DNA from: Qipengyuania vulgaris | Lineage (GTDB): Bacteria > Pseudomonadota > Alphaproteobacteria > Sphingomonadales > Sphingomonadaceae | Length of the DNA stretch: 64,000 bases | NCBI GenBank assembly: GCA_000756795.1 | Contig: CCSI01000001.1 | Span: 248,001-312,000 of the forward strand | Reading direction: 5' to 3' | Part shown: positions 1-64,000 of the stretch, one piece after another | Numbering within the stretch: the first letter of the stretch is position 1 | How the letters are laid out: each line of letters starts with the position of its first letter | Program-made: the position numbers and the translations under genes | The notes under the pieces: model-generated | What the model was told of the DNA's origin: nothing | Database searches by the model: none | What the model saw: only the letters and a program-made list of their open reading frames with translations

Positions 1-306
1 AAAGCATCGCGACTATTGCGTGCCCTGAGTTGCATAGGAAAGAGGGCCTCGGCAGGATCTTTCGCCAGATCTAGCATCAGCAACTCTCGGATTATCCGAT
101 CGACGACTCCATTGCCGCTGGGCGTTCTGCATCGTGATCTTTAGAAGAGTTGACGACGACACTGCTACCGGTGCAGGCGGTCTACTCGGATCCGGCAGCG
201 AAGCTTTCACGTCCAGAAGTCTTGCTCGACCTCCTCACCGATAATTGCGCGCCCAAGTTACCTGGTTGAACGCCGGGAAGAATCAAAGATCGGGGTTCCC
301 GGCCGC

Positions 307-1206
307 TTATGGAAGGTCCGCGCAAATCTCCCTGACCAGACCGCGCAGCCAATCGTGCCCCGGGTCGCCACGATGGCGCGGATGCCAGATCAGCTGCATG
401 GGAAAGCGCCCGAGATCGACCGGAGGCGGCAGCAGGCGAACGGCCGGGTCATTCGAGTAAAGATTGGCGATCCGGGTCGGTAGTGTCGCAATGCCGCCGA
501 TCTCCAGGACTGCCGCCGGGGCGGCGAGGAAATGTGACACCGTCAACGCGATATGGCGATGCAAGCCGACGGCCTCCAGCGCTTGAAACACGCCGGTTTT
601 CAGTCGTCCGGATGGCGCCACGACGACATGAGGCAACGCTTCATAATCCTCCCGCGACACTGCAAGCTGTCCGTCGAAGTCGCTGGCGCGGACAAGGCAG
701 GTGTAGCCATCGTCCATCGCCTCGCTCACCACCAAGGTGTCGTCGGGCTTGGGGAACCGGCCGAGCGCGAGATCGAGTGCTCCTGTTGCCAGTTCCCTCG
801 GGTCCAGATCGGCCCCAAGCGGCGCAATGGCAAGGTTCACCAGTGGCGCCTGTTGCGAAACGCGGGCCATCAATCTCGGCACGACCACACATTCGAAATA
901 GGCACTCGCAACGATGGTGAAACCGCGCGCTGTGATGGCCGGGTCGAAGACCGGGCGCGCCTCGAATACCGCGCGCAGCTGCGCCAGGCCCGCGGCGATC
1001 TCCGGCGCCATAGCCCGGGCGCGTTCGGTCGGCACCACGCCGTAGCGCGCCCTGAGAAACAGCTCGTCGTCGAACTGCGCGCGCAACCGCGCGAGCGCGG
1101 CGCTCACCGCAGATTGCGACAGGCGGAGCCGCCGCGCCGCCGCGGTGACGTTCTGCTCCTCCATGATCGCTTCGAACACGGCGAGAAGGTTGAAGTCCTG
1201 ACGCAC
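307..1206 (-). CDS. LysR-family transcriptional regulator
   Basis: A LysR-type regulator of 299 residues. The N-terminal winged helix is clear (residues about 5-65, with RRLRLSQSAVSAALARLR as the recognition region), followed by the periplasmic-binding-like effector domain. The frame stays open to a TTG at 1242, but I prefer the GTG at 1206: it is preceded by AGAGAGG at good spacing and gives the usual short N-terminus (VRQDFNLLAVFEAI). It is divergent from the monooxygenase and oxidoreductase genes at 1306-2649, the classical arrangement for a LysR protein and its targets. Effector unknown. Family assignment is firm; the regulon is inference from position. Confidence 0.9.
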   Translation of the reverse strand: MRQDFNLLAVFEAIMEEQNVTAAARRLRLSQSAVSAALARLRAQFDDELFLRARYGVVPTERARAMAPEIAAGLAQLRAVFEARPVFDPAITARGFTIVASAYFECVVVPRLMARVSQQAPLVNLAIAPLGADLDPRELATGALDLALGRFPKPDDTLVVSEAMDDGYTCLVRASDFDGQLAVSREDYEALPHVVVAPSGRLKTGVFQALEAVGLHRHIALTVSHFLAAPAAVLEIGGIATLPTRIANLYSNDPAVRLLPPPVDLGRFPMQLIWHPRHRGDPGHDWLRGLVREICADLP

Positions 1207-1233
1207 AGATGCCCTCTCTGTCGATTTCTGAAT

Positions 1234-1255
1234 ATCGATCAATCAATTTCTCGAT
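1234..1255. promoter_or_regulatory. Candidate LysR operator dyad in the divergent intergenic region
   Basis: ATCGA and TCGAT are separated by 12 bases between the divergently transcribed LysR gene (start 1206) and the monooxygenase gene (start 1306). LysR proteins typically bind interrupted dyads of the T-N11-A class in such a place. Only the sequence symmetry and the position support this. Confidence 0.35.
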
Positions 1256-1305
1256 GCCTTGGCAAGCCTCTATATCGGGATCATCAGACAGCGACAGGAC
1301 CAGAG

Positions 1306-1602
1306 ATGAACACCGAATTGAAAGTCGTGGCCCGCATGGTGGCTGCACCCGGCCGCGCCGAGAACCTCGTTCCGGCCATGGAGACGCTCGTCGCGCAGAC
1401 GCGCCAAGAGCCGGGCTGCATCGCCTACGAGCTGTTTCGCGGCACGGACAATCCCGACGTGCTGATCTTCGTCGAGACTTGGGAGAGCCGCGCCCACTGG
1501 GAGGCCCACATGGCCGGCGATGCGATCCGTGCCTTCAATGGCAGGATCGGCAACGGCAATTTCGCCTCTGGCGAGGTCCACCCTCTGACCCTGATTGCCT
1601 GA
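1306..1602 (+). CDS. Putative quinol monooxygenase, antibiotic biosynthesis monooxygenase (ABM) fold
   Basis: A 98-residue protein that fits the single-domain dimeric alpha-beta barrel of the ABM/YgiN family: an N-terminal strand (LKVVARMVAAPG), the central EPGCIAYELFRG segment and the ETWESRAHWEAHMAG helix typical of these small cofactor-free oxygenases. The ATG at 1306 follows AGGACCAGAG. It is the first gene after the LysR regulator, 27 nt upstream of an oxidoreductase, so a two-gene catabolic operon is likely. The natural substrate (quinol or other aromatic) cannot be read from sequence. Confidence 0.82.
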   Translation: MNTELKVVARMVAAPGRAENLVPAMETLVAQTRQEPGCIAYELFRGTDNPDVLIFVETWESRAHWEAHMAGDAIRAFNGRIGNGNFASGEVHPLTLIA

Positions 1603-1629
1603 CCACATTTGATCACAAGGAAACACACT

Positions 1630-2649
1630 ATGTCCGATCTTGGATTCGGTATCGTCGGCACCGGCTTCATCGCCGGCATCCTGGCCGACGCGATCACCCG
1701 CGCTCCGGGCGCGCATCTCGCCGCGGTCTCGAGCCGCAGCCTCGCAAAGGCGCAGGATTTCGTCGAAGGCCGCAGCGGCGTCGCGGCCGTGGAAGGTCTC
1801 GAGACTTTGCTGGCCCGCGCCGACGTGGCTGCGGTCTATGTCGCGATCCCCACGGCCGCCAAGGAGGCGGTGACGCTCGCCGCGATCGCCGCTGGCAAGC
1901 ATGTGCTGGTCGACAAGCCGCTGCCCGACGCCGAGGCGGTGCGCCGCATGACGCAGGCGGCGGCCGAGAAGGGCGTTCTGTTCATGGACGCCACTCATTT
2001 CAGCCATCACCCGCGCACCGCGACCATTCGCGCCGAGAGCGCCGCGCGGATCGGCAGGCCGCGCTCGTTGAACACGACTTTCTACTTCCCCTTCGACGAC
2101 CGCGAGAACATCCGCTTCGATCCCGCGCAGGAGCCCATGGGGGCCGTGGGGGACATGGCGTGGTATTCGATGCGCGCAGTGGTGGAATACCTCCGCCCGG
2201 CCGGCGCGCTGACCAAGGTATCGGTGGTGCCGGAGCGGGACCCCGCCACCGGCGCGGTCATTCGCCTGTCCGGCGTTCTCGGCTTCGAAAGCGGAGAAAG
2301 CGCGACGCTCGATGTGGGCTACACCGCGGGCACGGCGATCATGGATCTCAGCCTGCTGGGCACGGCCGGCATGATCACCATGGATGATTTCGTGCTCGAC
2401 TGGCACGACAGCTTCCCCTTCGACCACCCCGATACCCCTGTCGGCTTTGTGCATCGAAGCGGCATGGCGCACCGATCGGCATTCGACTTCGTTGAGACGC
2501 CCTCGGATTTGCCGCAAGAAGTTCGGATGATCCGTGCTTTTGCAGATGCCGTAGCATCAGAGGCCGCGGAAGATTGGGGCGCCTATAGCAAGGCGAGCCT
2601 TGAAACCCAGACGCTCCTAGACGCGATCTGGAGAGCTTGCTCGGCCTAA
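1630..2649 (+). CDS. Gfo/Idh/MocA-family NAD(P)-dependent oxidoreductase
   Basis: A 339-residue dehydrogenase. The N-terminal Rossmann fold starts with GFGIVGTGFIAGILADAI, and the family motif appears as KHVLVDKPLPDAEAVRRM (about residues 92-110), where the EKP-type lysine sits (here DKP). The C-terminal domain carries the beta sheet that binds substrate. I chose the ATG at 1630 because AAGGAAA lies just upstream; a TTG 21 nt earlier lacks a site. It probably forms an operon with the upstream ABM monooxygenase under the divergent LysR. The substrate (a sugar, inositol or biliverdin-like compound) is unknown. Confidence 0.88.
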   Translation: MSDLGFGIVGTGFIAGILADAITRAPGAHLAAVSSRSLAKAQDFVEGRSGVAAVEGLETLLARADVAAVYVAIPTAAKEAVTLAAIAAGKHVLVDKPLPDAEAVRRMTQAAAEKGVLFMDATHFSHHPRTATIRAESAARIGRPRSLNTTFYFPFDDRENIRFDPAQEPMGAVGDMAWYSMRAVVEYLRPAGALTKVSVVPERDPATGAVIRLSGVLGFESGESATLDVGYTAGTAIMDLSLLGTAGMITMDDFVLDWHDSFPFDHPDTPVGFVHRSGMAHRSAFDFVETPSDLPQEVRMIRAFADAVASEAAEDWGAYSKASLETQTLLDAIWRACSA

Positions 2650-2657
2650 GCCAATTG

Positions 2658-2696
2658 GAGGTGTCCGCAAAGCACACTGGCAACTGCGGACACCTC
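2658..2696. terminator. 12-bp perfect stem-loop after the oxidoreductase gene
   Basis: GAGGTGTCCGCA and TGCGGACACCTC form a perfect 12-bp stem with a 15-nt loop, starting 9 nt after the oxidoreductase stop. No T-tract follows, so it may be a processing/stability element or an attenuation-type terminator rather than a canonical intrinsic one. Confidence 0.5.
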
Positions 2697-3128
2697 TATA
2701 CCGATGCGTGATCGCCAGCCATCGCCGCTCTGAGCGGAGGGCCGGCCCCGTCGGAGGGAACGCCGCTGCGAACACCCTTGCAGCCATGCTGGCCGGTGCC
2801 GTCGACTGGGCAGCAATCACTTTGCTGTCCGACTCAACGGAGGGGCTCCCTGTGTGTAGACATCCCCCTATATCTAGGCGCCTTCTCGATAAGGAAGGAT
2901 AGTTCGTTCGTGATGCCGTGCGTTCGATTGAAGAGTACAATACGAGCCAAGGCAAGCGTGCGATCACATACACCGACGAAAGGGGCGCAATGGCTTTAAA
3001 GTAGATTCAGCAGGTCTTGAATAACGGTGCTCGCATACTTGCGTCACCGCCATCAATCTGATCACAAATTTTGAGTTAGATCCAGTCAAAGTCGAATAGG
3101 TTGTGGTACATCGCGAGCGACAAAGCTT
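2697..3128. other. Gene-poor stretch with a possible coding relic
   Basis: No credible complete gene. At 2903-3004 (+) there is a 33-codon open stretch (SIEEYNTSQGKRAITYTDER in its middle) that ends in a proper stop and has protein-like composition, but its own start is missing and an in-frame TAG immediately precedes it. It may be the 3' end of a deleted gene. From 3005 to 3128 the DNA is visibly AT-richer and holds nothing I can name. Confidence 0.3.
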
Positions 3129-3407
3129 TTACCAATTCGGGTTGGATCTTTCTTCGCTGACTTGCGAATTGAACAACCATTTCTCGCCCCACGCGCGCAT
3201 CTCGGTCATCATCGGAGCGAGTTCCTGACCGGCTTGGGTCAAACGGTATTGTGCCCGCTTGGCAGCTGGAGGATCGCGTTCGAGGATACCGTGCTCGACC
3301 AGCGCGGCCAAACGGGAGGTTAGAGCTGCACGGTTGATGCCGGTATTGGACATGAACTCTTCAAACCTCGTTGCCCCTGACATGCCCCCCCCCCGATTTT
3401 CCTCCAC
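3129..3407 (-). pseudogene. Truncated HxlR-family winged-helix regulator
   Basis: The 92-residue reading frame keeps the second half of an HxlR domain: GATRFEEFMSNTGINRAALT, the recognition helix, the wing (AKRAQYRLTQAGQELAPMM) and the closing helix (WGEKWL). The N-terminal part that every HxlR member needs, the CPIART-like cysteine segment and the GDRWTLLIL helix, is absent, and none of the three frames upstream encodes it. The apparent start sits at a run of ten G on the coding strand (3385-3394) immediately before the conserved domain. I read this as a 5'-deleted remnant; if translated from the GTG at 3407 or the ATG at 3383 it would be a half-domain protein. Confidence 0.6.
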
Positions 3408-3598
3408 GCTGGATTAGAGTCCGCCCCAGAGAGAGGGACGGACGAGATGAAGCGAATGGGGTTTCCGGGGGGCAGATCGTCAGCGCACTGGAAGCGCTTG
3501 AAAGTTTGACGGCAACTATCAATACGAAAGTGCTAGAAGCATTTGGTCGGATTACGCCCCCAAAACGGATATCCCGCGAGACAATTTTAGATGCCCAG

Positions 3599-4875
3599 CT
3601 ATCTGGCCGGTTCGGGTAGGAAAAGCGCGGAATGAGCTCGTGCTGCACCACTCTCACCATGGGTCCAGCATTGGTTCGATAGATCGATGTAGCCAGAGGC
3701 CGAACCGCCCCCCACAGAGGCGTCGAACGTCAATTCGCCTGTTGCAGGATCGTGGAGCAACACAAACACTCCCTTTTCCTTCTGGGTTTCTGCACCGATC
3801 ACGATCCGGTTGGAGAAGGGGTCCTTGGCCGCCCAATGAGCGTTGAAGTCGGCCGGCATCATCAGCCGCGCAATCTCCCGTGGCCGGGACGGCTCCGCAA
3901 CATCGAGCACCACCACCATCTGCGACCAGGCAACGGGCATGATCCAGTGATGGCCGATCACGACCGGGACGCTGCACCCAACGAGGGTGCTGGTGCTCAT
4001 CAGGTCCCTGCCCTGAATGTCATAGACATGCGTCAATCGCGGCTCAGCCGAGGCGACGTCAGTAAGCCGATAGAAGCCGCACATGTAGGAGTTTATAAGG
4101 ATCGACCCGTCAGTCATCAGGCGAGGTCCAAAGGGGAGCATGCCCGCCCAGTCGAGCGGCGATCCATCGATCTTCCGACCGTCAGGCACCTTAATCGTCT
4201 TGAGCAAACTGAAGTCGGAATAGCGCCAGATCTGAACAACATCCGCGCTATGCTCCTCCATCATCCGCGCGCTGGTCGTGACGATCCTGTCCAGCGCCGG
4301 AAGCGGCAAGATCGCGTAGGTTCTGATGGGCTCGGGGCCCCCGGGGACAGCTGCGCTCGCAACCCGAAGCAGTTCGCCCTCCGCGGTATATTCGGCCAAG
4401 CCGCCATGCCCGCCGGGAATCAATCCGTCGCCCGCCTTGGGTGAGGCGCCGTCGCTGCGCAGGAAGCCCATCAACACATTGCCGTTCGGCATCCGTGCAT
4501 AATCATGGGTGAAGCGGAATGGCGGTGGAGGCTGCAGCGAACGCTTGATGCTGACGCTCGGTGCGCGGCTCACATCGACCAACATGGTCGCCTCGGCGTG
4601 ATGGGCATTGGCAAACAATAGGCGTCTGCCGGCGGGAAGTTCGTACTCCATGTGGTGCGGCATGGAGTTGCGGTGTCCGATAGGTTGGGTGGCGATCACC
4701 TGCCCCCGTGTCGCGCTGCCCGCCCGCAGATCTGCGACGGCAAAAAATCTTCTTCCCGACCGTCTTCGTCGGCCGCAAGGATGAGGAGATAGGGCGAGGG
4801 AGACCCGCTAGTTGGCGCACCAGCTGAAGCACAGCCGGTGACGGCTAAAATCAAGCTCAGCGCAGCCAGCCGCAT
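3599..4875 (-). pseudogene. SBP56/selenium-binding-protein-like beta-propeller lipoprotein, split by a frameshift
   Basis: Two overlapping minus-strand frames encode one protein. The first begins at ATG 4875 (upstream GGGAAAG) with a lipoprotein signal ending in the lipobox LAVTGC and runs to GREEDF; the second continues with AVADLRAGSATRGQVIATQP, then MPHHMEYELPAGRRLLFANA and further propeller-like repeats to 3599. The HH-E and FAN motifs match SBP56 (selenium-binding protein/methanethiol oxidase) relatives. The frames join if one base is added to the run of six T on the coding strand (A-run at 4742-4747), which would restore about 425 codons. It is either a real inactivating lesion or a homopolymer sequencing error. 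Methanethiol oxidase activity is known for some family members only and is not shown here. Confidence 0.75.
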
Positions 4876-5032
4876 CTTCTTTCCCTGTCCGAAGTGCACC
4901 CTTAGCTGTCTAGTTACATCGATTCCGCGAGAAACGGAATGTCCGCCTTCCACCCAAATAGCAGCCGTCCGCCCCGGTTTGGCTATAGTTCGCAAGTGGT
5001 CGACCAGCGCTGCCGGCCGACCACACTCTGAA

Positions 5033-5665
5033 TTAGATTTCAGTGCGCTCCGCCAGAAGCAAGGCGTCCTCAACATCGACGCCGAGATACCGGACGGTGT
5101 TCTCGATCTTGGTGTGCCCCAGCAGGATCTGAATCGCGCGTATGTTACCCGTGGCTCGATAGATCATGGCGGCTTTAGTGCGACGAAGCGAGTGCGTGCC
5201 ATACTCGGTCTTACGTAGGCCGATGGCGGTCACCCACTCGTCGACGAGACGAGCATATTGGCGAGTGCTTATATGGCCCTGACGATCGACGCGGCTAGGG
5301 AACAGGTAGTCGCCTACCGAACCACCGCGCCGTTCTAGCCAAGCAATCAGCGTTGCGCGAACGTCCGCAGTGAGTTCGAACTGGACGGGCCGATTAGTCT
5401 TTTGCTGGATGATCGTCGAACGGTTGCGAATGTCCGGGCCGGCAACCACGTCGCCGATCTTGATCTTGACCAGATCGCAACCGCGCAACTTGCTGTCGAT
5501 GGCGAGATCGAAGAGCGCTTTGTCCCTCAACCGCCCTTCGCGATCGAGATGGAAGCGGATTGCCCAAATCTGCTTCTGGGTGAGAGGGCGCTTCGTGCCG
5601 ACGTTCTTGCCGGCGTTCCAAGCTGCACGGGCCTGCATAGCGGGGTCAAATCTAGAATATCCCAT
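5033..5665 (-). CDS. Minimal tyrosine recombinase/integrase
   Basis: A 210-residue phage-type integrase consisting almost only of the catalytic domain. The catalytic set is visible: R61 (SKLRGCDLVKIKIGD), K89, H158-S-L-R161, H184 (LLGHTKIENT) and nucleophile Y193 (VRYLG). The frame is open upstream to 5863, but ATG 5665 is preceded by GAGGAG at 7 nt and begins the recognisable family N-terminus. Compared with ordinary 300-400-residue integrases the N-terminal core-binding domain is mostly missing. Similar short recombinases are common in sphingomonad accessory DNA (recalled knowledge). Its neighbours are broken genes, which suits a mobile-DNA scar. Target site unknown. Confidence 0.88.
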   Translation of the reverse strand: MGYSRFDPAMQARAAWNAGKNVGTKRPLTQKQIWAIRFHLDREGRLRDKALFDLAIDSKLRGCDLVKIKIGDVVAGPDIRNRSTIIQQKTNRPVQFELTADVRATLIAWLERRGGSVGDYLFPSRVDRQGHISTRQYARLVDEWVTAIGLRKTEYGTHSLRRTKAAMIYRATGNIRAIQILLGHTKIENTVRYLGVDVEDALLLAERTEI

Positions 5666-5729
5666 CGTTCGTCTCCTCGGCCGTGATTGGCCGAGGTGGG
5701 AACGCTGGGACGGCGCAATTTCTGGGCCG

Positions 5730-5748
5730 TTAGCGGATAGTCCGCTAA
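5730..5748. repeat. Palindrome upstream of the recombinase gene
   Basis: TTAGCGGA-TAG-TCCGCTAA is an 8-bp perfect inverted repeat with a 3-nt centre, 65-83 nt upstream of the recombinase start. It could be an operator or a recombinase core site. Only the symmetry and position support it. Confidence 0.4.
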
Positions 5749-5895
5749 TGGACGAAATATTCGAAAAGCCGTCATTCGGCTGGCGACCCCTTCCCCCGAA
5801 TTTGGCAGGTCCACCAACAGCAGAAGCTTGATGGAAGACTTCTTCGGCTTGATGAGGGTTCACCTAAATCGGAATTTCCGCTTAGATGGTTCGAC

Positions 5896-6240
5896 ATGAC
5901 CGACGCAGACATCTGGAAACTTGAAGAGAGACTCTGGCTGGACGGCCCAAAAGTCTATGAGCGTTTAATGGATGAGGCTTGTGTGATGGCTTTCCCAAAG
6001 ATAGGCGTCATGAAAGCTTCCGAAGTGATCGACAGCCTTATGCAGGCGCCGCGTTGGACGAGCGTCGATTTTACGGAATGCGAGGTTGGGCGCGCTGGGG
6101 ATCATGTAATTGCATTAGCCTACCATGCTGTAGGGAAGCGAGCCGGTGACGAGCCGTACCAGTGCTGGTGCACCTCCACGTACCGGCGAAGTGCAGGTAA
6201 TTGGTTATTGGTCCAGCATCAGCAGACCGTCGACAACTAA
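5896..6240 (+). CDS. NTF2-like (DUF4440-type) protein
   Basis: A 114-residue protein with the cone-shaped NTF2/SnoaL-like pattern: an N-terminal helix (DIWKLEERLWLDGPKVYERL), a short loop (VMAFPKIGVMKASEVI) and a strand-rich C-terminal half ending WLLVQHQQTV, the usual end of DUF4440 proteins. No catalytic residues can be assigned; members range from steroid isomerase-like enzymes to binding proteins. It stands alone between the recombinase and the Crp/Fnr gene. The start ATG at 5896 has no strong ribosome site. Fold assignment moderately sure, function unknown. Confidence 0.7.
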   Translation: MTDADIWKLEERLWLDGPKVYERLMDEACVMAFPKIGVMKASEVIDSLMQAPRWTSVDFTECEVGRAGDHVIALAYHAVGKRAGDEPYQCWCTSTYRRSAGNWLLVQHQQTVDN

Positions 6241-6723
6241 AGGGCGGTGCCAAATCTTTCTCGCGAAGCAGCCCGTTTCCTTTTACCCTCAATGGGACAT
6301 TGTTGGGCGTCAGCGCTCAAAGCAGCGGACTCGCTGCTGGGCATCCTTCGAAAGAGCCCGGACGCCCGAATGAGAGCGCGTAGCTACTGACTGGTGGCTG
6401 AGAGGTGATTGAGGGCGGCCCCAGGGTCGCTTAAGTTGCCGCCCTCTCTCCCCATCAAGATGGCTCCGTCAGGGAATATGCGTCGGATAACAAATGTTAT
6501 CCGCGCTGTCACACCCCCTTGGAAGCAAACCTTTGTTATCGACCCTGCCTTCTTTCGGGCCGATGATGTCATCGCGAATGGCGTCGACCTGTCCCACCGA
6601 TGTTCGCGACCCAAGCCATAAGGGTTCCGCTCCTCCCTGCGGGCCATTCGCCTCCAGTTTGCTCATCCTTTGCGGTGATTCGGATGGGCTGACGCATAGG
6701 GTGTTGGAACGACTGGGGCGGCT
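6241..6723. other. Intergenic region before the Crp/Fnr gene
   Basis: About 480 bases without a credible gene. The only clear structure is the 20-bp palindrome at 6484-6503 listed separately, plus a related half site (TTTGTTATCGA) near 6532. Short frames on both strands here lack ribosome sites and family resemblance. Confidence 0.5.
6484..6503. promoter_or_regulatory. 20-bp palindrome, candidate operator
   Basis: CGGATAACA-AA-TGTTATCCG: nine-base perfect arms around an AA centre, with an additional TGTTATC-type half site about 38 nt downstream. It is not the TTGAT-N4-ATCAA Fnr/FixK box, so it is unlikely to be a site for the adjacent Crp/Fnr protein unless that protein has different specificity. 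Confidence 0.4.
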
Positions 6724-7515
6724 ATGTATTTGAATAGTGTGGGACAAGAACGTGGCATGCCGCATGACAATCCGGCAGCGACGCCGGATGGCGGGGATTA
6801 TCCTCGCGAACCCCTGTCCTTGCTCGTGCGACGTCTTCATAATTTTTCCGGTCGCCTTTTGCGGGATGACCTTTCCAATACCATCCTGACCCAGAAGCAT
6901 TTCCCTAACGATCATCCAAGCTGGTCCGATCGAGGTGATTTGCGTCACCTGTTCGTTCTTGAGCGCGGTTTTGCCTTCAAGTTCGAGATCATGCCGAACG
7001 GCCAACGGCACATTGCCGATTTCTTCGGTCCCGGTGCGATATGCAACTGGTCGCGTCTAAATTCCTTCGAGCAGCAAGACGACATCGTTTTCAAAGCAGG
7101 ATCCGCCGTAACCTTGCTCGATGCCAAGAAGTTGGGAAGCCTGCTGGAAGAGCGCCCCGGCATCGCGTCAGTCTTCAGGCGTCACGAACTGGCTCGCGTC
7201 ATGCGGACAACGCAGCGGATACGCGCACTGATCTCGCGGAGCGGCACGGAAAAAATGATTATGGTCCTGCTCGACATACTGGACGAGTTTGGCACTACGG
7301 GCACGATGCCGGAATGGCTTCCGATACCCTTTACGCAACAGGAATTGGCGGATTTGTTGGGCGTCACTCCAGTCCATGTAAGCCGGACGTTCTCGCGACT
7401 CGAAGAAGCTGGTATCATCGAGCGCGAAAAACGGTCAGTTAAGCTGCTGAACGCCAGGCAACTGCGCGAAGGCTTGGCCTATCGAAGTTTCTTCCGCACG
7501 GGCAGCCGGGCATGA
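6724..7515 (+). CDS. Crp/Fnr-family transcriptional regulator
   Basis: A protein of up to 263 residues with an N-terminal cyclic-nucleotide-binding-like beta barrel (LERGFAFKFEIMPNGQRHIA, DFFGPGAICNW), a dimerisation helix and a C-terminal winged helix (FTQQELADLLGVTPVHVSRT then FSRLEEAGIIE). The FNR four-cysteine [4Fe-4S] N-terminus is absent and only one cysteine is seen in the barrel (AICNW), so oxygen sensing by a cluster is not supported. An internal ATG at 6757 is an equally possible start. It lies 90 nt before the CheB-CheR-kinase gene in the same direction and may act in the same signalling unit. Confidence 0.88.
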   Translation: MYLNSVGQERGMPHDNPAATPDGGDYPREPLSLLVRRLHNFSGRLLRDDLSNTILTQKHFPNDHPSWSDRGDLRHLFVLERGFAFKFEIMPNGQRHIADFFGPGAICNWSRLNSFEQQDDIVFKAGSAVTLLDAKKLGSLLEERPGIASVFRRHELARVMRTTQRIRALISRSGTEKMIMVLLDILDEFGTTGTMPEWLPIPFTQQELADLLGVTPVHVSRTFSRLEEAGIIEREKRSVKLLNARQLREGLAYRSFFRTGSRA

Positions 7516-7605
7516 AATTGTGTAGGGGCCAAGTTTGTTAATTCGGGTCGATGATGCGCGGTCGCGTGCAGCCATGAATGCGCGTGAGGGGGACGAGTAG
7601 AAAGA

Positions 7606-10600
7606 ATGTCGGTTTTCAAATATCCCATCGTCGCCGTAGGTGCCTCCGCTGGAGGGATCGAGGCCCTGAAGTTGCTCGTCGAGTGCATCCCGTCGGATAC
7701 GAAAGCGAGTTTCGTCATCCTTCAGCATCTCGCCCCCGATCATGAAAGCCAGCTGGTCAGCATACTCTCTCGGTCTGCCAATCTACCGTGCGTCGAGGCG
7801 GAGGAAGATATGTCGGTCGATCCAGGGCATATCTATGTTCTGCCCCCGAACCGCTACCTTCGGATCGTCGATCACGGGCTCTTCGTCGATACTCCCGAAG
7901 ATCCTCGCGGGTCTCGCATGCCGGTCGATTACTTCATGCGCTCGTTGGCAGAGACGGCAGGATCGCAATCGGTTGGCGTAGTGCTTTCCGGCACCGGCAG
8001 CGACGGAACCCTGGGGTTGCGCGCAATCAAGGGTGCTGGGGGTCTCACCTACGCACAGTCCCCCGAGACCGCGCTCTACGATGGGATGCCGCAGTCGGCG
8101 ATCGACAACGACAATGCCGATGAAGTTGGCACGATACCCGAGATTTCCAAGTCGATTGTCGAGTATGCAGAGAGAGCCCAGAAGGAAGGTAGCAAAGGCT
8201 TCAGCCAGGCCGATCTGAAAGGTGTGCTCGCGCTGATGAAAGCGCGCTTGAAATACGACTTCAGCGCTTACAAGGGAGGCACGATCGGAAGGCGTATCCG
8301 TCGCCGGATGAACCTGTTGCGGTTTGCAAAGCTGTCCGAATATGTCGAACATCTGAGATCAGACGCAAATGAGCTTCGACAACTCGCCGATGACATGCTG
8401 ATCAATGTCACCAGCTTCTTTCGTGATGCCGAGGTCTGGCCACAGGTCGACGAAAAAATCGTCGCGCCCCTGATCGAGGCAGCGGGCGACGAACCGATCC
8501 GTATCTGGGTTCCAGCCTGTTCCAGCGGAGAGGAAGTATATACCCTCGCCATCCTGTTCGAGGAGCATTGCGCCAAGCAGTCGAAAGCCTGCGACTGGCA
8601 AATCTTCGCGACCGATCTTGACGAGGACGCAATCGCTCAGGGGCGAGAGGGTATCTACCCGCACAGCATTGCTGCCGACCTTTCTACTGAGCGGCTGCGC
8701 AAGTTCTTCAGGCAGGAAGACAAGCACTACAGGGTGGAGAAACGCCTGCGCGAACGTGTGGTCTTCGCTCAGCAAAACCTGCTCGCCGATCCGCCGTTTT
8801 CACGCCTCGACCTTGTGTCGTGCCGCAACCTGATGATCTATCTCGATAGCGCCCATCAGAAACAGCTGATCGAGACCTTCCACTTCGCGCTCAAGGAAAA
8901 CGGCTATCTGATGCTTGGCACATCGGAGACTGTGCCATCGCAATCGGGTGAGTTCAGGACGATTGCCGGGAAAGCGCACCTCTACCAGCGGAATGCCGGG
9001 CGCTCGGTCGCGCAATTTGCGACGCGCAACAATGCCGAGGCTGGAGCCAATGAGATCCAGCGCTTCTTACAGAAGAGCAGACGGGAGAAAGCCCGTGACC
9101 TTGGCGAACAGGTTCGGCGCGCTTTGCTCGAACGGTATGCGCCCGCCGGTGTGGTCATCGATACCAATGGCGGGATCCACCATTATGTTGGTCCGGTGCG
9201 TCGTTTCGTCGATACGCCCGAAGGCGAGCCGACCAATAACATCTACGACATCCTCCCCGCACCGCTCAGAGCACGTGTGCGTGATGCAGTCCGCCGCCGC
9301 GCCTCGGGTGACGAGCCGGATGGACGCGACGTCGCCGTTCGTTTCCCTGACCGTGACCAGTCGGTTCGTATCGACTGCACCAAAGTCGACGAGGAAGGCG
9401 ACGATGCGCGTTATCTGGTCACCTTCGTCGAAGTCGGCGCAAGCCAGAAGCCCGGCGATGTGCCGGAGAGCGATGACGACGAATATGTCAGCCATCTGGA
9501 GAACGAGCTGGAGATCGTCCGCGAGGATTTGCAGACGACCGTTGAAGAGCTCGAAACATCTAACGAGGAACTAAAGGCTAGCCATGAAGAGGCAATGGCC
9601 TCCAATGAGGAGCTTCAGTCGGCCAATGAGGAGTTGGAAACCAGCCGCGAAGAGTTGCAATCGCTTAATGAAGAGCTTGTCACAGTAAATCACCAACTCG
9701 AAGACAAGATTTTCGAAGTTGAGAAGGCCACCGATGATCTCCGCAACCTTCTCACCTCGACCAGGCTTCCTGTCCTGTTCCTCGATCAGGACCTGAATAT
9801 TTCAAGTTTCACCGCATCGATGACTGGTCTGATAGAATTGCGCGACGGAGACATCGGCAGGCCATTCAGCGATCTCGCAACGAAGATCGACGATCCGGAC
9901 CTCGCGAATGAAGCGCGCGGAGTGCTGGACACTCTGCAACCGGTCGAACGAGAGATTTCGGGTGAACACGACCGAATTTATCTGCGACGCTTGCAGCCCT
10001 ATCGCACCGCCGAGGAAAAGATCGGCGGAGTAGTAGCCACATTCACCGACATTACCGAACAAGCCCATACCTCACGCAGGCTTGTTGCTCGTGAGCGTCA
10101 GGCACGCATTGTCGCTGACCTAAGTCAGACGGCACTTGCGACGCGCGATCTCGGGGAGTTCTTCGATGAAGTCTGCGGCTCTCTGCGTGAAGCCTTGAAC
10201 TGCGACTATTCGAAGGTTCTGCGGCTTGAGAAGGACTTAGACGATTTCCTTGTCACGGCTGGCGCGGGATGGAACTCGGGCTGTGTAGGAACGGCCCGCG
10301 TCGAAAGCGGCAGGCACAGCCAGGCGGGATATACCCTTCAGGAAGAGCATTCCGTCCTGGTTCGCGATCTGCTCAATGAAAAACGGTTCGAAGGACCGTC
10401 CCTGCTGACCGATCACGCAGTGCGTTCGGGTATCAGCACTCTCATCACGGTCGGCGGCAAACCCTGGGGCGTTATCGGACTGCACGATCGCGAGCCGGAT
10501 GCATTCGATGAGGAAGACCTCGCAATCTTGGAATCCGTTTCAAACATCATTTCGATGACGGTTATGCAGGCGACGCGCGAAAGCTTCCTTTCTCGAGAAC

Positions 10601-11973
10601 GCCTCATCCAGTCGCTTGCTATGGGCGTAGCGGAAATGGGCATTTGGACCATGGACGTCGAAACGCGCAACGTGACCTGGGATCAACGCCTTCGCTCCAT
10701 GATCGGCATCGAAAGCGCGAAAACACGCCCCGATGCGGATGATTTTATCTCGCGGATTGCGCCCGAAGACCGGGAAAGGGTCGAAGAGGCACTGGCCAAG
10801 ACCGTTTCCGATGGAGATCCCTTCGACGAGGAGTTTCGTTTCATTCGTCCGGATGGCGAGCTCGTCTGGTTGCTCGGCAAGGGAGAACGCCTGCAACAAG
10901 ATGGCAGGACGACGATACTCGGCATCAATGCCGATGTGACCGAACGCAAGAAGGCTGATGAGCGCACAGAGTTCATGATGCGCGAGCTTGACCACCGGGT
11001 TAAGAACCTTCTCGCGATCATTCTTTCTATAGCCGAGATCACTTCGCGATCGAGTGACGACCTCGAAACATTCAAATCAGACTTCCGGGCCAGGCTCGAT
11101 GCAATGGCTCGCACACACAGTCTGTTGGCAGACGCGCGCTGGTCTGGGACCGATTTACGCACTTTGATCGTCGACGAGGTGGTCAAGCAGGCCGGTGAAG
11201 ATCAGGTGTCCGTGTCCGGCCCCAACGTAGCTATCGCGCCGAGCGCGGCACAGTCCCTGTCAATGTTCTTCCACGAGTTGAACACAAATGCGCACAAATA
11301 TGGTGCCCTCTCGGTTCCCAAGGGTCACGTGGACATCAGGTGGCGCCGTGACGATAAGGACGACCTTCACCTCGTCTGGAAGGAAACGGGCGGGCCGAAG
11401 GTCAAGAAGCCGACCAAGACCGGTTTTGGGACCAAGGTTCTCGGCCAGATTGTCCGGCGTCAATTGTCTGCGGAAACGAAGACATCGTGGAAAGCTAAGG
11501 GCATGGAGCTGACGGCAACCATCCCGTTGCCGAATGTTCTCCCGCCGACAGCAGCGGAATTGCCCGAGCAGGCGCTTGGTGAATATGTTTCCCACGATTG
11601 TCTCGAAGGGAAACGCATCCTCGTGCTCGATGACGAATGGCTCATTGCCGAGCAGCATGCCGAAGTATTTTCAGCCGTCGGAGCGGAAATTGTGGGGCCT
11701 TTCCTTTCCCTTGCCGATGCGATGGCTGAGGAAGCCGAGGCGATCGACCTCGCTATTTTGGATTTCGCTTTGAACGAAGATGATACGGTGCTGCCGCTGG
11801 CCGCGAAGCTGAAGGATGCGGCAGTGCCAATCCTCTTCGTGACCGGATACGGATCGAATACCGACCTCCCGAAGAGGTTCGAGCAGGACATTGTCGTGCC
11901 TAAACCAGCAAGCGCCAATGCCTTGCTTGGCAATGCTGCGCGGCTGGTGTCTCGCCAGGAATTGATGGAATAG
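7606..11973 (+). CDS. Multidomain CheB-CheR-PAS-GAF-PAS-HWE histidine kinase-receiver protein
   Basis: A single 1455-residue signalling protein. In order: a CheB methylesterase domain (1-195; S14 in GASAGG, H41, D133 in GTGSDG all present); a CheR methyltransferase domain (about 200-470; VPACSSGEEVYTLA SAM loop, SCRNLMIYLD); a PAS-like segment (490-620); a coiled coil of repeating EEL/NEEL units (650-715); a PAS domain (about 720-825); a GAF domain (830-990); a PAS domain (990-1115); an HWE kinase with H1130 in ELDHRVKN and the N-box FHELNTNAHKYGAL; and a C-terminal receiver with phospho-acceptor D1386. No methyl-accepting receptor, CheA or CheW lies nearby, so it probably acts in a stress or light-type network rather than flagellar chemotaxis (inference). 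It is followed 4 nt later by a second CheB gene. Confidence 0.95.
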   Translation: MSVFKYPIVAVGASAGGIEALKLLVECIPSDTKASFVILQHLAPDHESQLVSILSRSANLPCVEAEEDMSVDPGHIYVLPPNRYLRIVDHGLFVDTPEDPRGSRMPVDYFMRSLAETAGSQSVGVVLSGTGSDGTLGLRAIKGAGGLTYAQSPETALYDGMPQSAIDNDNADEVGTIPEISKSIVEYAERAQKEGSKGFSQADLKGVLALMKARLKYDFSAYKGGTIGRRIRRRMNLLRFAKLSEYVEHLRSDANELRQLADDMLINVTSFFRDAEVWPQVDEKIVAPLIEAAGDEPIRIWVPACSSGEEVYTLAILFEEHCAKQSKACDWQIFATDLDEDAIAQGREGIYPHSIAADLSTERLRKFFRQEDKHYRVEKRLRERVVFAQQNLLADPPFSRLDLVSCRNLMIYLDSAHQKQLIETFHFALKENGYLMLGTSETVPSQSGEFRTIAGKAHLYQRNAGRSVAQFATRNNAEAGANEIQRFLQKSRREKARDLGEQVRRALLERYAPAGVVIDTNGGIHHYVGPVRRFVDTPEGEPTNNIYDILPAPLRARVRDAVRRRASGDEPDGRDVAVRFPDRDQSVRIDCTKVDEEGDDARYLVTFVEVGASQKPGDVPESDDDEYVSHLENELEIVREDLQTTVEELETSNEELKASHEEAMASNEELQSANEELETSREELQSLNEELVTVNHQLEDKIFEVEKATDDLRNLLTSTRLPVLFLDQDLNISSFTASMTGLIELRDGDIGRPFSDLATKIDDPDLANEARGVLDTLQPVEREISGEHDRIYLRRLQPYRTAEEKIGGVVATFTDITEQAHTSRRLVARERQARIVADLSQTALATRDLGEFFDEVCGSLREALNCDYSKVLRLEKDLDDFLVTAGAGWNSGCVGTARVESGRHSQAGYTLQEEHSVLVRDLLNEKRFEGPSLLTDHAVRSGISTLITVGGKPWGVIGLHDREPDAFDEEDLAILESVSNIISMTVMQATRESFLSRERLIQSLAMGVAEMGIWTMDVETRNVTWDQRLRSMIGIESAKTRPDADDFISRIAPEDRERVEEALAKTVSDGDPFDEEFRFIRPDGELVWLLGKGERLQQDGRTTILGINADVTERKKADERTEFMMRELDHRVKNLLAIILSIAEITSRSSDDLETFKSDFRARLDAMARTHSLLADARWSGTDLRTLIVDEVVKQAGEDQVSVSGPNVAIAPSAAQSLSMFFHELNTNAHKYGALSVPKGHVDIRWRRDDKDDLHLVWKETGGPKVKKPTKTGFGTKVLGQIVRRQLSAETKTSWKAKGMELTATIPLPNVLPPTAAELPEQALGEYVSHDCLEGKRILVLDDEWLIAEQHAEVFSAVGAEIVGPFLSLADAMAEEAEAIDLAILDFALNEDDTVLPLAAKLKDAAVPILFVTGYGSNTDLPKRFEQDIVVPKPASANALLGNAARLVSRQELME

Positions 11974-11977
11974 ATGT

Positions 11978-12967
11978 ATGAGCACCAGGCGTCGCAATCT
12001 GATTGGCATAGGCGGAAGCGCCGGGGCGGTGCCCGCATTGATAGAGCTTCTCGGCGAATTCGATCCAAAGGAAGATGCCACGGTGTTTCTTGTGGTCCAT
12101 CGTTCCAATGAGTCCCAGCATCTGAAGTCGATCATCGAGCGCGCCTCGAAGCTGGAAGTGTGCGAGCCTGACGATTGTGAGCCGATGAGGACAAACTGCC
12201 TCTATATCGCTCGCCCCGACTGCCACATGATGATCGGCGAGAATCACATTCATTTGCGCCACGGCCCGCGCGAGAACAATTTCCGACCTGCAATCGACCC
12301 GCTGTTTCGCAGCCTTGCGGTCTTCGGTTCGACACGCGCTGTCGGGGTGGTTTTGTCCGGTTATCTCGACGACGGTGCGGCCGGTGCGCGCGCCATCATG
12401 GGGAATGGCGGCAAGATCATGGTGCAAGATCCCGCCGAGGCGATGTCACCGGACATGCCGCGCGCTGCCATCAGCGCCGTGGGAGAGCCCAACGCGATCC
12501 TTTCACCAAAGGAGCTAGGCGTCAGGCTATCCGAAGTGGTTTGTGAAGAAGCGGAACCGCACCGGAAAGTGGATCGGGCCGTGAAACTGGAAATGATGAT
12601 AGCCGGACTGGAGAAGGCCAGCATGGCGAGCGAAGAAAGTCTGGGTGAACTCAGCCCCTACAACTGCCCCGATTGCAACGGGGTGCTCTGGGAAATCGAA
12701 GACGGTCCGATGACGCGCTATCGCTGTCACACCGGTCATGCCTACACCAGCCGATCACTGGAGCAGCGGCAGGATGAAATGCTGGAGCGCAGCCTGTTCG
12801 ACAGTCTGAGGGCATGCCGTGAACGGGCCAATTTCGTCCGCAGTCTGGCCGAGCGCGACGAGGCAAATCGACAGCGCTGGACTGCGCGCGCCGAAGGTTA
12901 TGAACGCGACTGCGTATTACTCGAAGACCTGATCAAGGAACGAAATCCCGTCTCTGCGTCGAGTTAA
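11978..12967 (+). CDS. Stand-alone CheB-type methylesterase with C-terminal zinc-ribbon-like segment
   Basis: A 329-residue protein. Residues 1-190 form a CheB catalytic domain with Ser14 (GIGGSAGA), a His in LVVHRSN and an Asp in LSGYLDDGAAG. There is no receiver domain, unlike classical CheB. The C-terminal part has a YNCPDCNGVLWE / YRCHTGHAYT pair that looks like a Cys/His metal-binding ribbon, then a helical tail. It starts 4 nt after the large CheB-CheR kinase gene and must be co-transcribed. A substrate cannot be assigned as no MCP is present in the window; it may act on the partner protein. Confidence 0.88.
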   Translation: MSTRRRNLIGIGGSAGAVPALIELLGEFDPKEDATVFLVVHRSNESQHLKSIIERASKLEVCEPDDCEPMRTNCLYIARPDCHMMIGENHIHLRHGPRENNFRPAIDPLFRSLAVFGSTRAVGVVLSGYLDDGAAGARAIMGNGGKIMVQDPAEAMSPDMPRAAISAVGEPNAILSPKELGVRLSEVVCEEAEPHRKVDRAVKLEMMIAGLEKASMASEESLGELSPYNCPDCNGVLWEIEDGPMTRYRCHTGHAYTSRSLEQRQDEMLERSLFDSLRACRERANFVRSLAERDEANRQRWTARAEGYERDCVLLEDLIKERNPVSASS

Positions 12968-12972
12968 AAGGG

Positions 12973-13179
12973 TTAGCTGACCCGCCAATAGCTGTCGCCG
13001 TCTTTGCCAAACCTGGAGAGATTTACGACGTGATTGTCGTCGTCCAGCAATTCGAAATCCGAACACTCGGAAGACTTACTGGCATTCTCAAGTAGGCTGC
13101 CAATATCCGCAGCGTCCTCTTGGCCCGTTAATTTGCGACTGGCATTGCGCGCCGACTCGCGCAGCGTGAATTTTCCCAT
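12973..13179 (-). CDS. Small hypothetical protein
   Basis: A 68-residue soluble acidic protein (MGKFTLRESARNASRKLTGQ at its start, ending GDSYWRVS). It has a good ribosome site, GGAGGGGAG, about 9 nt before the ATG at 13179, and coding-like composition. No family recognised. It is convergent with the CheB gene, 5 nt from its stop. Confidence 0.6.
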   Translation of the reverse strand: MGKFTLRESARNASRKLTGQEDAADIGSLLENASKSSECSDFELLDDDNHVVNLSRFGKDGDSYWRVS

Positions 13180-13626
13180 ACGACCGACTCCCCTCCAGCC
13201 CGCAGAATGTTACGATTCTCTCAAATGGTCGATAACATTTGTGAATTGCGTTCGGACGTTCGCACAACGAGTTTTACAATTTCATGGCTTCCTTACGGTT
13301 CGGACAAAAGCGCCGTCCATCGAACACTTGCCAGCAATTGATTATGTAAGTCCGCAAGAGTGAACGGACTGCTTTTAGGCATATTGACCACCCTGTCGAA
13401 TGACCGTCATGAGGGCGCAAAGCTGCCACTATTCCCATGTCTTATCGCGCATGATGGTTGAGGGGACAGTCGATACCCCGTGGATAACCTTAGAAGGCCA
13501 TCGGGGGAGGGGGTATCAGTGGGGGTAATAACTGTCGGGTATAGAAAATATTCTAGTATTTACAGCTGTATATGGCGGTTATTCCTGTCCCTCCTCCGCT
13601 ACCATTCTTCAAAAATGGTCGGCCTT
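13180..13626. other. Long intergenic region with short palindromes
   Basis: About 450 bases with no credible gene on either strand; AT-richer than the flanks. It contains TACAGCTGTA (13561-13570, perfect palindrome) and a hairpin ACCATT/AATGGT at 13601-13619 that lies just after the glycosyltransferase stop on the minus strand. It must also hold the promoter of the small gene ending at 12973. No -35/-10 can be assigned with confidence. Confidence 0.4.
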
Positions 13627-14427
13627 TCAGCCCTCGTATTCCATCACCTTCACACGCTTGTCCGAGTGGCGCAGCGCCACCATCAGCGCGTGCGGCGTGG
13701 TGGTGAGATAGCGCCAGAACAGCGCGCGGGGCTGGGTGGCCATGCGGTGGACCCATTCGAGGCCCTTGTCCTGCATCCATTGGGGAGCGCGGCTGTAATC
13801 GCCGGTGATGAAGTTGAAACAGCCGCCGCAGGTGATGGTCCAGACTGCGTCGAGCCGGTCCTTGTACTGGGCACAGAACTTCTGCTCGAGCGGCTTGCCG
13901 AGGCCGACCCAGAGGAAATCGGGCTTCTTGTCCGAAATGTCGGCGAGGATTTCCTCTTCGCGTCCTTTGAAGAAACCGTGGTGGCGGCCGACGATCTGGA
14001 GGCGCGGGTACATCTTCTCGAGTAGTCGCGCGCATTCGGCATTGGTCTCTTCCGGACCGCCAAGCAGGTAAAAGGTGCGCCCGCTCTCCTCGCATGCCTT
14101 GGCGAAGTCGTGAATCATGTCGGTGGTCGGCGCGCGCTCGGGAATAGTTTCCGCGCAACATTTTTCCGACATATTGACGATGAACTGGCCGTCGGCGTGG
14201 ATGACATCACCGTGGTCGAGCGCAGCGCGGAATTCGGGATTGGTGCGCGCCAGAGAAATGCCTTGGCCGTTGGAATCGAAAATCAGGCGGGTGCGCGCGC
14301 GGCCATGCTTGTCGGCATGATCCGCATCCGCATGCGCGGCATCGACGAAATCCTGCCGGCTGGCCGCGGCGACCCACTGGTCGGCGACACGCACATGCCG
14401 GATTGGCGTCCAAACGTTCTCGGTCAT
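13627..14427 (-). CDS. WecG/TagA/CpsF-family glycosyltransferase
   Basis: A 266-residue cytoplasmic-face glycosyltransferase of the family that transfers ManNAc-type sugars to lipid-linked acceptors in capsule, teichoic-acid or enterobacterial common antigen synthesis. Visible family marks: the early Asp/Asn region (LIFDSNGQGISLARTNPEFR), HADGQFIVNMS, FYLLGGPEETN, the DFLWVGLGKPLEQKF block and the C-terminal GGCFNFITGDYSRAPQWMQD / GLEWVHRM motif. No other polysaccharide gene is nearby, so its acceptor is unknown. Start ATG 14427 gives the usual length. Confidence 0.9.
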   Translation of the reverse strand: MTENVWTPIRHVRVADQWVAAASRQDFVDAAHADADHADKHGRARTRLIFDSNGQGISLARTNPEFRAALDHGDVIHADGQFIVNMSEKCCAETIPERAPTTDMIHDFAKACEESGRTFYLLGGPEETNAECARLLEKMYPRLQIVGRHHGFFKGREEEILADISDKKPDFLWVGLGKPLEQKFCAQYKDRLDAVWTITCGGCFNFITGDYSRAPQWMQDKGLEWVHRMATQPRALFWRYLTTTPHALMVALRHSDKRVKVMEYEG

Positions 14428-14466
14428 CAGACCCCTCGGTGAATTTCGGAAAGACCCCTGCCGGGT

Positions 14467-15975
14467 TCATGCCGGCATCTGCCAGACCCCCATGCCCGCT
14501 TCGTCGCGGACTATCAATCCCGGGGTTCCAACGGGCTCGTCCCTGCCGCCCGTCAGTAAAGAAATCGTAGCTTCGTCGCTGGCGGGTACGCGGGCGAGAG
14601 TGCGGGAGCCTTGTGGCGTACGCGCGACGATGACCCCCGATCGAACCGCGCCGTCACGGGCGTAGTGCACGGTGTAGGTCTCGATTATCGCTTCTCCAGC
14701 ATAATCCTCGTCGAGTTCGGGGATGTCGCCGCGACGCTCGTCCGCCTCGCGCTGGAAGCTGAAGTCTTGCGGGAAGCGCGCTCCGGTGGGCGCTCCGGAC
14801 AGCAGGATGGTGTGATTGTGTGTCGCGTAGCCACCATTGGCAAAAAGCAGGCCCTTGTCCTCGGTCCCGCGCAGGCGAAGCACCATCTCGGCCACCGCGT
14901 GGCTCATGTAATTGCCGATCGGGCCGCCGCCGAAGGTGAGCCCTCCGAAGACGGTCGCGGGTCTGTCGAGCGGCCAGCCGAGCACGCGGCGCGCCATTTT
15001 GGGGACACAAGGGAAGCAGGAGTAGAGCTCGACATGGGCGACGTCTCCGACCGTCACCTCGTTCAAAGCCAGCGTCTCTTCGATCGAGGTCGCAAGGCTG
15101 TGCGAGAAATCGTAGCGGTCCCGGGCGAGAAAGTTGGCATCCTTGTGAGCGGCGGCGCCATGGCCGACGAATACCAGCCTATCCTCTCTGACGCCCCGTT
15201 CGCGCGCCTCGGCGAGGCTGGTCACGAGAAAACCCGCTCCCTGGTTTACCGCAGAATTGGCGACCTGCAATTTCGTATAGGGAAAGGCAATCGGGCGATT
15301 GTCGGGCGAGGGGGTGACGACTTCCTCGGCAGTGACTTCCTCGCGAATCCATGCGCTGTCGTTGCCCGCCGCAACCTCGCTCATCCGCGACCAGATTTCG
15401 CCGCTTTCCGCCTGTCCTTCTGCCAGGGTCTGGCCATAGGCGGCGCGGCCCGCGTTCTCGTAAAGCGGATAGACATCGGTCGGCACGACAAGACCGTAGC
15501 TTTGCGCATAGCCGGTGCGCTTGCGGTGGCTCGCATCGCGAAGGGCGTTGGGTTTCTCGCCGTCTTCGCGCGGTTTGAGTGCGGCCAGCCTGGCTGCGGT
15601 CCGCAGCGCCTCTCCGCCTGTGACGGCGCAAACTGTCGCTTCATCGCGCGCGATGCGGTTGGCGGCCTCGTGGAGGAGAAGGATCGGGCTGTCGCCGCTC
15701 GGCATGGCGGTTTGCATGCGATGAGGCGGGTCGATGCCAAGCATTTCGGCGAGCGCGCCATCGACCGGATTTAGTTGCGGCCATGCGAGCTGCGCCACCA
15801 CTGCCAGCGAATCGCATGTCGCGAGCCAGCCGCCGCCGGCATCCTCGTCTGCCCGCCGTAGCGCCGCTTCCATCAGGCCGATGGGGTCGAGCCCGTCGCC
15901 GGGGTTCTCCGGCCGGTCGTTGATCTGGCCGACGCCGATGATGACGGGGGTCTTGCGCGGGTCCGTTTCGCTCAT
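14467..15975 (-). CDS. Thiolase-superfamily acetyl-CoA acetyltransferase-like protein
   Basis: A 502-residue member of the thiolase-like family often labelled acetyl-CoA acetyltransferase; the N-terminus TPVIIGVGQINDRPENPG is diagnostic of this subgroup. It has the two-domain thiolase layout, with VCAVTGGEALR near residue 140 and FGGLTFGGGPIGNYMSHAVA near 350, and an additional C-terminal beta domain of about 100 residues as in long members. The canonical thiolase active-site cysteines are not obvious, so condensation or thiolysis should not be assumed. It ends 39 nt upstream of the glycosyltransferase start and may be co-transcribed with it. Confidence 0.82.
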   Translation of the reverse strand: MSETDPRKTPVIIGVGQINDRPENPGDGLDPIGLMEAALRRADEDAGGGWLATCDSLAVVAQLAWPQLNPVDGALAEMLGIDPPHRMQTAMPSGDSPILLLHEAANRIARDEATVCAVTGGEALRTAARLAALKPREDGEKPNALRDASHRKRTGYAQSYGLVVPTDVYPLYENAGRAAYGQTLAEGQAESGEIWSRMSEVAAGNDSAWIREEVTAEEVVTPSPDNRPIAFPYTKLQVANSAVNQGAGFLVTSLAEARERGVREDRLVFVGHGAAAHKDANFLARDRYDFSHSLATSIEETLALNEVTVGDVAHVELYSCFPCVPKMARRVLGWPLDRPATVFGGLTFGGGPIGNYMSHAVAEMVLRLRGTEDKGLLFANGGYATHNHTILLSGAPTGARFPQDFSFQREADERRGDIPELDEDYAGEAIIETYTVHYARDGAVRSGVIVARTPQGSRTLARVPASDEATISLLTGGRDEPVGTPGLIVRDEAGMGVWQMPA

Positions 15976-16021
15976 GCGCCAAGGCTTAGCGAGGCGGAAC
16001 GGTTTGGCAAAGGAGGGAGGC

Positions 16022-16096
<75 letters not shown>

Positions 16097-16176
16097 GCAG
16101 CGAGGCGCTCCTATAACGCCCTTGGCGGATATGTGAAGGGGTAGCGGGGGCGAATTTGTTCGGCGATAGTTGAAGC

Positions 16177-17328
16177 ATGACCGACCTTGCGACCGCCCGC
16201 TCGATTCTCGAAACGCTCGTCGCTTTCGACACGACATCCTCGCGCAGCAATCTGGCGCTTATCGAGTGGGTCGAGGACTATCTCTCGCAGCATGGCGTGG
16301 CCTCTACGCGAGTCCCCGACGAAACGGGGAAGAAGGCCAATCTCTTCGCGACCTGCGGGCCGCAAGGGGAGGGCGGGGTTATCCTGTCGGGCCATAGCGA
16401 TGTCGTACCGGTGGACGGGCAGGCGTGGAGCAGCGACCCGTGGACCGTGCGCGAGGCGGACTGCAAGCTCTTCGGGCGCGGGACGTGCGACATGAAGGGG
16501 TTTATCGCGCTGGCGCTGGCCTATGTGCCGCGCTTCGTGGCGGGCAGGAGGCCGGTCCATCTCGCCATCAGCTATGACGAGGAAGTCGGCTGCAAGGGCG
16601 CGCCTGCGATGATCGAGCGCATTGCTGCCGAAATCCCGGCGCCGAAGCTCGCCATCGTAGGTGAGCCGAGCCTGATGCGGATCATTACGGGCCACAAGGG
16701 TATCAAGACGTTCGAGGTGAACGTCCGCGGGCACGAGGCGCACAGTTCGCTCGTCGATAACGGGATTTCGGCCAACATGGTGGCAGTGCAATTGATGGCG
16801 CTGCTTGCTGAAATTGCCGAGGACCTGAAAGAGAAGGCCGACGCCGGAAACGGCTTCGACCCGCCTCAGGCCACATTGACTATCGGCATTATGCAGGGCG
16901 GGACCGCGGCCAATATCCTGGCCGGCCATGCGCATTTCCTATTCGACCTGCGCAGTCCGCCCGGTGTCGATGCCGACGCGGCGCTCGAACCGTTCCGGAA
17001 GCTGTACGCCGAACTCGATGCCGAGATGAAGTCGCGCTTTACCGGCACCGGCATCAGCGTCACCCAGCGGTCCGATTCTCCGCCGATGACTGCGCAGGGT
17101 AGCGAAGATGCGGTAGCCTTCGTGCGCAAGCTGACAGGCGAGAACACGCCGCCTGCCCAAGTCGCCTATGCGGCCGAGGGCGGGCAATTCCAGCAGGCCG
17201 GTTTCCCGACCGTCATCTGCGGCCCGGGCTCCATCGAACAGGCGCACCAGCCCGACGAGTGGATTGCCCTTTCCCAGCTGGAGGCGGGCGCCCGTTTCAT
17301 GGAGCTTCTCGCCGCCGAACTGGCCTAA
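16177..17328 (+). CDS. argE: Acetylornithine deacetylase
   Basis: A 383-residue M20 metallopeptidase-family enzyme that removes the acetyl group from N-acetylornithine in arginine synthesis. Metal-site motifs are present: SGHSDVVPV (first His/Asp), GRGTCDMKG (bridging Asp), DEEVGCKG (catalytic Glu-Glu), VGEPS and the late His in EQAHQPDEW. The dimerisation domain lies at about 170-290. Length and motifs fit ArgE better than DapE. It is monocistronic here; the stop overlaps that of the convergent GST gene by 4 nt. Confidence 0.92.
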   Translation: MTDLATARSILETLVAFDTTSSRSNLALIEWVEDYLSQHGVASTRVPDETGKKANLFATCGPQGEGGVILSGHSDVVPVDGQAWSSDPWTVREADCKLFGRGTCDMKGFIALALAYVPRFVAGRRPVHLAISYDEEVGCKGAPAMIERIAAEIPAPKLAIVGEPSLMRIITGHKGIKTFEVNVRGHEAHSSLVDNGISANMVAVQLMALLAEIAEDLKEKADAGNGFDPPQATLTIGIMQGGTAANILAGHAHFLFDLRSPPGVDADAALEPFRKLYAELDAEMKSRFTGTGISVTQRSDSPPMTAQGSEDAVAFVRKLTGENTPPAQVAYAAEGGQFQQAGFPTVICGPGSIEQAHQPDEWIALSQLEAGARFMELLAAELA

Positions 17329-18182
17329 AGCCGCTTGCCTTCGAAATCGGCGGCAGAATGGCGGGTGAGGAGCTGCGTGTCTTCATCGCCCCATGCCTTG
17401 TTGACGATCCGGCCGCGTTTCACTGCGGGCCGCGCGGCAATCTGCTTCGCCCAGCGGCCGACGTGCTTGTACTCGTCGATCGAGAGGAATGTCTTCGCCT
17501 CGTTGTAGATCGTGCCTTCGACAAATGGTGCCATCCACGGCCAGGCTGCGATGTCGGCAATCGTGTAGTCCTTGCCGCCGAGGTACTCGTTTTTGGCGAG
17601 GCGCTGGTCTGCCACGTCGAACAGGCGCTTCGTCTCCATTGCATAGCGGTTGATCGGGTATTCGTATTTCTCCGGCGCATAGGCGTAGAAATGGCCGAAG
17701 CCGCCCCCGATGAAGGGCGCGCTGCCGATTTGCCAGAAGAGCCAGCTGAGCACCTCGGGCCTTGTGTGGTCGGTCGGCAGGTAAGCGCCGAATTTCTCCG
17801 CGAGGTGCACCAGGATCGCGCCGCTTTCGAAGATGCGCACTGGCTCGTCTCCGCTGCGGTCGAGGAGGGCGGGGATCTTGGAATTGGGGTTTACATCTAC
17901 GAAGCCGCTACCGAATTGCTCACCATCGCCAATGTTGATGGTGAAAGCGTCATATTCCGCGCCCGAGTGGCCTGCTTCGAGCAGCTCCTCGAACATCACC
18001 GTCGCCTTCACCCCGTTGGGCGTGGCAAGCGAATAGAGCTGGAAATCATGCTCTCCGACCGGGAGGTCCTTTTCCTCGCGCGCGCCGGCGGTGGGGCGGT
18101 TGATATTGGCGAACTTGCCGCCGCTTTCAGTGTCGATACTCCAGACTTCGGGCGGGGTATAGGTAGGATCGGCCAAGCTCAT
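17325..18182 (-). CDS. yghU: Glutathione S-transferase, YghU/Nu class
   Basis: A 285-residue GST of the YghU type, which in E. coli binds two glutathiones and has disulfide reductase activity. The thioredoxin-like domain holds QLYSLATPNGVKATVMFEEL and the VNPNSKIPALLD / RIFESGAILVHLAEKF glutathione site; the helical C-terminal domain has DYTIADIAAWPWM. I chose ATG 18182, just after AGGAG, which gives the typical N-terminus (SLADPTYTPPEVW); the frame is open further upstream without family similarity. It is divergent from the topoisomerase gene with an 88-nt gap. Confidence 0.92.
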   Translation of the reverse strand: MSLADPTYTPPEVWSIDTESGGKFANINRPTAGAREEKDLPVGEHDFQLYSLATPNGVKATVMFEELLEAGHSGAEYDAFTINIGDGEQFGSGFVDVNPNSKIPALLDRSGDEPVRIFESGAILVHLAEKFGAYLPTDHTRPEVLSWLFWQIGSAPFIGGGFGHFYAYAPEKYEYPINRYAMETKRLFDVADQRLAKNEYLGGKDYTIADIAAWPWMAPFVEGTIYNEAKTFLSIDEYKHVGRWAKQIAARPAVKRGRIVNKAWGDEDTQLLTRHSAADFEGKRL

Positions 18183-18270
18183 TCTCCTGTTTTGCCGGGG
18201 GCTATTACGCCCAACCGTTCGTCGCAAGATGGGGAACGGATACACCCGCGCCACGGTTTCTCCCTTCGCC

Positions 18271-19272
18271 ATGACGAAGCTCATCTATGTCGACGACCAA
18301 TTGCCCGGGATAACCCGGAAGGGTGCCGGCAAGGGCTGGGCCTATTACGACCCGAAGGGCGAACTCATCACCGACCGGGCCGAGAAGAAGCGGCTCAATG
18401 CCATTGCCCTTCCGCCCGCATATACCGACGCATGGTTCTGCCCCGCGCCCAACGGCCATATCCTAGCCACCGGCATCGATGCCAAGGGCCGCAAGCAATA
18501 TCGCTACCATCCCGAGTTTCGCAGCCAGCGCGAGAGCGAAAAGTTCGATAATTGCATCGCATTCGGCAACCTGCTCCCGCTGGTGCGCAAGAAGGTCGAA
18601 GAGGATTTGAAGGGCCGCAAGCTGACCCGCGAACGCGCAGTGGCGAGCGTGGTACGCCTCCTCGATCTTGGCGCGGTGCGCGTGGGGAACGAAGGTTATG
18701 CGGAGCGGAACAAGAGCTTCGGCGCGACGACCCTGCGCCGCCGCCATGCAGAGGTGACGGGCAAGACCCTGCGGCTGCGCTACAAGGGCAAGTCGGGCAA
18801 GATGCGCGAGGTCACACTGACCGACGGCAGCCTTGCGCGGATGGTGCGCAACATGCAGGATTTGCCGGGGCAGAACGTTTTCAAATATGTCGATGAAGAC
18901 GGCGATGTGCAGGCGGTAACCTCGGGCGATGTCAACGAGTACCTCGAGGCCTGCATGGGCGAGCGTTTCACTGCAAAGAACTTCCGCACCTGGCATGCCA
19001 GCGTAATGGGTTTCGAATGCCTGCGCACAGGCGAGGGCAAGTTGCCGATGAAGGCGCTGCTCGAATGCGTTGCCGAACAACTCGGGAATACGCCTGCGGT
19101 GACGCGCAAGAGCTATATCCATCCTGCCGTCATCGACCTTGTCGAGAGGCAGGAGGAGTGGCGCAAAGATCTGCAGTTGCCGCGCGCCACACGTTGGCTG
19201 ACACGCGAGGAACGGGGTCTCATCGCCATGCTTCAGGAGGGCCCCAGCGCCGCTGAATTGCTTGCGGCATGA
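18271..19272 (+). CDS. DNA topoisomerase IB
   Basis: A 333-residue poxvirus-like bacterial type IB topoisomerase that relaxes supercoils through a 3'-phosphotyrosyl intermediate. The N-terminal domain has GWAYYDPKGELI and LPPAYTDAWFCPAPNGHILA; the catalytic domain has RVGNEGYAERNKSFGATTL, the KSGKMREV strand, the late helices around FRTWHAS and the nucleophile in TRKSYIHPAV. ATG 18271 begins the family N-terminus (MTKLIYVDD). Members are common in Proteobacteria and mostly dispensable. Confidence 0.92.
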   Translation: MTKLIYVDDQLPGITRKGAGKGWAYYDPKGELITDRAEKKRLNAIALPPAYTDAWFCPAPNGHILATGIDAKGRKQYRYHPEFRSQRESEKFDNCIAFGNLLPLVRKKVEEDLKGRKLTRERAVASVVRLLDLGAVRVGNEGYAERNKSFGATTLRRRHAEVTGKTLRLRYKGKSGKMREVTLTDGSLARMVRNMQDLPGQNVFKYVDEDGDVQAVTSGDVNEYLEACMGERFTAKNFRTWHASVMGFECLRTGEGKLPMKALLECVAEQLGNTPAVTRKSYIHPAVIDLVERQEEWRKDLQLPRATRWLTREERGLIAMLQEGPSAAELLAA

Positions 19273-19402
19273 GCCGAATTTCGATTGCTATAGTCGATTA
19301 AGTTTTTCAGTCGTATAAGCGTGCGCCGCAGTAAGTCTGCGGATGGTCCTGCACATGCGGCGGCAATGCAGGAACCGGGGTTCCCGCCGGGAGTGATGTG
19401 CC

Positions 19403-20416
19403 ATGCATCGCCTCGCCAGTTTCGACGTTTCGCGCCAGTTCGTCTCGCGCAAGGGCAAGCTGGCCGCACAGCTGACTTTCGGATTTCTCTGCGCTGCCGC
19501 CATGGTCGGGCTGCGCTCGCTGTTCGACCTCTGGGCGCCGGTGTCGGGGCCGTTCGCGCTTACCTATCCGACTGTGCTTCTGGCGACGCTTTACGGGCAT
19601 TGGCGAGCAGGCATCGTCGCACTGGCGACGACATTCCTGTGGGCGTGGTATTTCGTTTTGCCGGGGGTGAAGTCGTTTCTCTTCGTCGACCCGACCGACC
19701 CTCCGCGTGTCGTGCTCAATTTTTGCGCTGCGCTCATCGTGCTTTTCTTCGCCGAGGCTTTCCGCCGTGCGGCCCATGCGACGATGGACCAGATTCGGGA
19801 GGACGCGGAGCGCCGCCTGACGCTGCTCGCCGATCTCGAGCACCGCACGAAGAACAATTTCGCGCTGGTGGCGAGCATGCTCGAAATCCAGAAGCGCCGA
19901 ATCCCGCAGGTCGAACTGCACGGCCCGCTCGACGATGCCGTGGGCCGGGTGCGGACATTCGCCGATGCCTATTCTGCGCTCGCGATGGAGCAAGACAAGG
20001 AGCAGGACGTCGCGATGAAGCCCTATCTTGATCTCATGCTTCAGCGGCTCGAAGGCGCTGCCCTGCCGCCCAACGTGCGCATGTTCCGCGAAATCGACGA
20101 GGCCATGCTCCCGCGCGAGATTGCCGTGGCTATTGGCCTTTATCTCAACGAAGCGATTTCGAACGCGGCGAAATACGCTTTCCCGACCAGTCGCGCAGGC
20201 ACCATTGCGGTCTATTTCCACGTTCGCGACGGCAAGTGGCGCCTTACGGTCGAGGATGACGGCGTGGGCGAGGAAGCGATTTCCCATTCGCCCGGTGGTC
20301 TGGGGAGCAAACTGCTCCACGCCTTCGCGCAGCAGGCGGGGGCAACGCATCACGCTGGCCCCGTACTCAACGGCTTCCGTACCGAAATGCGGATGGCCGA
20401 AGAAGAGCTTGCCTAG
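19403..20416 (+). CDS. Membrane-bound HisKA_2-type sensor histidine kinase
   Basis: A 337-residue kinase. The N-terminal third has about four membrane segments in the style of the KdpD-like DUF4118 domain (LTFGFLCAAAMVGLRSL, ATLYGHWRAGIVALATTFLW, VVLNFCAALIVLFFAEAF). The DHp helix has phospho-acceptor H147 in LEHRTKNNFALVASM, the HisKA_2 signature of kinases that often feed the alphaproteobacterial general stress response. The ATPase N-box is LYLNEAISNAAKYAF and the G-box follows. No response regulator adjoins it. The stop lies directly at the palindrome preceding nadE. Confidence 0.88.
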   Translation: MHRLASFDVSRQFVSRKGKLAAQLTFGFLCAAAMVGLRSLFDLWAPVSGPFALTYPTVLLATLYGHWRAGIVALATTFLWAWYFVLPGVKSFLFVDPTDPPRVVLNFCAALIVLFFAEAFRRAAHATMDQIREDAERRLTLLADLEHRTKNNFALVASMLEIQKRRIPQVELHGPLDDAVGRVRTFADAYSALAMEQDKEQDVAMKPYLDLMLQRLEGAALPPNVRMFREIDEAMLPREIAVAIGLYLNEAISNAAKYAFPTSRAGTIAVYFHVRDGKWRLTVEDDGVGEEAISHSPGGLGSKLLHAFAQQAGATHHAGPVLNGFRTEMRMAEEELA

Positions 20417-20435
20417 GGTATCCTAATTGGATACC
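20417..20435. promoter_or_regulatory. Palindrome immediately before the HTH-nadE start
   Basis: GGTATCC-TAATT-GGATACC: seven-base perfect arms around a 5-nt centre, ending 9 nt before the ATG at 20445 and starting 1 nt after the upstream kinase stop. Because the gene it precedes encodes an HTH-like N-terminus, an autoregulatory operator is a natural reading, but this is inference. Confidence 0.5.
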
Positions 20436-20444
20436 TCGCCTGCC

Positions 20445-22760
20445 ATGCACAAGGCAGGCTCCAAGATACGTGCCTGGCGCGAAGCCCACGACCCTCCCTT
20501 GAGTGCGGAGGAATTCGGTGCGCGCTATGGCGAGCCCGAGGCATGGCCCAGCCGCACGGTTTATGGGTGGGAGGCCAAGGGCCGCATCGCCCGCTCCGCC
20601 GTGCAGAAACGCCTCGCCAGCCTCGGTATCTGCGAGCCCGCCGACTGGCACGAGCCGGCACCACAGGAAACTGACGACAGGAAAGGCCCGTCATCGATGG
20701 CCGACAGCGACACGCACCCCTTCTATGATTTGCACACGCACGGCTTTGTGCGCGTGGCGACAGCGACGCCAAAGGTGCGCACCGCCGATGTTGCCTATAA
20801 TGCCGAAGGGATACTCGAACAGGCGCGCAAGGCCGACGAGCGCGGGGTCGACCTGCTGCTCTATCCCGAACTGTGCCTGTCATCCTACGCCATCGACGAC
20901 TTGCACTTGCAAACCGCCATGCTGGAGGCGGTCGAGCGGCATCTCGCAGACATCGTCGAGGCCTCGGCTTCGCTAGCGCCCGCACTCGTGATCGGCGCGC
21001 CGCTGCGGCGCAATGGCCGCATCTACAATTGCGCGCTGGTGATTGCGCGCGGGCGACTGCTGGGCGTGGTCCCCAAAAGCTACCTGCCCAATTACCGCGA
21101 GTTCTACGAGAAGCGCTGGTTCAGCCACGGGCGCGACTGCGTGGGACTGGAGATTGTCGTGAACGGCGAGACCGTGCCCTTCGGCACCGACCTCGTCTTC
21201 GACGCTGACGATTTGCCCGGCTTCACCTTCGGCATCGAGATTTGCGAGGATTTCTGGTCGCCCAATCCGCCCGGCACGCTGGCCGCGCTGGCGGGAGCGA
21301 CCATCCTCTTGAACCTCTCCGCTTCGAACATCACCATCGGCAAGTCCGACGAGCGTCACATGCTCACGCGCGCCAGTTCGAGCCGCTCGGTCTGCGCCTA
21401 TGCCTATTCGGCCAGCGGCTATGGCGAGAGCACGACCGATCTCGCGTGGGACGGGCAGGGGATGATCTACGAGCTCGGCGATTTGCTGGTCGAGAGCGTT
21501 CGCTTCGACCACGCGCCCGAATTGTGCGTCGCCGATGTCGATACCAAGCGCATCCTTGCTGAGCGGATGCGGATGCAGACCTGGGGCGATGCGGCCGACG
21601 CTGCAGGCCGTCCCGAGGACTGGTATCGCCGCGTCGCTTTTGCGCATGGTCACGCGCCTAAGGACATCGGCCTCGAACGCCCCATCCGCCGCTTCCCCTT
21701 CGTGCCCAACCGGCAGGAGAAGCTCGACGAGGATTGCTACGAGGCCTTCAATATCCAGGTCGATGCGCTGATGCGCCGTATCGAGGCGACGCGGCCCAAG
21801 TGCCTCACCATCGGCATTTCCGGCGGGCTCGACAGCACGCACGCGCTGCTCGTCGCCGCCAAGGCAATGGACCGGCTGGGCCGCCCGCGCACCGACATTC
21901 GCGGCTACACCATGCCCGGCTTTGCGACCTCCGATGGCACCAAATCCAACGCGTGGAAGCTGATGAAGGCCTTCGGCATCACGGCGGAAGAAATCGACAT
22001 CCGGCCGACCGCCAAGTTGATGCTGGAAAACATTGGCCACGCCTTTGCAGATGGCGAGCCGGTTTATGACGTGACCTTCGAGAACGTCCAAGCGGGCCTT
22101 CGCACCGACTACCTCTTCCGCCTTGCCGGACAGCATGGCGGATGGGTTATCGGGACGGGAGACCTGTCCGAACTGGCGCTCGGCTGGTGCACATACGGCG
22201 TGGGCGACCAGATGAGCCATTACGGCGTCAATGCCGGCGTGCCCAAGACGCTCATCCAGTATCTCATCCGCTGGACCACGACGACGAAGCAGTTCGACGG
22301 GGGCGTCGACGAGGTCCTGCTCGCCATCCTCGACACCGAAATCAGCCCCGAACTGGTCCCTGCGGGCGAGGACGGCACTATCCAGTCCACCCAGTCCATC
22401 ATCGGGCCCTACGAACTCAACGACTTCTTCCTCCACCATGTCATTCGCTGGGGGCAGAGCCCGAGCCATGTCGCCTTCCTCGCATGGCACGCATGGAAGG
22501 ATGCCGAGGCAGGCCTATGGCCCATCGACTTCCCCGAAGAGGCCCGCAACACCTACGACCTTGCCACCATCGCCAAGTGGCTGGAAAATTTCGTCAAACG
22601 CTTCTTCGGTTTCAGCCAGTTCAAGCGCAGCGCGCTTCCCAACGGACCGAAAGTCAGCGCGGGCGGGGCCTTGTCACCGCGCGGAGACTGGCGCGCGCCG
22701 AGCGATGCGGTGGCCGATATCTGGCTCGAGGATCTCAAACGGAACGTGCCGGAAAGCTGA
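20445..22760 (+). CDS. nadE: Glutamine-dependent NAD(+) synthase with an in-frame N-terminal HTH-like domain
   Basis: The uninterrupted frame from ATG 20445 encodes 771 residues. From ATG 20697 it is a normal bacterial NadE of 687 residues that makes NAD from deamido-NAD using glutamine: a nitrilase-type glutaminase domain (Glu in LLYPELCLSS, Lys in VVPKSYLPNY, Cys in IEICEDFW) followed by the ATP pyrophosphatase domain (GISGGLDSTHAL, GTGDLSELALG). The first 84 residues, SKIRAWREAHDPPLSAEEFG then PSRTVYGWEAKGRIAR, look like an XRE/Cro-type helix-turn-helix. No stop separates the two parts. Translation may also start at 20697 (upstream AGGAAAGG), giving plain NadE. The NadE assignment is very sure; a fused HTH is seen in sequence but its function is unknown. 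Confidence 0.93.
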   Translation: MHKAGSKIRAWREAHDPPLSAEEFGARYGEPEAWPSRTVYGWEAKGRIARSAVQKRLASLGICEPADWHEPAPQETDDRKGPSSMADSDTHPFYDLHTHGFVRVATATPKVRTADVAYNAEGILEQARKADERGVDLLLYPELCLSSYAIDDLHLQTAMLEAVERHLADIVEASASLAPALVIGAPLRRNGRIYNCALVIARGRLLGVVPKSYLPNYREFYEKRWFSHGRDCVGLEIVVNGETVPFGTDLVFDADDLPGFTFGIEICEDFWSPNPPGTLAALAGATILLNLSASNITIGKSDERHMLTRASSSRSVCAYAYSASGYGESTTDLAWDGQGMIYELGDLLVESVRFDHAPELCVADVDTKRILAERMRMQTWGDAADAAGRPEDWYRRVAFAHGHAPKDIGLERPIRRFPFVPNRQEKLDEDCYEAFNIQVDALMRRIEATRPKCLTIGISGGLDSTHALLVAAKAMDRLGRPRTDIRGYTMPGFATSDGTKSNAWKLMKAFGITAEEIDIRPTAKLMLENIGHAFADGEPVYDVTFENVQAGLRTDYLFRLAGQHGGWVIGTGDLSELALGWCTYGVGDQMSHYGVNAGVPKTLIQYLIRWTTTTKQFDGGVDEVLLAILDTEISPELVPAGEDGTIQSTQSIIGPYELNDFFLHHVIRWGQSPSHVAFLAWHAWKDAEAGLWPIDFPEEARNTYDLATIAKWLENFVKRFFGFSQFKRSALPNGPKVSAGGALSPRGDWRAPSDAVADIWLEDLKRNVPES

Positions 22761-22779
22761 AGCCAGCTCTCCGGCACGT
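22744..22779. terminator. Stem-loop between convergent nadE and azoR
   Basis: ACGTGCCGGA and TCCGGCACGT form a perfect 10-bp stem that begins inside the last nadE codons; an inner AGCT/AGCT pair extends it. It lies between two convergent genes and probably serves both. There is no T-tract on the plus side. Confidence 0.5.
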
Positions 22780-22811
22780 GATTGGCGCGTAAGGGAGGGG
22801 GAGGGACAGGT

Positions 22812-23405
22812 TTACGCGGCCAGTTTCTCGACCTCTTCGTGGGCTTCGGCGATTTTCTCTTCGCCGCCTTCGCCCATGATGCCATCGGCTGCGACGACCT
22901 GGACATCCTTGATGCCGAGGAAGCCGAGGAAGAAGGTGAGCCAGGGCGTCATGAAATCCATGTCGCTACCGACCGGAGTGCCGCCTGAAGCCGCAGTGAT
23001 GTAGGCCTTCTTGCCCGTGAGCAGCCCTTCGGGACCATTGGCGGTGTACTCGAAAGTTGTGCCTGCGCGGGCGACGAGGTCTGCCCATGCCTTGACCGTT
23101 GCCGGGACCGAGAAATTGTAGATGGGCACGCTGAACACCAGCGTGTCGGCATTCTGCACTTCGTCGATCAGCGTGTCGGCTATCTTTGCCAGTTCATGCT
23201 GTTCAGGGGAGCGCTCGGCATAGGGGGAGAGGTTCGCTGCGAAGCGGTCCTCGTCGATGAAGGGGATGTCGTTCTTCGACAGGTCCCGGGTCACGACGCT
23301 TGCGCCCCGCTTGGCCGCGAGACCTTCGACAAGCTTGGTGCCGAGGCTGCGCGAGACGCTCTCGCCGTTGCGGATGCTGGCGGTGATGTGGAGGATATCG
23401 GTCAT
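22812..23405 (-). CDS. azoR: FMN-dependent NADH-azoreductase
   Basis: A 197-residue flavodoxin-fold quinone/azo reductase. The FMN phosphate loop is near the N-terminus (ITASIRNGESVSRSL), with the VFSVPIYNFSVPATVKAW flavin segment around residue 95 and AASGGTPVGS near 140, all AzoR hallmarks. Azo dyes are assay substrates; two-electron quinone reduction is the likelier cellular role. It starts 15 nt after the pirin gene, so the two form an operon, a common pairing under a divergent LysR regulator. Confidence 0.9.
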   Translation of the reverse strand: MTDILHITASIRNGESVSRSLGTKLVEGLAAKRGASVVTRDLSKNDIPFIDEDRFAANLSPYAERSPEQHELAKIADTLIDEVQNADTLVFSVPIYNFSVPATVKAWADLVARAGTTFEYTANGPEGLLTGKKAYITAASGGTPVGSDMDFMTPWLTFFLGFLGIKDVQVVAADGIMGEGGEEKIAEAHEEVEKLAA

Positions 23406-23419
23406 GGGTGGTCTCCTGT

Positions 23420-24121
23420 TCAGGCTGCGTCGACAAGGACGAGTTCGCTGTCCTCGAGCGCGGTGATGGTGATGCTGTCTTCCTTGGTGATGGCGAGGCC
23501 GTCGCGGGCCTTTGCCTCGATGTCGCCCACGCGGATGCTGCCGGTGGCGGGCACGAGGTAGAGGTGGCGGTCCGCAGTGCGCGGCGTGTAGGTGACGCTT
23601 TCGCCTGCCTTCACCGTCGCGCCCAGCACGCGGGCGTCGGTGCGGATGGGCAGCGCGTCCTCGTCATTGGCCGCGCCGCTGGCGAGCGGCACGAATTGGC
23701 CCGCACGGTCGCCCTTGGGGAACTGGCGTGCACCCCAGCCGGGATCGCCTCCGCGTTCGGACGGGATAATCCAGATTTGGAAGAGCGTGGTTTCCTCGTC
23801 TTCGAGATTGAATTCCGAATGCGCCACGCCGCGGCCTGCGCTCATCACCTGCACGTCACCTGCCTCGGTGCGGCCTTCATTGCCCATGCTGTCGCGATGG
23901 GTGATGGCGCCGGTACGGACGTAGGTGATGATTTCCATGTCGTTATGCGGGTGCGTCGGAAAGCCGCTCTTGGGAGCGATGCGGTCGTCGTTCCAGACGC
24001 GCAGCGCGCCCCAATTGACGCGGGCCGGGTCATGGTAACCGGCGAAGGAGAAGTGGTGGTTGGCATCGAGCCAGCCGTGGTTGGCCTTGCCGAGCGTGTT
24101 GAAGGGACGATGTTCGATCAT
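23420..24121 (-). CDS. Pirin-family bicupin protein (YhhW-like)
   Basis: A 233-residue pirin. The metal-binding motif of the N-terminal cupin is seen in FPTHPHNDMEIITYV (the His residues) with a further His and Glu in GRGVAHSEFN. YhhW-type pirins have quercetin 2,3-dioxygenase activity in vitro; their natural role is unclear. It is the first gene of the pirin-azoR operon and divergent, with a 29-nt gap, from the LysR gene at 24151. Confidence 0.9.
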   Translation of the reverse strand: MIEHRPFNTLGKANHGWLDANHHFSFAGYHDPARVNWGALRVWNDDRIAPKSGFPTHPHNDMEIITYVRTGAITHRDSMGNEGRTEAGDVQVMSAGRGVAHSEFNLEDEETTLFQIWIIPSERGGDPGWGARQFPKGDRAGQFVPLASGAANDEDALPIRTDARVLGATVKAGESVTYTPRTADRHLYLVPATGSIRVGDIEAKARDGLAITKEDSITITALEDSELVLVDAA

Positions 24122-24150
24122 GGTGTGGTCTCCTCGGAAGGAATGCTTCG

Positions 24151-25158
24151 TTGGGACAACAGATAGCCGTTGCGCCCTGTTCCGATAACTGCGATAAAAC
24201 GCGCCAAGATGTTCAGGAAATCAGAACAGAGAAGCTGGGCGAGCCGAGCCTCGACCAATTGCGCATCTTCCTCGCGGTGGCGGACGAGGGCAGCTTCGGC
24301 GCGGCCGCGCGCAAGATGGGGCGCTCCGTCTCGGCGGTCAGCTACGGCATTTCGCAAATGGAAGCGCAGCTGGGCGTATCGCTGTTCGAGCGTGAAGGCT
24401 CGCGCAAACCGGTGCTAACCGAGGAGGGGCGGGGGTTGCTGACAGAGGCCAAGGCGGTGGCCGACGGCATCGACCACCTCCTCGCCAAGACGCAGACCCT
24501 CCATGCGGGGCTAGAGAGCGAGGTCTCGCTGGTGGTCGATGTCATGCTGCCGGGCGAAGTCACTGCCAGCGTACTGCGCGATTTCCGCGAGATGTTTCCC
24601 ACGGTCGCGCTGCGTCTTCAGGTCGAGGCATTGGGAGCCGTCGCGGCATGCCTGCTGGAGGGCGGCGCGGACCTCGGCATCGGCGGGCCAGTTCTGGCGG
24701 ACCATCCCGAGCTCGAACGGCAGGCCATCGGCGCAGTCGAACTCGTTCCCGTCGCCGCACCTGACCACCCGCTGGCGCGCGCGGGCATCGAACCGGGGGA
24801 GAGCCGGAAGCACCTTCAGCTCGTCCTTACCGACCGTTCGCCGCTGACAGAGGGGCGCGAATTCTCGGTCCTGTCACCCGAAAGCTGGCGGCTGGCCGAT
24901 CTCGGCGCGAAGCACGCGCTGCTGAAGGAAGGCATCGGCTGGGGCAACATGCCGCGCCACATGGTCAGCGGCGATATCGACGAGGGGCGGCTATGCCTGC
25001 TCGACCTGCCCGAAAAGCCCGGCGCGCATTACACGCTCAGTGCCCTGTGGCGCCGCGATGCGCGGCCCGGTCCAGCGACCAGCTGGCTCATCGACGCCAT
25101 GCGCGAGCGCATCGGAAAATGCAGCGGCGTGGAGCCGTCGGTGAGCGGGGAAGCCTAG
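24151..25158 (+). CDS. LysR-family transcriptional regulator
   Basis: A LysR protein of up to 335 residues. The helix-turn-helix reads FGAAARKMGRSVSAVSYGIS, followed by the effector-binding domain. There is no ATG near the natural N-terminus (SLDQLRIFLAVADEG); the TTG at 24151, preceded by GGAAGG, gives an extra 30 residues, and a CTG near 24234 could be the real start. It is divergent from pirin-azoR, so control of that operon in response to quinone or electrophile stress is plausible. Its stop overlaps the convergent ilvE stop by 4 nt. Confidence 0.85.
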   Translation: MGQQIAVAPCSDNCDKTRQDVQEIRTEKLGEPSLDQLRIFLAVADEGSFGAAARKMGRSVSAVSYGISQMEAQLGVSLFEREGSRKPVLTEEGRGLLTEAKAVADGIDHLLAKTQTLHAGLESEVSLVVDVMLPGEVTASVLRDFREMFPTVALRLQVEALGAVAACLLEGGADLGIGGPVLADHPELERQAIGAVELVPVAAPDHPLARAGIEPGESRKHLQLVLTDRSPLTEGREFSVLSPESWRLADLGAKHALLKEGIGWGNMPRHMVSGDIDEGRLCLLDLPEKPGAHYTLSALWRRDARPGPATSWLIDAMRERIGKCSGVEPSVSGEA

Positions 25159-26234
25159 AGCTTCATCGTCCAGCCGTGCGTGTCCTCGACGCGGCCTTTC
25201 TGCAGGCCGACCAGCTTGTCGCGGACCCTGTTGGTCATCTGGCCGGTGCCGCCGCTGCCGATAGTGAACTCGCCATCGGGGCCGAGCACGGTGCCGACCG
25301 GGGTCACGACTGCCGCCGTGCCGCACGCCATCGTCTCGAGTAGCTTGCCCGTGGTCGCATCGGCGCGCCACTGGTCGATGCTGTAGGGCTCCTCGCGCAC
25401 CTGCAATCCTTCTTCGCGCAGCAGCTGGATGAGGCTGTCTCGGGTGATGCCGGGCAGGATCGTGCCGGTGAGCGGCGGGGTGATGACCGTCCCGTCGTCG
25501 AAGACGAAGAACAGGTTCATGCCGCCCAGTTCCTCGATCCACTTCTTCTCGACCGCATCAAGGAAGACGACCTGGTCGCAGCCGTGCTCGATCCCCTCGG
25601 CCTGCGGCACGAGGCTCGCAGCGTAATTGCCGCCGGTCTTCGCCGCGCCCGTGCCACCGGGGGCTGCGCGGGTGTAGTTGCGGCTGACCCAGATCTTCAC
25701 CGGCTTCGCGCCGCCCTTGAAATAGGGGCCGACGGGCGAAGCGATGAGGATATATTTGTACTGCTTCGCCGGACGCACGCCGAGGAAGGCTTCGGAGGCG
25801 AACATGAAGGGGCGCAGGTAGAGCGAGCCGTCGGGGTCGCTCGGCACCCAGTCGCGGTCGGCGGCGACCAGCTGGCGGATGGATTCAAGGAACAGTTCCT
25901 CGGGCAGGTCGGGCATCGCCATGCGGCGCGCGCTCTCGTTGAAGCGGCGCGCGTTTTGCTCGGGGCGGAACAGCGCGAGGCTGTCGTCGGGCTGCTTGTA
26001 GGCTTTCATGCCTTCGAAGATTTCCTGCGCGTAATGCAGGACGGCGGCGGCCGGGTCGAGGCTGATGGCCTCGCGCGGGCCGAGCGTTGCCTTGTGCCAG
26101 CCGCCCTTATCCTCGTCATAGTCGATGACGACCATGTGGTCGGTGAACAGCTTGCCGAACCCGGGGTCCTGCAGCGCTTCTTCGCGCTTGTCGGCGGGCG
26201 TGGGGGCGGGGTGGAGGATGCGCTCGAAATTCAT
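25155..26234 (-). CDS. ilvE: Branched-chain amino-acid aminotransferase
   Basis: A 359-residue fold-type IV PLP enzyme for the last step of Leu, Ile and Val synthesis. Marks include HYAQEIFEGMKAYKQPD, RPFMFASEAFLGVRP, the PLP lysine in GAAKTGGNYAASLV, the FVFDDGTVITPPL strand and the phosphate-binding GTAAVVTPVG loop. It has the long form typical of alphaproteobacterial and eukaryote-like BCATs. I chose ATG 26234 (MNFERILHPAP); the frame extends 12 codons further without similarity. Confidence 0.93.
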   Translation of the reverse strand: MNFERILHPAPTPADKREEALQDPGFGKLFTDHMVVIDYDEDKGGWHKATLGPREAISLDPAAAVLHYAQEIFEGMKAYKQPDDSLALFRPEQNARRFNESARRMAMPDLPEELFLESIRQLVAADRDWVPSDPDGSLYLRPFMFASEAFLGVRPAKQYKYILIASPVGPYFKGGAKPVKIWVSRNYTRAAPGGTGAAKTGGNYAASLVPQAEGIEHGCDQVVFLDAVEKKWIEELGGMNLFFVFDDGTVITPPLTGTILPGITRDSLIQLLREEGLQVREEPYSIDQWRADATTGKLLETMACGTAAVVTPVGTVLGPDGEFTIGSGGTGQMTNRVRDKLVGLQKGRVEDTHGWTMKL

Positions 26235-26276
26235 GGCAGCGCGGTTAGGATTTCGCGCCTGCCAGCGCAAGAGGCG

Positions 26277-26531
26277 CTACCACTCTTTCGCGCCGCAATG
26301 CGGGCTATTTTTCAAGGCATAACCCCAGAACGTGAGCCCGAATTTTCCCTGGGAGACCCGTCCGTGACCACACTTGCGAGGAAAAAACATCAGCGTTGCC
26401 GCGACGGCCACCAGCACCCCCATGAAAATTATCGGCGCAATTTTCCACGGCCACGGCGTGAGAAACACGACTGCCGTAACTGGCAGGATGGACCAGGTGG
26501 CAGCGGGTGAATGTCGGAGATAACGCCGCAT
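26277..26531 (-). CDS. Possible small membrane protein
   Basis: An 84-residue frame with two hydrophobic segments (TWSILPVTAVVFLTPW and IAPIIFMGVLVAVAATLMFF) and a basic C-terminal tail. The base composition is lower in GC than its neighbours and the upstream ribosome site is weak (ACGGATATCAT). It lies between a hairpin-rich region and ilvE in the same direction. The hydrophobic pattern favours a real protein, but this is uncertain. Confidence 0.4.
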   Translation of the reverse strand: MRRYLRHSPAATWSILPVTAVVFLTPWPWKIAPIIFMGVLVAVAATLMFFPRKCGHGRVSQGKFGLTFWGYALKNSPHCGAKEW

Positions 26532-26563
26532 ATGATATCCGTAATTTCAGGCGCCACAAATGA

Positions 26564-26599
26564 GAAGGGCAGCTTCGCCCGGAGGAGAAACTGCCCTTC
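26564..26599 (-). terminator. Stem-loop downstream of the tiny gene
   Basis: GAAGGGCAG and CTGCCCTTC form a 9-bp stem with an 18-nt loop. A second stem (AGCGG/CCGCT, with inner CGC/GCG) lies at 26608-26627. On the minus strand both follow the tiny gene at 26654-26710, so they could be its terminator or an attenuator ahead of the downstream gene. The T-tract is poor. Confidence 0.45.
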
Positions 26600-26653
26600 G
26601 CATGGTCAGCGGTCGCAAAGCGCCGCTCACGAAGCCTTACTCGGCAAGGGAAA

Positions 26654-26710
26654 CTACCGAATATGCTCCGTAGGGGTCTTCACCGACCTCGCTACTGAAC
26701 CATGAGACAT
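26654..26710 (-). CDS. Tiny gene with an exceptionally strong ribosome-binding site
   Basis: An ATG at 26710 preceded at ideal spacing by GAAAGGAGGTGATCC opens an 18-codon frame, MSHGSVARSVKTPTEHIR. The -1 frame over the same DNA continues to 26637 and encodes SSEVGEDPYGAYSVVSLAE, which looks more protein-like but has no start codon of its own. A single missing base near the start, or a -1 shift at the third codon, would join the ATG to it. A leader peptide, a RiPP-like precursor or an error are all possible. No modification enzyme is adjacent. I do not recognise the product. Confidence 0.4.
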   Translation of the reverse strand: MSHGSVARSVKTPTEHIR

Positions 26711-26711
26711 C

Positions 26712-26726
26712 GGATCACCTCCTTTC
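26712..26726 (-). promoter_or_regulatory. Full-length Shine-Dalgarno, 15-nt complement of the 16S 3' end
   Basis: GAAAGGAGGTGATCC on the minus strand is the exact complement of the usual 16S rRNA terminus (GGATCACCTCCTTTC), far longer than the 4-6 nt used by other genes here. It ends one base before an ATG. Confidence 0.65.
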
Positions 26727-26941
26727 AAGCTTGTGAGCTACAACCCCGTTTCACCGGGGAGAAGACCGCGTGCGCCGCTGATCTTGAGTACAATTTGAGT
26801 CTTTTCGGGACCCAAAACAAGGCTTGCAAAAAAGTTTTCCCACGTCAGAATTGTCATTTGTGGCTCGGAGCATTCTCCGGGCCTTTTTCGTGGGTGGTGC
26901 GGGGGTGTCTCGCAAGGCGATCGGTGGCCACGAGAATCGGC

Positions 26942-27508
26942 TCAGCGGCAATCCTCGATAACGCGCGTCACTTCGGCCCATGCGGGCAGGTAAAGTGTCG
27001 GCGAATCCGGAGTTTCCACAGCGAATCGTCCTTTGGTCAGCGCCATGGCGTCGAGAAGGGGGTCGCGCGGGTCTAGCGCTTGACTGATGGCGTCGGCTTC
27101 CTTTGCTGGCTTGGCAGGCAAAGTGCGGTTCGCAGTCTCGCTCATGATGGAAAATACGCTCGGAGGTTCTCCGCTTATTTCGTGGCGGATGAGCATCACC
27201 CTGCGGGAGTTCGTCATGCACCCGATCGAAAAACGTGGCCCGGCCTCGCTCATGCCATAATTTGCGATGGTGCCGCCGCTCACGTCGGAATAACTCCAGT
27301 TCCCCGGCGTTCGCGGCGCGTCCATCCAGCTTTCGTATTTCGGCTCGGCAGTTGCGACCGGCGTGGGGCTCGGCGTAGGCGCGGGTGCGGTCTCGACCGA
27401 AGAGGGAGAGGGGGCAGGCGTGGAATCGGGCGCGGGCACGCATCCGGCGGCAAGCAGGGCGCTCGTTAGCAGCAGGACACGGGCGATGGCACTATGCGAG
27501 GCTTTCAT
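26942..27508 (-). CDS. Hypothetical lipoprotein
   Basis: A 188-residue exported protein. The signal peptide MKASHSAIARVLLLTSALLA ends in lipobox LAAGC. A 30-residue Pro/Ala/Ser/Thr linker follows (about 25-55), then a compact domain of about 130 residues with WMDAPRTPGNWSYSD and paired cysteines (IGCMTN, IEDCR). The ribosome site GGGGAAG precedes ATG 27508. The frame is open far upstream, but that part lies antisense to tlyA. Function unknown; outer-membrane or periplasmic location is predicted. Confidence 0.78.
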   Translation of the reverse strand: MKASHSAIARVLLLTSALLAAGCVPAPDSTPAPSPSSVETAPAPTPSPTPVATAEPKYESWMDAPRTPGNWSYSDVSGGTIANYGMSEAGPRFSIGCMTNSRRVMLIRHEISGEPPSVFSIMSETANRTLPAKPAKEADAISQALDPRDPLLDAMALTKGRFAVETPDSPTLYLPAWAEVTRVIEDCR

Positions 27509-27541
27509 GCTTCCCCAATGCTCGCTAACGGCTTTGTTTCC

Positions 27542-28279
27542 ATGAGTAAGAAACGTCGCCTCGATCAGATGCTGGTGGACCGCGGGCTGGTCGAAAGCCG
27601 CACGCGCGCGCAGGCGCTGGTGATGGCGGGGCTTGTCTTCAGCGGCGAACAGAAACTCGCCAAGCCCGGCCAGCAGATGCCCGAGGACGCGCCACTGGAC
27701 GTGCGCGGGCGGGACCATCCGTGGGTCAGCCGCGGCGGGATCAAGCTTGCCCACGCGATCGGGCATTTCGGGCTCGACCCAAGCGGCGTCACCGCGATGG
27801 ATATCGGTAGTTCGACCGGCGGCTTCACCGATGTGCTGCTGCAGGGCGGGGCGGACCACGTCTTCGCCGTCGACAGTGGCACCAACCAGCTGGCGTGGAA
27901 GCTGCGGCAGGACGAGGGCGTGACCGTGCTCGAACAGACCAGCGCGCGCATCCTCACCCCTGAAATGATCGACCGGCCCGTCACATGGGTGGTGTGCGAT
28001 GCGAGCTTCATCGGGCTTGCCAAGGTGCTCGAACGCCCGCTCGAACTGGCGCAGAAGGACTGCCGCCTTGTCGCGCTCATCAAGCCCCAATTCGAGGTAG
28101 GCCGCGAAGAAGTGGGCAAGAAGGGTGTCGTCAGCGACCCGGCCTTGCACCAGCGCGTGTGCGACGAAGTTCGCGAATGGTTGGAAGGTCTCGGCTTCGC
28201 GGTGCAGGGCATCGTCGAGAGCCCCATCACCGGCCCCGAAGGCAACGTCGAATTCCTGATTTCGGCTTATCGAACTTAA
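27542..28279 (+). CDS. tlyA: TlyA-family rRNA 2'-O-methyltransferase
   Basis: A 245-residue protein with an N-terminal S4 RNA-binding domain (RRLDQMLVDRGLVESRTRAQ) and an FtsJ/RrmJ-like SAM domain (AMDIGSSTGGFTDVLLQGGA; VVCDASFIGLAKVL; LIKPQFEVG). In mycobacteria TlyA methylates C1409 of 16S and C1920 of 23S rRNA; shorter members may modify only 23S. Also annotated as hemolysin in older literature, without support here. The start ATG is 33 nt from the divergent lipoprotein start. Confidence 0.9.
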   Translation: MSKKRRLDQMLVDRGLVESRTRAQALVMAGLVFSGEQKLAKPGQQMPEDAPLDVRGRDHPWVSRGGIKLAHAIGHFGLDPSGVTAMDIGSSTGGFTDVLLQGGADHVFAVDSGTNQLAWKLRQDEGVTVLEQTSARILTPEMIDRPVTWVVCDASFIGLAKVLERPLELAQKDCRLVALIKPQFEVGREEVGKKGVVSDPALHQRVCDEVREWLEGLGFAVQGIVESPITGPEGNVEFLISAYRT

Positions 28280-28375
28280 TGTTGGATGACATGGAATTTA
28301 CGTAAAACATAAAAAACATATTGCGAATCGTTTATCTTGCTGTCATCCAGCCTGTCACAAGGTTTGGAGGAAGAG

Positions 28376-29017
28376 ATGACTGGCGTTTGGACAAAAAGGT
28401 TTGTGAATGCGCTGCTGGTGCTGGTTGCCATCGCGGCGCTTGCAGCGGTGCTACGCGCGGGCGGCTCGATTGCGGAAGGCAAATTCCACATGGTCAGCTA
28501 TCCCGCATCGAGCGAGAATATCATCATGCATTCGCTCGACGCTGACGGGGAGAACCAGGCGTTCTGGCAGCTCAAGGAAGGGACTGTGCGTGTCGACAAC
28601 CACACCTGGCTGCGCATTGCGCGCCTCGTCGGCCAGCTGGTCGGGCTGGGCATACTTGCCGGTATTTTCTGGCAGCTGCGTGGCACGCTGATACGGATCG
28701 GCAAAGGTGATGTCTTTACCGAAGCGAACATCGCTTCGGTCAGGATGATCGGCAAGCTGCTGGTCGCCGCGAGCGTCCTGTCGATCTCGATCACCTTCAT
28801 GACACAATATGCCATCCTCGAAGCCCTTCCCGATGTGCTCGACAGCAATCGCGTCATCCACCCCTCGATCAGCTGGAGCGAGAAGGGTGTCGAGAATATC
28901 TGGATGGAATACGAGCCGCCGATCATCCCGATGCTGCTAGCCATGACCGCCTTCGTCACGGCAAGCGCGTTTCGCTCGGGCATGGAATACCGCCGAGACA
29001 GCGAGAGTGTGGTCTGA
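28376..29017 (+). CDS. DUF2975-type membrane protein
   Basis: A 213-residue protein with four membrane spans (ALLVLVAIAALAAVLRAG; LVGQLVGLGILAGIFWQL; LLVAASVLSISITFM; IIPMLLAMTAFVTASAF) in the DUF2975 layout, including GKGDVFTEANIASVRMIG between spans 2 and 3. GGAGGAAGAG precedes ATG 28376. The stop overlaps the start of the adjacent XRE regulator (TGATG), the standard pairing for DUF2975. The membrane protein probably modulates its partner regulator; no ligand known. Confidence 0.85.
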   Translation: MTGVWTKRFVNALLVLVAIAALAAVLRAGGSIAEGKFHMVSYPASSENIIMHSLDADGENQAFWQLKEGTVRVDNHTWLRIARLVGQLVGLGILAGIFWQLRGTLIRIGKGDVFTEANIASVRMIGKLLVAASVLSISITFMTQYAILEALPDVLDSNRVIHPSISWSEKGVENIWMEYEPPIIPMLLAMTAFVTASAFRSGMEYRRDSESVV

Positions 29018-29250
29018 TGGCGATCGTCACCAATCTCGATGTCATGATGGCGATGCGGAAGATTAGCTTGAAAGAGCTGGCCGACCGCATCGGCATTTCC
29101 AACACCAACCTCTCGCTGCTGAAGACAGGCAAGGTGCAAGGCGTGCGCTACAAGACGCTCGATGCGATTTGCCGCGAGCTCGACTGCCAGCCGGGTGACA
29201 TCCTCGAATATCGCCCCGGTGATGAGGAAGAGGTGGCCGCAGGCGATTGA
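29017..29250 (+). CDS. XRE/YozG-type HTH regulator paired with the DUF2975 protein
   Basis: A 77-residue protein that is almost only a Cro/CI-like helix-turn-helix ([20 protein letters not shown] then [20 protein letters not shown]). This compact form is the usual partner of DUF2975 proteins. It is translationally coupled to the upstream gene by the TGATG overlap. Target unknown, perhaps its own operon. Confidence 0.88.
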
Positions 29251-29305
29251 CGTTGCGGCACTCTCGGCTCTAGGCGCTCGTGCAATCGTATTTCACGGAG
29301 AGAGC

Positions 29306-30838
29306 ATGTCCGCCAATATCGCCGAAATGGAACGCCGCCGCGAAGCCGCCCGCATGGGTGGCGGCGAGAAGCGCATCGCCGCCCAGCACGCCAAGGGCAA
29401 GCTGACCGCTCGCGAGCGGCTTGATGTGCTGCTCGATGAAGGCAGCTTCGAGGAACTCGACACCTATGTCGAGCATGACTGCGTCGATTTCGGCATGCAG
29501 GACCAGAAGATCCCGGGCGACGGCGTGGTCACCGGCAGCGGCACGATCAACGGCCGCCTCGTCTATGTTTTCTCCCAAGATTTCACCGTCTTCGGCGGCT
29601 CTCTATCCAAGCGCCATGCGGAGAAGATCTGCAAGGTCATGGACACCGCGATGAAGGTCGGCGCACCCGTGATTGGCCTCAACGATTCCGGCGGTGCGCG
29701 CATCCAGGAAGGCGTGGCCTCATTGGGCGGTTATGCCGAGGTGTTCCAGCGCAACGTGCTCGCATCGGGCGTTGTGCCGCAGATCAGCCTCATCATGGGG
29801 CCGTGTGCTGGCGGCGCGGTTTACTCGCCGGCGATGACCGACTTCATATTCATGGTCGAAGATTCGAGCTACATGTTCGTCACCGGCCCCGACGTGGTGA
29901 AAACGGTCACCAATGAAGAGGTCACGCAGGAAGAGCTGGGCGGGGCGAAGACGCACACCACCAAGACGTCCGTCGCCGACATCGCTTTCGAAAACGACAT
30001 CGAGACGCTGCTCGCGACGCGCAATTTCTTCGATTACCTGCCGCTCTCGAACCGCGAGGAGGTGCCCGAGCGCCCGACCAGCGATCCGTGGGACCGCATG
30101 GAGGACAGCCTCGACACGCTGATCCCCGACAACGCCAACCAGCCCTATGACATGCACGAAGTCATACGGAAGACACTGGACGAGGGTGATTTCTTCGAGA
30201 TTCAGCCGAACCACGCCGCCAACATCATCTGCGGCTTCGGCCGGGTGGAAGGGCGCACGGTGGGCGTGGTGGCGAACCAGCCGATGGTGCTAGCCGGCGT
30301 GCTCGACATCAACTCCTCCAAGAAGGCCGCGCGTTTCGTGCGTTTCTGCGATGCCTTCGAAATCCCGATCCTGACCTTCGTCGACGTGCCCGGCTTCCTT
30401 CCCGGCACGGCGCAGGAGCATAATGGCATCATCAAGCACGGAGCGAAGCTGCTCTTCGCCTATGCCGAGGCGACCGTGCCCAAGATCACCGTCATCACCC
30501 GCAAGGCCTATGGCGGCGCCTATGACGTGATGGCGTCCAAGCACCTGCGCGGCGACCTCAACTATGCCTGGCCCACCGCCGAAATCGCCGTGATGGGCGC
30601 GAAGGGCGCGGTGGAGATCATCTTCCGCCAGGACCGCGACGATCCGGAAAAGATCGCCGAGAAGACCAAGGAATACGAAGACCGCTTCGCCAACCCCTTC
30701 GTGGCAGCCCAGCGCGGCTATATCGACGAGGTGATCTACCCGCACTCCACGCGGAAGCGGATTGCCTTGGGGCTAAGGAAACTGCGGACGAAGCAGCTCG
30801 AGAACCCGTGGAAGAAGCATGACAATATTCCGTTGTGA
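29306..30838 (+). CDS. pccB: Propionyl-CoA carboxylase beta chain (carboxyltransferase)
   Basis: A 510-residue carboxyltransferase that moves CO2 from biotin to propionyl-CoA, giving methylmalonyl-CoA. The two crotonase-like halves are seen: [20 protein letters not shown] (oxyanion region 1, about residue 130) and [20 protein letters not shown] with [13 protein letters not shown] (region 2, about 355-410). ATG 29306 follows ACGGAGAGAG and gives the usual [12 protein letters not shown] start. It opens the locus that continues with mce and scpA; the biotin subunit pccA lies 6.8 kb downstream. Confidence 0.95.
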
Positions 30839-30844
30839 GGGAAT

Positions 30845-31189
30845 ATGAGCCAAATTCAAAAAATAGATTTCGGTGGTGATTTGAGCCGTCTCTACGCCAT
30901 TTATAATTCGAGGGGCGATGAGCATATTATCGTTGCTCAGAGTGAATTGAGTGCGAGATATTTAGCTCAGCATCGGTTCGACCTCGTCCGTACTCATGAT
31001 TTCGTGAGCAAAGAATTGCCGAAGGACTATCTGGCTGTGAAGCATTTGATACCCGTAGGGGGGCATTTGTCGGATTTGCTTAGGGCTGGGTCACAAGGAA
31101 AAATTCGGGTCGAATATTCAGCTGAAGCTTGGCCCACCGCATCGGCTTACTTCTTTGCGTATGGTTCGGGCCGGGAGATAAGATTATGA
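30845..31189 (+). CDS. AT-rich orphan protein inside the propionyl-CoA locus
   Basis: A 114-residue soluble protein (FGGDLSRLYAIYNSRGDEHI near the start, EAWPTASAYFFAYGSGREIR at the end), family not recognised. It begins 6 nt after pccB and its stop overlaps the mce start (ATGA), so it is translationally coupled. Codon use is strikingly different: AT-ending codons and a GC content that I judge near 46-48%, against about 65% in the flanking genes. This suggests recent acquisition into an existing operon. Confidence 0.75.
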   Translation: MSQIQKIDFGGDLSRLYAIYNSRGDEHIIVAQSELSARYLAQHRFDLVRTHDFVSKELPKDYLAVKHLIPVGGHLSDLLRAGSQGKIRVEYSAEAWPTASAYFFAYGSGREIRL

Positions 31190-31635
31190 AACTCGGCCGT
31201 CTCAACCATATCGGCGTCGCCACGCCCTCGATCGAGGAATCGGTGCGCTATTACCGCGATGTCATGGGTGCGACTTCGTTCCACAAGCCCTTCGATCTCG
31301 AGGCGCAGGGGGTGAAGGTCTGCTTCGTCGACACGCCCGGCGAGAACGGCACGCACGGCACGCAGATCGAGCTGATTGAACCGCTCGGTCCCGACAGCCC
31401 CATCGCCAAATTCCTCGAAAAGAACCCCGCCGGCGCGCAGCATCACCTGTGCTACGAAGTCGAGGATATCGAAGACGCGCGCAAGTGGTTCGAGGACATG
31501 GGCAAGCGCATCCTCGGCCCCACGCGCATCGGCGCGCATGGCACGCCCATCTTCTTCCTCCACCCCAAGGACATGATGGGCCAGCTGACCGAAATCATGG
31601 AAACGCCCAAGGACAATGCCCACTGGTCGAATTGA
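31186..31635 (+). CDS. mce: Methylmalonyl-CoA epimerase
   Basis: A 149-residue vicinal-oxygen-chelate protein that interconverts (S)- and (R)-methylmalonyl-CoA. The two beta-alpha-beta-beta-beta modules begin at LNHIGVATPSIEESVRYYRD and HHLCYEVEDIEDARKWFED; metal ligands are expected in NHIGVA, QIELIEP, QHHLCYE and QLTEIME. ATG 31186 overlaps the stop of the AT-rich upstream gene. It acts between PccAB and ScpA. Confidence 0.95.
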   Translation: MKLGRLNHIGVATPSIEESVRYYRDVMGATSFHKPFDLEAQGVKVCFVDTPGENGTHGTQIELIEPLGPDSPIAKFLEKNPAGAQHHLCYEVEDIEDARKWFEDMGKRILGPTRIGAHGTPIFFLHPKDMMGQLTEIMETPKDNAHWSN

Positions 31636-31647
31636 CCTGTCCGCACC

Positions 31648-31739
31648 GTCATCCTGAACTCGTTTCAGGATCCATCGCGCAACCGGGCGCGGGCGGTGCT
31701 ATTGGAGAGATGGATGCTGAAACGAGTTCAGCATGACGA
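31648..31739. repeat. REP-like long palindromic element
   Basis: A 92-bp inverted repeat between mce and scpA. The left arm GTCATCCTGAACTCGTTTCA and the reverse complement of the right arm GTCATGCTGAACTCGTTTCA differ at one site here. Each arm is itself a small palindrome (CCTGAA/TTCAGG left, GCTGAA/TTCAGC right), so the changes within an arm are compensatory and keep the stem paired. This is the style of dispersed extragenic palindromes seen in sphingomonad genomes. It lies in the transcript and may affect mRNA ends or scpA translation. Confidence 0.75.
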
Positions 31740-31752
31740 GAATTGTGACGAT

Positions 31753-34002
31753 ATGACCGACAAACCCACCTATGACGACTGGAAGCCCCTTGCCGACAAG
31801 GAGGTGAAGGGCCGCGACCTTACCTGGCACACGCCCGAGGGTATCGAGGTGAAACCGCTCTACACGAGCGAGGACACAGCAGACCTCGACCCCGGCGTGC
31901 CCGGCATCGCGCCTTTCACGCGCGGGCCCTATGCCTCGATGTACACGGGCCGTCCGTGGACCATCCGCCAGTATGCGGGCTTCTCTACGGCAGAGGAATC
32001 GAACGCTTTCTATCGCCGCAACCTCGCGGCGGGTCAGAAGGGCCTTTCGGTCGCTTTCGACCTAGCCACCCACCGCGGCTATGACAGCGACCACAGCCGC
32101 GTGGTCGGCGATGTCGGCAAAGCGGGCGTCGCGATCGACACCGTGCGCGACATGGAGATCCTGTTCGACCAGATCCCGCTCGACACGATGAGCGTGTCAA
32201 TGACGATGAACGGCGCGGTGATCCCCGTGCTCGCTTTCTACATCGTCGCGGCAGAGCGGCAGGGGGTGAGCCAGGACAAGCTCGCCGGGACCATCCAGAA
32301 CGACATCCTCAAGGAGTTCATGGTCCGCAACACCTATATCTATCCGCCCGAACCGAGCATGCGGATCGTTTCGGACATCATCGCATATACCTCGGCCAAC
32401 ATGCCGAAATTCAACAGCATTTCGATCTCGGGCTATCACATGCACGAGGCCGGGGCGACCGCCGTGCAGGAACTCGCCTTCACCATCGCCGACGGCAAGG
32501 AATATGCGAAACGCGCGATGGAAGCGGGCCTCGATATCGATGCCTTCGCGCCGCGCCTGTCCTTCTTCTGGGGCATCGGCATGAACTTCTTCATGGAGAT
32601 CGCCAAGATGCGCGCCGCGCGTCATCTGTGGCACGATGTCATGGAAGGGCTGGGGGCGCAGAACCCCAAGTCGAAGATGCTGCGCACGCATTGCCAGACC
32701 AGCGGCGTCAGCTTGCAGGAACAGGACCCCTACAACAACGTCATCCGCACTACGATCGAGGCGATGGCGGCGGTGCTGGGCGGCACGCAGTCGCTCCACA
32801 CCAATGCACTGGACGAGGCGATTGCGCTTCCGACCGACTTCTCCGCCCGCATTGCGCGCAACACGCAGCTGGTGATCCAGGAAGAAACCGGCATCACCAA
32901 TGTCGCAGACCCGCTTGGTGGCAGCTATTACATCGAAAGCCTCACCGCCGCGCTGGTGGAGCAGGCCAAGGCGATGCTCGACGAGGTCGAAGCGGCTGGC
33001 GGCATGACCGAATATGTCGCCAGCGGGAAGCCCAAGGCGCAGATCGAGGAAGCGGCGGCCGCCAAGCAGGCGAGCGTCGACAAGGGCGACACGGTGATCG
33101 TGGGCGTCAACAAGTACCGCCTGCTCGAAGAGGCCGAGATCGACACGCTCGACATCGACAACCACGCGGTGCGCGAAAGCCAGATTGCGCGCATCGAGAA
33201 GGTGCGGGCGGGGCGCGACGAAGAGGCTTGCCAGGCCGCATTGAAGGCGCTGACCGAGGCGGCGCGGTCCGACCCCAGCGCTGCACGTGCGGCCCTGGCC
33301 GACGGGCGCGACGAGCGCGGCGTGCCACTGCGGCCTTCGCAAATCGCTGAACTGGAGGCGGGCGGCGATGCCAACCTGCTGGCCCGCGCTGTCGAATGCG
33401 CGCGGCACAACGCAACTCTGGGCGAAATCTCGGCTGCGATGGAAGCCGCCTTCGGGCGCTACGACACCGTGCCCAAGCCCGTCAGCGGCGTTTATTCGAG
33501 CGCCTATGCAGGCGACCCGCGCTATTTGCAGGTGGTCGAGGGCGTGCACGCCGTCCAGCGCCGCTTGGGCCGTGCCCCGCGCCTGATGGTCGCCAAGATG
33601 GGCCAGGACGGCCACGACCGCGGCGCGAACGTCATCGCCTCCGCCTTTGCCGACATGGGCTTCGAGGTCGTCTCCGGTCCGCTGTTCCAGACGCCGGAAG
33701 AAAGCGCCCGCATGGCGCTCGACCACGATGTCGACGCCATCGGCGCGAGCAGCCTCGCGGCGGGCCACAAGACGCTCATTCCCGAACTGATCGGCCACCT
33801 GCGCGATGCAGGCCGCCCCGACATCAAGGTCATCGCTGGCGGCGTGATCCCGCAGAAGGACTACGACTTCCTGCGCGATGCCGGCGTGCAGGGCATCTAT
33901 GGCCCTGGCAGCAATGTTGTCGAATGCGCGGCGGACGTGCTGCGGTTGCTAGGTCACAACATGCCGCCAGCAGGCGAGGATTTGGACGAGGCGGCGTCGT
34001 GA
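31753..34002 (+). CDS. scpA: Methylmalonyl-CoA mutase, large subunit
   Basis: A 749-residue adenosylcobalamin-dependent mutase that turns (R)-methylmalonyl-CoA into succinyl-CoA. The N-terminal TIM-barrel substrate domain holds [20 protein letters not shown] and [12 protein letters not shown]; the C-terminal B12 domain has the base-off motif D619-G-H621-D-R-G and the [17 protein letters not shown] loop. Length fits the active MutB/ScpA chain that works as a homodimer, so no small subunit is needed. ATG 31753 starts the family N-terminus. The stop overlaps the GTG of the next gene. Confidence 0.96.
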
Positions 34003-34382
34003 AAAGGCATTTCCGCTCAGACCGACGCGAGGCGAAAAATGCACGCTTGCGCGAAGAGTACTCCGGGATCGACTCCGAGAATGTGAGTTACGATTTCTTC
34101 AAGGGTCTGACGTCGCTTTCCATCCTCTCACTCGGTGGCATCCTTGGTCTGTCCGAAAGCGTTTTTATCGACAAAGTGACGACCTGGCAGATGCTTGTTG
34201 CTGGCGGCTTGGTGGCTGCGTCAGGCATCACCGCTTTGCAGTGCCAGGCCGATATCGTGCAAGTTTCCCGGAACCGCAAGGAACCGACAATCTGGTTGCG
34301 ATGGGGGCATCGCGTTGCGCCTGGATTGCTCGGCGGCGGTATCGGAGCCTTTCTAATCATGCTGGCCGGAGTGTTCTCTTGA
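33999..34382 (+). CDS. Small membrane protein between scpA and bioB
   Basis: A 127-residue protein starting at GTG 33999, which overlaps the scpA stop by 4 nt. The N-terminal 40 residues are charged ([20 protein letters not shown]), followed by three hydrophobic segments ([52 protein letters not shown]). Its last codons overlap the TTG start of bioB. It has no recognised family. AT content is slightly above its neighbours. Translation coupling on both sides argues that it is expressed. Confidence 0.68.
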
Positions 34383-35389
34383 CCCAAATCCGCACCGACT
34401 GGACCCGCGAGGAAATCGCGGGGCTGTTCGACCTCCCCTTTACTGAGCTGCTCTTTCGCGCTGCTACAGTCCACCGCGAGATTCATCCGCCCGAGCAGAT
34501 CCAGCTCTGCACGCTGCTCTCGATCAAGACCGGCGGGTGTCCGGAGGATTGCGGCTATTGCTCGCAGTCGGTGAAGGCCGACAGCGGGGTCGAGGCGACG
34601 AAGCTGATGGAGGTGCAATCGGTCCTCCAGCGTGCGGCGCAGGCGAAGGATGCGGGTAGCCAGCGCTTCTGCATGGGCGCGGCGTGGCGCAACCCCAAGG
34701 ACCGCGACATGCCCGCGATCGTCGAGATCGTGAAAGGCGTGCGCGCCATGGGGCTGGAAACCTGCATGACGCTGGGCATGCTGACGCCGAGGCAGGCGGA
34801 CATGCTCAAGGAAGCGGGCCTCGATTACTACAACCATAATGTCGACACGGGGCCAGAATATTACGAGCGCGTGATCTCGACCCGCAACTACCAGGACCGG
34901 CTCGACACGCTGCAGAACGTGCGCGATGCGGGCATCAATGTGTGCAGCGGCGGGATCGTCGGCATGGGCGAAACGCGCGAGGACCGGGTGGGCTTTGTCC
35001 ACACGCTCGCCACGCTTGAACGTCATCCCGAAAGCGTGCCGGTCAACGCGCTGGTGCCGGTCAAGGGCACAGTGCTGGGCGACATGCTGGCGGATACGCC
35101 GCTCGCCAAGATCGACGACATCGAATTCGTCCGCACCGTGGCGGTCGCGCGCATCACCATGCCGATGAGCATGGTGCGCCTCTCCGCGGGCCGGGAAAGC
35201 ATGAGCGAGGCCACACAGGCGCTGTGCTTCATGGCGGGCGCGAATTCGATCTTCACCGGCGACAAGTTGCTGACCGCGCCCAATGCGGGCGATGACAGCG
35301 ACGCTGCGCTCTTCGCGAAGCTGGGGCTGACGGCGCTGGCGCAGGAAGAACCGATGCGAGCGTGCAAGGTGGCGGAACCAGCCGAATGA
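34379..35389 (+). CDS. bioB: Biotin synthase
   Basis: A 336-residue radical SAM enzyme that inserts sulfur into dethiobiotin. The [4Fe-4S] motif is [11 protein letters not shown] near residue 60; the [2Fe-2S] ligands lie in [19 protein letters not shown] and [12 protein letters not shown]. There is no ATG at the N-terminus; the TTG at 34379, in a TTGA overlap with the previous stop, gives the normal start ([12 protein letters not shown]). No other bio genes are here, so bioB seems placed to supply the cofactor for PccA. Confidence 0.95.
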
Positions 35390-36237
35390 TTTCTGCCCTC
35401 GCATCACTTGCGCTCGCCACCTCGGCGCCGGTCGCTACTATCGAACCCGAGCCCTTGGTCATTGGCGAAAGCTACAGCTTCGAGGCGCTCGATGCGGAGC
35501 GCCGTGTGAATGTCGTCCTGCCGCCGGACTACGAGGCCGAGGCTGACAGGAACTGGCCCATCATTGTCCAACTCGATGGCGGTACGGACCAGGACCTGTT
35601 CCTCGGCAATGGCATCGAGAAGTGGAACGGGCTGTGGGGCCGTAGCAAACCTGCGATTATCGTCGGCATCCAGACGGTCGACCGGCAGCGCGAATTGCTT
35701 CCCTCCACCCGAATTCCCGACGAGCAGGAGGCTTACCCTACTGCCGGAGAAAGCACGCAGTTTCGCAGCTGGCTTGCCGAAACCGTCCTGCCGCTGGTGA
35801 AATCGCGCTATCGCCACAACGACACCGTGGTGCTGGTAGGCGAGAGCGCTGCAGGGCTTTTCGTGGTTGAGACATGGCTGGACGAGCCAGGGCTCTTCAC
35901 CGGTTATGCGGCGATTTCGCCCAGCCTCCAGTGGGACGGTCAGGCGATGGCCCTTGCCGCCGACAGCCGCATCGAAGGCCGCCCGCCGCTTTACCTTTCG
36001 CTGGCCGACGAGGGCGGCGAGACGGAGCAGGGCATGTTCCGCCTGTTGTCGAAGCTCGATGCGGCCCAGCCCTTCTGCTTTTCCGACCGCCGCAACGACC
36101 TCCATCACTCGACGAGCCTGCACGGCTTGCTGCCCGAAGCGCTCCAGTTCCTGCTGCCCACGGGCGCGGACTGGCTGGAGGAATATGGCCTGACCCTGCG
36201 CTGCGAGCAGGGCGGGTCGGAGAGCGGGGGCGAGTGA
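35386..36237 (+). CDS. Exported alpha/beta hydrolase, esterase-D/IroE-like
   Basis: A 283-residue protein with a short signal peptide ([17 protein letters not shown]), then a putative-esterase fold: [32 protein letters not shown], the nucleophile elbow [12 protein letters not shown] and a late His in the [11 protein letters not shown] region. The family includes ferri-siderophore and S-formylglutathione esterases; the substrate here is unknown. Its ATG overlaps the bioB stop (ATGA). Confidence 0.8.
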
Positions 36238-37016
36238 CGCTCGGCTTCTCCGTCGACGAATTGCTGCCCAAGGCCCGGGGCGGCGGGGTGCTCAAGATGG
36301 GGCTCGCCAAGCTCGACGAGGGTGACTGGCTTCAGCCCGAACCCGACCTTGCCGCACGCGCTGCGGGCTTTGCCGCCTATCCCGAGGGCACCCATCACAC
36401 TCCCGAGGGTGAAGCTCCGGGAGCGGAACTCGCCGCCATGCTCGGTCTTGAGGGAGGTCTGCTCGAAGCGGCGCGTGCGCATCATGAGGACATGTGCCTG
36501 CTCACCCTGAGGCCGGGAGAGGACCAATATCGCCTTGTCGGTGCGGCTGTCGCTTGGCCCTCGGATTGGAACCCCGCCGACAAGATGGGGCTGCCCTTGC
36601 GCGCACTCCACGCGCCGATCCAGGGATATGAAGAGCAGCTGGCGAGCGGCGTCGACCATTTCATGTCCAAGCTAAAGCCCGGCGCGATTTACGGGCGCTG
36701 CAACTGGTTCATCGCTGCGACGGGCGACAGGCGCTGGGTGGCCGAGCCGCCCGAGCAGGCTTTCGCCGATGTCACGCCCGAAAACGCAGGCGAGACCTTG
36801 TTCGTCCGCTCCGAACGCCAAACCCTGCGCCGCCTGCCCGAGACCGGCGCAATCCTCTTCACCATCGGCATCTATGTCTCGCCGCTGGGCAAGCTTTCGC
36901 GCGAGAATATCGCCCGCCTAGCGGTCGCGGTCGAGGGTCTGCTCGAGGGCGAGGGCGACCGGCGCGGGGCCGATGCCTATGCCAGGGCCCTGACGACATT
37001 CGCCGCAAGTCTTTAA
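36234..37016 (+). CDS. DUF3445 / haem-dependent oxidative N-demethylase-like protein
   Basis: A 260-residue protein that fits the DUF3445 family, whose characterised members are haem-dependent oxidative N-demethylase alpha subunits. Visible landmarks include AYPEGTHHTPEGEAPGAEL, a stretch EDMCLLTLRPGEDQYRLVGA and YGRCNWFIAATGDRRWV with FVRSERQTLRRLPETGAI. It starts at GTG 36234 in a GTGA overlap with the hydrolase stop. Partner subunits of the demethylase complex are not present in the window, so activity should not be assumed. Confidence 0.78.
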   Translation: MTLGFSVDELLPKARGGGVLKMGLAKLDEGDWLQPEPDLAARAAGFAAYPEGTHHTPEGEAPGAELAAMLGLEGGLLEAARAHHEDMCLLTLRPGEDQYRLVGAAVAWPSDWNPADKMGLPLRALHAPIQGYEEQLASGVDHFMSKLKPGAIYGRCNWFIAATGDRRWVAEPPEQAFADVTPENAGETLFVRSERQTLRRLPETGAILFTIGIYVSPLGKLSRENIARLAVAVEGLLEGEGDRRGADAYARALTTFAASL

Positions 37017-37148
37017 ATCGGAGCGGCAATCCAGAAAACTTGACTCTTTTGTCGATAGGTCGTCCTATGCGGATCCGCTGGGGCACAACAGCAACTAAAA
37101 ATTCGGATCGCTTCTGAGGGTCGCATTCCTGCTTGGGGAGAGGACTGT

Positions 37149-37580
37149 ATGAAGAAGCTACTTATTGCCGCTGCCGCTATCGGGCTGGCAGTTCCCACCG
37201 CACCCGCCATGGCCGACGACCACGAGCCAGCCCTGATGGAGGTGGACTGGTACCGCGTAAATCTCATCAAGTGGAAACCCGGCAAGGGTGAGCGCGCGCA
37301 TGAAATCATCGAGATGTATGAAAAGGTCGATGCGGCGCTTGGCCGCAACGATGTCATCGATTTCCACATGGCAACCGGCGAATGGGATTCCATTGTAGCC
37401 ATGCCGATGCGCAACGGAATTGCTGCCATGGGCTGGGCCAATAACCCCGATGGAGACGCCTGGCGCGCCGAATTCGTCAAGCAAATGGGGGGCGAAGAAC
37501 AGGCAAAGGCCGTCTGGCAGGAATTCGAATCGCTGATCCTGCGCGAGCAACGCCACATCGGTCATATCGACCGCGATTGA
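37149..37580 (+). CDS. Exported hypothetical protein upstream of pccA
   Basis: A 143-residue protein with a clear Sec signal (MKKLLIAAAAIGLAVPTAPA, cleavage after AMA). The mature part (VDWYRVNLIKWKPGKGERAH, then HMATGEWDSIVAMPM) has the beta-alpha-beta rhythm of a dimeric alpha-beta barrel, but I cannot name the family. GGGGAGAGG precedes the ATG. It ends 78 nt before pccA; the gap holds a large hairpin. Confidence 0.75.
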   Translation: MKKLLIAAAAIGLAVPTAPAMADDHEPALMEVDWYRVNLIKWKPGKGERAHEIIEMYEKVDAALGRNDVIDFHMATGEWDSIVAMPMRNGIAAMGWANNPDGDAWRAEFVKQMGGEEQAKAVWQEFESLILREQRHIGHIDRD

Positions 37581-37597
37581 GGCTGCCGTCTTGATAC

Positions 37598-37657
37598 CGG
37601 GCCTCCGCTACGGCATGGGCGTGCATACGTTTGTACACCCCGCCTTCCGGAGGCCCG
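37598..37657 (+). promoter_or_regulatory. Terminator-like hairpin that encloses the pccA ribosome-binding site
   Basis: Outer arms CGGGCCTCCG (37598-37607) and CGGAGGCCCG (37648-37657) pair perfectly. Inside, GGC, GGG, GTG and TAC (37612-37628) pair in order with GTA, CAC, CCC and GCC (37633-37644) with two small bulges, giving one long stem. The 3' arm contains GGAGG, the only ribosome site for pccA, and is followed by TTTGTTTT, in which the TTG start codon lies. It thus looks both like an intrinsic terminator and like a translation switch. Confidence 0.7.
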
Positions 37658-37658
37658 T

Positions 37659-39725
37659 TTGTTTTCCAAGATCCTGATCGCCAACCGCGGTGAAATCGCC
37701 TGCCGCGTCATCAAGACCGCGCGCCGCATGGGCATCCAGACGGTTGCCGTCTATTCCGACGCCGACGCCCGCGCGCCCTTCGTGCGCATGGCGGACGAAG
37801 CCGTCCACATCGGTCCGGCACCTGCCGCCGAAAGCTACCTCATTGCGGACAAGATCATCGAGGCCTGCAAGCAGACCGGCGCCGAAGCGGTGCATCCGGG
37901 CTATGGCTTCCTCTCCGAACGCGCGAGCTTCGTGGAAGCGTTGGCCAAGGAAAACATCACCTTCATCGGGCCCCCGCCGAACGCCATCGCCGCTATGGGC
38001 GACAAGATCGAATCGAAGAAGCTGGCACGCGAAGCGGGGGTGAATGTCGTCCCCGGTTTCGTCGGCGAAATCCGCGATACCGAGCATGCGGTCGAGATTT
38101 CGAACGACATTGGCTACCCGGTGATGATGAAGGCCAGCGCCGGCGGCGGCGGCAAAGGCATGCGCCTCGCCTGGAGCGAAAAGGATGTACGCGAAGGCTT
38201 CGAGGCGACGAAGCGCGAAGGCCTCAATTCCTTCGGTGACGACCGCGTCTTCATCGAGAAATTCATCGAGAACCCGCGCCACATCGAGATCCAGATTCTC
38301 GGCGACAAGCACGGCAAGGTGATTTACCTCAACGAGCGCGAATGCTCGATCCAGCGCCGCCACCAGAAGGTGGTCGAGGAGGCGCCTTCGCCCTTCGTCA
38401 CGCCCAAGATGCGCAAGGCAATGGGCGAACAATGCGTCGCGCTTTCGAAAGCCGTCGGCTATCACAGCGCAGGCACGGTGGAACTGATCGTCAGCGGCGC
38501 GGACCCGACGGGCGAGAGCTTCTACTTCCTAGAAATGAACACCCGCCTGCAGGTGGAGCATCCCGTCACCGAAGCCATCACCGGTGTCGACCTCGTCGAG
38601 CAGATGATCCGCGTCGCGGCGGGTGAGAAGCTCGGAATCACGCAGGATGATGTCAAAATCGACGGCTGGGCGATCGAGAACCGCGTCTATGCCGAAGATC
38701 CGTATCGCGGCTTCCTGCCTTCGACGGGCCGCCTCGTGCGCTACGAACCGCCGGTCGAGCCCTGGGCCGATGACGGCGAAGAGAATGGCCGCCGCGGTGT
38801 CGCGGGTATCCGCGTCGACGACGGCGTCTTCGAAGGCGGCGAAGTGTCGATGTTCTACGACCCGATGATCGCCAAGTTGGTGACCTGGGGCGAAACGCGC
38901 GACGAGGCTGCGGACCTGCAGATTGCCGCGCTCGACGCCTTCCGCATCGAGGGATTGGGGCACAATATCGATTTCCTCAGCGCCATCATGCAGCACCCGC
39001 GCTTCCGCTCGGGCGAGCTGACCACCGGCTTCATCGCCGAGGAATATCCCGAGGGCTTCGAAGGCGCTCCGGCAGACGAGCGCCTGCGCGGAGTGCTGGC
39101 AGCGGTTGGCGGCGTGATTGCCACCGCCGATGCCGACCGTGCGCGCCGCGTGGACCAGCAGCTGGGCGGCGAATTCTACGCGCCGGGCGACTGGACCATT
39201 CGGATCGGCGAGCGCGATGAAGGCTCGATTACGCACGAAGTCGTGCTCGGCGAAGACGCGCTGACCGTCGATGGCGAGCAAGTTACTATCGAGATGCAGT
39301 ACACGCCGGGCGAGACCATGGTCGATGTCGCGCTCTACGATAACGACGCGGGCGAAGATGCCGAGCCGCTGGAGCTCTATACCATCCAGCTGAAACCCAC
39401 GCGCACCGGCTATGCCATGACCACGCGCGGCGCGACGCACCAGCTTCGCATCCTGCAGACCCGCATTGCCGATCTCGCATCGCACATGATCGAGAAAACG
39501 CCGCCCGACCTTTCCAAGATGCTCATCTGTCCGATGCCGGGCCTGCTGGTGAAGCTGCATGTGAGAAAGGGCGAGGAGGTCCAGCCGGGCCAGCCGCTCG
39601 CCACGGTCGAGGCGATGAAAATGGAGAACATACTGCGCGCCGAAAAACAGGCGGTTGTGGGCACGGTCAACGCAGCCGAAGGCGATTCGCTGGCGGTCGA
39701 CGAGGTGATTCTCGAGCTCGAGTAA
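37659..39725 (+). CDS. pccA: Propionyl-CoA carboxylase alpha chain (biotin carboxylase plus biotin carrier)
   Basis: A 688-residue biotin enzyme. The biotin carboxylase domain starts at FSKILIANRGEIACRVIKTA, with the ATP loop MKASAGGGGKGMRLAW and EMNTRLQVEHPVTE. The BT linker domain lies at about 460-600. The C-terminal biotin carrier has the biotinylation site K654 in EAMKMEN. Together with PccB it carboxylates propionyl-CoA. The start must be TTG 37659, as the conserved N-terminus begins one codon later. It is 6.8 kb from pccB but in the same direction and locus. Confidence 0.96.
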   Translation: MFSKILIANRGEIACRVIKTARRMGIQTVAVYSDADARAPFVRMADEAVHIGPAPAAESYLIADKIIEACKQTGAEAVHPGYGFLSERASFVEALAKENITFIGPPPNAIAAMGDKIESKKLAREAGVNVVPGFVGEIRDTEHAVEISNDIGYPVMMKASAGGGGKGMRLAWSEKDVREGFEATKREGLNSFGDDRVFIEKFIENPRHIEIQILGDKHGKVIYLNERECSIQRRHQKVVEEAPSPFVTPKMRKAMGEQCVALSKAVGYHSAGTVELIVSGADPTGESFYFLEMNTRLQVEHPVTEAITGVDLVEQMIRVAAGEKLGITQDDVKIDGWAIENRVYAEDPYRGFLPSTGRLVRYEPPVEPWADDGEENGRRGVAGIRVDDGVFEGGEVSMFYDPMIAKLVTWGETRDEAADLQIAALDAFRIEGLGHNIDFLSAIMQHPRFRSGELTTGFIAEEYPEGFEGAPADERLRGVLAAVGGVIATADADRARRVDQQLGGEFYAPGDWTIRIGERDEGSITHEVVLGEDALTVDGEQVTIEMQYTPGETMVDVALYDNDAGEDAEPLELYTIQLKPTRTGYAMTTRGATHQLRILQTRIADLASHMIEKTPPDLSKMLICPMPGLLVKLHVRKGEEVQPGQPLATVEAMKMENILRAEKQAVVGTVNAAEGDSLAVDEVILELE

Positions 39726-39904
39726 GGCGCAATCACACGCGATTCACCAAATTGCCACGCAACATGAAACGGCGTTGCAGACTCGAATCTTGCGTAATTG
39801 GCCCGATTAACCGCGATTCGTGGTAAACGCGCTGGTAAGGCTTTGCCGCCACCGGAATCCTGCTGGTGTGAGTCGGATCACACAATCATGCAGGAGCGAC
39901 TGGC

Positions 39905-40153
39905 ATGGCACGTAAAGGTACCGGCTTCTTCGACACGAGGGGCCATTATTACAAGACGCCGGAAGAGGCGACGGTCAGCGACCTCGCAGGCGTTCTCGGC
40001 AAGATCGGCGATGGCGAAAGCCTTGCGCCCGGCATCGCGCACATGATGCTCGACCGCCGCAGCGAAATCGAACGGCTGTTCGCGGAGCACGACGTCATGA
40101 TGGCCGAATACCAGCCCGTCGGCGCGGGGAAAGTCACGCGGCTGCACGCCTGA
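39905..40153 (+). CDS. Small conserved-type hypothetical protein
   Basis: An 82-residue soluble protein (MARKGTGFFDTRGHYYKTPE to KVTRLHA) with good coding composition. CAGGAGCGACTGGC precedes the ATG at 39905, a clear ribosome site. The upstream 180 bases contain TTAACC-N9-GGTAA near 39806, a symmetric element of unknown meaning. No domain recognised. It is convergent with the GNAT pseudogene. Confidence 0.7.
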   Translation: MARKGTGFFDTRGHYYKTPEEATVSDLAGVLGKIGDGESLAPGIAHMMLDRRSEIERLFAEHDVMMAEYQPVGAGKVTRLHA

Positions 40154-40175
40154 TCGGATCAGGCGGCCGGCCACC

Positions 40176-40634
40176 TCACAAGGCGAGGTGGTAGCACTGG
40201 TTGTGCGGACCGTTGGTGTATTCCGAGAAGGCCTCGCCAGCCACGAAGCCGTGTCTTGTATAGAGCGTAACGGCTGGCTGGAATTCCTCGCTCGTCCCGG
40301 TTTCGAGGCTTAGCCTGGCGAAGCCCTCTGCACGTGCAAGCGTTATGAGTCCGCCGAGGATGGCCCGCGCCACGCCCCTGCCGAGAAATTTAGGCAGCGT
40401 CCGCATCGATTTGAGCTCGGCGGTGCCGTCACAAAGCCGCTTCAGCGCGCCGATGCCCATCAACGTTTCGCCATCCTAAGCGCCCAACACTGTCACCGAA
40501 GGGCCCGACAGGCCGGACAGGTCGAGCGCCCAGCTGGTCCCCGGCGGCGACATCTCTTCCATATCCTGCTGGTGATAGGCGATGAGATCCCGGACCGCCG
40601 GGTCTTCGAGGGATGCGGTGTGGACTGCCATCAT
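40176..40634 (-). pseudogene. GNAT-family N-acetyltransferase interrupted by an amber codon
   Basis: Reading the minus strand from ATG 40634 gives a 152-codon GNAT protein (start MMAVHTASLEDPAVRDLIAY) with one in-frame TAG at 40476-40478 (codon 53). Just before it stands VTVLGA and just after DGETLMGIGALKRL, the two sides of the second beta strand; a Trp (TGG) is usual at this position, so a single TGG to TAG change fits. The rest is intact, including the acetyl-CoA loop FLGRGVARAIL and LYTRHGFVAGEAFSEYTNGP. Translation from an internal ATG would give a fold lacking its first strands. Confidence 0.8.
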
Positions 40635-40656
40635 CGCAGGATGTTGCTTCCTAATT

Positions 40657-41766
40657 TCAATGCGCCTGCAGCTCCTCGTCGAGGAAGGCGGCGACGTCTT
40701 TCAGCTCCACGTCCTTCGCGAGGTAGGCCTTGCCGATACGGCGCAGCAGGATGAAGGGCAGGGTGCCAGCGTCCATCTTCTTATCGTGCAGCATGTGGTC
40801 GGCGAGTTTCTCGCCATTCGCATCCATGCCCAGCGCGGCAATTTCGCTCGGCAGGCCTGCCGCATCGACGGCAGCGGTGACCCGTTCGGCATCGGCCTGC
40901 GAAAGCTCGCCGCGCCGCGCGGAATAGCGGGCCGCCAGCACCATGCCCAGCGCGACTGCTTCGCCGTGGAGAAGCTTGTCGGAAAAGCCCGTCTCGGCCT
41001 CCAACGCATGGCCGAAGGTATGGCCGAGATTGAGGAGGGCGCGCGTGCCGGTGGTCTCGCGCTCATCCTCGGCGACGATGCGGGCCTTTGCGGCGACGCT
41101 GCTTGCAACCGCCTGTTCGAGCGCTTCGTCATCCAGTGCGAGGACTCGGCTGCCGCTTGCCTCCAGCCAGTCGAAGAATGCTGCATCTCCGAGAACGCCG
41201 TATTTCAGCACTTCGGCATAGCCAGCGCGCAATTCGCGTGGCGGAAGGGTGGAGAGCGTGTCGAGGTCGGCCAAAACAAGCGAGGGCTGGTGGAAGGCCC
41301 CGATGAGGTTCTTGCCCGCGCCCGTATTTATGGCGGTCTTTCCGCCCACCGAACTGTCAACCTGTGCCAGCAATGTGGTCGGCAATTGCACGAAGCCGCA
41401 GCCGCGCTTGAGGATGGCGCAGGCAAACCCGGTGAGGTCGCCCACTACCCCGCCACCCAGTGCCAGCACGTGGTCGCCGCGCTCGACACCTTCGGCCAGC
41501 AGCCAGTCGGTCAGTCGCGCAAGGCTATCCCAGCTTTTCGAGCCTTCGCCCGGTTCGACCTCGTACCAGCGCGGCTCTTTGCCGGCCGCCTCAAGCGAGG
41601 CCTCGATAACGGCGCCCCAATGCGCACGGGCATTGGCATCGGCGACGATGGGTACGCGGGTTTTGCGCAAGAATGCGCCTGCCTCGCCCGCGATATCGGC
41701 GAGAAGGCCGCGCGCCACGCGCACCTCGTAGCTGCGACCGGCCAGTTCGACGGGAATTAATGCCAT
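40657..41766 (-). CDS. aroB: 3-dehydroquinate synthase
   Basis: A 369-residue NAD- and metal-dependent enzyme, second step of the shikimate pathway. Motifs include LALGGGVVGDLTGFACAIL, QLPTTLLAQVDSSVGGKTAI, GYAEVLKYGVLGD, the metal ligands in NLGHTFGHALE and LLHGEAVALGM. ATG 41766 lies within the last codons of aroK, a translational coupling found in most Proteobacteria. The frame remains open upstream only because it runs through aroK in another phase. Confidence 0.95.
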   Translation of the reverse strand: MALIPVELAGRSYEVRVARGLLADIAGEAGAFLRKTRVPIVADANARAHWGAVIEASLEAAGKEPRWYEVEPGEGSKSWDSLARLTDWLLAEGVERGDHVLALGGGVVGDLTGFACAILKRGCGFVQLPTTLLAQVDSSVGGKTAINTGAGKNLIGAFHQPSLVLADLDTLSTLPPRELRAGYAEVLKYGVLGDAAFFDWLEASGSRVLALDDEALEQAVASSVAAKARIVAEDERETTGTRALLNLGHTFGHALEAETGFSDKLLHGEAVALGMVLAARYSARRGELSQADAERVTAAVDAAGLPSEIAALGMDANGEKLADHMLHDKKMDAGTLPFILLRRIGKAYLAKDVELKDVAAFLDEELQAH

Positions 41767-42326
41767 GCTACCAGTTCCTGCAAGATTCGCGCGACGGTCG
41801 CCTCGTGCGGGCCGTCGTCGGTCACGACATGGATTTGCGCCTGCGAGTAAGCGGTGCTGCGTTTTTCCTTGAGATCCCGCAGGATTTGCCGCGGATCGCC
41901 CGTCTTGAGGAGTGGCCGCGTATTCTTGCGCGAGGTCCGCTCGACCAGCGTGTCGAGGTCGCAATCGAGCCAGATGGCAAGCCCCTGTTCGAGCACCAGC
42001 GCGCGCGTCTCGGCATCGACGAAGGCCCCGCCGCCGGTCGCGATGACGCCGTGGCCTTCCTCCATCAGCCGGGCAATCACCCGCCGCTCGCCATCGCGGA
42101 AATAGGCCTCGCCATGCGCTTCGAAGATTTCGGACACGCTGCGGTCGGCGGCGCGCTCGATTTCCTCGTCCGCATCGACGAAGCTGCGGTCCAGCGCATT
42201 GGCGAGCCGCCGCCCGATGGTCGACTTGCCCACGCCCATCAGCCCGACCAGCACCAGCGGGCGGGTAATCCGCCCTGCCTGTGTGGCGAGGTCATCACTT
42301 GGCAAAGAACTATGCGCGTTGCTCAT
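41757..42326 (-). CDS. aroK: Shikimate kinase
   Basis: A 189-residue kinase phosphorylating shikimate. The Walker A is LMGVGKSTIGRRLA (about 29-42), with DADEEIE (shikimate-binding Asp), the FRDGERRVI segment and GGGAFVDAETRAL. The lid region has TSRKNTRPLL. ATG 42326 gives a normal length; the frame runs on upstream antisense to the 604-residue protein gene and is not coding there. It overlaps aroB by 10 nt and is divergent from the small membrane protein gene at 42397. Confidence 0.94.
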   Translation of the reverse strand: MSNAHSSLPSDDLATQAGRITRPLVLVGLMGVGKSTIGRRLANALDRSFVDADEEIERAADRSVSEIFEAHGEAYFRDGERRVIARLMEEGHGVIATGGGAFVDAETRALVLEQGLAIWLDCDLDTLVERTSRKNTRPLLKTGDPRQILRDLKEKRSTAYSQAQIHVVTDDGPHEATVARILQELVAWH

Positions 42327-42396
42327 TGCCGCTCGGCCTATAGATGCGCTAGGGCGCGGGCAAGGCATCGGATTGTTGCACGAGGATACGAAAAAC

Positions 42397-42537
42397 TTGG
42401 CCGTCAAACGTTCAGCCATCCTGTGGGTCGTACTGCTGGGTATAATCGGGGTCCTCGTCGCCGCTTGGGTCGACGGGGGAGAAGAGCCGCTCAGGCCCAT
42501 CAGCCAGCCGGTCGATTTGCCGGAGGGTACGTTGTGA
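42397..42537 (+). CDS. Small single-span membrane protein
   Basis: A 46-residue protein from TTG 42397 (upstream GAGGA): one membrane helix (ILWVVLLGIIGVLVAAWV) then a short acidic/proline tail (DGGEEPLRPISQPVDLPEG). Its last codon overlaps the GTG of the next gene. Similar small proteins precede the same large exported protein in related sphingomonads, as far as I recall. The start is uncertain because no ATG exists. Confidence 0.6.
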   Translation: MAVKRSAILWVVLLGIIGVLVAAWVDGGEEPLRPISQPVDLPEGTL

Positions 42538-44348
42538 AGCGCGGCCTGCTCCTGACCGGCGCGGCGCTCGCGCTCGCATCCACCATGGCGCTGGCGCAGA
42601 ACGCGCCCGAAAGCATCCTGCCAAGCGAACGCCCGCAGCCTGCGCCTAGTCCTGCGCCTGCTCCGTCTCCCGCCGCTACACCCGCGACATCGGGGAGCGG
42701 GGAGGTTGTGCAGCCTGTGCCAAGTTCTGCCCCGCCAGTGGACTATTCGGGCGTGGACCTGTCCGACATTCCTTCGGTCGAAGAGCTGGAATCGATGACC
42801 AGCGAGGAGCTGGACGACCTGTTTGGCCTCAAGCCGCGCTACGATATCCCGCCCGCCGCGCGCCGGTCGACAGAGCAGGTTGGTGTGGTCGGCGTGGAGG
42901 AGGGCGGGCTGCCTGCCGCTTCGCTCGCGCGCCAGCCTGCGTCGATAGTGCGCGCCGCGCTTGCCAGTACCGACGGTCCGCTGGTTTCGCGCTGGGGCCA
43001 CATCCTCTTGCGTCGTACGCTGGCCAGCCGCCTCAATGCGCCCGAGGGCATGGACCCGGTCGAATTTGCCGCTCTGCGCGCAAGCACGCTGAACACCATG
43101 GGCGAGCATGCCGTCGCCCGCGCTCTGGTGCAGGATGTCGATACTGCCAATTACAACGGTGCGCTGACCAATGCCGCGCTCGGGGCCTATCTTGGCACAG
43201 GCGATATCGTGGGTGCATGCCCGGTCGTGCGGCTCGACGATGTGGACGGCGAAGGCCTGCAATGGTCGATGCTAGAGGGCATCTGCGCTGCCTATGCGGG
43301 CGAGACGACGAGCGCGCAGAACGATTTGCGCCGCCTGCTCAACCGCACCGAGGAGGACCAGATCGATATCCTCTTTGCCCAGCGCTACGCAGGCGCAGCA
43401 GGGCAGGGCCGCCGCGCAGTGACCATCGAGTGGGACGGCGTCGAAAGCATGAACCCCTGGCGTTTCGCCATGGCGAGCGCGCTGGGAGAGCCGCTGCCCG
43501 AAAATCTCGCCGAGACGCTTGGGCCCTATTACCTCAAGTCCTCCGCGCTGATCCCTGCGCTTCCCGCTCGTGCGCGGCTGCGCGGTGCGGATGTGGCGGC
43601 GGCTTCGGGCATCCTTTCCTCGCGCGCGATGGTCGACCTTTATTCAATGCTCTACGCGGGCCGCGAGGACGAACCGGAAAGCGTCGGCCTGACGCTCGCG
43701 ACGCGGCTGCGCGATGCTTATACCGACCCGTCGCCCGCCGGGCGGCTCGCTGCCATCAAGGACGTGTGGGGCAATGATTCGAGCGACTATGGCCGCCTCG
43801 TGCTAACCGCCTATGCCGCCGCGCGCCTTACGCCGAGCGACGATTTCGCAGACGATGCGGGGCCGTTGATTGCCTCCATGCTCACCGCAGGTCTGGAGCG
43901 CGATGCGCTGCGCTGGTCGAATGTAGTTGATGAAGGCTCGGTCGGCTGGGCGTTGCTCGCGCTTGCCAATCCCGATGGCGGACAGGTCAGCGACGGGCAG
44001 CTCGACAGCTTCCAGGACAATGACGACTCGTCGGGCCAGGCGAAGTCGCGCATGCTGCTGGCAGGCCTCGCCGGGCTCGGCCGGACCGACGCGAGCAATA
44101 TTGCCGAATACAGCGGCCGGCTGAGCGTGAACCTTTCCGCACCGACTGCATGGACGCGGATGATCGACAAGGCAGCGCAGGCTGAAAATCCTGCGCTCGT
44201 GGTGATGCTGGCGGGGCTCGGCATGCAGGGCACCGGCTGGGAGCAGATGACTGCGCGCCATCTTTATCACATCGTGTCCGCGCTCAACCGCGTCGGCCTC
44301 GAAGCCGAAGCCCGGATGATTGCCGCAGAGGCAGTCGCGCGCGCCTGA
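42534..44348 (+). CDS. Large exported hypothetical protein next to xerD
   Basis: A 604-residue protein from GTG 42534, in a GTGA overlap with the previous gene. The signal peptide (KRGLLLTGAALALASTMALA) is followed by a Pro/Ala/Ser linker (about 25-60), an acidic segment (DLSDIPSVEELESMTSEELD) and a long Ala/Leu-rich helical region that resembles a repeat solenoid (TPR-like), though no clean repeat unit can be counted. It probably lies in the periplasm. It forms an operon with the small membrane protein and xerD. Function unknown. Confidence 0.78.
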   Translation: MKRGLLLTGAALALASTMALAQNAPESILPSERPQPAPSPAPAPSPAATPATSGSGEVVQPVPSSAPPVDYSGVDLSDIPSVEELESMTSEELDDLFGLKPRYDIPPAARRSTEQVGVVGVEEGGLPAASLARQPASIVRAALASTDGPLVSRWGHILLRRTLASRLNAPEGMDPVEFAALRASTLNTMGEHAVARALVQDVDTANYNGALTNAALGAYLGTGDIVGACPVVRLDDVDGEGLQWSMLEGICAAYAGETTSAQNDLRRLLNRTEEDQIDILFAQRYAGAAGQGRRAVTIEWDGVESMNPWRFAMASALGEPLPENLAETLGPYYLKSSALIPALPARARLRGADVAAASGILSSRAMVDLYSMLYAGREDEPESVGLTLATRLRDAYTDPSPAGRLAAIKDVWGNDSSDYGRLVLTAYAAARLTPSDDFADDAGPLIASMLTAGLERDALRWSNVVDEGSVGWALLALANPDGGQVSDGQLDSFQDNDDSSGQAKSRMLLAGLAGLGRTDASNIAEYSGRLSVNLSAPTAWTRMIDKAAQAENPALVVMLAGLGMQGTGWEQMTARHLYHIVSALNRVGLEAEARMIAAEAVARA

Positions 44349-44349
44349 C

Positions 44350-45228
44350 GTGAGCGCAATCGACGATTTCCTCGCCATGCTCGCCGCCGAGCGCGGCGCG
44401 GCGAGGAATACGCTGCTGGCCTACGGGCGCGACCTCCAGCAAGCGGAAGAAATGCTGGGCAGCGAGCTGGCAGGGGCGACACCGGCACAGCTTTCAAAAC
44501 TGGGACAGGGCTGGTCTTCGCTCGCGCCCTCGACATTGGCGCGCAAGGTTTCGGCGCTGCGGCAGTTCTTCGGCTTCCTCGTCGACGAGGGCGAACGAGA
44601 GGATGACCCGACGCATGCCCTGCCGCGCCCTGTCACGCGCCGTCCGCTTCCCAAAATCCTGACGCATGAGCAGGTCGAGACCTTATTCGCGCGTGCCGAG
44701 GATGAGGCAACAAGCGACCGGCCCGAAGCGGTGCGGCTCCTGGCGATGCTCGAACTCCTTTACGGCTCGGGCCTGCGCGCGACCGAACTGGTCTCGCTCC
44801 CCATTTCCGCAGTCCCGCGTGACGAACCTTTTCTCACGGTCACGGGGAAGGGCGGTCAGGCGCGGCTGGTGCCCGTCAGCACCCGTGCGAAGAAGGCACT
44901 CGCCCGCTGGCTCGCTCTTCGCCCGACCGGTTCGCCGCATCTCTTCCCCTCGCGCACCGGCCATCTCAGCCGCATTCGGCTCTACCAGATGCTCAAGGAA
45001 CTGGCGGTGCGCGCCGATTTGCCACCCGAAAAGCTCAGCCCGCATGTCCTGCGCCATGCTTTCGCTACTCATTTGCTCGAGGGCGGGGCAGACCTGCGCG
45101 CGCTCCAGACGCTGCTCGGCCATGCCGATATCGCCACCACGCAGATCTACACCCATGTCGATGCCGCAAGGCTGGTGAAGCTGGTCAACGAGCGTCATCC
45201 GCTTGCGCACGCGCGCCGTAGCGACTAG
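44350..45228 (+). CDS. xerD: Site-specific tyrosine recombinase XerD
   Basis: A 292-residue recombinase that, with XerC, resolves chromosome dimers at dif. The N-terminal SAM-like core-binding domain (DDFLAMLAAERGAARNTLLA) is complete. In the catalytic domain are Arg in YGSGLRATELVSL, Lys in TGKGGQARLVP, H-V-L-R in SPHVLRHAFATHLL, His in LLGHADIATTQ and Tyr in IYTHVD. Start is GTG 44350, directly after the previous stop. Here it is a core gene, unlike the short recombinase at 5033. Confidence 0.93.
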   Translation: MSAIDDFLAMLAAERGAARNTLLAYGRDLQQAEEMLGSELAGATPAQLSKLGQGWSSLAPSTLARKVSALRQFFGFLVDEGEREDDPTHALPRPVTRRPLPKILTHEQVETLFARAEDEATSDRPEAVRLLAMLELLYGSGLRATELVSLPISAVPRDEPFLTVTGKGGQARLVPVSTRAKKALARWLALRPTGSPHLFPSRTGHLSRIRLYQMLKELAVRADLPPEKLSPHVLRHAFATHLLEGGADLRALQTLLGHADIATTQIYTHVDAARLVKLVNERHPLAHARRSD

Positions 45229-45239
45229 CGGCTTTGGCC

Positions 45240-46184
45240 ATGGTTTCTTATCTCGAATTCGAAAAGCCGGTCGCCGAGCTGGAACAGCGTATCGCGGAAC
45301 TTCGCGCAGCCTCCGAAGGCGACGACGTCGATATTTCCAACGAGCTGAAGCGGCTCGAGGTAAAGAGCGCGACGCTGCTCGAACAGACTTACGATTCGCT
45401 CTCGCCGTGGCAGAAAACGCAGGTCGCGCGGCATCCCTCGCGCCCGCATTTCCGCGATTATGTCGAGCTTGCCTTTGACGAATTCGTGCCCTTGGGCGGG
45501 GACCGCAACTTTGGCGAGGACGAAGCCATCATGGGCGGCTTTGCCAAGCTTGGCGGACGAAAGGTCGTGCTGATCGGCCACGAGAAGGGCAACGACACCG
45601 CCAGCCGCATCCGCCACAATTTCGGCATGGGCAAGCCCGAGGGCTATCGCAAGGCCATCCGCCTGATGGAAATGGCCGGACGCTTCGGTCTGCCGGTGGT
45701 GACGCTGGTCGACACTTCGGGTGCTTTCCCGGGCGTGGAAGCCGAAGAGCGCGGGCAGGCGGAAGCCATCGCCCGTTCGACCGAGGCTTGCCTGGCGCTG
45801 CCCGTACCCATGGTCGCGAGCATCGTGGGCGAAGGCGGTTCGGGCGGCGCAGTCGCGCTGGCGAGTGCCGAGCGCGTGCTGATGCTCGAGCACGCGGTCT
45901 ATTCGGTCATCTCGCCCGAAGGTTGTGCCTCCATCCTCTGGCGCACGGCGGAAAAAGCACCTGACGCGGCCGAAGCGATGAAGATTACCGCGCAGAACCT
46001 TGAAAAGCTGGGCGTTATCGATCGCATCGTGAACGAGCCTGCTGGCGGCGCGCATCGCGACCCCAAGGCCGCGGCAGAGGCGCTCGGACAGGCTATCGGC
46101 GAAGAGCTCGACATGCTTTCGCGCCATTCGGCAGACGAATTGAAGCGGATGCGTGAAGAGCGTTTCCTGCAAATGGCCGGCTGA
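45240..46184 (+). CDS. accA: Acetyl-CoA carboxylase, carboxyltransferase subunit alpha
   Basis: A 314-residue AccA that pairs with AccD to make malonyl-CoA for fatty acid synthesis. The N-terminal coiled region (LEFEKPVAELEQRIAELRAA) is followed by the crotonase-like domain with NFGMGKPEGYRKAIRLM, TLVDTSGAFPGVEAEERGQ and GEGGSGGAVALASAERV. ATG 45240 is chosen; a TTG two codons earlier is possible and neither has a strong ribosome site. It starts 11 nt after xerD. Confidence 0.95.
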   Translation: MVSYLEFEKPVAELEQRIAELRAASEGDDVDISNELKRLEVKSATLLEQTYDSLSPWQKTQVARHPSRPHFRDYVELAFDEFVPLGGDRNFGEDEAIMGGFAKLGGRKVVLIGHEKGNDTASRIRHNFGMGKPEGYRKAIRLMEMAGRFGLPVVTLVDTSGAFPGVEAEERGQAEAIARSTEACLALPVPMVASIVGEGGSGGAVALASAERVLMLEHAVYSVISPEGCASILWRTAEKAPDAAEAMKITAQNLEKLGVIDRIVNEPAGGAHRDPKAAAEALGQAIGEELDMLSRHSADELKRMREERFLQMAG

Positions 46185-46303
46185 TTAGTCGCTTATGCTG
46201 GGGGCGGGAACTAACCGCCCCATCCCCTTGTTCTGGCAAGAGTAAACAACTGGGGCCGTGCGCTGGTGGGAAGTCACGCGCGCCTATCCAAGGGGAGACT
46301 CCC

Positions 46304-47773
46304 ATGTCCAAGACTAGAACACTCGCCATCTCATCGACCGCTGCCTTCGCACTCGCGCTGGGCGGCTGTGCGATGGGCGGCCCCATTCCCGATGCGTCCT
46401 CGCCAATCACGCAAAGCGAGGCGGAGCTGGGCGCAGAAGCGCATCCGCAGCTGCTCGCCGAATTCGGCGGCGCGATGACCGGTCCGCAGGCGCAATATGT
46501 CGAAGGTGTCGGCAAGAACATTGCCGTCCAGTCGGGCCTCGGCAACGCGCAAAGCAGCTTCACCGTCAGCCTCGTCAACAGCCCGGTGAACAACGCCTTC
46601 GCGGTTCCCGGCGGCTATATCTACACCACCCGTCAGCTCGTTACCCTGATGAACAACGAGGCGGAACTGGCCGGTGTGCTCGGCCATGAGGTCGCCCACG
46701 TTGCGCTGCGCCACTCGCAGCGCCGCCAGCAGGCTGCGCAAAAGAACCAGCTCCTCGGCGTCGGTGCAGCTATCCTGTCGAGCGTGCTGCTCGGCAGCAA
46801 TCCGCTCGGCCAGCAACTCGGCCAGGCAGCGCTGCAAGGCTCGCAAATGCTGACGCTCAAGTTCTCGCGCAGCCAGGAACTCGAGGCCGACCGCGCAGGC
46901 ATCGAATATCTCAATTCGGCAGGCTACGACGCGCGTGCCATGGGTACGGTCCTTGCTAGCCTGGCGGCGCAGAACGCACTCGATGCGCGCCTGCAAGGCC
47001 GCGACAATGCGACTATTCCCGAATGGGCGTCGACCCACCCGGACCCGGCAAGCCGCGTGCAGACGGCGCTTAGCCTCGCGCAAGGCATGACCGGCGTGAC
47101 GAATCGCGACACTTTCCTGACGCGAATCGATGGTCTGACCTACGGTGACGATCCAGAACAGGGCCTGGTTGAAGGCAACCAGTTCATCCATCCGGACCTG
47201 CGCCTCGCCTTCCGCGCACCGCAAGGCTTCTACATGGTCAATGGCACGCGTGCTGTGACAATCAATGGCCAGAGTGGGAGGGCGCAGTTCACGCTGGCGC
47301 AGTACAATGGCAATCTGCAGACCTATGTGAACAGCGTGTTCGCCGGACTGAGCGACCAGCAGCAGATCCGCCCATCGGGTATCCAGACCACCACGGTCAA
47401 CGGGCTGCCTGCCGCATATGGAACAGCGCGGGTCAACAATGGGAGCAGCCAGGTCGATGTCACGGTTTTCGCATATGAGTTTGCGAACGACCGCGCCTAC
47501 CACTTCCTTGCCATCACGCCTGCCGGGCGTTCGGGCACGTTCAACTCGATGTACCAGTCGGTCCGACGCATCTCGGCGCAGGAAGCAGCCAATGTCGTGC
47601 CGCGCAAACTTGACGTCGTGACTGTGCGGAGCGGCGAAACCGTCTCCTCGCTCGCCAGCCGCATGGCCTATTCGAGCAACCAGGAAGAGCGCTTCCGTGT
47701 CCTCAATGGCCTTTCGTCGGGTGAGGGTGTGCGCGCCGGCCAGAAGGTCAAGATCGTCGTTCGCGGCCGCTGA
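46304..47773 (+). CDS. M48-family metalloprotease lipoprotein with LysM-like C-terminus
   Basis: A 489-residue periplasmic lipoprotein peptidase. The signal peptide ends in lipobox ALGGCAMG. The zinc motif HEVAH is at residues 128-132 (LGHEVAHVALRH), with the third ligand Glu in ELEADRAGIEYL, as in BepA/LoiP-type proteases that tend outer-membrane proteins. The middle region is strand-rich, and the C-terminal 50 residues (VRSGETVSSLASRMAYSS, then AGQKVKIVV) resemble a LysM peptidoglycan-binding unit. ATG 46304 follows AAGGGGAGA. A strong terminator follows. Confidence 0.92.
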   Translation: MSKTRTLAISSTAAFALALGGCAMGGPIPDASSPITQSEAELGAEAHPQLLAEFGGAMTGPQAQYVEGVGKNIAVQSGLGNAQSSFTVSLVNSPVNNAFAVPGGYIYTTRQLVTLMNNEAELAGVLGHEVAHVALRHSQRRQQAAQKNQLLGVGAAILSSVLLGSNPLGQQLGQAALQGSQMLTLKFSRSQELEADRAGIEYLNSAGYDARAMGTVLASLAAQNALDARLQGRDNATIPEWASTHPDPASRVQTALSLAQGMTGVTNRDTFLTRIDGLTYGDDPEQGLVEGNQFIHPDLRLAFRAPQGFYMVNGTRAVTINGQSGRAQFTLAQYNGNLQTYVNSVFAGLSDQQQIRPSGIQTTTVNGLPAAYGTARVNNGSSQVDVTVFAYEFANDRAYHFLAITPAGRSGTFNSMYQSVRRISAQEAANVVPRKLDVVTVRSGETVSSLASRMAYSSNQEERFRVLNGLSSGEGVRAGQKVKIVVRGR

Positions 47774-47786
47774 GACCTGAAACGAC

Positions 47787-47822
47787 AAAACCCCGCCTGT
47801 CATAGTGGCGGGCGGGGTTTTT
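47787..47822 (+). terminator. Intrinsic terminator after the M48 protease gene
   Basis: AAAACCCCGCC and GGCGGGGTTTT form a stem with an adjoining T-run, 14 nt after the stop. The A-run on the other side lets it act for the convergent pilin transcript too. Confidence 0.85.
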
Positions 47823-47900
47823 CGTGCGCGATTGCGGCGCGCAAAAGAAAAGGCGGCAAGGTTTCCCTCGCCGCCCAATCTCTTTTAGGAATTGGCTGAA

Positions 47901-48071
47901 TTATTCAGCGTTTTCCATTTCCGTAGCAACGGTGCCGAAGGTCGAGCTCAGCTGGTTGCCGAGTGCACCCATGGCGGTGATTGCAGCAACAGCGATCAGA
48001 GCAGCGATAAGGCCGTACTCGATTGCGGTTGCGCCTTCTTCGTTGTTGCGCAGCTTGTTGATGAACTTCAT
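47901..48071 (-). CDS. Flp/Fap-type pilin 1
   Basis: A 56-residue Flp family pilin (MKFINKLRNNEEGATAIEYG), too short for many gene finders. A basic leader of about 13 residues precedes the prepilin peptidase site (G/ATAIEYG, with Glu at mature position 5), then a hydrophobic helix (LIAALIAVAAITAMGAL) and a short polar tail. AGGAG precedes the ATG at 48071. No tad/cpa assembly genes lie in the window, so the secretion machinery must be elsewhere. Confidence 0.9.
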   Translation of the reverse strand: MKFINKLRNNEEGATAIEYGLIAALIAVAAITAMGALGNQLSSTFGTVATEMENAE

Positions 48072-48192
48072 GTAACGTCTCCTGGTTCAGTCTTCGGTAC
48101 CCGACTCTCACCGCGTCCTAACGGCTTGAGCTGTCTTCGTTTTGACGCCGACTGGTTGACAATTTGCTAACGTCGTCGGCAATAATTCTCGC

Positions 48193-48372
48193 TCAGTTGT
48201 CTCCTGCCGAGGCCATGCGCTCACTGACGTAGTCCCACATCTTGATCGCGCTATCGCCAAAGGTCTGGACACCCCCGATCATCGCGAGAAAAATCAAAGC
48301 GATGATCAACCCGTATTCGACAGCGGTCGCCCCACGATCGTCTTTCCGTAATGTCTTCAGAAATCGGACCAC
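48193..48372 (-). CDS. Flp/Fap-type pilin 2
   Basis: A second Flp pilin, 59 residues from GTG 48372 (GGGGG upstream; a TTG at 48393 is the alternative). Leader VRFLKTLRKDDRG, cleavage before ATAVEYGLI, hydrophobic helix IIALIFLAMIGGVQTFG and a longer polar tail with MWDYVSERMASAGD. It is more diverged than a simple duplicate of pilin 1, 122 nt downstream, so it may be a minor pilin. Both face the same way. Confidence 0.88.
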   Translation of the reverse strand: MVRFLKTLRKDDRGATAVEYGLIIALIFLAMIGGVQTFGDSAIKMWDYVSERMASAGDN

Positions 48373-48458
48373 TTGGATTGCCCCCAATGTCAATTCGTAG
48401 CTGACACCTAAGAAGTAGGCCGGAAGTTCTTAAGAAAGGGTTTCGAGGATGAGCACGC

Positions 48459-48881
48459 TTGGAAAATAATCCGACATGGACCCCGGTGGTCGCCCTTGCG
48501 TTGCAGGGCGCCGACGGGCGCTGGCTGATGCACAGGAGGCCGGAGGGAAAGCATCACGGCGGCTTATGGGAATTCCCGGGCGGCAAGGTCGAAAGTGGCG
48601 AGAATCCGCCATCGGCGCTGGTGCGGGAGATTCGCGAGGAGCTGGGAATCGGCATCGATTCGTCAGCGCTCGAGCCTGCCGGATTCGCGCAGGAGCCGGA
48701 AAATGCGCGCGCGGCGCCGATTGTCATACTCCTTTACATATGCCGCGAATGGCAGGGCGAACCGCAGGCGCTGGAGGGCGGGGCAGTAGGCTGGTTCTCG
48801 CATCAGGACGTTGGCGGACTGGACAAGCCCCCGCTCGATGTCGCGCTGGCAGCATCTTTGTTTGAAAAAATGCCCGATTAG
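48459..48881 (+). CDS. mutT: MutT-type Nudix hydrolase
   Basis: A 140-residue (deoxy)nucleoside triphosphate pyrophosphohydrolase. The Nudix box is complete: GGKVESGENPPSALVREIRE then ELGIGI. RWLMHRRPEGKHHGGLWEFP just before it is the MutT subtype that clears 8-oxo-dGTP. The start is TTG 48459 (upstream GAGGATG); there is no ATG in frame. It is divergent from the pilins. Confidence 0.88.
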   Translation: MENNPTWTPVVALALQGADGRWLMHRRPEGKHHGGLWEFPGGKVESGENPPSALVREIREELGIGIDSSALEPAGFAQEPENARAAPIVILLYICREWQGEPQALEGGAVGWFSHQDVGGLDKPPLDVALAASLFEKMPD

Positions 48882-48925
48882 GTGTTGCCAAGCTTTCAGC
48901 ACCTGCCTATGTGCCGCCCTCCAAC

Positions 48926-49002
48926 GCGCCAGTAGCTCAGCTGGATAGAGTACCTGACTACGAATCAGGCGGTCGGAGGTTCGAATCCTTCCTGGCGCGC
49001 CA
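48926..49002 (+). tRNA. tRNA-Arg (anticodon ACG)
   Basis: A 77-nt cloverleaf with encoded CCA. Acceptor GCGCCAG pairs with CTGGCGC, discriminator G; the D-arm is AGCTCAGCTGGATAGAGT; the anticodon loop CTACGAA gives ACG (read as ICG); the T-arm is GGAGGTTCGAATCCTTC. Confidence 0.96.
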
Positions 49003-49042
49003 AAAAAGCCCATGACCCCAAGTCGGGGTCGTGGGCTTTTTT
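49002..49042 (+). terminator. Strong intrinsic terminator of the tRNA-Arg
   Basis: AAAAAAGCCCATGACCCC and GGGGTCGTGGGCTTTTTT form a long, nearly perfect stem with an AAGTC-type loop and T-run directly after the tRNA. The symmetric A-run makes it bidirectional. Confidence 0.9.
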
Positions 49043-49346
49043 GGTGGGGCGGTATGAAGGGGCGAACGGTTCGGAGTCGGAGCCGCGCAGCGGTGGATAC
49101 GGCCAGAGCCGCAAAGCGGCGGCGGCCAGTCCTTCCTGCCACCATGCCACACCGCCAACCTCCCCCCCCCATCGTGACACCATCATGCAACACGTTGCAT
49201 TGAATCCAGATTTTGCCAGCCAAATTCAGGATTTCCCCCGATTCTAGCCCTTGCCACGAATCGCTGCATGGTTAACTTCTTCCTATCGCCTGTCGCGAAA
49301 TGGCCTCGTGGGGACTTGGCCGGCGGCAGGTGGGAAGGGGCTCGAA

Positions 49347-49433
49347 ATGAACAAGAGGTCGCAAGCACCGCGCGCAACGGCAAAGCCGGGCGTCGCATTC
49401 CTTTTCATGACGGAGGCGCACCATGCAGGCTGA
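49347..49433 (+). CDS. Possible tiny gene A in the tRNA-Arg/peptidase gap
   Basis: A 28-codon frame (MNKRSQAPRATAKPGVAFLF, then MTEAHHAG) preceded by GGAAGGGG. It overlaps the next small frame by 11 nt. No family known. The region 49043-49346 upstream holds nothing I can identify. Confidence 0.3.
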   Translation: MNKRSQAPRATAKPGVAFLFMTEAHHAG

Positions 49434-49548
49434 GCTTCCGAACACACCGGTTCGTCCGGCCGGATCATTCTGGGCATGCCTTTCGCGTCCGGGAATGGTG
49501 AGCAGGTTGAGTGCGCCGGAACGCGTACCGCAAAAACGCCGGGCCTAG
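49423..49548 (+). CDS. Possible tiny gene B overlapping A
   Basis: A 41-codon frame (start MQAELPNTPVRPAGSFWACL) with a good ribosome site, GGAGGCGCACC, before ATG 49423, in the +1 phase relative to tiny frame A. The overlap and ribosome site are suggestive of a coupled pair, but short frames are frequent by chance in this GC-rich DNA. Confidence 0.35.
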   Translation: MQAELPNTPVRPAGSFWACLSRPGMVSRLSAPERVPQKRRA

Positions 49549-49557
49549 GCTGAGGCC

Positions 49558-49956
49558 CTAATCCGCATCATCCTCCAGCGCGTGCATGTCATCGTCGCTG
49601 AAGCCGAAGTGATGGCCTGCCTCGTGAATGACCACGTGACGCACCAGGTCGTCCATCCGCACGCCGGTCTCGCGCCATTCGGCGATCAGCGGTTCGCGGA
49701 ACAGCCAGATGCGCGCGGGCATGCGATGGCTTTGCCAGATTGAACGGTCGGGTAGCGCCTCGCCCTCGTAGAGGCCGGTCAGCTCCCATTTGTCCGCAAG
49801 CTCGACCGAAGCGAGTTGCTCGGGCGTGGCGAAATCTTCCACGCGCATCACGATCTCGCCCATCTGGGCGCGGAACTTTTCGGGCAGCGACGCGACGACC
49901 TCTTCCGCCATCGATTGCATCTGCTCGCGCGTGGGGCCTGCGTTGTCGTGCATCAT
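49558..49956 (-). CDS. Zincin-like metallopeptidase-family protein
   Basis: A 132-residue member of the small metallopeptidase family with HEAGHHFGFSDDDMH near the C-terminus, i.e. HExxH plus a downstream Asp/His. FREPLIAEWRETGVRMDDLV before it is typical. No signal peptide, so cytoplasmic. I chose ATG 49956 (MMHDNAGPTREQM); a TTG at 49992 would add 12 residues. Proteolytic activity of this family is not established. Confidence 0.85.
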   Translation of the reverse strand: MMHDNAGPTREQMQSMAEEVVASLPEKFRAQMGEIVMRVEDFATPEQLASVELADKWELTGLYEGEALPDRSIWQSHRMPARIWLFREPLIAEWRETGVRMDDLVRHVVIHEAGHHFGFSDDDMHALEDDAD

Positions 49957-50051
49957 GCTTGCGGATATGCGAGCACGCGGCGCTCTCTTCAAGCCATGCG
50001 GAACCGCGCGCGCCCCTGCCTGTTCTGAAAGGCAAAAGGAGAAACACAGGC

Positions 50052-50543
50052 ATGGCCGACAGCAAAGAGATTTTCGATCGCCTCAAGAAGGACCACGACA
50101 AGCATCGCGAGCTTCTCGACAAGCTCTTGCAGACGAGCGGTGACAGCGAGGAGCGCGAAACGCTGTTCGAAGAGCTGACCAAGGAACTGAAGTCCCATGC
50201 GGCGGCAGAAGAGCAGGCGCTTTATTCGACCATGCTGAGGAAGCCCCCGACTACCGGCGAAACACGCCATTCGGTCGCCGAGCATCACGAAATCGAAGAA
50301 GCGCTCAACGACCTAGCCGCAACCGATATGTCGGAAGGCGGCTGGCTGACCAAGTTCAAGACCTTCGACCATGACTATCGTCACCACATCGACGAGGAAG
50401 AAGAAGACCACTTCCCCGACTTCGCCAAGCACCTTACCGAGGAGGACATGGAGCACATGCGCTCGGTCTTTGATCGCCGCAAGGAGGAGGAAAAGTCCGA
50501 AGCCGAGGTGACTCCGGAAAAGAAAGAAGAAGCCAAGGAATAG
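50052..50543 (+). CDS. Hemerythrin/HHE-domain protein
   Basis: A 163-residue four-helix bundle protein with the His/Glu iron ligands of HHE domains: DHDKHRELLD (helix 1), ELKSHAAAEEQALYS (helix 2), AEHHEIEEAL (helix 3) and DHDYRHHIDEEEEDHFPDF (helix 4). The C-terminal tail is highly charged (Lys/Glu). Likely O2 or NO binding or iron handling. It has good translation context (GGCAAAAGGAG upstream) and is followed 17 nt later by the phospholipase D-like gene. Confidence 0.9.
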   Translation: MADSKEIFDRLKKDHDKHRELLDKLLQTSGDSEERETLFEELTKELKSHAAAEEQALYSTMLRKPPTTGETRHSVAEHHEIEEALNDLAATDMSEGGWLTKFKTFDHDYRHHIDEEEEDHFPDFAKHLTEEDMEHMRSVFDRRKEEEKSEAEVTPEKKEEAKE

Positions 50544-50560
50544 GCGCGGAGCGAGGGGGC

Positions 50561-52102
50561 ATGGGCGAAAACACCGAAAAAGATCCCAGCTGCACCTCGC
50601 AGCTGGAGCCAGGCGTCGAGCCGGGCGTCTGGCGCTACGAAAACGTCAGCCGCGCCAGCGTTATCATCGACGCTGCCGATTATTTCGCTTTCATGCAGGA
50701 AGCCATGCTGGACACGCGGCGCCGCCTGCTGCTGATCGGGTGGGATTTCGACACGCGCATCCATCTCGACCGCGGTCGGCGCTGGTGGCAGCGGCCATGG
50801 AAGAGGAGCTACCCGCGGCGGCTTGGCAGTTTCATTGCGTGGCTGGCGCGCAATCGCCCGCAGCTCGACATCCGTATCCTCAAGTGGAACTTCAGCGTCT
50901 TCACCATGCCGACGCGCGTGACGATGCTGTGGGACCTCGCGCGCTGGGTTCGTCACAGCCGCATCAACTTCAAGTTCGACACCGCCCATCCGGTCGGTTG
51001 CAGCCACCACCAGAAAATCGCCGTGCTCGACGGGCAGGTGGCGGTATGCGGCGGCATCGACATGACCGACAAGCGCTGGGACACGCGCGAGCACCTTGAA
51101 AATTGCGATAAGCGCAAGACCCCCAATGGCCGCTCGTACGACCCGTGGCACGATGCCACGATGATGCTCGAAGGAGATGCGGCCAAGGCGCTGGAGGAGC
51201 TCGGCGAGGATCGCTGGACCTGCGCCGGTGGCACGCCGCTTCCCGAGTATGATGACAGCCCCGGCTCGCCCTGGCCCGACGCTCTCGAGGCGCAGTTCGA
51301 GAATGTCGAAATCGGCATTGCCCGCACCCGCGCCGCACACCGCGAATGGGACGAGGTCGACGAGATCAAGCAGCTCTATCTCCAGCACATCGCCCGCGCG
51401 AAGCACTTCATCTATGCGGAGAGCCAGTACTTCGCCTCGCGCGCGATTGCCGAGGCGATCATAGCGCGGCTGGAGGAAGAGGATCCGCCCGAAATCGTCA
51501 TCGTCCATCCCTGCAATGCCGACGGCTGGCTCGAGCAGCAGGCCATGGACCATGCCCGCGCCGAGCTCGTCACGGCGATCGAACAGGCCGACCACAAAGG
51601 GCGCTTCAGCATCTGGACGCCGTCTTCCGGGACTACGCCGATCTACGTCCATGCCAAGATCATGGTGGTCGATGACGAAATCCTGCGCATCGGTTCGGCC
51701 AATATGAACAACCGCTCGATGGGGCTCGACAGCGAATGCGATGTCTTCATCGACAAGACCCGGCCCCAGAACGCGCACGTCGGTAATGCCATCAGGGCCA
51801 TTCGCCATTCGCTCCTGGCTGAGCATTGCGGCCTCGATGAGGACGAGATTGGCAAGCAGATTGCGCGTCACGGTTCGATGGCGTCGATGATCGACCATTC
51901 AATCAGCGAGAATGGGCGCAACCTCCTGCGCTATCACCCGCCCGAACTGAACGATGCTGAAGAAAAGCTCGCCCAGAGCGCCTTGCTCGATCCCGAGGAT
52001 CCGGACGACATGTTCGAGCCGTTTGCAAAAGGCGGCCTTTTCCGCAAGGGAAGCCGCCTCCATCGAATGCGGCAAAAATTCAGAAGGAAAAACGGTACGT
52101 GA
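50561..52102 (+). CDS. Phospholipase D-like phosphatidyltransferase/phosphodiesterase
   Basis: A 513-residue cytosolic PLD-superfamily protein with two HKD motifs: HHQKIAVLDGQVAVCGGIDM (about residue 150) and HAKIMVVDDEILRIGSANMN (about 365). The first lacks no catalytic residue. It has no membrane helices, unlike ClsA cardiolipin synthase, and resembles eukaryote-type PLDs in the spacing and in GWDFDTRIHLDRG. Action on phospholipids is likely but its product cannot be decided. folE follows with a 4-nt overlap. Confidence 0.9.
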   Translation: MGENTEKDPSCTSQLEPGVEPGVWRYENVSRASVIIDAADYFAFMQEAMLDTRRRLLLIGWDFDTRIHLDRGRRWWQRPWKRSYPRRLGSFIAWLARNRPQLDIRILKWNFSVFTMPTRVTMLWDLARWVRHSRINFKFDTAHPVGCSHHQKIAVLDGQVAVCGGIDMTDKRWDTREHLENCDKRKTPNGRSYDPWHDATMMLEGDAAKALEELGEDRWTCAGGTPLPEYDDSPGSPWPDALEAQFENVEIGIARTRAAHREWDEVDEIKQLYLQHIARAKHFIYAESQYFASRAIAEAIIARLEEEDPPEIVIVHPCNADGWLEQQAMDHARAELVTAIEQADHKGRFSIWTPSSGTTPIYVHAKIMVVDDEILRIGSANMNNRSMGLDSECDVFIDKTRPQNAHVGNAIRAIRHSLLAEHCGLDEDEIGKQIARHGSMASMIDHSISENGRNLLRYHPPELNDAEEKLAQSALLDPEDPDDMFEPFAKGGLFRKGSRLHRMRQKFRRKNGT

Positions 52103-52710
52103 GCAGCCTGGTCGGCCCCGACGAAGACAACCCGGTAGGCAAGCCCCCGGTCCCCGAGCATGTGCAGGACGCGATCCGCACGCTGATCGAATGGACCGGC
52201 GACGATCCCACCCGCGAAGGCCTGCTCGACACGCCCGCCCGCGTCGCGCGCGCGTGGAAGGAATATTGTGTCGGCTATACCGAAGACCCCGCTGTGCACC
52301 TCGGCCGCGTGTTCGAGGAAGTCGGCGGCTACAATGAAATCGTGCTCTTGAAGGACATCCCCTTCCAGTCGCATTGCGAGCACCACATGGCCCCCATCAT
52401 CGGCAAGGCGGCGATCGCCTATTTGCCGAACGACCGCGTGGTCGGCATTTCCAAGCTCGCTCGCGTGCTCCACGGCTTCGCCCGCCGCTTGCAGGTGCAG
52501 GAACGCCTGACCGCAGAAGTCGCCGATTGCATCTGGGAGAACCTCCAGCCGCAGGGCGTGGCCGTCGTCATCGACGCGCAGCACGCCTGCATGACCGCCC
52601 GCGGCGTGCGCACCCCCGGCGTCAGCATGGTCACCAGCCGCATGATGGGCACCTTCCTAGAAGACCAGCGCAGCCGCGAGGAAGTGCTCAAGTTGATGGG
52701 GTATGGCTAA
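52099..52710 (+). CDS. folE: GTP cyclohydrolase I
   Basis: A 203-residue FolE that makes dihydroneopterin triphosphate from GTP, first step to folate. Motifs: TPARVARAWKEY, FQSHCEHHMAPIIGKAAIAY with zinc Cys/His, GISKLARVLHGFARRLQVQE and the second Cys in DAQHACMTARGV. Start GTG 52099 overlaps the PLD stop (GTGA). Confidence 0.95.
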   Translation: MSSLVGPDEDNPVGKPPVPEHVQDAIRTLIEWTGDDPTREGLLDTPARVARAWKEYCVGYTEDPAVHLGRVFEEVGGYNEIVLLKDIPFQSHCEHHMAPIIGKAAIAYLPNDRVVGISKLARVLHGFARRLQVQERLTAEVADCIWENLQPQGVAVVIDAQHACMTARGVRTPGVSMVTSRMMGTFLEDQRSREEVLKLMGYG

Positions 52711-52768
52711 ATAGATTGCTCGCCGGTCCCGGCTGCGCTAGGTTAGCGCACTTGCGGGGGAGACCGCT

Positions 52769-54241
52769 TTGAATCGTATCGATCCAAGATTCGTTGCATC
52801 TATGCCCACGGTTGAAAACGCTCTTTCAATCCTGGCTGAGACATCGCGTGTCGTCGGTGAGGCCTATTTCCCGATCGTGGTTGAGGGGCTGGCCAAGGCG
52901 CTCAATGTCAGATGGGCATTCGTGTGCCGCTTCAATCCGGCCACTCCCGACGAAGCTGCGACCATAGCATTCTGGGACAATGGTCCGGCAGAAAATTTCG
53001 TCTACGAATTGCTCAACACACCTTGTGCGGACGTCGCCTCCCAAGGCGTCTGTTGCTACGCGGATGATATCACGAGCCTCTATCCCTTCGACGAGATGCT
53101 CACGGATATCGGTGCGAAAAGCTATGCCGGAACAGCCCTGAGATCGCTCGACGGGCGTGTCCTCGGCCTCGTTGCCGTGATGGACGAGAAGCCATTCGCC
53201 GATCCCGACACGGTATCCGAAATCGTTGAGCTCTTCTCCGCCAGGGCTGCCGCGGAACTTGAGCGCCTTGCCACGGCTTCCATGAATGAGCGCCTCGGCA
53301 AGATTGTCGAGGCTTCGGTCAGCGAAGCCTATGTGTTCGATAACCAGTCTTACCGGTTCGAGCTGGTCAATCGCGGCGCGCGCGAAAACCTCGGCTATTC
53401 AATGGAGGAGCTGCGAAAGCTGACTCCGTGGGATCTCAAGCCGGAGTATTCCAAAGAAGAGTTTCTCTCTTTCGTGAAGCCTCTGATCGACGGAGAGCTT
53501 TCCGTCCTTCAATTCCAGACCGTGCATAAGAGGAAGGACGGGTCGACCTATCCCGTATCGGTGCAGCTCCAATTTTTCCCCGATGAAGGCGGGGTGTTTT
53601 TTGCGTCGATCACGGATGAGACGGAGCGAAAGGCGAGAGAAGAGCGCGAAAAGCTGATTCTCAACGAGATGAACCATCGTGCGAAGAACGTTCTGGCCAT
53701 CGTTCAAGTGCTCGCGCGGCAGACTGCAAAGCGAAATCCGGACGACTATGTGGCGCAGCTTGAGGCACGAATTGCCGGCCTTTCGGCGAGCCATAATGTG
53801 CTTGTCCAAAACTCGTGGGAGGACGTTCCCTTCGAAGAGCTCATCCGCTCGCAACTCGGACACTTCGAACATTTGATTGGCGAGCGGATAACGATTTCCG
53901 GGCCGCCGACAAAGATCAAGGCCAGAGCTGCTCAAGGCTTTGGCCTCGCCTTGCATGAGCTGGCCACTAATGCTGCAAAATACGGTGCGCTTTCGAACGA
54001 GAATGGCTGCGTCGCCATCCATTGGGAAGAAATCGAGAGCGCCGAGGGGAGGCAGCTTCGCTTGTGCTGGAAGGAATCCGATGGGCCAAAGGTCACCGCG
54101 CCGAGCAGCGCAGGGTTTGGCTCTTTCATGATCGAAAAGAGCCTGGCGTCTCAATTCGGGTGCAAGGTCGACCTTGATTATGATCCGTTAGGCCTGCGGT
54201 GCGAATTTTTGGTGCCGAACGATCGCGTAGTTTCCGCCTAA
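52769..54241 (+). CDS. Soluble GAF-PAS-HWE histidine kinase
   Basis: A 490-residue kinase without membrane segments. A GAF domain (about 20-170; VVVEGLAKALN-type start, DGRVLGLVAVMDEKPF), a PAS domain (about 180-300; NLGYSMEELRKLTPWDLKPE, KRKDGSTYPVSVQLQF) and an HWE catalytic region with H303 in MNHRAKNVLAIVQVLARQT and N-box LHELATNAAKYGAL. PAS-HWE kinases often serve light or stress inputs, but the LOV cysteine motif (NCRFL) is absent. The start is TTG 52769, preceded by GGGGGAGA; an ATG at 52802 is weaker. No regulator adjoins it. Confidence 0.9.
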   Translation: MNRIDPRFVASMPTVENALSILAETSRVVGEAYFPIVVEGLAKALNVRWAFVCRFNPATPDEAATIAFWDNGPAENFVYELLNTPCADVASQGVCCYADDITSLYPFDEMLTDIGAKSYAGTALRSLDGRVLGLVAVMDEKPFADPDTVSEIVELFSARAAAELERLATASMNERLGKIVEASVSEAYVFDNQSYRFELVNRGARENLGYSMEELRKLTPWDLKPEYSKEEFLSFVKPLIDGELSVLQFQTVHKRKDGSTYPVSVQLQFFPDEGGVFFASITDETERKAREEREKLILNEMNHRAKNVLAIVQVLARQTAKRNPDDYVAQLEARIAGLSASHNVLVQNSWEDVPFEELIRSQLGHFEHLIGERITISGPPTKIKARAAQGFGLALHELATNAAKYGALSNENGCVAIHWEEIESAEGRQLRLCWKESDGPKVTAPSSAGFGSFMIEKSLASQFGCKVDLDYDPLGLRCEFLVPNDRVVSA

Positions 54242-54470
54242 CAAGCGACTTCCACCCGGTCAGCCTCCTATCAATCGCTGGATAAGACCGCGCTTCGTAT
54301 CTCGCCGACGAAGACAATTGCGAGGCACTTATTCGCCAGTGGTCTAGGCAGCGATGCAGAAGCATGGCGGCCCAGCTTTCCACGCTGGAAAAGGGGTAGG
54401 TACAACTCAATTAGTCTGTAGCGGGAGTCGAGCGACCACTCATAAGCTAACGTAGCGATTGAAATCGGCT

Positions 54471-54848
54471 TTACCACTCCGGACGTCCGCCATGGCCGGT
54501 CTTATTCGGTTTCGCCGTCGACTTTCCCGGCCAGTCGTATTCTCGCTCCTCGGGTTCCTTCGGGAAGGCGAAGTGGAACAGCACTGCCATCATCGCGCTC
54601 GCCAGCAGGAGGAAACCTCCGATGAGGGCGGGCATGGTCAGGCGGTTGACGAGAGCAAGGACGACGTGGGTTTCGACAAGTACACGCGGCTCATCCATCG
54701 GGCAAACCATGTCGAGGAATTGCCCTGAGATGTTGCGGCCGCTCCACCCGAAGGTGCAATGGGCCAATGTCGCTGCGGCGCTGACAAGGACCAGCGCCAG
54801 CCCGAACAGCGCCAGATCGCGCAGCATCCGGAACATGCGGGCACGCAT
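54471..54848 (-). CDS. Small inner-membrane protein
   Basis: A 125-residue protein with two or three hydrophobic segments (LALFGLALVLVSAAATLAHC; LVNRLTMPALIGGFLLLASA; MMAVLFHFAF) and a polar C-tail (DWPGKSTAKPNKTGHGGRPE). I prefer ATG 54848, which overlaps the upstream stop as TGATG; an ATG at 54860 is possible. Function unknown. The 230 bases between the kinase stop and this gene (54242-54470) hold a TTTCCA-CGC-TGGAAA hairpin near 54380 and nothing else that I recognise. Confidence 0.7.
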   Translation of the reverse strand: MRARMFRMLRDLALFGLALVLVSAAATLAHCTFGWSGRNISGQFLDMVCPMDEPRVLVETHVVLALVNRLTMPALIGGFLLLASAMMAVLFHFAFPKEPEEREYDWPGKSTAKPNKTGHGGRPEW

Positions 54849-55102
54849 CAGCCCAGCCACTTTTTCAGCAAGCCGCGCTTTCTCGGCTCGGGCGGCGTTT
54901 CTCCCGCTACGCCATAAAGAAAATTGCCCAGCTGCACCGCCTGTTGCCTGGTCAGGAAATAGCGGAACTCGCGCACGTCGCCGTCGCTTTCCACGACCTT
55001 GTTCGTGCTTTGCATGAGCAGGGCGATTTTCTCGCCCGCCGGGTCTGCGCGCCAGCCCAACAGCATGCCGAAAGTGTCCCGCTCATCGCTCTCGCTCGCC
55101 AT
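54848..55102 (-). CDS. Small hypothetical protein
   Basis: An 84-residue protein (MASESDERDTFGMLLGWRAD to KKWLG). REFRYFLTRQQAVQLGNFLY in the middle suggests a compact alpha/beta fold; family not recognised. GGGAGG precedes ATG 55102. It overlaps the next membrane protein gene by one base, so the two form an operon. Confidence 0.75.
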   Translation of the reverse strand: MASESDERDTFGMLLGWRADPAGEKIALLMQSTNKVVESDGDVREFRYFLTRQQAVQLGNFLYGVAGETPPEPRKRGLLKKWLG

Positions 55103-55123
55103 CGCATTTTCCTCCCAAACGCC

Positions 55124-55166
55124 AAAAAGACTGCGCCCCGCCGTGCAGCAAGGCAAGGCGGGGCGC
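55124..55166 (-). terminator. Intrinsic terminator of the peroxiredoxin gene
   Basis: On the minus strand GCGCCCCGCC and GGCGGGGCGC form a 10-bp stem followed by AGTCTTTTT, 32 nt after the peroxiredoxin stop. Confidence 0.8.
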
Positions 55167-55197
55167 GAATTTGTCCTCAATCGGGAGGGAGGGGGCC

Positions 55198-55677
55198 TTA
55201 CATCTGGCCGAGCATGTGCTCCGCGCTCGAGACCGAGAAATCGCCCGGCGCTTCGACATTCAACTGCTTCACCACGCCGTCTTCGACCAGCATCGAATAG
55301 CGCTGGCTGCGGTGGCCCATGCCGAAGCCGGTGAAGTCTGCATCAAGACCGGCGGCCTTCGCGAATTCGCCATTGCCGTCGGCCAGCATGGTGATGTCAT
55401 CGCTGCCCGCGCTTTGCTGCCATGCGCCCATGACGAAAGCGTCATTGACCGAGGTCGCGACGATTTCATCGACGCCCTTCGACTTCAGTTCATCGGCTTT
55501 TTCGACAAAGCCGGGCAGGTGCTTGGCAGAGCAGGTGGGGGTGAAAGCACCCGGGACCGCGAACAGCGCCACGGTCTTGCCGGCGAAGTAATCCGCCGAC
55601 TGGACCTGCTCGGGGCCTTCGGCGGTAGCCTTGACCAGTTTCACGTCGGGAAGGCGGTCGCCTACAGCGATTGTCAT
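55198..55677 (-). CDS. Peroxiredoxin, Prx5/glutaredoxin-dependent type
   Basis: A 159-residue thiol peroxidase. The peroxidatic Cys is C49 in VPGAFTPTCSAKHLPGF; VNDAFVMGAWQQ and MGHRSQRYSMLVEDGVV are further Prx5 marks. No resolving Cys is seen near the C-terminus, so reduction by glutathione/glutaredoxin is likely. AGGAG precedes the ATG. It reduces hydrogen peroxide and alkyl hydroperoxides in the cytosol. Promoter region shared with the divergent exported protein gene. Confidence 0.93.
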   Translation of the reverse strand: MTIAVGDRLPDVKLVKATAEGPEQVQSADYFAGKTVALFAVPGAFTPTCSAKHLPGFVEKADELKSKGVDEIVATSVNDAFVMGAWQQSAGSDDITMLADGNGEFAKAAGLDADFTGFGMGHRSQRYSMLVEDGVVKQLNVEAPGDFSVSSAEHMLGQM

Positions 55678-55754
55678 AAGTTAAAACTCCTGTGTCTTTA
55701 GGTCCACACTCCGCATCTAGTGAGACGGGCCGTGCATGCAAGGGTGGTGGATGG

Positions 55755-55769
55755 TTAACCGCGGTTTAC
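55755..55769. promoter_or_regulatory. CtrA-like site
   Basis: TTAA-N7-TTAC, embedded in GGTTAACCGCGGTTTACC, matches seven of eight positions of the alphaproteobacterial CtrA consensus TTAA-N7-TTAA. It lies about 90 nt upstream of the exported protein gene at 55857, in a divergent promoter region. Confidence 0.4.
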
Positions 55770-55856
55770 CGCGCGGGTTTAAATCTTCGTAAAACCTTTG
55801 CACCCACACTCTCCTCAACAGGCACGGGACGCCTGTCAGACGGGAGTATATGGGAC

Positions 55857-56312
55857 ATGCTTAAGAAGACGATTGCAGCCGCCGCGACGGCCGCTGCCCT
55901 TATGATGACGCCGACCACTGCAAGCGCGGCCAGCCAGGACGAACAGGTCCGCAAGCTCGACATCATGCTGATGGTCACTTCGCTTCGCTGCCGCATGGGT
56001 GCGGACGATTTCCAGCCGCAGTACCGCAAGTTTTCGGCCAACCACCTGGCCTCGCTCAACGGCGCAGCACGTCGTCTCGAAGCAGGCCTTGTTGCCCGTC
56101 ATGGCAAGAAGGGCGCGACCCGCGCTCTCGACCGTATCAGCGTCGGCATGGCCAACCAGTACGGCCAGGGCCATCCGTGGCTCGGCTGTGCGGAACTGAA
56201 GGAAATCACTTCGGATCTCGCCAAATCGAAGGATCCGGCAATTCTCGCGCAAGCCGCGGATGAACTGCTGGGTGCAGCGCCGCGCAGCGGGGGGCGCTGG
56301 GCAAAGCGCTGA
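55857..56312 (+). CDS. Exported hypothetical protein
   Basis: A 151-residue protein with a Sec signal (MLKKTIAAAATAAALMMTPT, cleavage after ASA). The mature region is helical and basic: QDEQVRKLDIMLMVTSLRCR, YRKFSANHLASLNGAARRLE, RISVGMANQYGQGHPWLGCA; two Cys could pair. The frame is open further upstream without a plausible start. The upstream region carries a CtrA-like site. Function unknown. Confidence 0.8.
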   Translation: MLKKTIAAAATAAALMMTPTTASAASQDEQVRKLDIMLMVTSLRCRMGADDFQPQYRKFSANHLASLNGAARRLEAGLVARHGKKGATRALDRISVGMANQYGQGHPWLGCAELKEITSDLAKSKDPAILAQAADELLGAAPRSGGRWAKR

Positions 56313-56376
56313 GGCCTTTCGGGATCGTATACGGAGGGACGAGGGGCTAGCTTGCCCTCTGACCGACGAAAGGCTA

Positions 56377-56403
56377 GGGGCGGCGCCATCATGGTGCCGC
56401 CCC
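56377..56403 (+). terminator. Hairpin between the exported protein gene and ahcY
   Basis: GGGGCGGC-G-CCAT-C-ATGG-T-GCCGCCCC is a 12-bp stem with two single-base internal positions and a one-base loop on paper. It probably ends the previous transcript; only TTCGCTG follows, so the T-tract is weak. It is not a recognisable SAH or SAM riboswitch. Confidence 0.5.
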
Positions 56404-56461
56404 TTCGCTGTGCGCGGTCCATTTCATCGAATTCGCACTACACAAACCTAAAGGACCGCAC

Positions 56462-57871
56462 GTGGCCCAATTCAACGATTACGTCATCAAGGATATCGCT
56501 CTCGCCGATTACGGGCGCGAGGAAATCCGCATCGCCGAAACCGAAATGCCGGGCCTGATGGCCACGCGCGAGGAATATGGCGAAGCACAGCCGCTGAAGG
56601 GCGCGCGCATCGTGGGCTCGCTCCACATGACCATCCAGACTGCGGTTCTCATCGAAACGCTCGTCGCACTGGGCGCCGAAGTGCGCTGGGCGACCTGCAA
56701 CATCTTCTCGACGCAGGACCACGCCGCTGCCGCCATCGCCGCGCAGGACATCCCCGTCTTCGCCGTGAAGGGCGAAAGCCTCGCCGATTACTGGGACTAT
56801 GTCGGCAAGATTTTCGACTGGTCGACCGAAAGCGATGAAGACCTCACCGCCAACCTCATCCTCGACGATGGTGGCGATGCGACCATGTTTGCGCTTTGGG
56901 GTGCACGCATCGAGGCCGGCGAAAAAATGCCCGAGCCGCAGAACGCAGAAGAAATCGAGATGCAGCGCGCGCTGAAGGACTTCCTCAAGCGCAAGCCGGG
57001 CTACCTCACCAAGTCGGTGAAGGCGATCAAGGGCGTTTCGGAAGAGACCACCACCGGTGTCCACCGCCTTTATCATCTCGCCAAGGCCGGCAAGCTGCCG
57101 TTCCCCGCGATCAACGTGAATGACAGCGTCACCAAGTCGAAGTTCGACAACCTCTACGGTTGCCGCGAGTCGCTGGTCGACGCCATCCGCCGCGCCACCG
57201 ACGTCATGCTTTCGGGCAAGGTCGCGCTGGTCGCCGGTTTCGGCGATGTCGGCAAGGGCTCGGCCCAGTCGCTCCGCAACGGCGGCGCGCGCGTGCTTGT
57301 TACTGAAATCGATCCCATCTGCGCTCTGCAGGCTGCCATGGACGGCTTCGAAGTCGTGACCATGGAAGAAGGCGTGAAGCGCGCCGACATCTTCGTCACC
57401 ACCACCGGTAACGAAGACGTCATCACCGCCGAGCACATGAAGGCGATGAAGCCGATGAGCATCGTGTGCAACATCGGCCACTTCGACAGCGAGATCCAGA
57501 TCTCGGCGCTCGACAATTACGAGTGGACCGAACTGAAGCCCGGCACCGACCTCGTGAAGTTCCCCGACGGCAAGGAAATCATCGTGCTGGCCAAGGGCCG
57601 CCTGGTGAACCTCGCCTGCGCCACCGGTCACCCCAGCTTCGTGATGAGCTGTTCCTTCACCAACCAGGTGCTGGCGCAGATCGAACTGTGGAAGAACGAC
57701 GACCAGTACGAGAACGACGTCTACGTCCTGCCCAAGAAGCTCGACGAAAAGGTCGCCGCGCTCCACCTCGACAAGCTTGGTGTGCAGCTGACCAAGCTCA
57801 GCCAGAGCCAGGCCGATTACATCGGTGTGCCCGTCGAAGGTCCGTTCAAGCCGGAACACTACCGCTACTAA
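56462..57871 (+). CDS. ahcY: S-adenosylhomocysteine hydrolase
   Basis: A 469-residue NAD-dependent enzyme that splits SAH to adenosine and homocysteine, recycling the methyl cycle. Marks: [44 protein letters not shown], the NAD loop [31 protein letters not shown] and the C-terminal [15 protein letters not shown] with final FKPEHYRY. It has the 40-residue insert of the longer bacterial/eukaryote-like form. Start GTG 56462 (upstream AAAGGACC). Confidence 0.97.
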
Positions 57872-57880
57872 AATACTGAA

Positions 57881-57913
57881 GCGGGGCGCTTCTCAATTGG
57901 GGGAGCGCCCCGC
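57881..57913 (+). terminator. Stem-loop after ahcY
   Basis: GCGGGGCGCT and AGCGCCCCGC form a perfect 10-bp stem with a 13-nt loop, starting 9 nt after the ahcY stop. The following ATTCC is only weakly T-rich. Confidence 0.65.
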
Positions 57914-57956
57914 ATTCCAGTTGCATCCTTCCCGCTAGCCTAATAGCTGGCAGGTA

Positions 57957-60299
57957 ATGGAAATCTCGCCCGTATTCCTGCCCATCATCGGCCTGCTGCT
58001 TGCGCTGTGGACCGGCGGAGCAGTGTGGCTGATGCTGAAAGCCAGCCGCGAGACGCAGGCGTCGCAGGCGCATCGCAAGGTCGCGCGGCGCCTTTCGCGC
58101 ATGGTCGAGGAAGGCCCTGCCATCCCGCTGCTCGTGCGCGTCGATGGCCGGATCGAGGCACCCGACCGCTTTGCGCGCTGGATCGGTCTCGACAAGGTCC
58201 CCGAATATCTCTCCGAACTTGCTGGCCGCGACGGCATGGGGCTGTCGGAAGACCAGGTCGAGCGCCTCTCCGCCCATGTCCGCCGTACGCAGAAAAGCGC
58301 CAAGCCTTTCAAGATGGCGCTGCGCCCGCCCGGCTCGAAGAAATCGCTGGCGCTGCGCGGCGCGCTTGCCGACCCGGCCGTCTCGCCTAGCGGTGCGGCG
58401 CTCATCTGGGTGTTCGACTTTACCGAAACCGAAGACGAACTCGCTCGCCTCGGCGAGGAAGCTGCTCGCGCTAAGGACGATTTTGGAGCGCTGGTGGGCC
58501 TGATCGAGGCCGCACCCATGCCGATGTGGTTCCGAGGCGCGGATATGCAGCTGCGCCTCGTTAACAAGGCCTATGTGGAAGCGGTCGGGGCGCAGAGCGC
58601 GGACCAGGTCGTCGCCGACCAGATAGAGCTCGTCGAAACCGTCGGCGGGCGCAGTGCGCAGCAGGTCGCGCAGCAGGCCTCCGACCGTCGCCAGCCCATC
58701 GAGCGTATCCTGTCCGCCACCATCAACAACGCCCGCCGCACGGTGCGCGTCACCGACCTGCCGCTGGTGGGCGAGGGTATCGCCGGATACGCGGTCGATA
58801 TCGAGGAAATGGAAGAGCAGGCGCGCGAATTCCGGGCTTTCCGCGAGGCGCAGCGCTCCATGCTCGACCAGCTCTCCATCGGCGTGGCGCAGTTCGATTC
58901 CGGCCAGCGGATGACCTTCGCCAACCAGCCGTTCCACCGCGTCTTCGCGCTCCCGCCCGGCGTGGTGAGCGAGCGTATCCGCTTCGAGCAGATGCTGATG
59001 ATTGCGCGCGAGAACGGCAAGATACCCGAGGTGCGCGACTTCCCCGCATGGCGCAAGGAGCTGGGCGAATGGTTCCTGCGGGACGAGCCCGAAGAGCACC
59101 AGTGGCCGCTTCCCGACAGCACGCACTTGCGCCTCGTCTCGCAGCCGCTGCCCGATGGCGGCCTTGTCCTCATCGCCGAGGACAGGACCGAACAGCTTGC
59201 CCTTTCGGCCACGCGCGACACGCTGCTGCGCACCCGCACAGCGACTTTCGACAGCCTCTTCGAAGCGCTCGCGGTTTTTGCGCCCGACGGCCATCTCGAA
59301 CTGTGGAACCGCGGCTTTCCGGTTGCGTGGGGGCTTGAGAGCGAGGTGCTCGATGGCCACCCGCAGGCCGAGCACTTGCTCGAGGAAATCGCCAAGCAAT
59401 TGCAGGACCCGCGCGAGGTTTCGCAAATCGGCCAGACCATCCGCGCCGCGACGCTCGACCGCAAGCCGCGCGACGGGCGCATCGAACTCGCCGACGGACG
59501 CACGCTGACCTATGCCGGCGTGCCGCTGCCCGACGGCAACGGACTGCTCACCGTGCTCGATGTCACCGCCTCGCAGCAGGCCGAGCAGGCACTGCGCGAA
59601 CGCAACCGCGCGCTCGAAGAGGCGGATGCGGTGATGACTCGCTTCCTCGCCAACATGTCCTACGAATTCCGCACCCCGCTGACCTCCATCGGCGGTTTTG
59701 CCGAGCTGCTCAGCCAAGGGATTGCCGGCGACCTCAGCCCGCAGGCGAAGGAATATGTGCAGGCCATCACCATGTCGGTCGGCAAGCTCACCGAGCAGGT
59801 GGAGAACGTCCTCGACCTCTCGCAGTCCGAGGCGGGCCTCATGCCGCTTCGCAAGACCAAGGTCGAACTGCTGCCTTTCATCGAGCAGATTGTCAGGAAG
59901 CGCGAGGAGGCCATTCTCGGCGCCGGGCTGACGCTCGACCTCAAGGGCAATGCCAACAAGGTGGTCGAGGCCGACCCCCAGCAATTGCAGCGCGCCATCG
60001 GGCAATTGCTCGACAACGCCGTCACCCACACTCCGCGCGGCGGGCGCATCCTCATCGACATCGCCAAGCGCCGCGGGCTCAACCGCATCGCAATTTCGGA
60101 CAATGGCGAGGGCATGAGCCAGCATGAACTTGCCCGCGCGCTCGAGGGCATCCGCATGAGCAAGGACGGCAAGGGTATCGAACGCCGCCACGGCCTCGGC
60201 ATCCCGCTCGCCCGCCAGCTGGTCGAGGCGCATGGCGGCACGCTCGAATTCCAGACGCGCAAAAACGCCGGGACCACGGCGACAATCACGCTGCCGTGA
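57957..60299 (+). CDS. divL: DivL-like pseudokinase of the CtrA pathway
   Basis: A 780-residue protein: one N-terminal membrane helix (FLPIIGLLLALWTGGAVWLM), three or four PAS-like domains (about 45-150, 165-290, 300-415, 425-545), then a HisKA/HATPase module. The phospho-acceptor His is replaced by Tyr (Y569 in NMSYEFRTPLTSIGGF), just as in Caulobacter DivL (a known Tyr). The ATPase boxes are intact (LLDNAVTHTPRGG, ISDNGEGM, RRHGLGIPLARQLV). DivL binds phospho-DivK and controls the CckA kinase and so CtrA. The following tsaE-amgK-murU-addB order supports orthology (context recalled from alphaproteobacteria). Confidence 0.88.
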   Translation: MEISPVFLPIIGLLLALWTGGAVWLMLKASRETQASQAHRKVARRLSRMVEEGPAIPLLVRVDGRIEAPDRFARWIGLDKVPEYLSELAGRDGMGLSEDQVERLSAHVRRTQKSAKPFKMALRPPGSKKSLALRGALADPAVSPSGAALIWVFDFTETEDELARLGEEAARAKDDFGALVGLIEAAPMPMWFRGADMQLRLVNKAYVEAVGAQSADQVVADQIELVETVGGRSAQQVAQQASDRRQPIERILSATINNARRTVRVTDLPLVGEGIAGYAVDIEEMEEQAREFRAFREAQRSMLDQLSIGVAQFDSGQRMTFANQPFHRVFALPPGVVSERIRFEQMLMIARENGKIPEVRDFPAWRKELGEWFLRDEPEEHQWPLPDSTHLRLVSQPLPDGGLVLIAEDRTEQLALSATRDTLLRTRTATFDSLFEALAVFAPDGHLELWNRGFPVAWGLESEVLDGHPQAEHLLEEIAKQLQDPREVSQIGQTIRAATLDRKPRDGRIELADGRTLTYAGVPLPDGNGLLTVLDVTASQQAEQALRERNRALEEADAVMTRFLANMSYEFRTPLTSIGGFAELLSQGIAGDLSPQAKEYVQAITMSVGKLTEQVENVLDLSQSEAGLMPLRKTKVELLPFIEQIVRKREEAILGAGLTLDLKGNANKVVEADPQQLQRAIGQLLDNAVTHTPRGGRILIDIAKRRGLNRIAISDNGEGMSQHELARALEGIRMSKDGKGIERRHGLGIPLARQLVEAHGGTLEFQTRKNAGTTATITLP

Positions 60300-60733
60300 C
60301 CGAAGAGCTGCCCGACCTTGCAGCCATGGAGGCCTTCGGAAAGCGCATCGCAGAGCGGCTGGAGCCGGGCGATGTGGTGGCACTGACCGGCGGGCTTGGC
60401 GCAGGCAAGACGACGCTCTCGCGCGCCATCATCGCTGCGCTGGGGCACGAGGGCGAAGTGCCATCGCCGACCTTCACCATCGTGGAGATGTACGAGCATT
60501 TGCGCGTGCCGCTGGTCCATGCCGATTTCTACCGGCTGGAGCATCCGTCCGAAGCAGAAGAAATCGGTCTCGACGATTACCGCGAGGGCGCAGCCTTGCT
60601 CGCCGAATGGCCCGATCACGCGGGCGGGTTCGACCATGAGGCGGGCTGCCTCTCGATTACGCTGGAAATCGTGGGCGATGGTCGGCAGGCCATTGTGAAA
60701 GGCGGGGAGGCTTGGCAAAGCCGCATGCCATGA
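60296..60733 (+). CDS. tsaE: tRNA threonylcarbamoyladenosine synthesis ATPase TsaE
   Basis: A 145-residue P-loop protein required, with TsaB and TsaD, for t6A37 in tRNAs. Walker A LTGGLGAGKTTLSRAI, the threonine/serine PSPTFTIVEMY block, HADFYRLEHPSE and a late GLDDYREGAALLAEWPD motif identify it. Start GTG 60296 overlaps the divL stop by 4 nt. Confidence 0.93.
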   Translation: MTEELPDLAAMEAFGKRIAERLEPGDVVALTGGLGAGKTTLSRAIIAALGHEGEVPSPTFTIVEMYEHLRVPLVHADFYRLEHPSEAEEIGLDDYREGAALLAEWPDHAGGFDHEAGCLSITLEIVGDGRQAIVKGGEAWQSRMP

Positions 60734-61719
60734 GCGACGCGATACTCGAAGACATCCAGGCCTTCCTCGGCGCAACCCGCTGGGAAGGGGCCGAAATCGC
60801 CCCGCTGGTAGGCGATGCCAGCTTCCGCCGCTATTTCCGCATCCGCCGCGGCGGGCAGAGCGCCATGCTGATGCACGCACCGCCTCCGCACGAGGATCCC
60901 AAGCCCTTCCTCCATGTCGCCGAATGGCTGAACGCCAACGGCATGCGCGGACCCGAAATCTACCGCGAAGACGCCGCCAAAGGCTGGGTGCTGACCGAGG
61001 ATTTCGGCGACACGCGCATGAAGGAGTGGATAGACGACCACCCGGGCGACGAGCACGACATCTACGCCAAGGCCATCGACGCGCTGGTCCAAATGCACCA
61101 GTTGCCCGCAGGCCCGTTCGAGCCTTACGACATGGCCGTCTACCAGCGCGAGGCGGCGCTCTTCACCGAATGGTATTGCCCCGCCGCCGGCCTCGAAGTT
61201 GATGAGGCGGGCTGGACTGCCGCATGGGAAGAGGCACTTGCCCCCATGCTGCCGCGCCAGAACCCCGGCGTTACCGTGCTGCGCGATTACCATGCCGAGA
61301 ACATCATGCTGCTCGAAGAGGGCAAATTGGCAGGCGAGCAGGGCCTCATCGATTTCCAGGACGCGCTGGTCGGTCATCCGGCCTATGACCTCGTCAGCCT
61401 GCTGCAGGATGCGCGCCGCGATGTGTCGGAACAGCTCGAGCACGATATGCTCTGCCGCTACCGCGCCGCCGCCGAGCCGGGCGAGCATTTCGAGGCTGAT
61501 TACGCGCGGCTTGGTGCCCAGCGCAATGCGAAGATCGTCGGCATCTTCACGCGCCTCTACAAGCGCGACGGCAAGCCGCGCTACCTCGGCATGATACCGC
61601 GCGTGTGGAAGGCGATGGAGCGCGACCTCGCGCATGAGGCCATGGCACCCGTCGCCACATGGTTCGAGGCCAATATCCCCCAGGAACTGCGCGCCGCGCA
61701 CGGAGGCACGATTACGTGA
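60730..61719 (+). CDS. amgK: N-acetylmuramate/N-acetylglucosamine kinase (aminoglycoside phosphotransferase fold)
   Basis: A 329-residue sugar kinase of the APH fold. VGDASFRRYFRIRRGGQ is the nucleotide loop, TEDFGDTRMKEW the hinge, LRDYHAENIMLL the catalytic Asp loop and LIDFQDALVGHPAYDLVSLL the metal loop. With the adjacent MurU it forms the cell-wall recycling route known from Pseudomonas putida and Caulobacter that makes UDP-MurNAc from MurNAc, by-passing MurA and giving intrinsic fosfomycin tolerance. ATG 60730 overlaps the tsaE stop. Confidence 0.9.
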   Translation: MSDAILEDIQAFLGATRWEGAEIAPLVGDASFRRYFRIRRGGQSAMLMHAPPPHEDPKPFLHVAEWLNANGMRGPEIYREDAAKGWVLTEDFGDTRMKEWIDDHPGDEHDIYAKAIDALVQMHQLPAGPFEPYDMAVYQREAALFTEWYCPAAGLEVDEAGWTAAWEEALAPMLPRQNPGVTVLRDYHAENIMLLEEGKLAGEQGLIDFQDALVGHPAYDLVSLLQDARRDVSEQLEHDMLCRYRAAAEPGEHFEADYARLGAQRNAKIVGIFTRLYKRDGKPRYLGMIPRVWKAMERDLAHEAMAPVATWFEANIPQELRAAHGGTIT

Positions 61720-62438
61720 GCACACTCGTCAGCGACACCGCCATGCTGATGGCAGCAGGGCTGGGCAAGCGCATGCGCCCGCTCACCGCCACCATGCCCA
61801 AGCCCATGGTGCGTGTCGCGGGCAAGCCGCTCATCGACCGCGCGCTCGACCGGCTGGAAGATGCCGGCGTGGAAAAAGCCGTGGTCAATGTCCACTACCT
61901 CGCCGAAAGCATCGAGGCGCATATCGGCCCGCGAAAGGCGCCTGCCATCAGTTTTTCCGACGAGCGCGAGGAGCTGCTTGAAACCGGCGGCGGCATGGTC
62001 AAGGCGAATGCGGCGGGCCTGCTGCCCGACCCCTTTTTCGCCTGCAATGCCGACAGCATCTGGCTCGACGGGCCGCGCAACGCCTTTGCCGATTTGTCGC
62101 ACGCCTGGGACCCTGAGCGGATGGACGCGCTGCTGCTGCTCGTCACCCATGCCCGCGCGCGCAATTTCGACGGGACGGGGGATTTCTACATGGACGGCGC
62201 AGGGCGGCTGACGCGCAAGAAGCCCGACCGCATCGCGCCCTTCATTTATACCGGTATCCAGCTGGTTTCGCACCGGCTTTTGCGCGAGCCGCCGGAAGGC
62301 AAATTCTCGACCAATATCCTGTGGGACCGCGCCATCGAGGAAGACCGCCTGTTCGGTGTCGCCTTCACCGGCATGTGGTACGAAGTCGGCACACCGCAGC
62401 ACATCCGCCCGACCGAGGAGGCGTTGACGGGTGGCTGA
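61716..62438 (+). CDS. murU: N-acetylmuramate alpha-1-phosphate uridylyltransferase
   Basis: A 240-residue nucleotidyltransferase. The signature AMLMAAGLGKRMRPLTATMP and KPMVRVAGKPLIDRALDRL stand at the N-terminus; FFACNADSIWLDGP binds metal and UDP-sugar. Start GTG 61716 overlaps the amgK stop (GTGA). It acts after AmgK in peptidoglycan recycling. The short form lacks the acyltransferase domain of GlmU, as expected. Confidence 0.92.
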   Translation: MSTLVSDTAMLMAAGLGKRMRPLTATMPKPMVRVAGKPLIDRALDRLEDAGVEKAVVNVHYLAESIEAHIGPRKAPAISFSDEREELLETGGGMVKANAAGLLPDPFFACNADSIWLDGPRNAFADLSHAWDPERMDALLLLVTHARARNFDGTGDFYMDGAGRLTRKKPDRIAPFIYTGIQLVSHRLLREPPEGKFSTNILWDRAIEEDRLFGVAFTGMWYEVGTPQHIRPTEEALTGG

Positions 62439-64000
62439 CGCAAGGGGCGGGCCGCAAGTCTATTCCATCGCCGCGCACCGGGGCTTTGCCGATGCGCTCG
62501 TCGCGGGGCTGGTGCCGCGCTACTCGGACGGCGAACTGGGGCTGGCGCGGCTGACGCTGCTGCTGCCCAGCGCGCGTGCCCGGCGCACCGTTTCCGAAGC
62601 CTTCATCCGCCACGCAGGCGAAGAGGGGCGTGCAGGCCTGCTGATGCCGCGCATGGCGGTGGTGGGGGACCTCGACCTCGACGAAGCGCTAGGCCCGCTG
62701 CTGGACCCGCTGGGTGCGAGCGACATCAAGCCCGCCATCGATCCCCAGCGCCGAATGTTCGCGCTCGCCCGGCTGATTGCCAAGGAGATGGGCGACGACG
62801 CGCCCAAGGGAGCGACCTTGCTACGCCTCGCGCGCGAAACCGGCGCTACGATGGACCGGCTGCTGGTGGAGGATGTCGGGCCGGAGCAATTGCTCGACGA
62901 GAAGGTGGTCGACATCTTCCCCGACCTTTCGGCGCATTGGCAGGACAGCATCCGCCTCTTCGCCAATGTGCAGGTGAAATGGCTGGCGTGGCTGGGCGAG
63001 AATGGTGTGCTCGATGCCGCCGCGCGTCGCAACCGCCTTTTCGACAAGGCCAGCGAGGCATGGAAGGCTAACCCGCCCGCAACGCCAATTGTGGCAGCCG
63101 GTGTCACCAGCGCCGCGCCCGCGCTCGCCAAGCTGCTGCGCGTTGTGAGCGAACTGCCGCAAGGTGCGGTAATCCTGCCCGATTTCGACCTGACCATGGA
63201 TGATGCGGTATGGGAAGAATTGGGCCGCGCAGGCGCTGCCCCGACACCGCAGGACACGGCATTCGCGCGCGACGACGCGGTGACGCATCCGCAGTATCAC
63301 CTGAAGCTGCTGCTCAACCGCATGGGCGTGGGGCGCGGCGAAGTGCAGCCGTGGCATCGCAAGGGCATGACCGCCGCTCCGCCCGAGCGCAGCCATGCCA
63401 TTTCGGCACTCTTCCTGCCGCCCGAAGCGAGCAAGGTGTGGGTCGACCTCCCGCCCGAAAAACGCCGCCTGTCAGGCGTGCGCATCATGGAGGCGGCCAA
63501 TCCGGAAGAGGAAGCGCAGGCGATTGCGCTGCTCGTGCGGGAGGCGCTGGCCGAGCCCGAACGCCGCGTGGCGATAGTCACGCCCGACCGACCGCTGGCG
63601 CGACGCGTGGTGCATCATTTGGAACGCTGGAACATCGTGGCCGACGATTCCGCCGGCCGCCCGCTGTCGCAAACCGCTGCGGGGCGGGCGTTCCTGCTTG
63701 CCGCCGAGGTGATGGCCGAAGGGGCGAGGGCGGTACCGCTGATGGCGCTGCTCGGCCATCCGCTGGTCGATGGCGGGATGGAGCGCGGTGTCTGGCTGAG
63801 GCGTCTGCGGCGGCTGGAGCGCGAATTGCGCGGCCCGCGGCTTGCTCCGGGTCTCGAACCGGCGCGCGGCGAGATTGCCGAACTGGCGAAGAAACGCCCC
63901 GAAATGGCCGAATGGTGGGCCATCGCCGAGGCGCAACTGCTCCCGCTGATCGAAATCGACCGCGACAATCCGGCAGAGCTTGCGGGCCTCATCGACACGC
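62431..64000 (+). CDS. addB: Double-strand break repair protein AddB (5' part, cut by window end)
   Basis: An open frame of at least 523 codons from GTG 62431, overlapping the murU stop by 8 nt, with no stop before the window end. The N-terminus (VYSIAAHRGFADALVAGLVP, then LTLLLPSARARRTVSEAF) and the later NPEEEAQAIALLVREAL / VAIVTPDRPLARRV helicase-like motifs match alphaproteobacterial AddB, the partner of AddA in RecBCD-like end processing. The iron-sulfur nuclease domain would lie beyond the window. addA is expected next. Confidence 0.93.
   Translation, partial: MADARGGPQVYSIAAHRGFADALVAGLVPRYSDGELGLARLTLLLPSARARRTVSEAFIRHAGEEGRAGLLMPRMAVVGDLDLDEALGPLLDPLGASDIKPAIDPQRRMFALARLIAKEMGDDAPKGATLLRLARETGATMDRLLVEDVGPEQLLDEKVVDIFPDLSAHWQDSIRLFANVQVKWLAWLGENGVLDAAARRNRLFDKASEAWKANPPATPIVAAGVTSAAPALAKLLRVVSELPQGAVILPDFDLTMDDAVWEELGRAGAAPTPQDTAFARDDAVTHPQYHLKLLLNRMGVGRGEVQPWHRKGMTAAPPERSHAISALFLPPEASKVWVDLPPEKRRLSGVRIMEAANPEEEAQAIALLVREALAEPERRVAIVTPDRPLARRVVHHLERWNIVADDSAGRPLSQTAAGRAFLLAAEVMAEGARAVPLMALLGHPLVDGGMERGVWLRRLRRLERELRGPRLAPGLEPARGEIAELAKKRPEMAEWWAIAEAQLLPLIEIDRDNPAELAGLIDT

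Follow-up and report, generated by a model that had tools for sequence, protein, structure and literature searches.

A conserved hairpin at the start of pccA in Qipengyuania vulgaris and its relatives, with a predicted promoter across its 5' arm

The pccA gene of Qipengyuania vulgaris raises the question of what a stable RNA hairpin is doing across the translation start of a metabolic gene. The locus lies in a 64-kb stretch of DNA (positions 248,001–312,000 of its contig, in a genome of 2.86 Mb), which we refer to as the window. An initial annotation, made from the sequence, had described a hairpin with 10-bp outer arms (CGGGCCTCCG and CGGAGGCCCG) followed by the T-tract TTTGTTTT, and had proposed that this one structure can both end transcription and block translation of pccA. 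We asked how far that description holds, in how many relatives the hairpin is found, and which RNA could form it.

The hairpin at the start of pccA

The features of the locus are collected in Table 1. The hairpin and its T-tract are present as described, and the predicted fold of −39.2 kcal/mol stands well apart from the mean of −23.4 kcal/mol for shuffled sequences (z −5.0; none of 200 shuffles was its equal). A value of −39.2 was reached by 43 of 18,266 overlapping 72-nt segments taken from both strands of the 64 kb. The perfect 10-bp outer stem is by itself unremarkable: the window has 18 seed matches, and 20 shuffles averaged 8.1 (range 3–19). A dispersed repeat was considered as the origin of the structure and rejected, as the arm pattern matches this site alone in its genome.

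Table 1. Coordinates of the features at the pccA locus, numbered from the first base of the window
Feature	Position	Strand	Remark
Gene for 143-aa protein	37149–37580	+	No match in Pfam or NCBIfam; directly 5' of hairpin
Predicted −35, TTGATA	37591–37596	+	TTGA lies 17 nt ahead of GGCAT in 37/39 loci
Whole hairpin	37598–37657	+	Fold energy and permutation test; would form only in RNA begun upstream
Outer stem, 5' arm CGGGCCTCCG	37598–37607	+	Within spacer of predicted promoter
Predicted −10, CATGGG	37614–37619	+	Overlaps conserved GGCAT; 17-bp spacer; motif also before purS without hairpin
Predicted transcription start	37625–37627	+	6-bp discriminator assumed; in or at edge of apical loop
Outer stem, 3' arm CGGAGGCCCG	37648–37657	+	Contains ribosome site
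Shine–Dalgarno sequence GGAGG	37649–37653	+	Inside 3' arm; 5 nt 5' of TTG
T-tract TTTGTTTT	37658–37665	+	Terminator-like tail overlapping start codon
pccA, biotin-carrying subunit of propionyl-CoA carboxylase	37659–39725	+	TTG start at 37659–37661

Two further claims of the initial annotation, that the GGAGG of pccA is within the 3' arm and that the N-terminus of the protein fixes TTG as its start codon, were borne out. The ribosome site is paired in the 3' arm of the stable hairpin, as in the I-TevI type of element discussed below. The TTG is the earliest start available after the preceding in-frame stop, and the motif KILIANRGEIA, which fixes the frame at the N-terminus, is present in 55 relatives. 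The inferred product has biotin carboxylase, PCC_BT, and biotinyl domains. Upstream, the hairpin begins 17 nt past the stop codon of a gene for a 143-aa protein, which has an N-terminus resembling a signal peptide (as judged by eye) and conserved Trp, His, and Gly positions. We presume this gene to be the source of read-through transcription into pccA.

What the initial annotation had overlooked is the sequence TTGA-N17-GGCAT in the 5' arm (hereafter the motif), which is best read as a promoter. The evidence for this reading is set out below, after the distribution of the hairpin and the evidence that its pairing is selected.

Distribution among relatives and selection for pairing

We looked for pccA in 60 genomes of the genus and obtained 56 readable upstream regions; one locus without an exact N-terminal match (L022, genome G009) and three genomes without a full match (G006, G039, and G053) were left out. 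The hairpin was found directly 5' of pccA in 19 of the 56 genomes. Among these 19 are L057, which has GGCATT at the motif, and L036, in which the first fold was unexceptional (z −1.0) though motif, arms, and position agree. In L006 and L020 the motif is located at −485 and −480, and a gene for an LprI-like protein lies between the hairpin and pccA. All 21 of the genus genomes that have the 143-aa gene beside the pccA locus have the hairpin, as compared to none of the 35 others, in which we saw no hairpin at −70 to +10 and no motif within 1 kb of pccA. In one genome, G016, homologues of the 143-aa gene are present only elsewhere and not beside pccA.

In other genera, 12 of 20 homologous loci fetched, spread over eight genera, had the hairpin. 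Ten of the 12 hairpins are before pccA; the other two (L146 and L147) precede an esterase gene, and there pccA lies about 1 kb further on. Seven of the 20 loci had neither the motif nor a nearby pccA, and one (L152) was left out of the evaluation. A scan of named genomes yielded 17 loci: ten with flanks that were already represented, six new loci with the hairpin (among them those of Erythrobacter sp. NAP1, L196, and Erythrobacter donghaensis, L200), and one, from a Salinimicrobium bin, with a terminator-like hairpin only. Genome G059 of the genus and Q. xiapuensis (L187) have the same flank. In total we count 39 distinct loci from nine genera of the family. Every one of them folds into a long hairpin, with −25.8 kcal/mol as the least stable value. 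As the 143-aa protein was the means by which we found the family and named loci, co-occurrence with its gene is a matter of construction among them, and it is the genus set alone that tests co-occurrence. The closest group of loci served to build a covariance model (R1), which gave weak matches to L028, L030, and L031 (E 0.01–0.07) and missed L036 and L057; two of the family loci, L139 and L145, were first met as covariance-model matches (L121 and L122). The other family matches of R1, at less than 40 bits and judged by reading the sequence, were set aside; to the extent that this could be judged, none was located 5' of pccA. The names of the esterase, purS, and RecG genes mentioned here were confirmed by Pfam.

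The hairpin stays with the 143-aa gene even when an LprI-like or an esterase gene follows, which speaks for the insulator proposed below. It is equally what would be expected if the hairpin were a plain intrinsic terminator of the 143-aa gene that reaches by chance into the start of pccA, as is the finding that distant homologues of the 143-aa gene located elsewhere (L112, L114–L117, L151, L155, and L156) are also followed by terminator-like hairpins, as judged by eye from their folds. We consider the terminator explanation unlikely on the basis of features of the element to which we return below.

The stems themselves diverge strongly among loci (for example, L141, L138, and L110), yet each pairs. 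When the spacer of each of 22 representatives was folded with its own 3' half, the mean energy was −20.5 kcal/mol, as compared to −16.0 kcal/mol with permuted 3' halves, and none of 100,000 permutations matched the native pairing; for eight very distant representatives the corresponding figure was nine of 100,000. Three control regions (one of coding sequence and two upstream stretches) were not significant (z 1.4, −0.6, and −1.5). Up to five standard pair types occur at single positions of the 5' arm in the 22 representatives. In the closest group none of nine pairs shows change on both sides of the stem, and the 3' half of the same locus is the best partner for only 7 of the 22 spacers (8 of 22 with GGCAT included). 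Because the sequences of the stem diverge while pairing is kept, and because the controls are not significant, we conclude that the hairpin structure is under selection. The structure is conserved and its arms covary, which supports the initial annotation in this respect.

The same divergence bears on the idea that a dimeric repressor or activator binds the inverted repeat as a DNA operator that overlaps the promoter. A long inverted repeat does flank the predicted −10 and start, as would suit such a site. The sequences of the arms, however, change among genomes with pairing kept, a pattern incompatible with a sequence-specific DNA site, and we regard an operator as highly improbable.

A motif in the 5' arm with the spacing of a promoter

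TTGA, exactly 17 nt, and GGCAT follow one another in 37 of the 39 loci, and the next base is A or G in 36 of those. The sets of 32 and 38 elements used below were anchored on the motif (L147, which lacks it, being excluded) and therefore conserve TTGA and GGCAT by construction; the counts to rely on are 21/21 for the genus loci, which were collected without use of the motif, 11/12 for the other family loci, and 5/6 for the new named loci. The 17-nt spacing is constant, whereas GGCAT and the start codon are 34–43 nt apart. Base pairing by itself does not account for the motif, because TTGA has its A unpaired in 18 of the 22 representatives and because the letters of GGCAT are constant while their pairing partners vary. 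Nor does the terminator explanation.

Read as a promoter, the copy of the motif in the window is TTGATA-N17-CATGGG. According to a report on Zymomonas, σA promoters of that organism have the form TTGNNN-17-TANNNN, their discriminator is 6 bp long, and T-7 is not conserved (PMC7566282); a second report states that T-7 is absent from over 80% of the promoters of N. aromaticivorans (PMC8407463). Measured against this Zymomonas pattern, the −35, the spacer, and the A of the −10 fit, and the first base of the −10 is C rather than T. In front of the window's two tRNA genes we read, by eye, TTGCCA-17-TATGTG and TTCACA-16-TATAGG. Against a promoter is the conservation of GGCAT, which goes beyond what is usual for a −10. 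A scan of 30–45 kb with an E. coli-type model found no promoter.

The motif also occurs apart from the hairpin. TTGA-N17-GGCATAGG is located 23–34 nt before purS in seven loci (PF02700 was confirmed for one), and a hairpin of the pccA type was formed in none of the seven when they were folded; an identical or similar string is present in three further genomes (G025, G045, and G052), outside the seven loci folded. The purS loci carry the motif without a hairpin, and hence the motif is separable from the fold. A search of the genus for TTGA-N17-GGCATNGGC gave 51 matches, as compared to 13 for a reversed control pattern; 16 of the 51 are the pccA element, 10 are at purS or purS-like genes, and 25 are elsewhere. 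Also against the promoter reading, a search of 119 genomes of the family for CTTGA-N(12-22)-GGCATAGG revealed, among the matches listed, no excess at a spacing of 17 beyond pccA: three matches are at 17, two of them pccA, and many are at codon-periodic spacings. From the constant spacing, the resemblance to known promoters, and the recurrence at purS, we infer that TTGA-N17-GGCAT is a −35/−10 promoter of pccA that spans the 5' arm of the hairpin.

The motif invites another interpretation, that of a leader regulator on the mRNA of pccA itself (a riboswitch, a small-RNA target, or a protein target) that is opened by, for example, biotin or propionyl-CoA. A conserved structure does hide the ribosome site, and TTGA and GGCAT could serve as a recognition motif. 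However, a search of Rfam with the hairpin gave no match at the gathering score and nothing credible below it, the inner stem and loop vary among loci, and the element tracks the 143-aa gene even where the next gene encodes an LprI-like protein or an esterase. Moreover, the conserved pieces fit the spacing of a promoter and recur at purS without a hairpin. A leader regulator is, in our judgment, improbable. On the same grounds, the Rfam result and the variable inner stem and loop, a known RNA family or riboswitch class was rejected. The initial annotation had matched the hairpin to no riboswitch class, and its suggestion of control by biotin, BirA-type proteins, or a small RNA found no support.

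Several loci depart from the common pattern. In E. donghaensis (L200), GCGAT replaces GGCAT (GCGATAGG in place of GGCATAGG) in the same hairpin; the distance to pccA is about 1.4 kb, and the frame that opens with the TTG after the stem has only 51 codons. In Sphingomicrobium astaxanthinifaciens (L147, which is the same as L201), the hairpin before the esterase gene is without the motif, that is, without a predicted promoter. A look-alike in L059, TTGA-N17-AGCATG, was set aside, as there is no hairpin there. We likewise rejected the idea that the CTTGA stretch pairs with the beginning of the coding sequence: 5 of 38 elements had a perfect 5-nt complement there, with no self-preference (z −0.1). 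Finally, TTGA-N17-GGCATAGGC is conserved before purS (L071, L076, L078, and L088–L091) with changing spacers and is probably the purS promoter.

Which RNA would form the hairpin

Because the predicted promoter spans the 5' arm, transcription of pccA probably begins in the loop, and the resulting RNA would never fold into the hairpin. Position 37626, six bases past the −10, is where the apical loop begins. Of 38 elements, 35 have the predicted start inside the loop, and in all 38 it is not more than 2 nt away; the placement is partly geometric, in that the middle of the hairpin is where a loop is to be expected in part anyway. The dinucleotide CA is found at the predicted start in 13 of the 22 representatives, as compared to 4 of 22 in each of three non-overlapping windows tested. 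In the 32 elements in which the ribosome site was located, it lies in the 3' arm, and its predicted openness averages 0.06 in read-through RNA and 0.28 in the short RNA. The relief is partial, as weak structure persists in the short RNA, and the predicted openness of the start codon is equal in the long and short RNAs at 0.50. In L138 the ribosome site is predicted to be more open in the long RNA than in the short.

We therefore propose, with a probability of roughly 0.6, that the element is an insulator with its promoter in a stem: the predicted promoter of pccA lies across the 5' arm, and the hairpin would act on read-through RNA only. RNA from the predicted promoter would start near 37626 in the loop and lack the 5' arm, leaving its ribosome site freer and without a terminator hairpin. 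Meanwhile, read-through RNA from the 143-aa gene would carry both arms, fold, and bury the ribosome site; at loci with a T-tract after the stem, such as this one, it would also terminate across the start codon. In this way pccA would be expressed mainly from its own promoter rather than from that of its neighbor. The proposal of the initial annotation that one hairpin ends transcription and blocks translation is thus supported in the case of read-through RNA, and probably does not hold for the RNA of pccA itself. A start of transcription within the structure, which that annotation had counted as a refutation, is likely to be the mechanism itself. To the wider statement, that this is a conserved insulator in which a metabolic gene has its promoter built into the 5' arm of the hairpin that silences and terminates read-through, so that the start site alone decides which RNA is translatable, and that it is tied to the 143-aa gene and can shield any gene that comes after it, we would give about an even chance.

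The T-tract bears on both the insulator and the terminator explanation. As in an intrinsic terminator, the stem in the window is rich in G+C and is followed by TTTGTTTT, and a T-tract follows the stem in loci with a TTG start. A TTG start with TTTTCC is found in 13 of the 19 genus loci that have the hairpin immediately 5' of pccA, as compared to none of 37 pccA genes without it there. This suggests that the T-tract was selected even though it entails a weaker start codon; alternatively, the pattern could stem from shared ancestry. A plain terminator would account for this much. Unlike an intrinsic terminator, however, the element has 40 nt between its outer arms (inner stems included) and contains a ribosome site and a start codon; the terminator explanation does not say why the 3' arm of the 32 elements should contain the ribosome site. 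It also meets difficulty with those ATG-start relatives in which the T-tract is missing: the ATG-start loci of group B have none, and L028, L057, and L138 are examples of loci that start with ATG and lack it. The missing T-tract in group B counts against the insulator as well.

The insulator that we favor has partial precedents. In transposons IS10, IS50, and IS200, RNA that enters from outside folds over the ribosome site of the transposase gene, and RNA from the element's own promoter does not. The pccA element differs in that there is no transposase, and the protected gene is a carboxylase gene of the host. The closest described case in the literature searched is I-TevI of phage T4. A stable hairpin over its ribosome site arises only when transcription has begun at promoters upstream; a promoter immediately 5' of the gene yields RNA too short for the hairpin, and the gene is translated from this short RNA. 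Hairpins at ribosome sites are also described for I-TevII, I-TevIII, segB, and mobE of Aeh1 (PMC2988022). The pccA element resembles I-TevI in having its ribosome site in a stable hairpin, and a short RNA is predicted to escape it; it differs in that a phage late promoter provides the timing of I-TevI, whereas a chromosomal metabolic gene is here served by a predicted promoter of the host's housekeeping type. It differs further in the T-tract, which adds probable termination, and in an arrangement that spans nine genera. The literature gave no recognizable report at pccA or of the same chromosomal arrangement; subscription journals were mostly uncovered, which makes this weak evidence of absence.

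If the insulator reading is correct, a bacterial chromosome uses an RNA fold to tie translation to the place where a transcript began, a device familiar from phages and insertion sequences, and the element would be a compact natural part that combines terminator, promoter, and ribosome site. It would also be a clear example of a conserved upstream hairpin that is not a riboswitch, and a warning that a hairpin upstream of a gene may be missing from the mRNA of that gene.

Finally, we note two features of the neighboring genes. A gene for an LprI-like protein (PF07007) is located directly before pccA, without a hairpin, in L004 and L029 and is absent from that position in the group to which the window belongs. 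Distant homologues of the 143-aa gene (L112, L114–L117, and L149–L156) sit elsewhere, and that of L116 has a RecG-type gene nearby.
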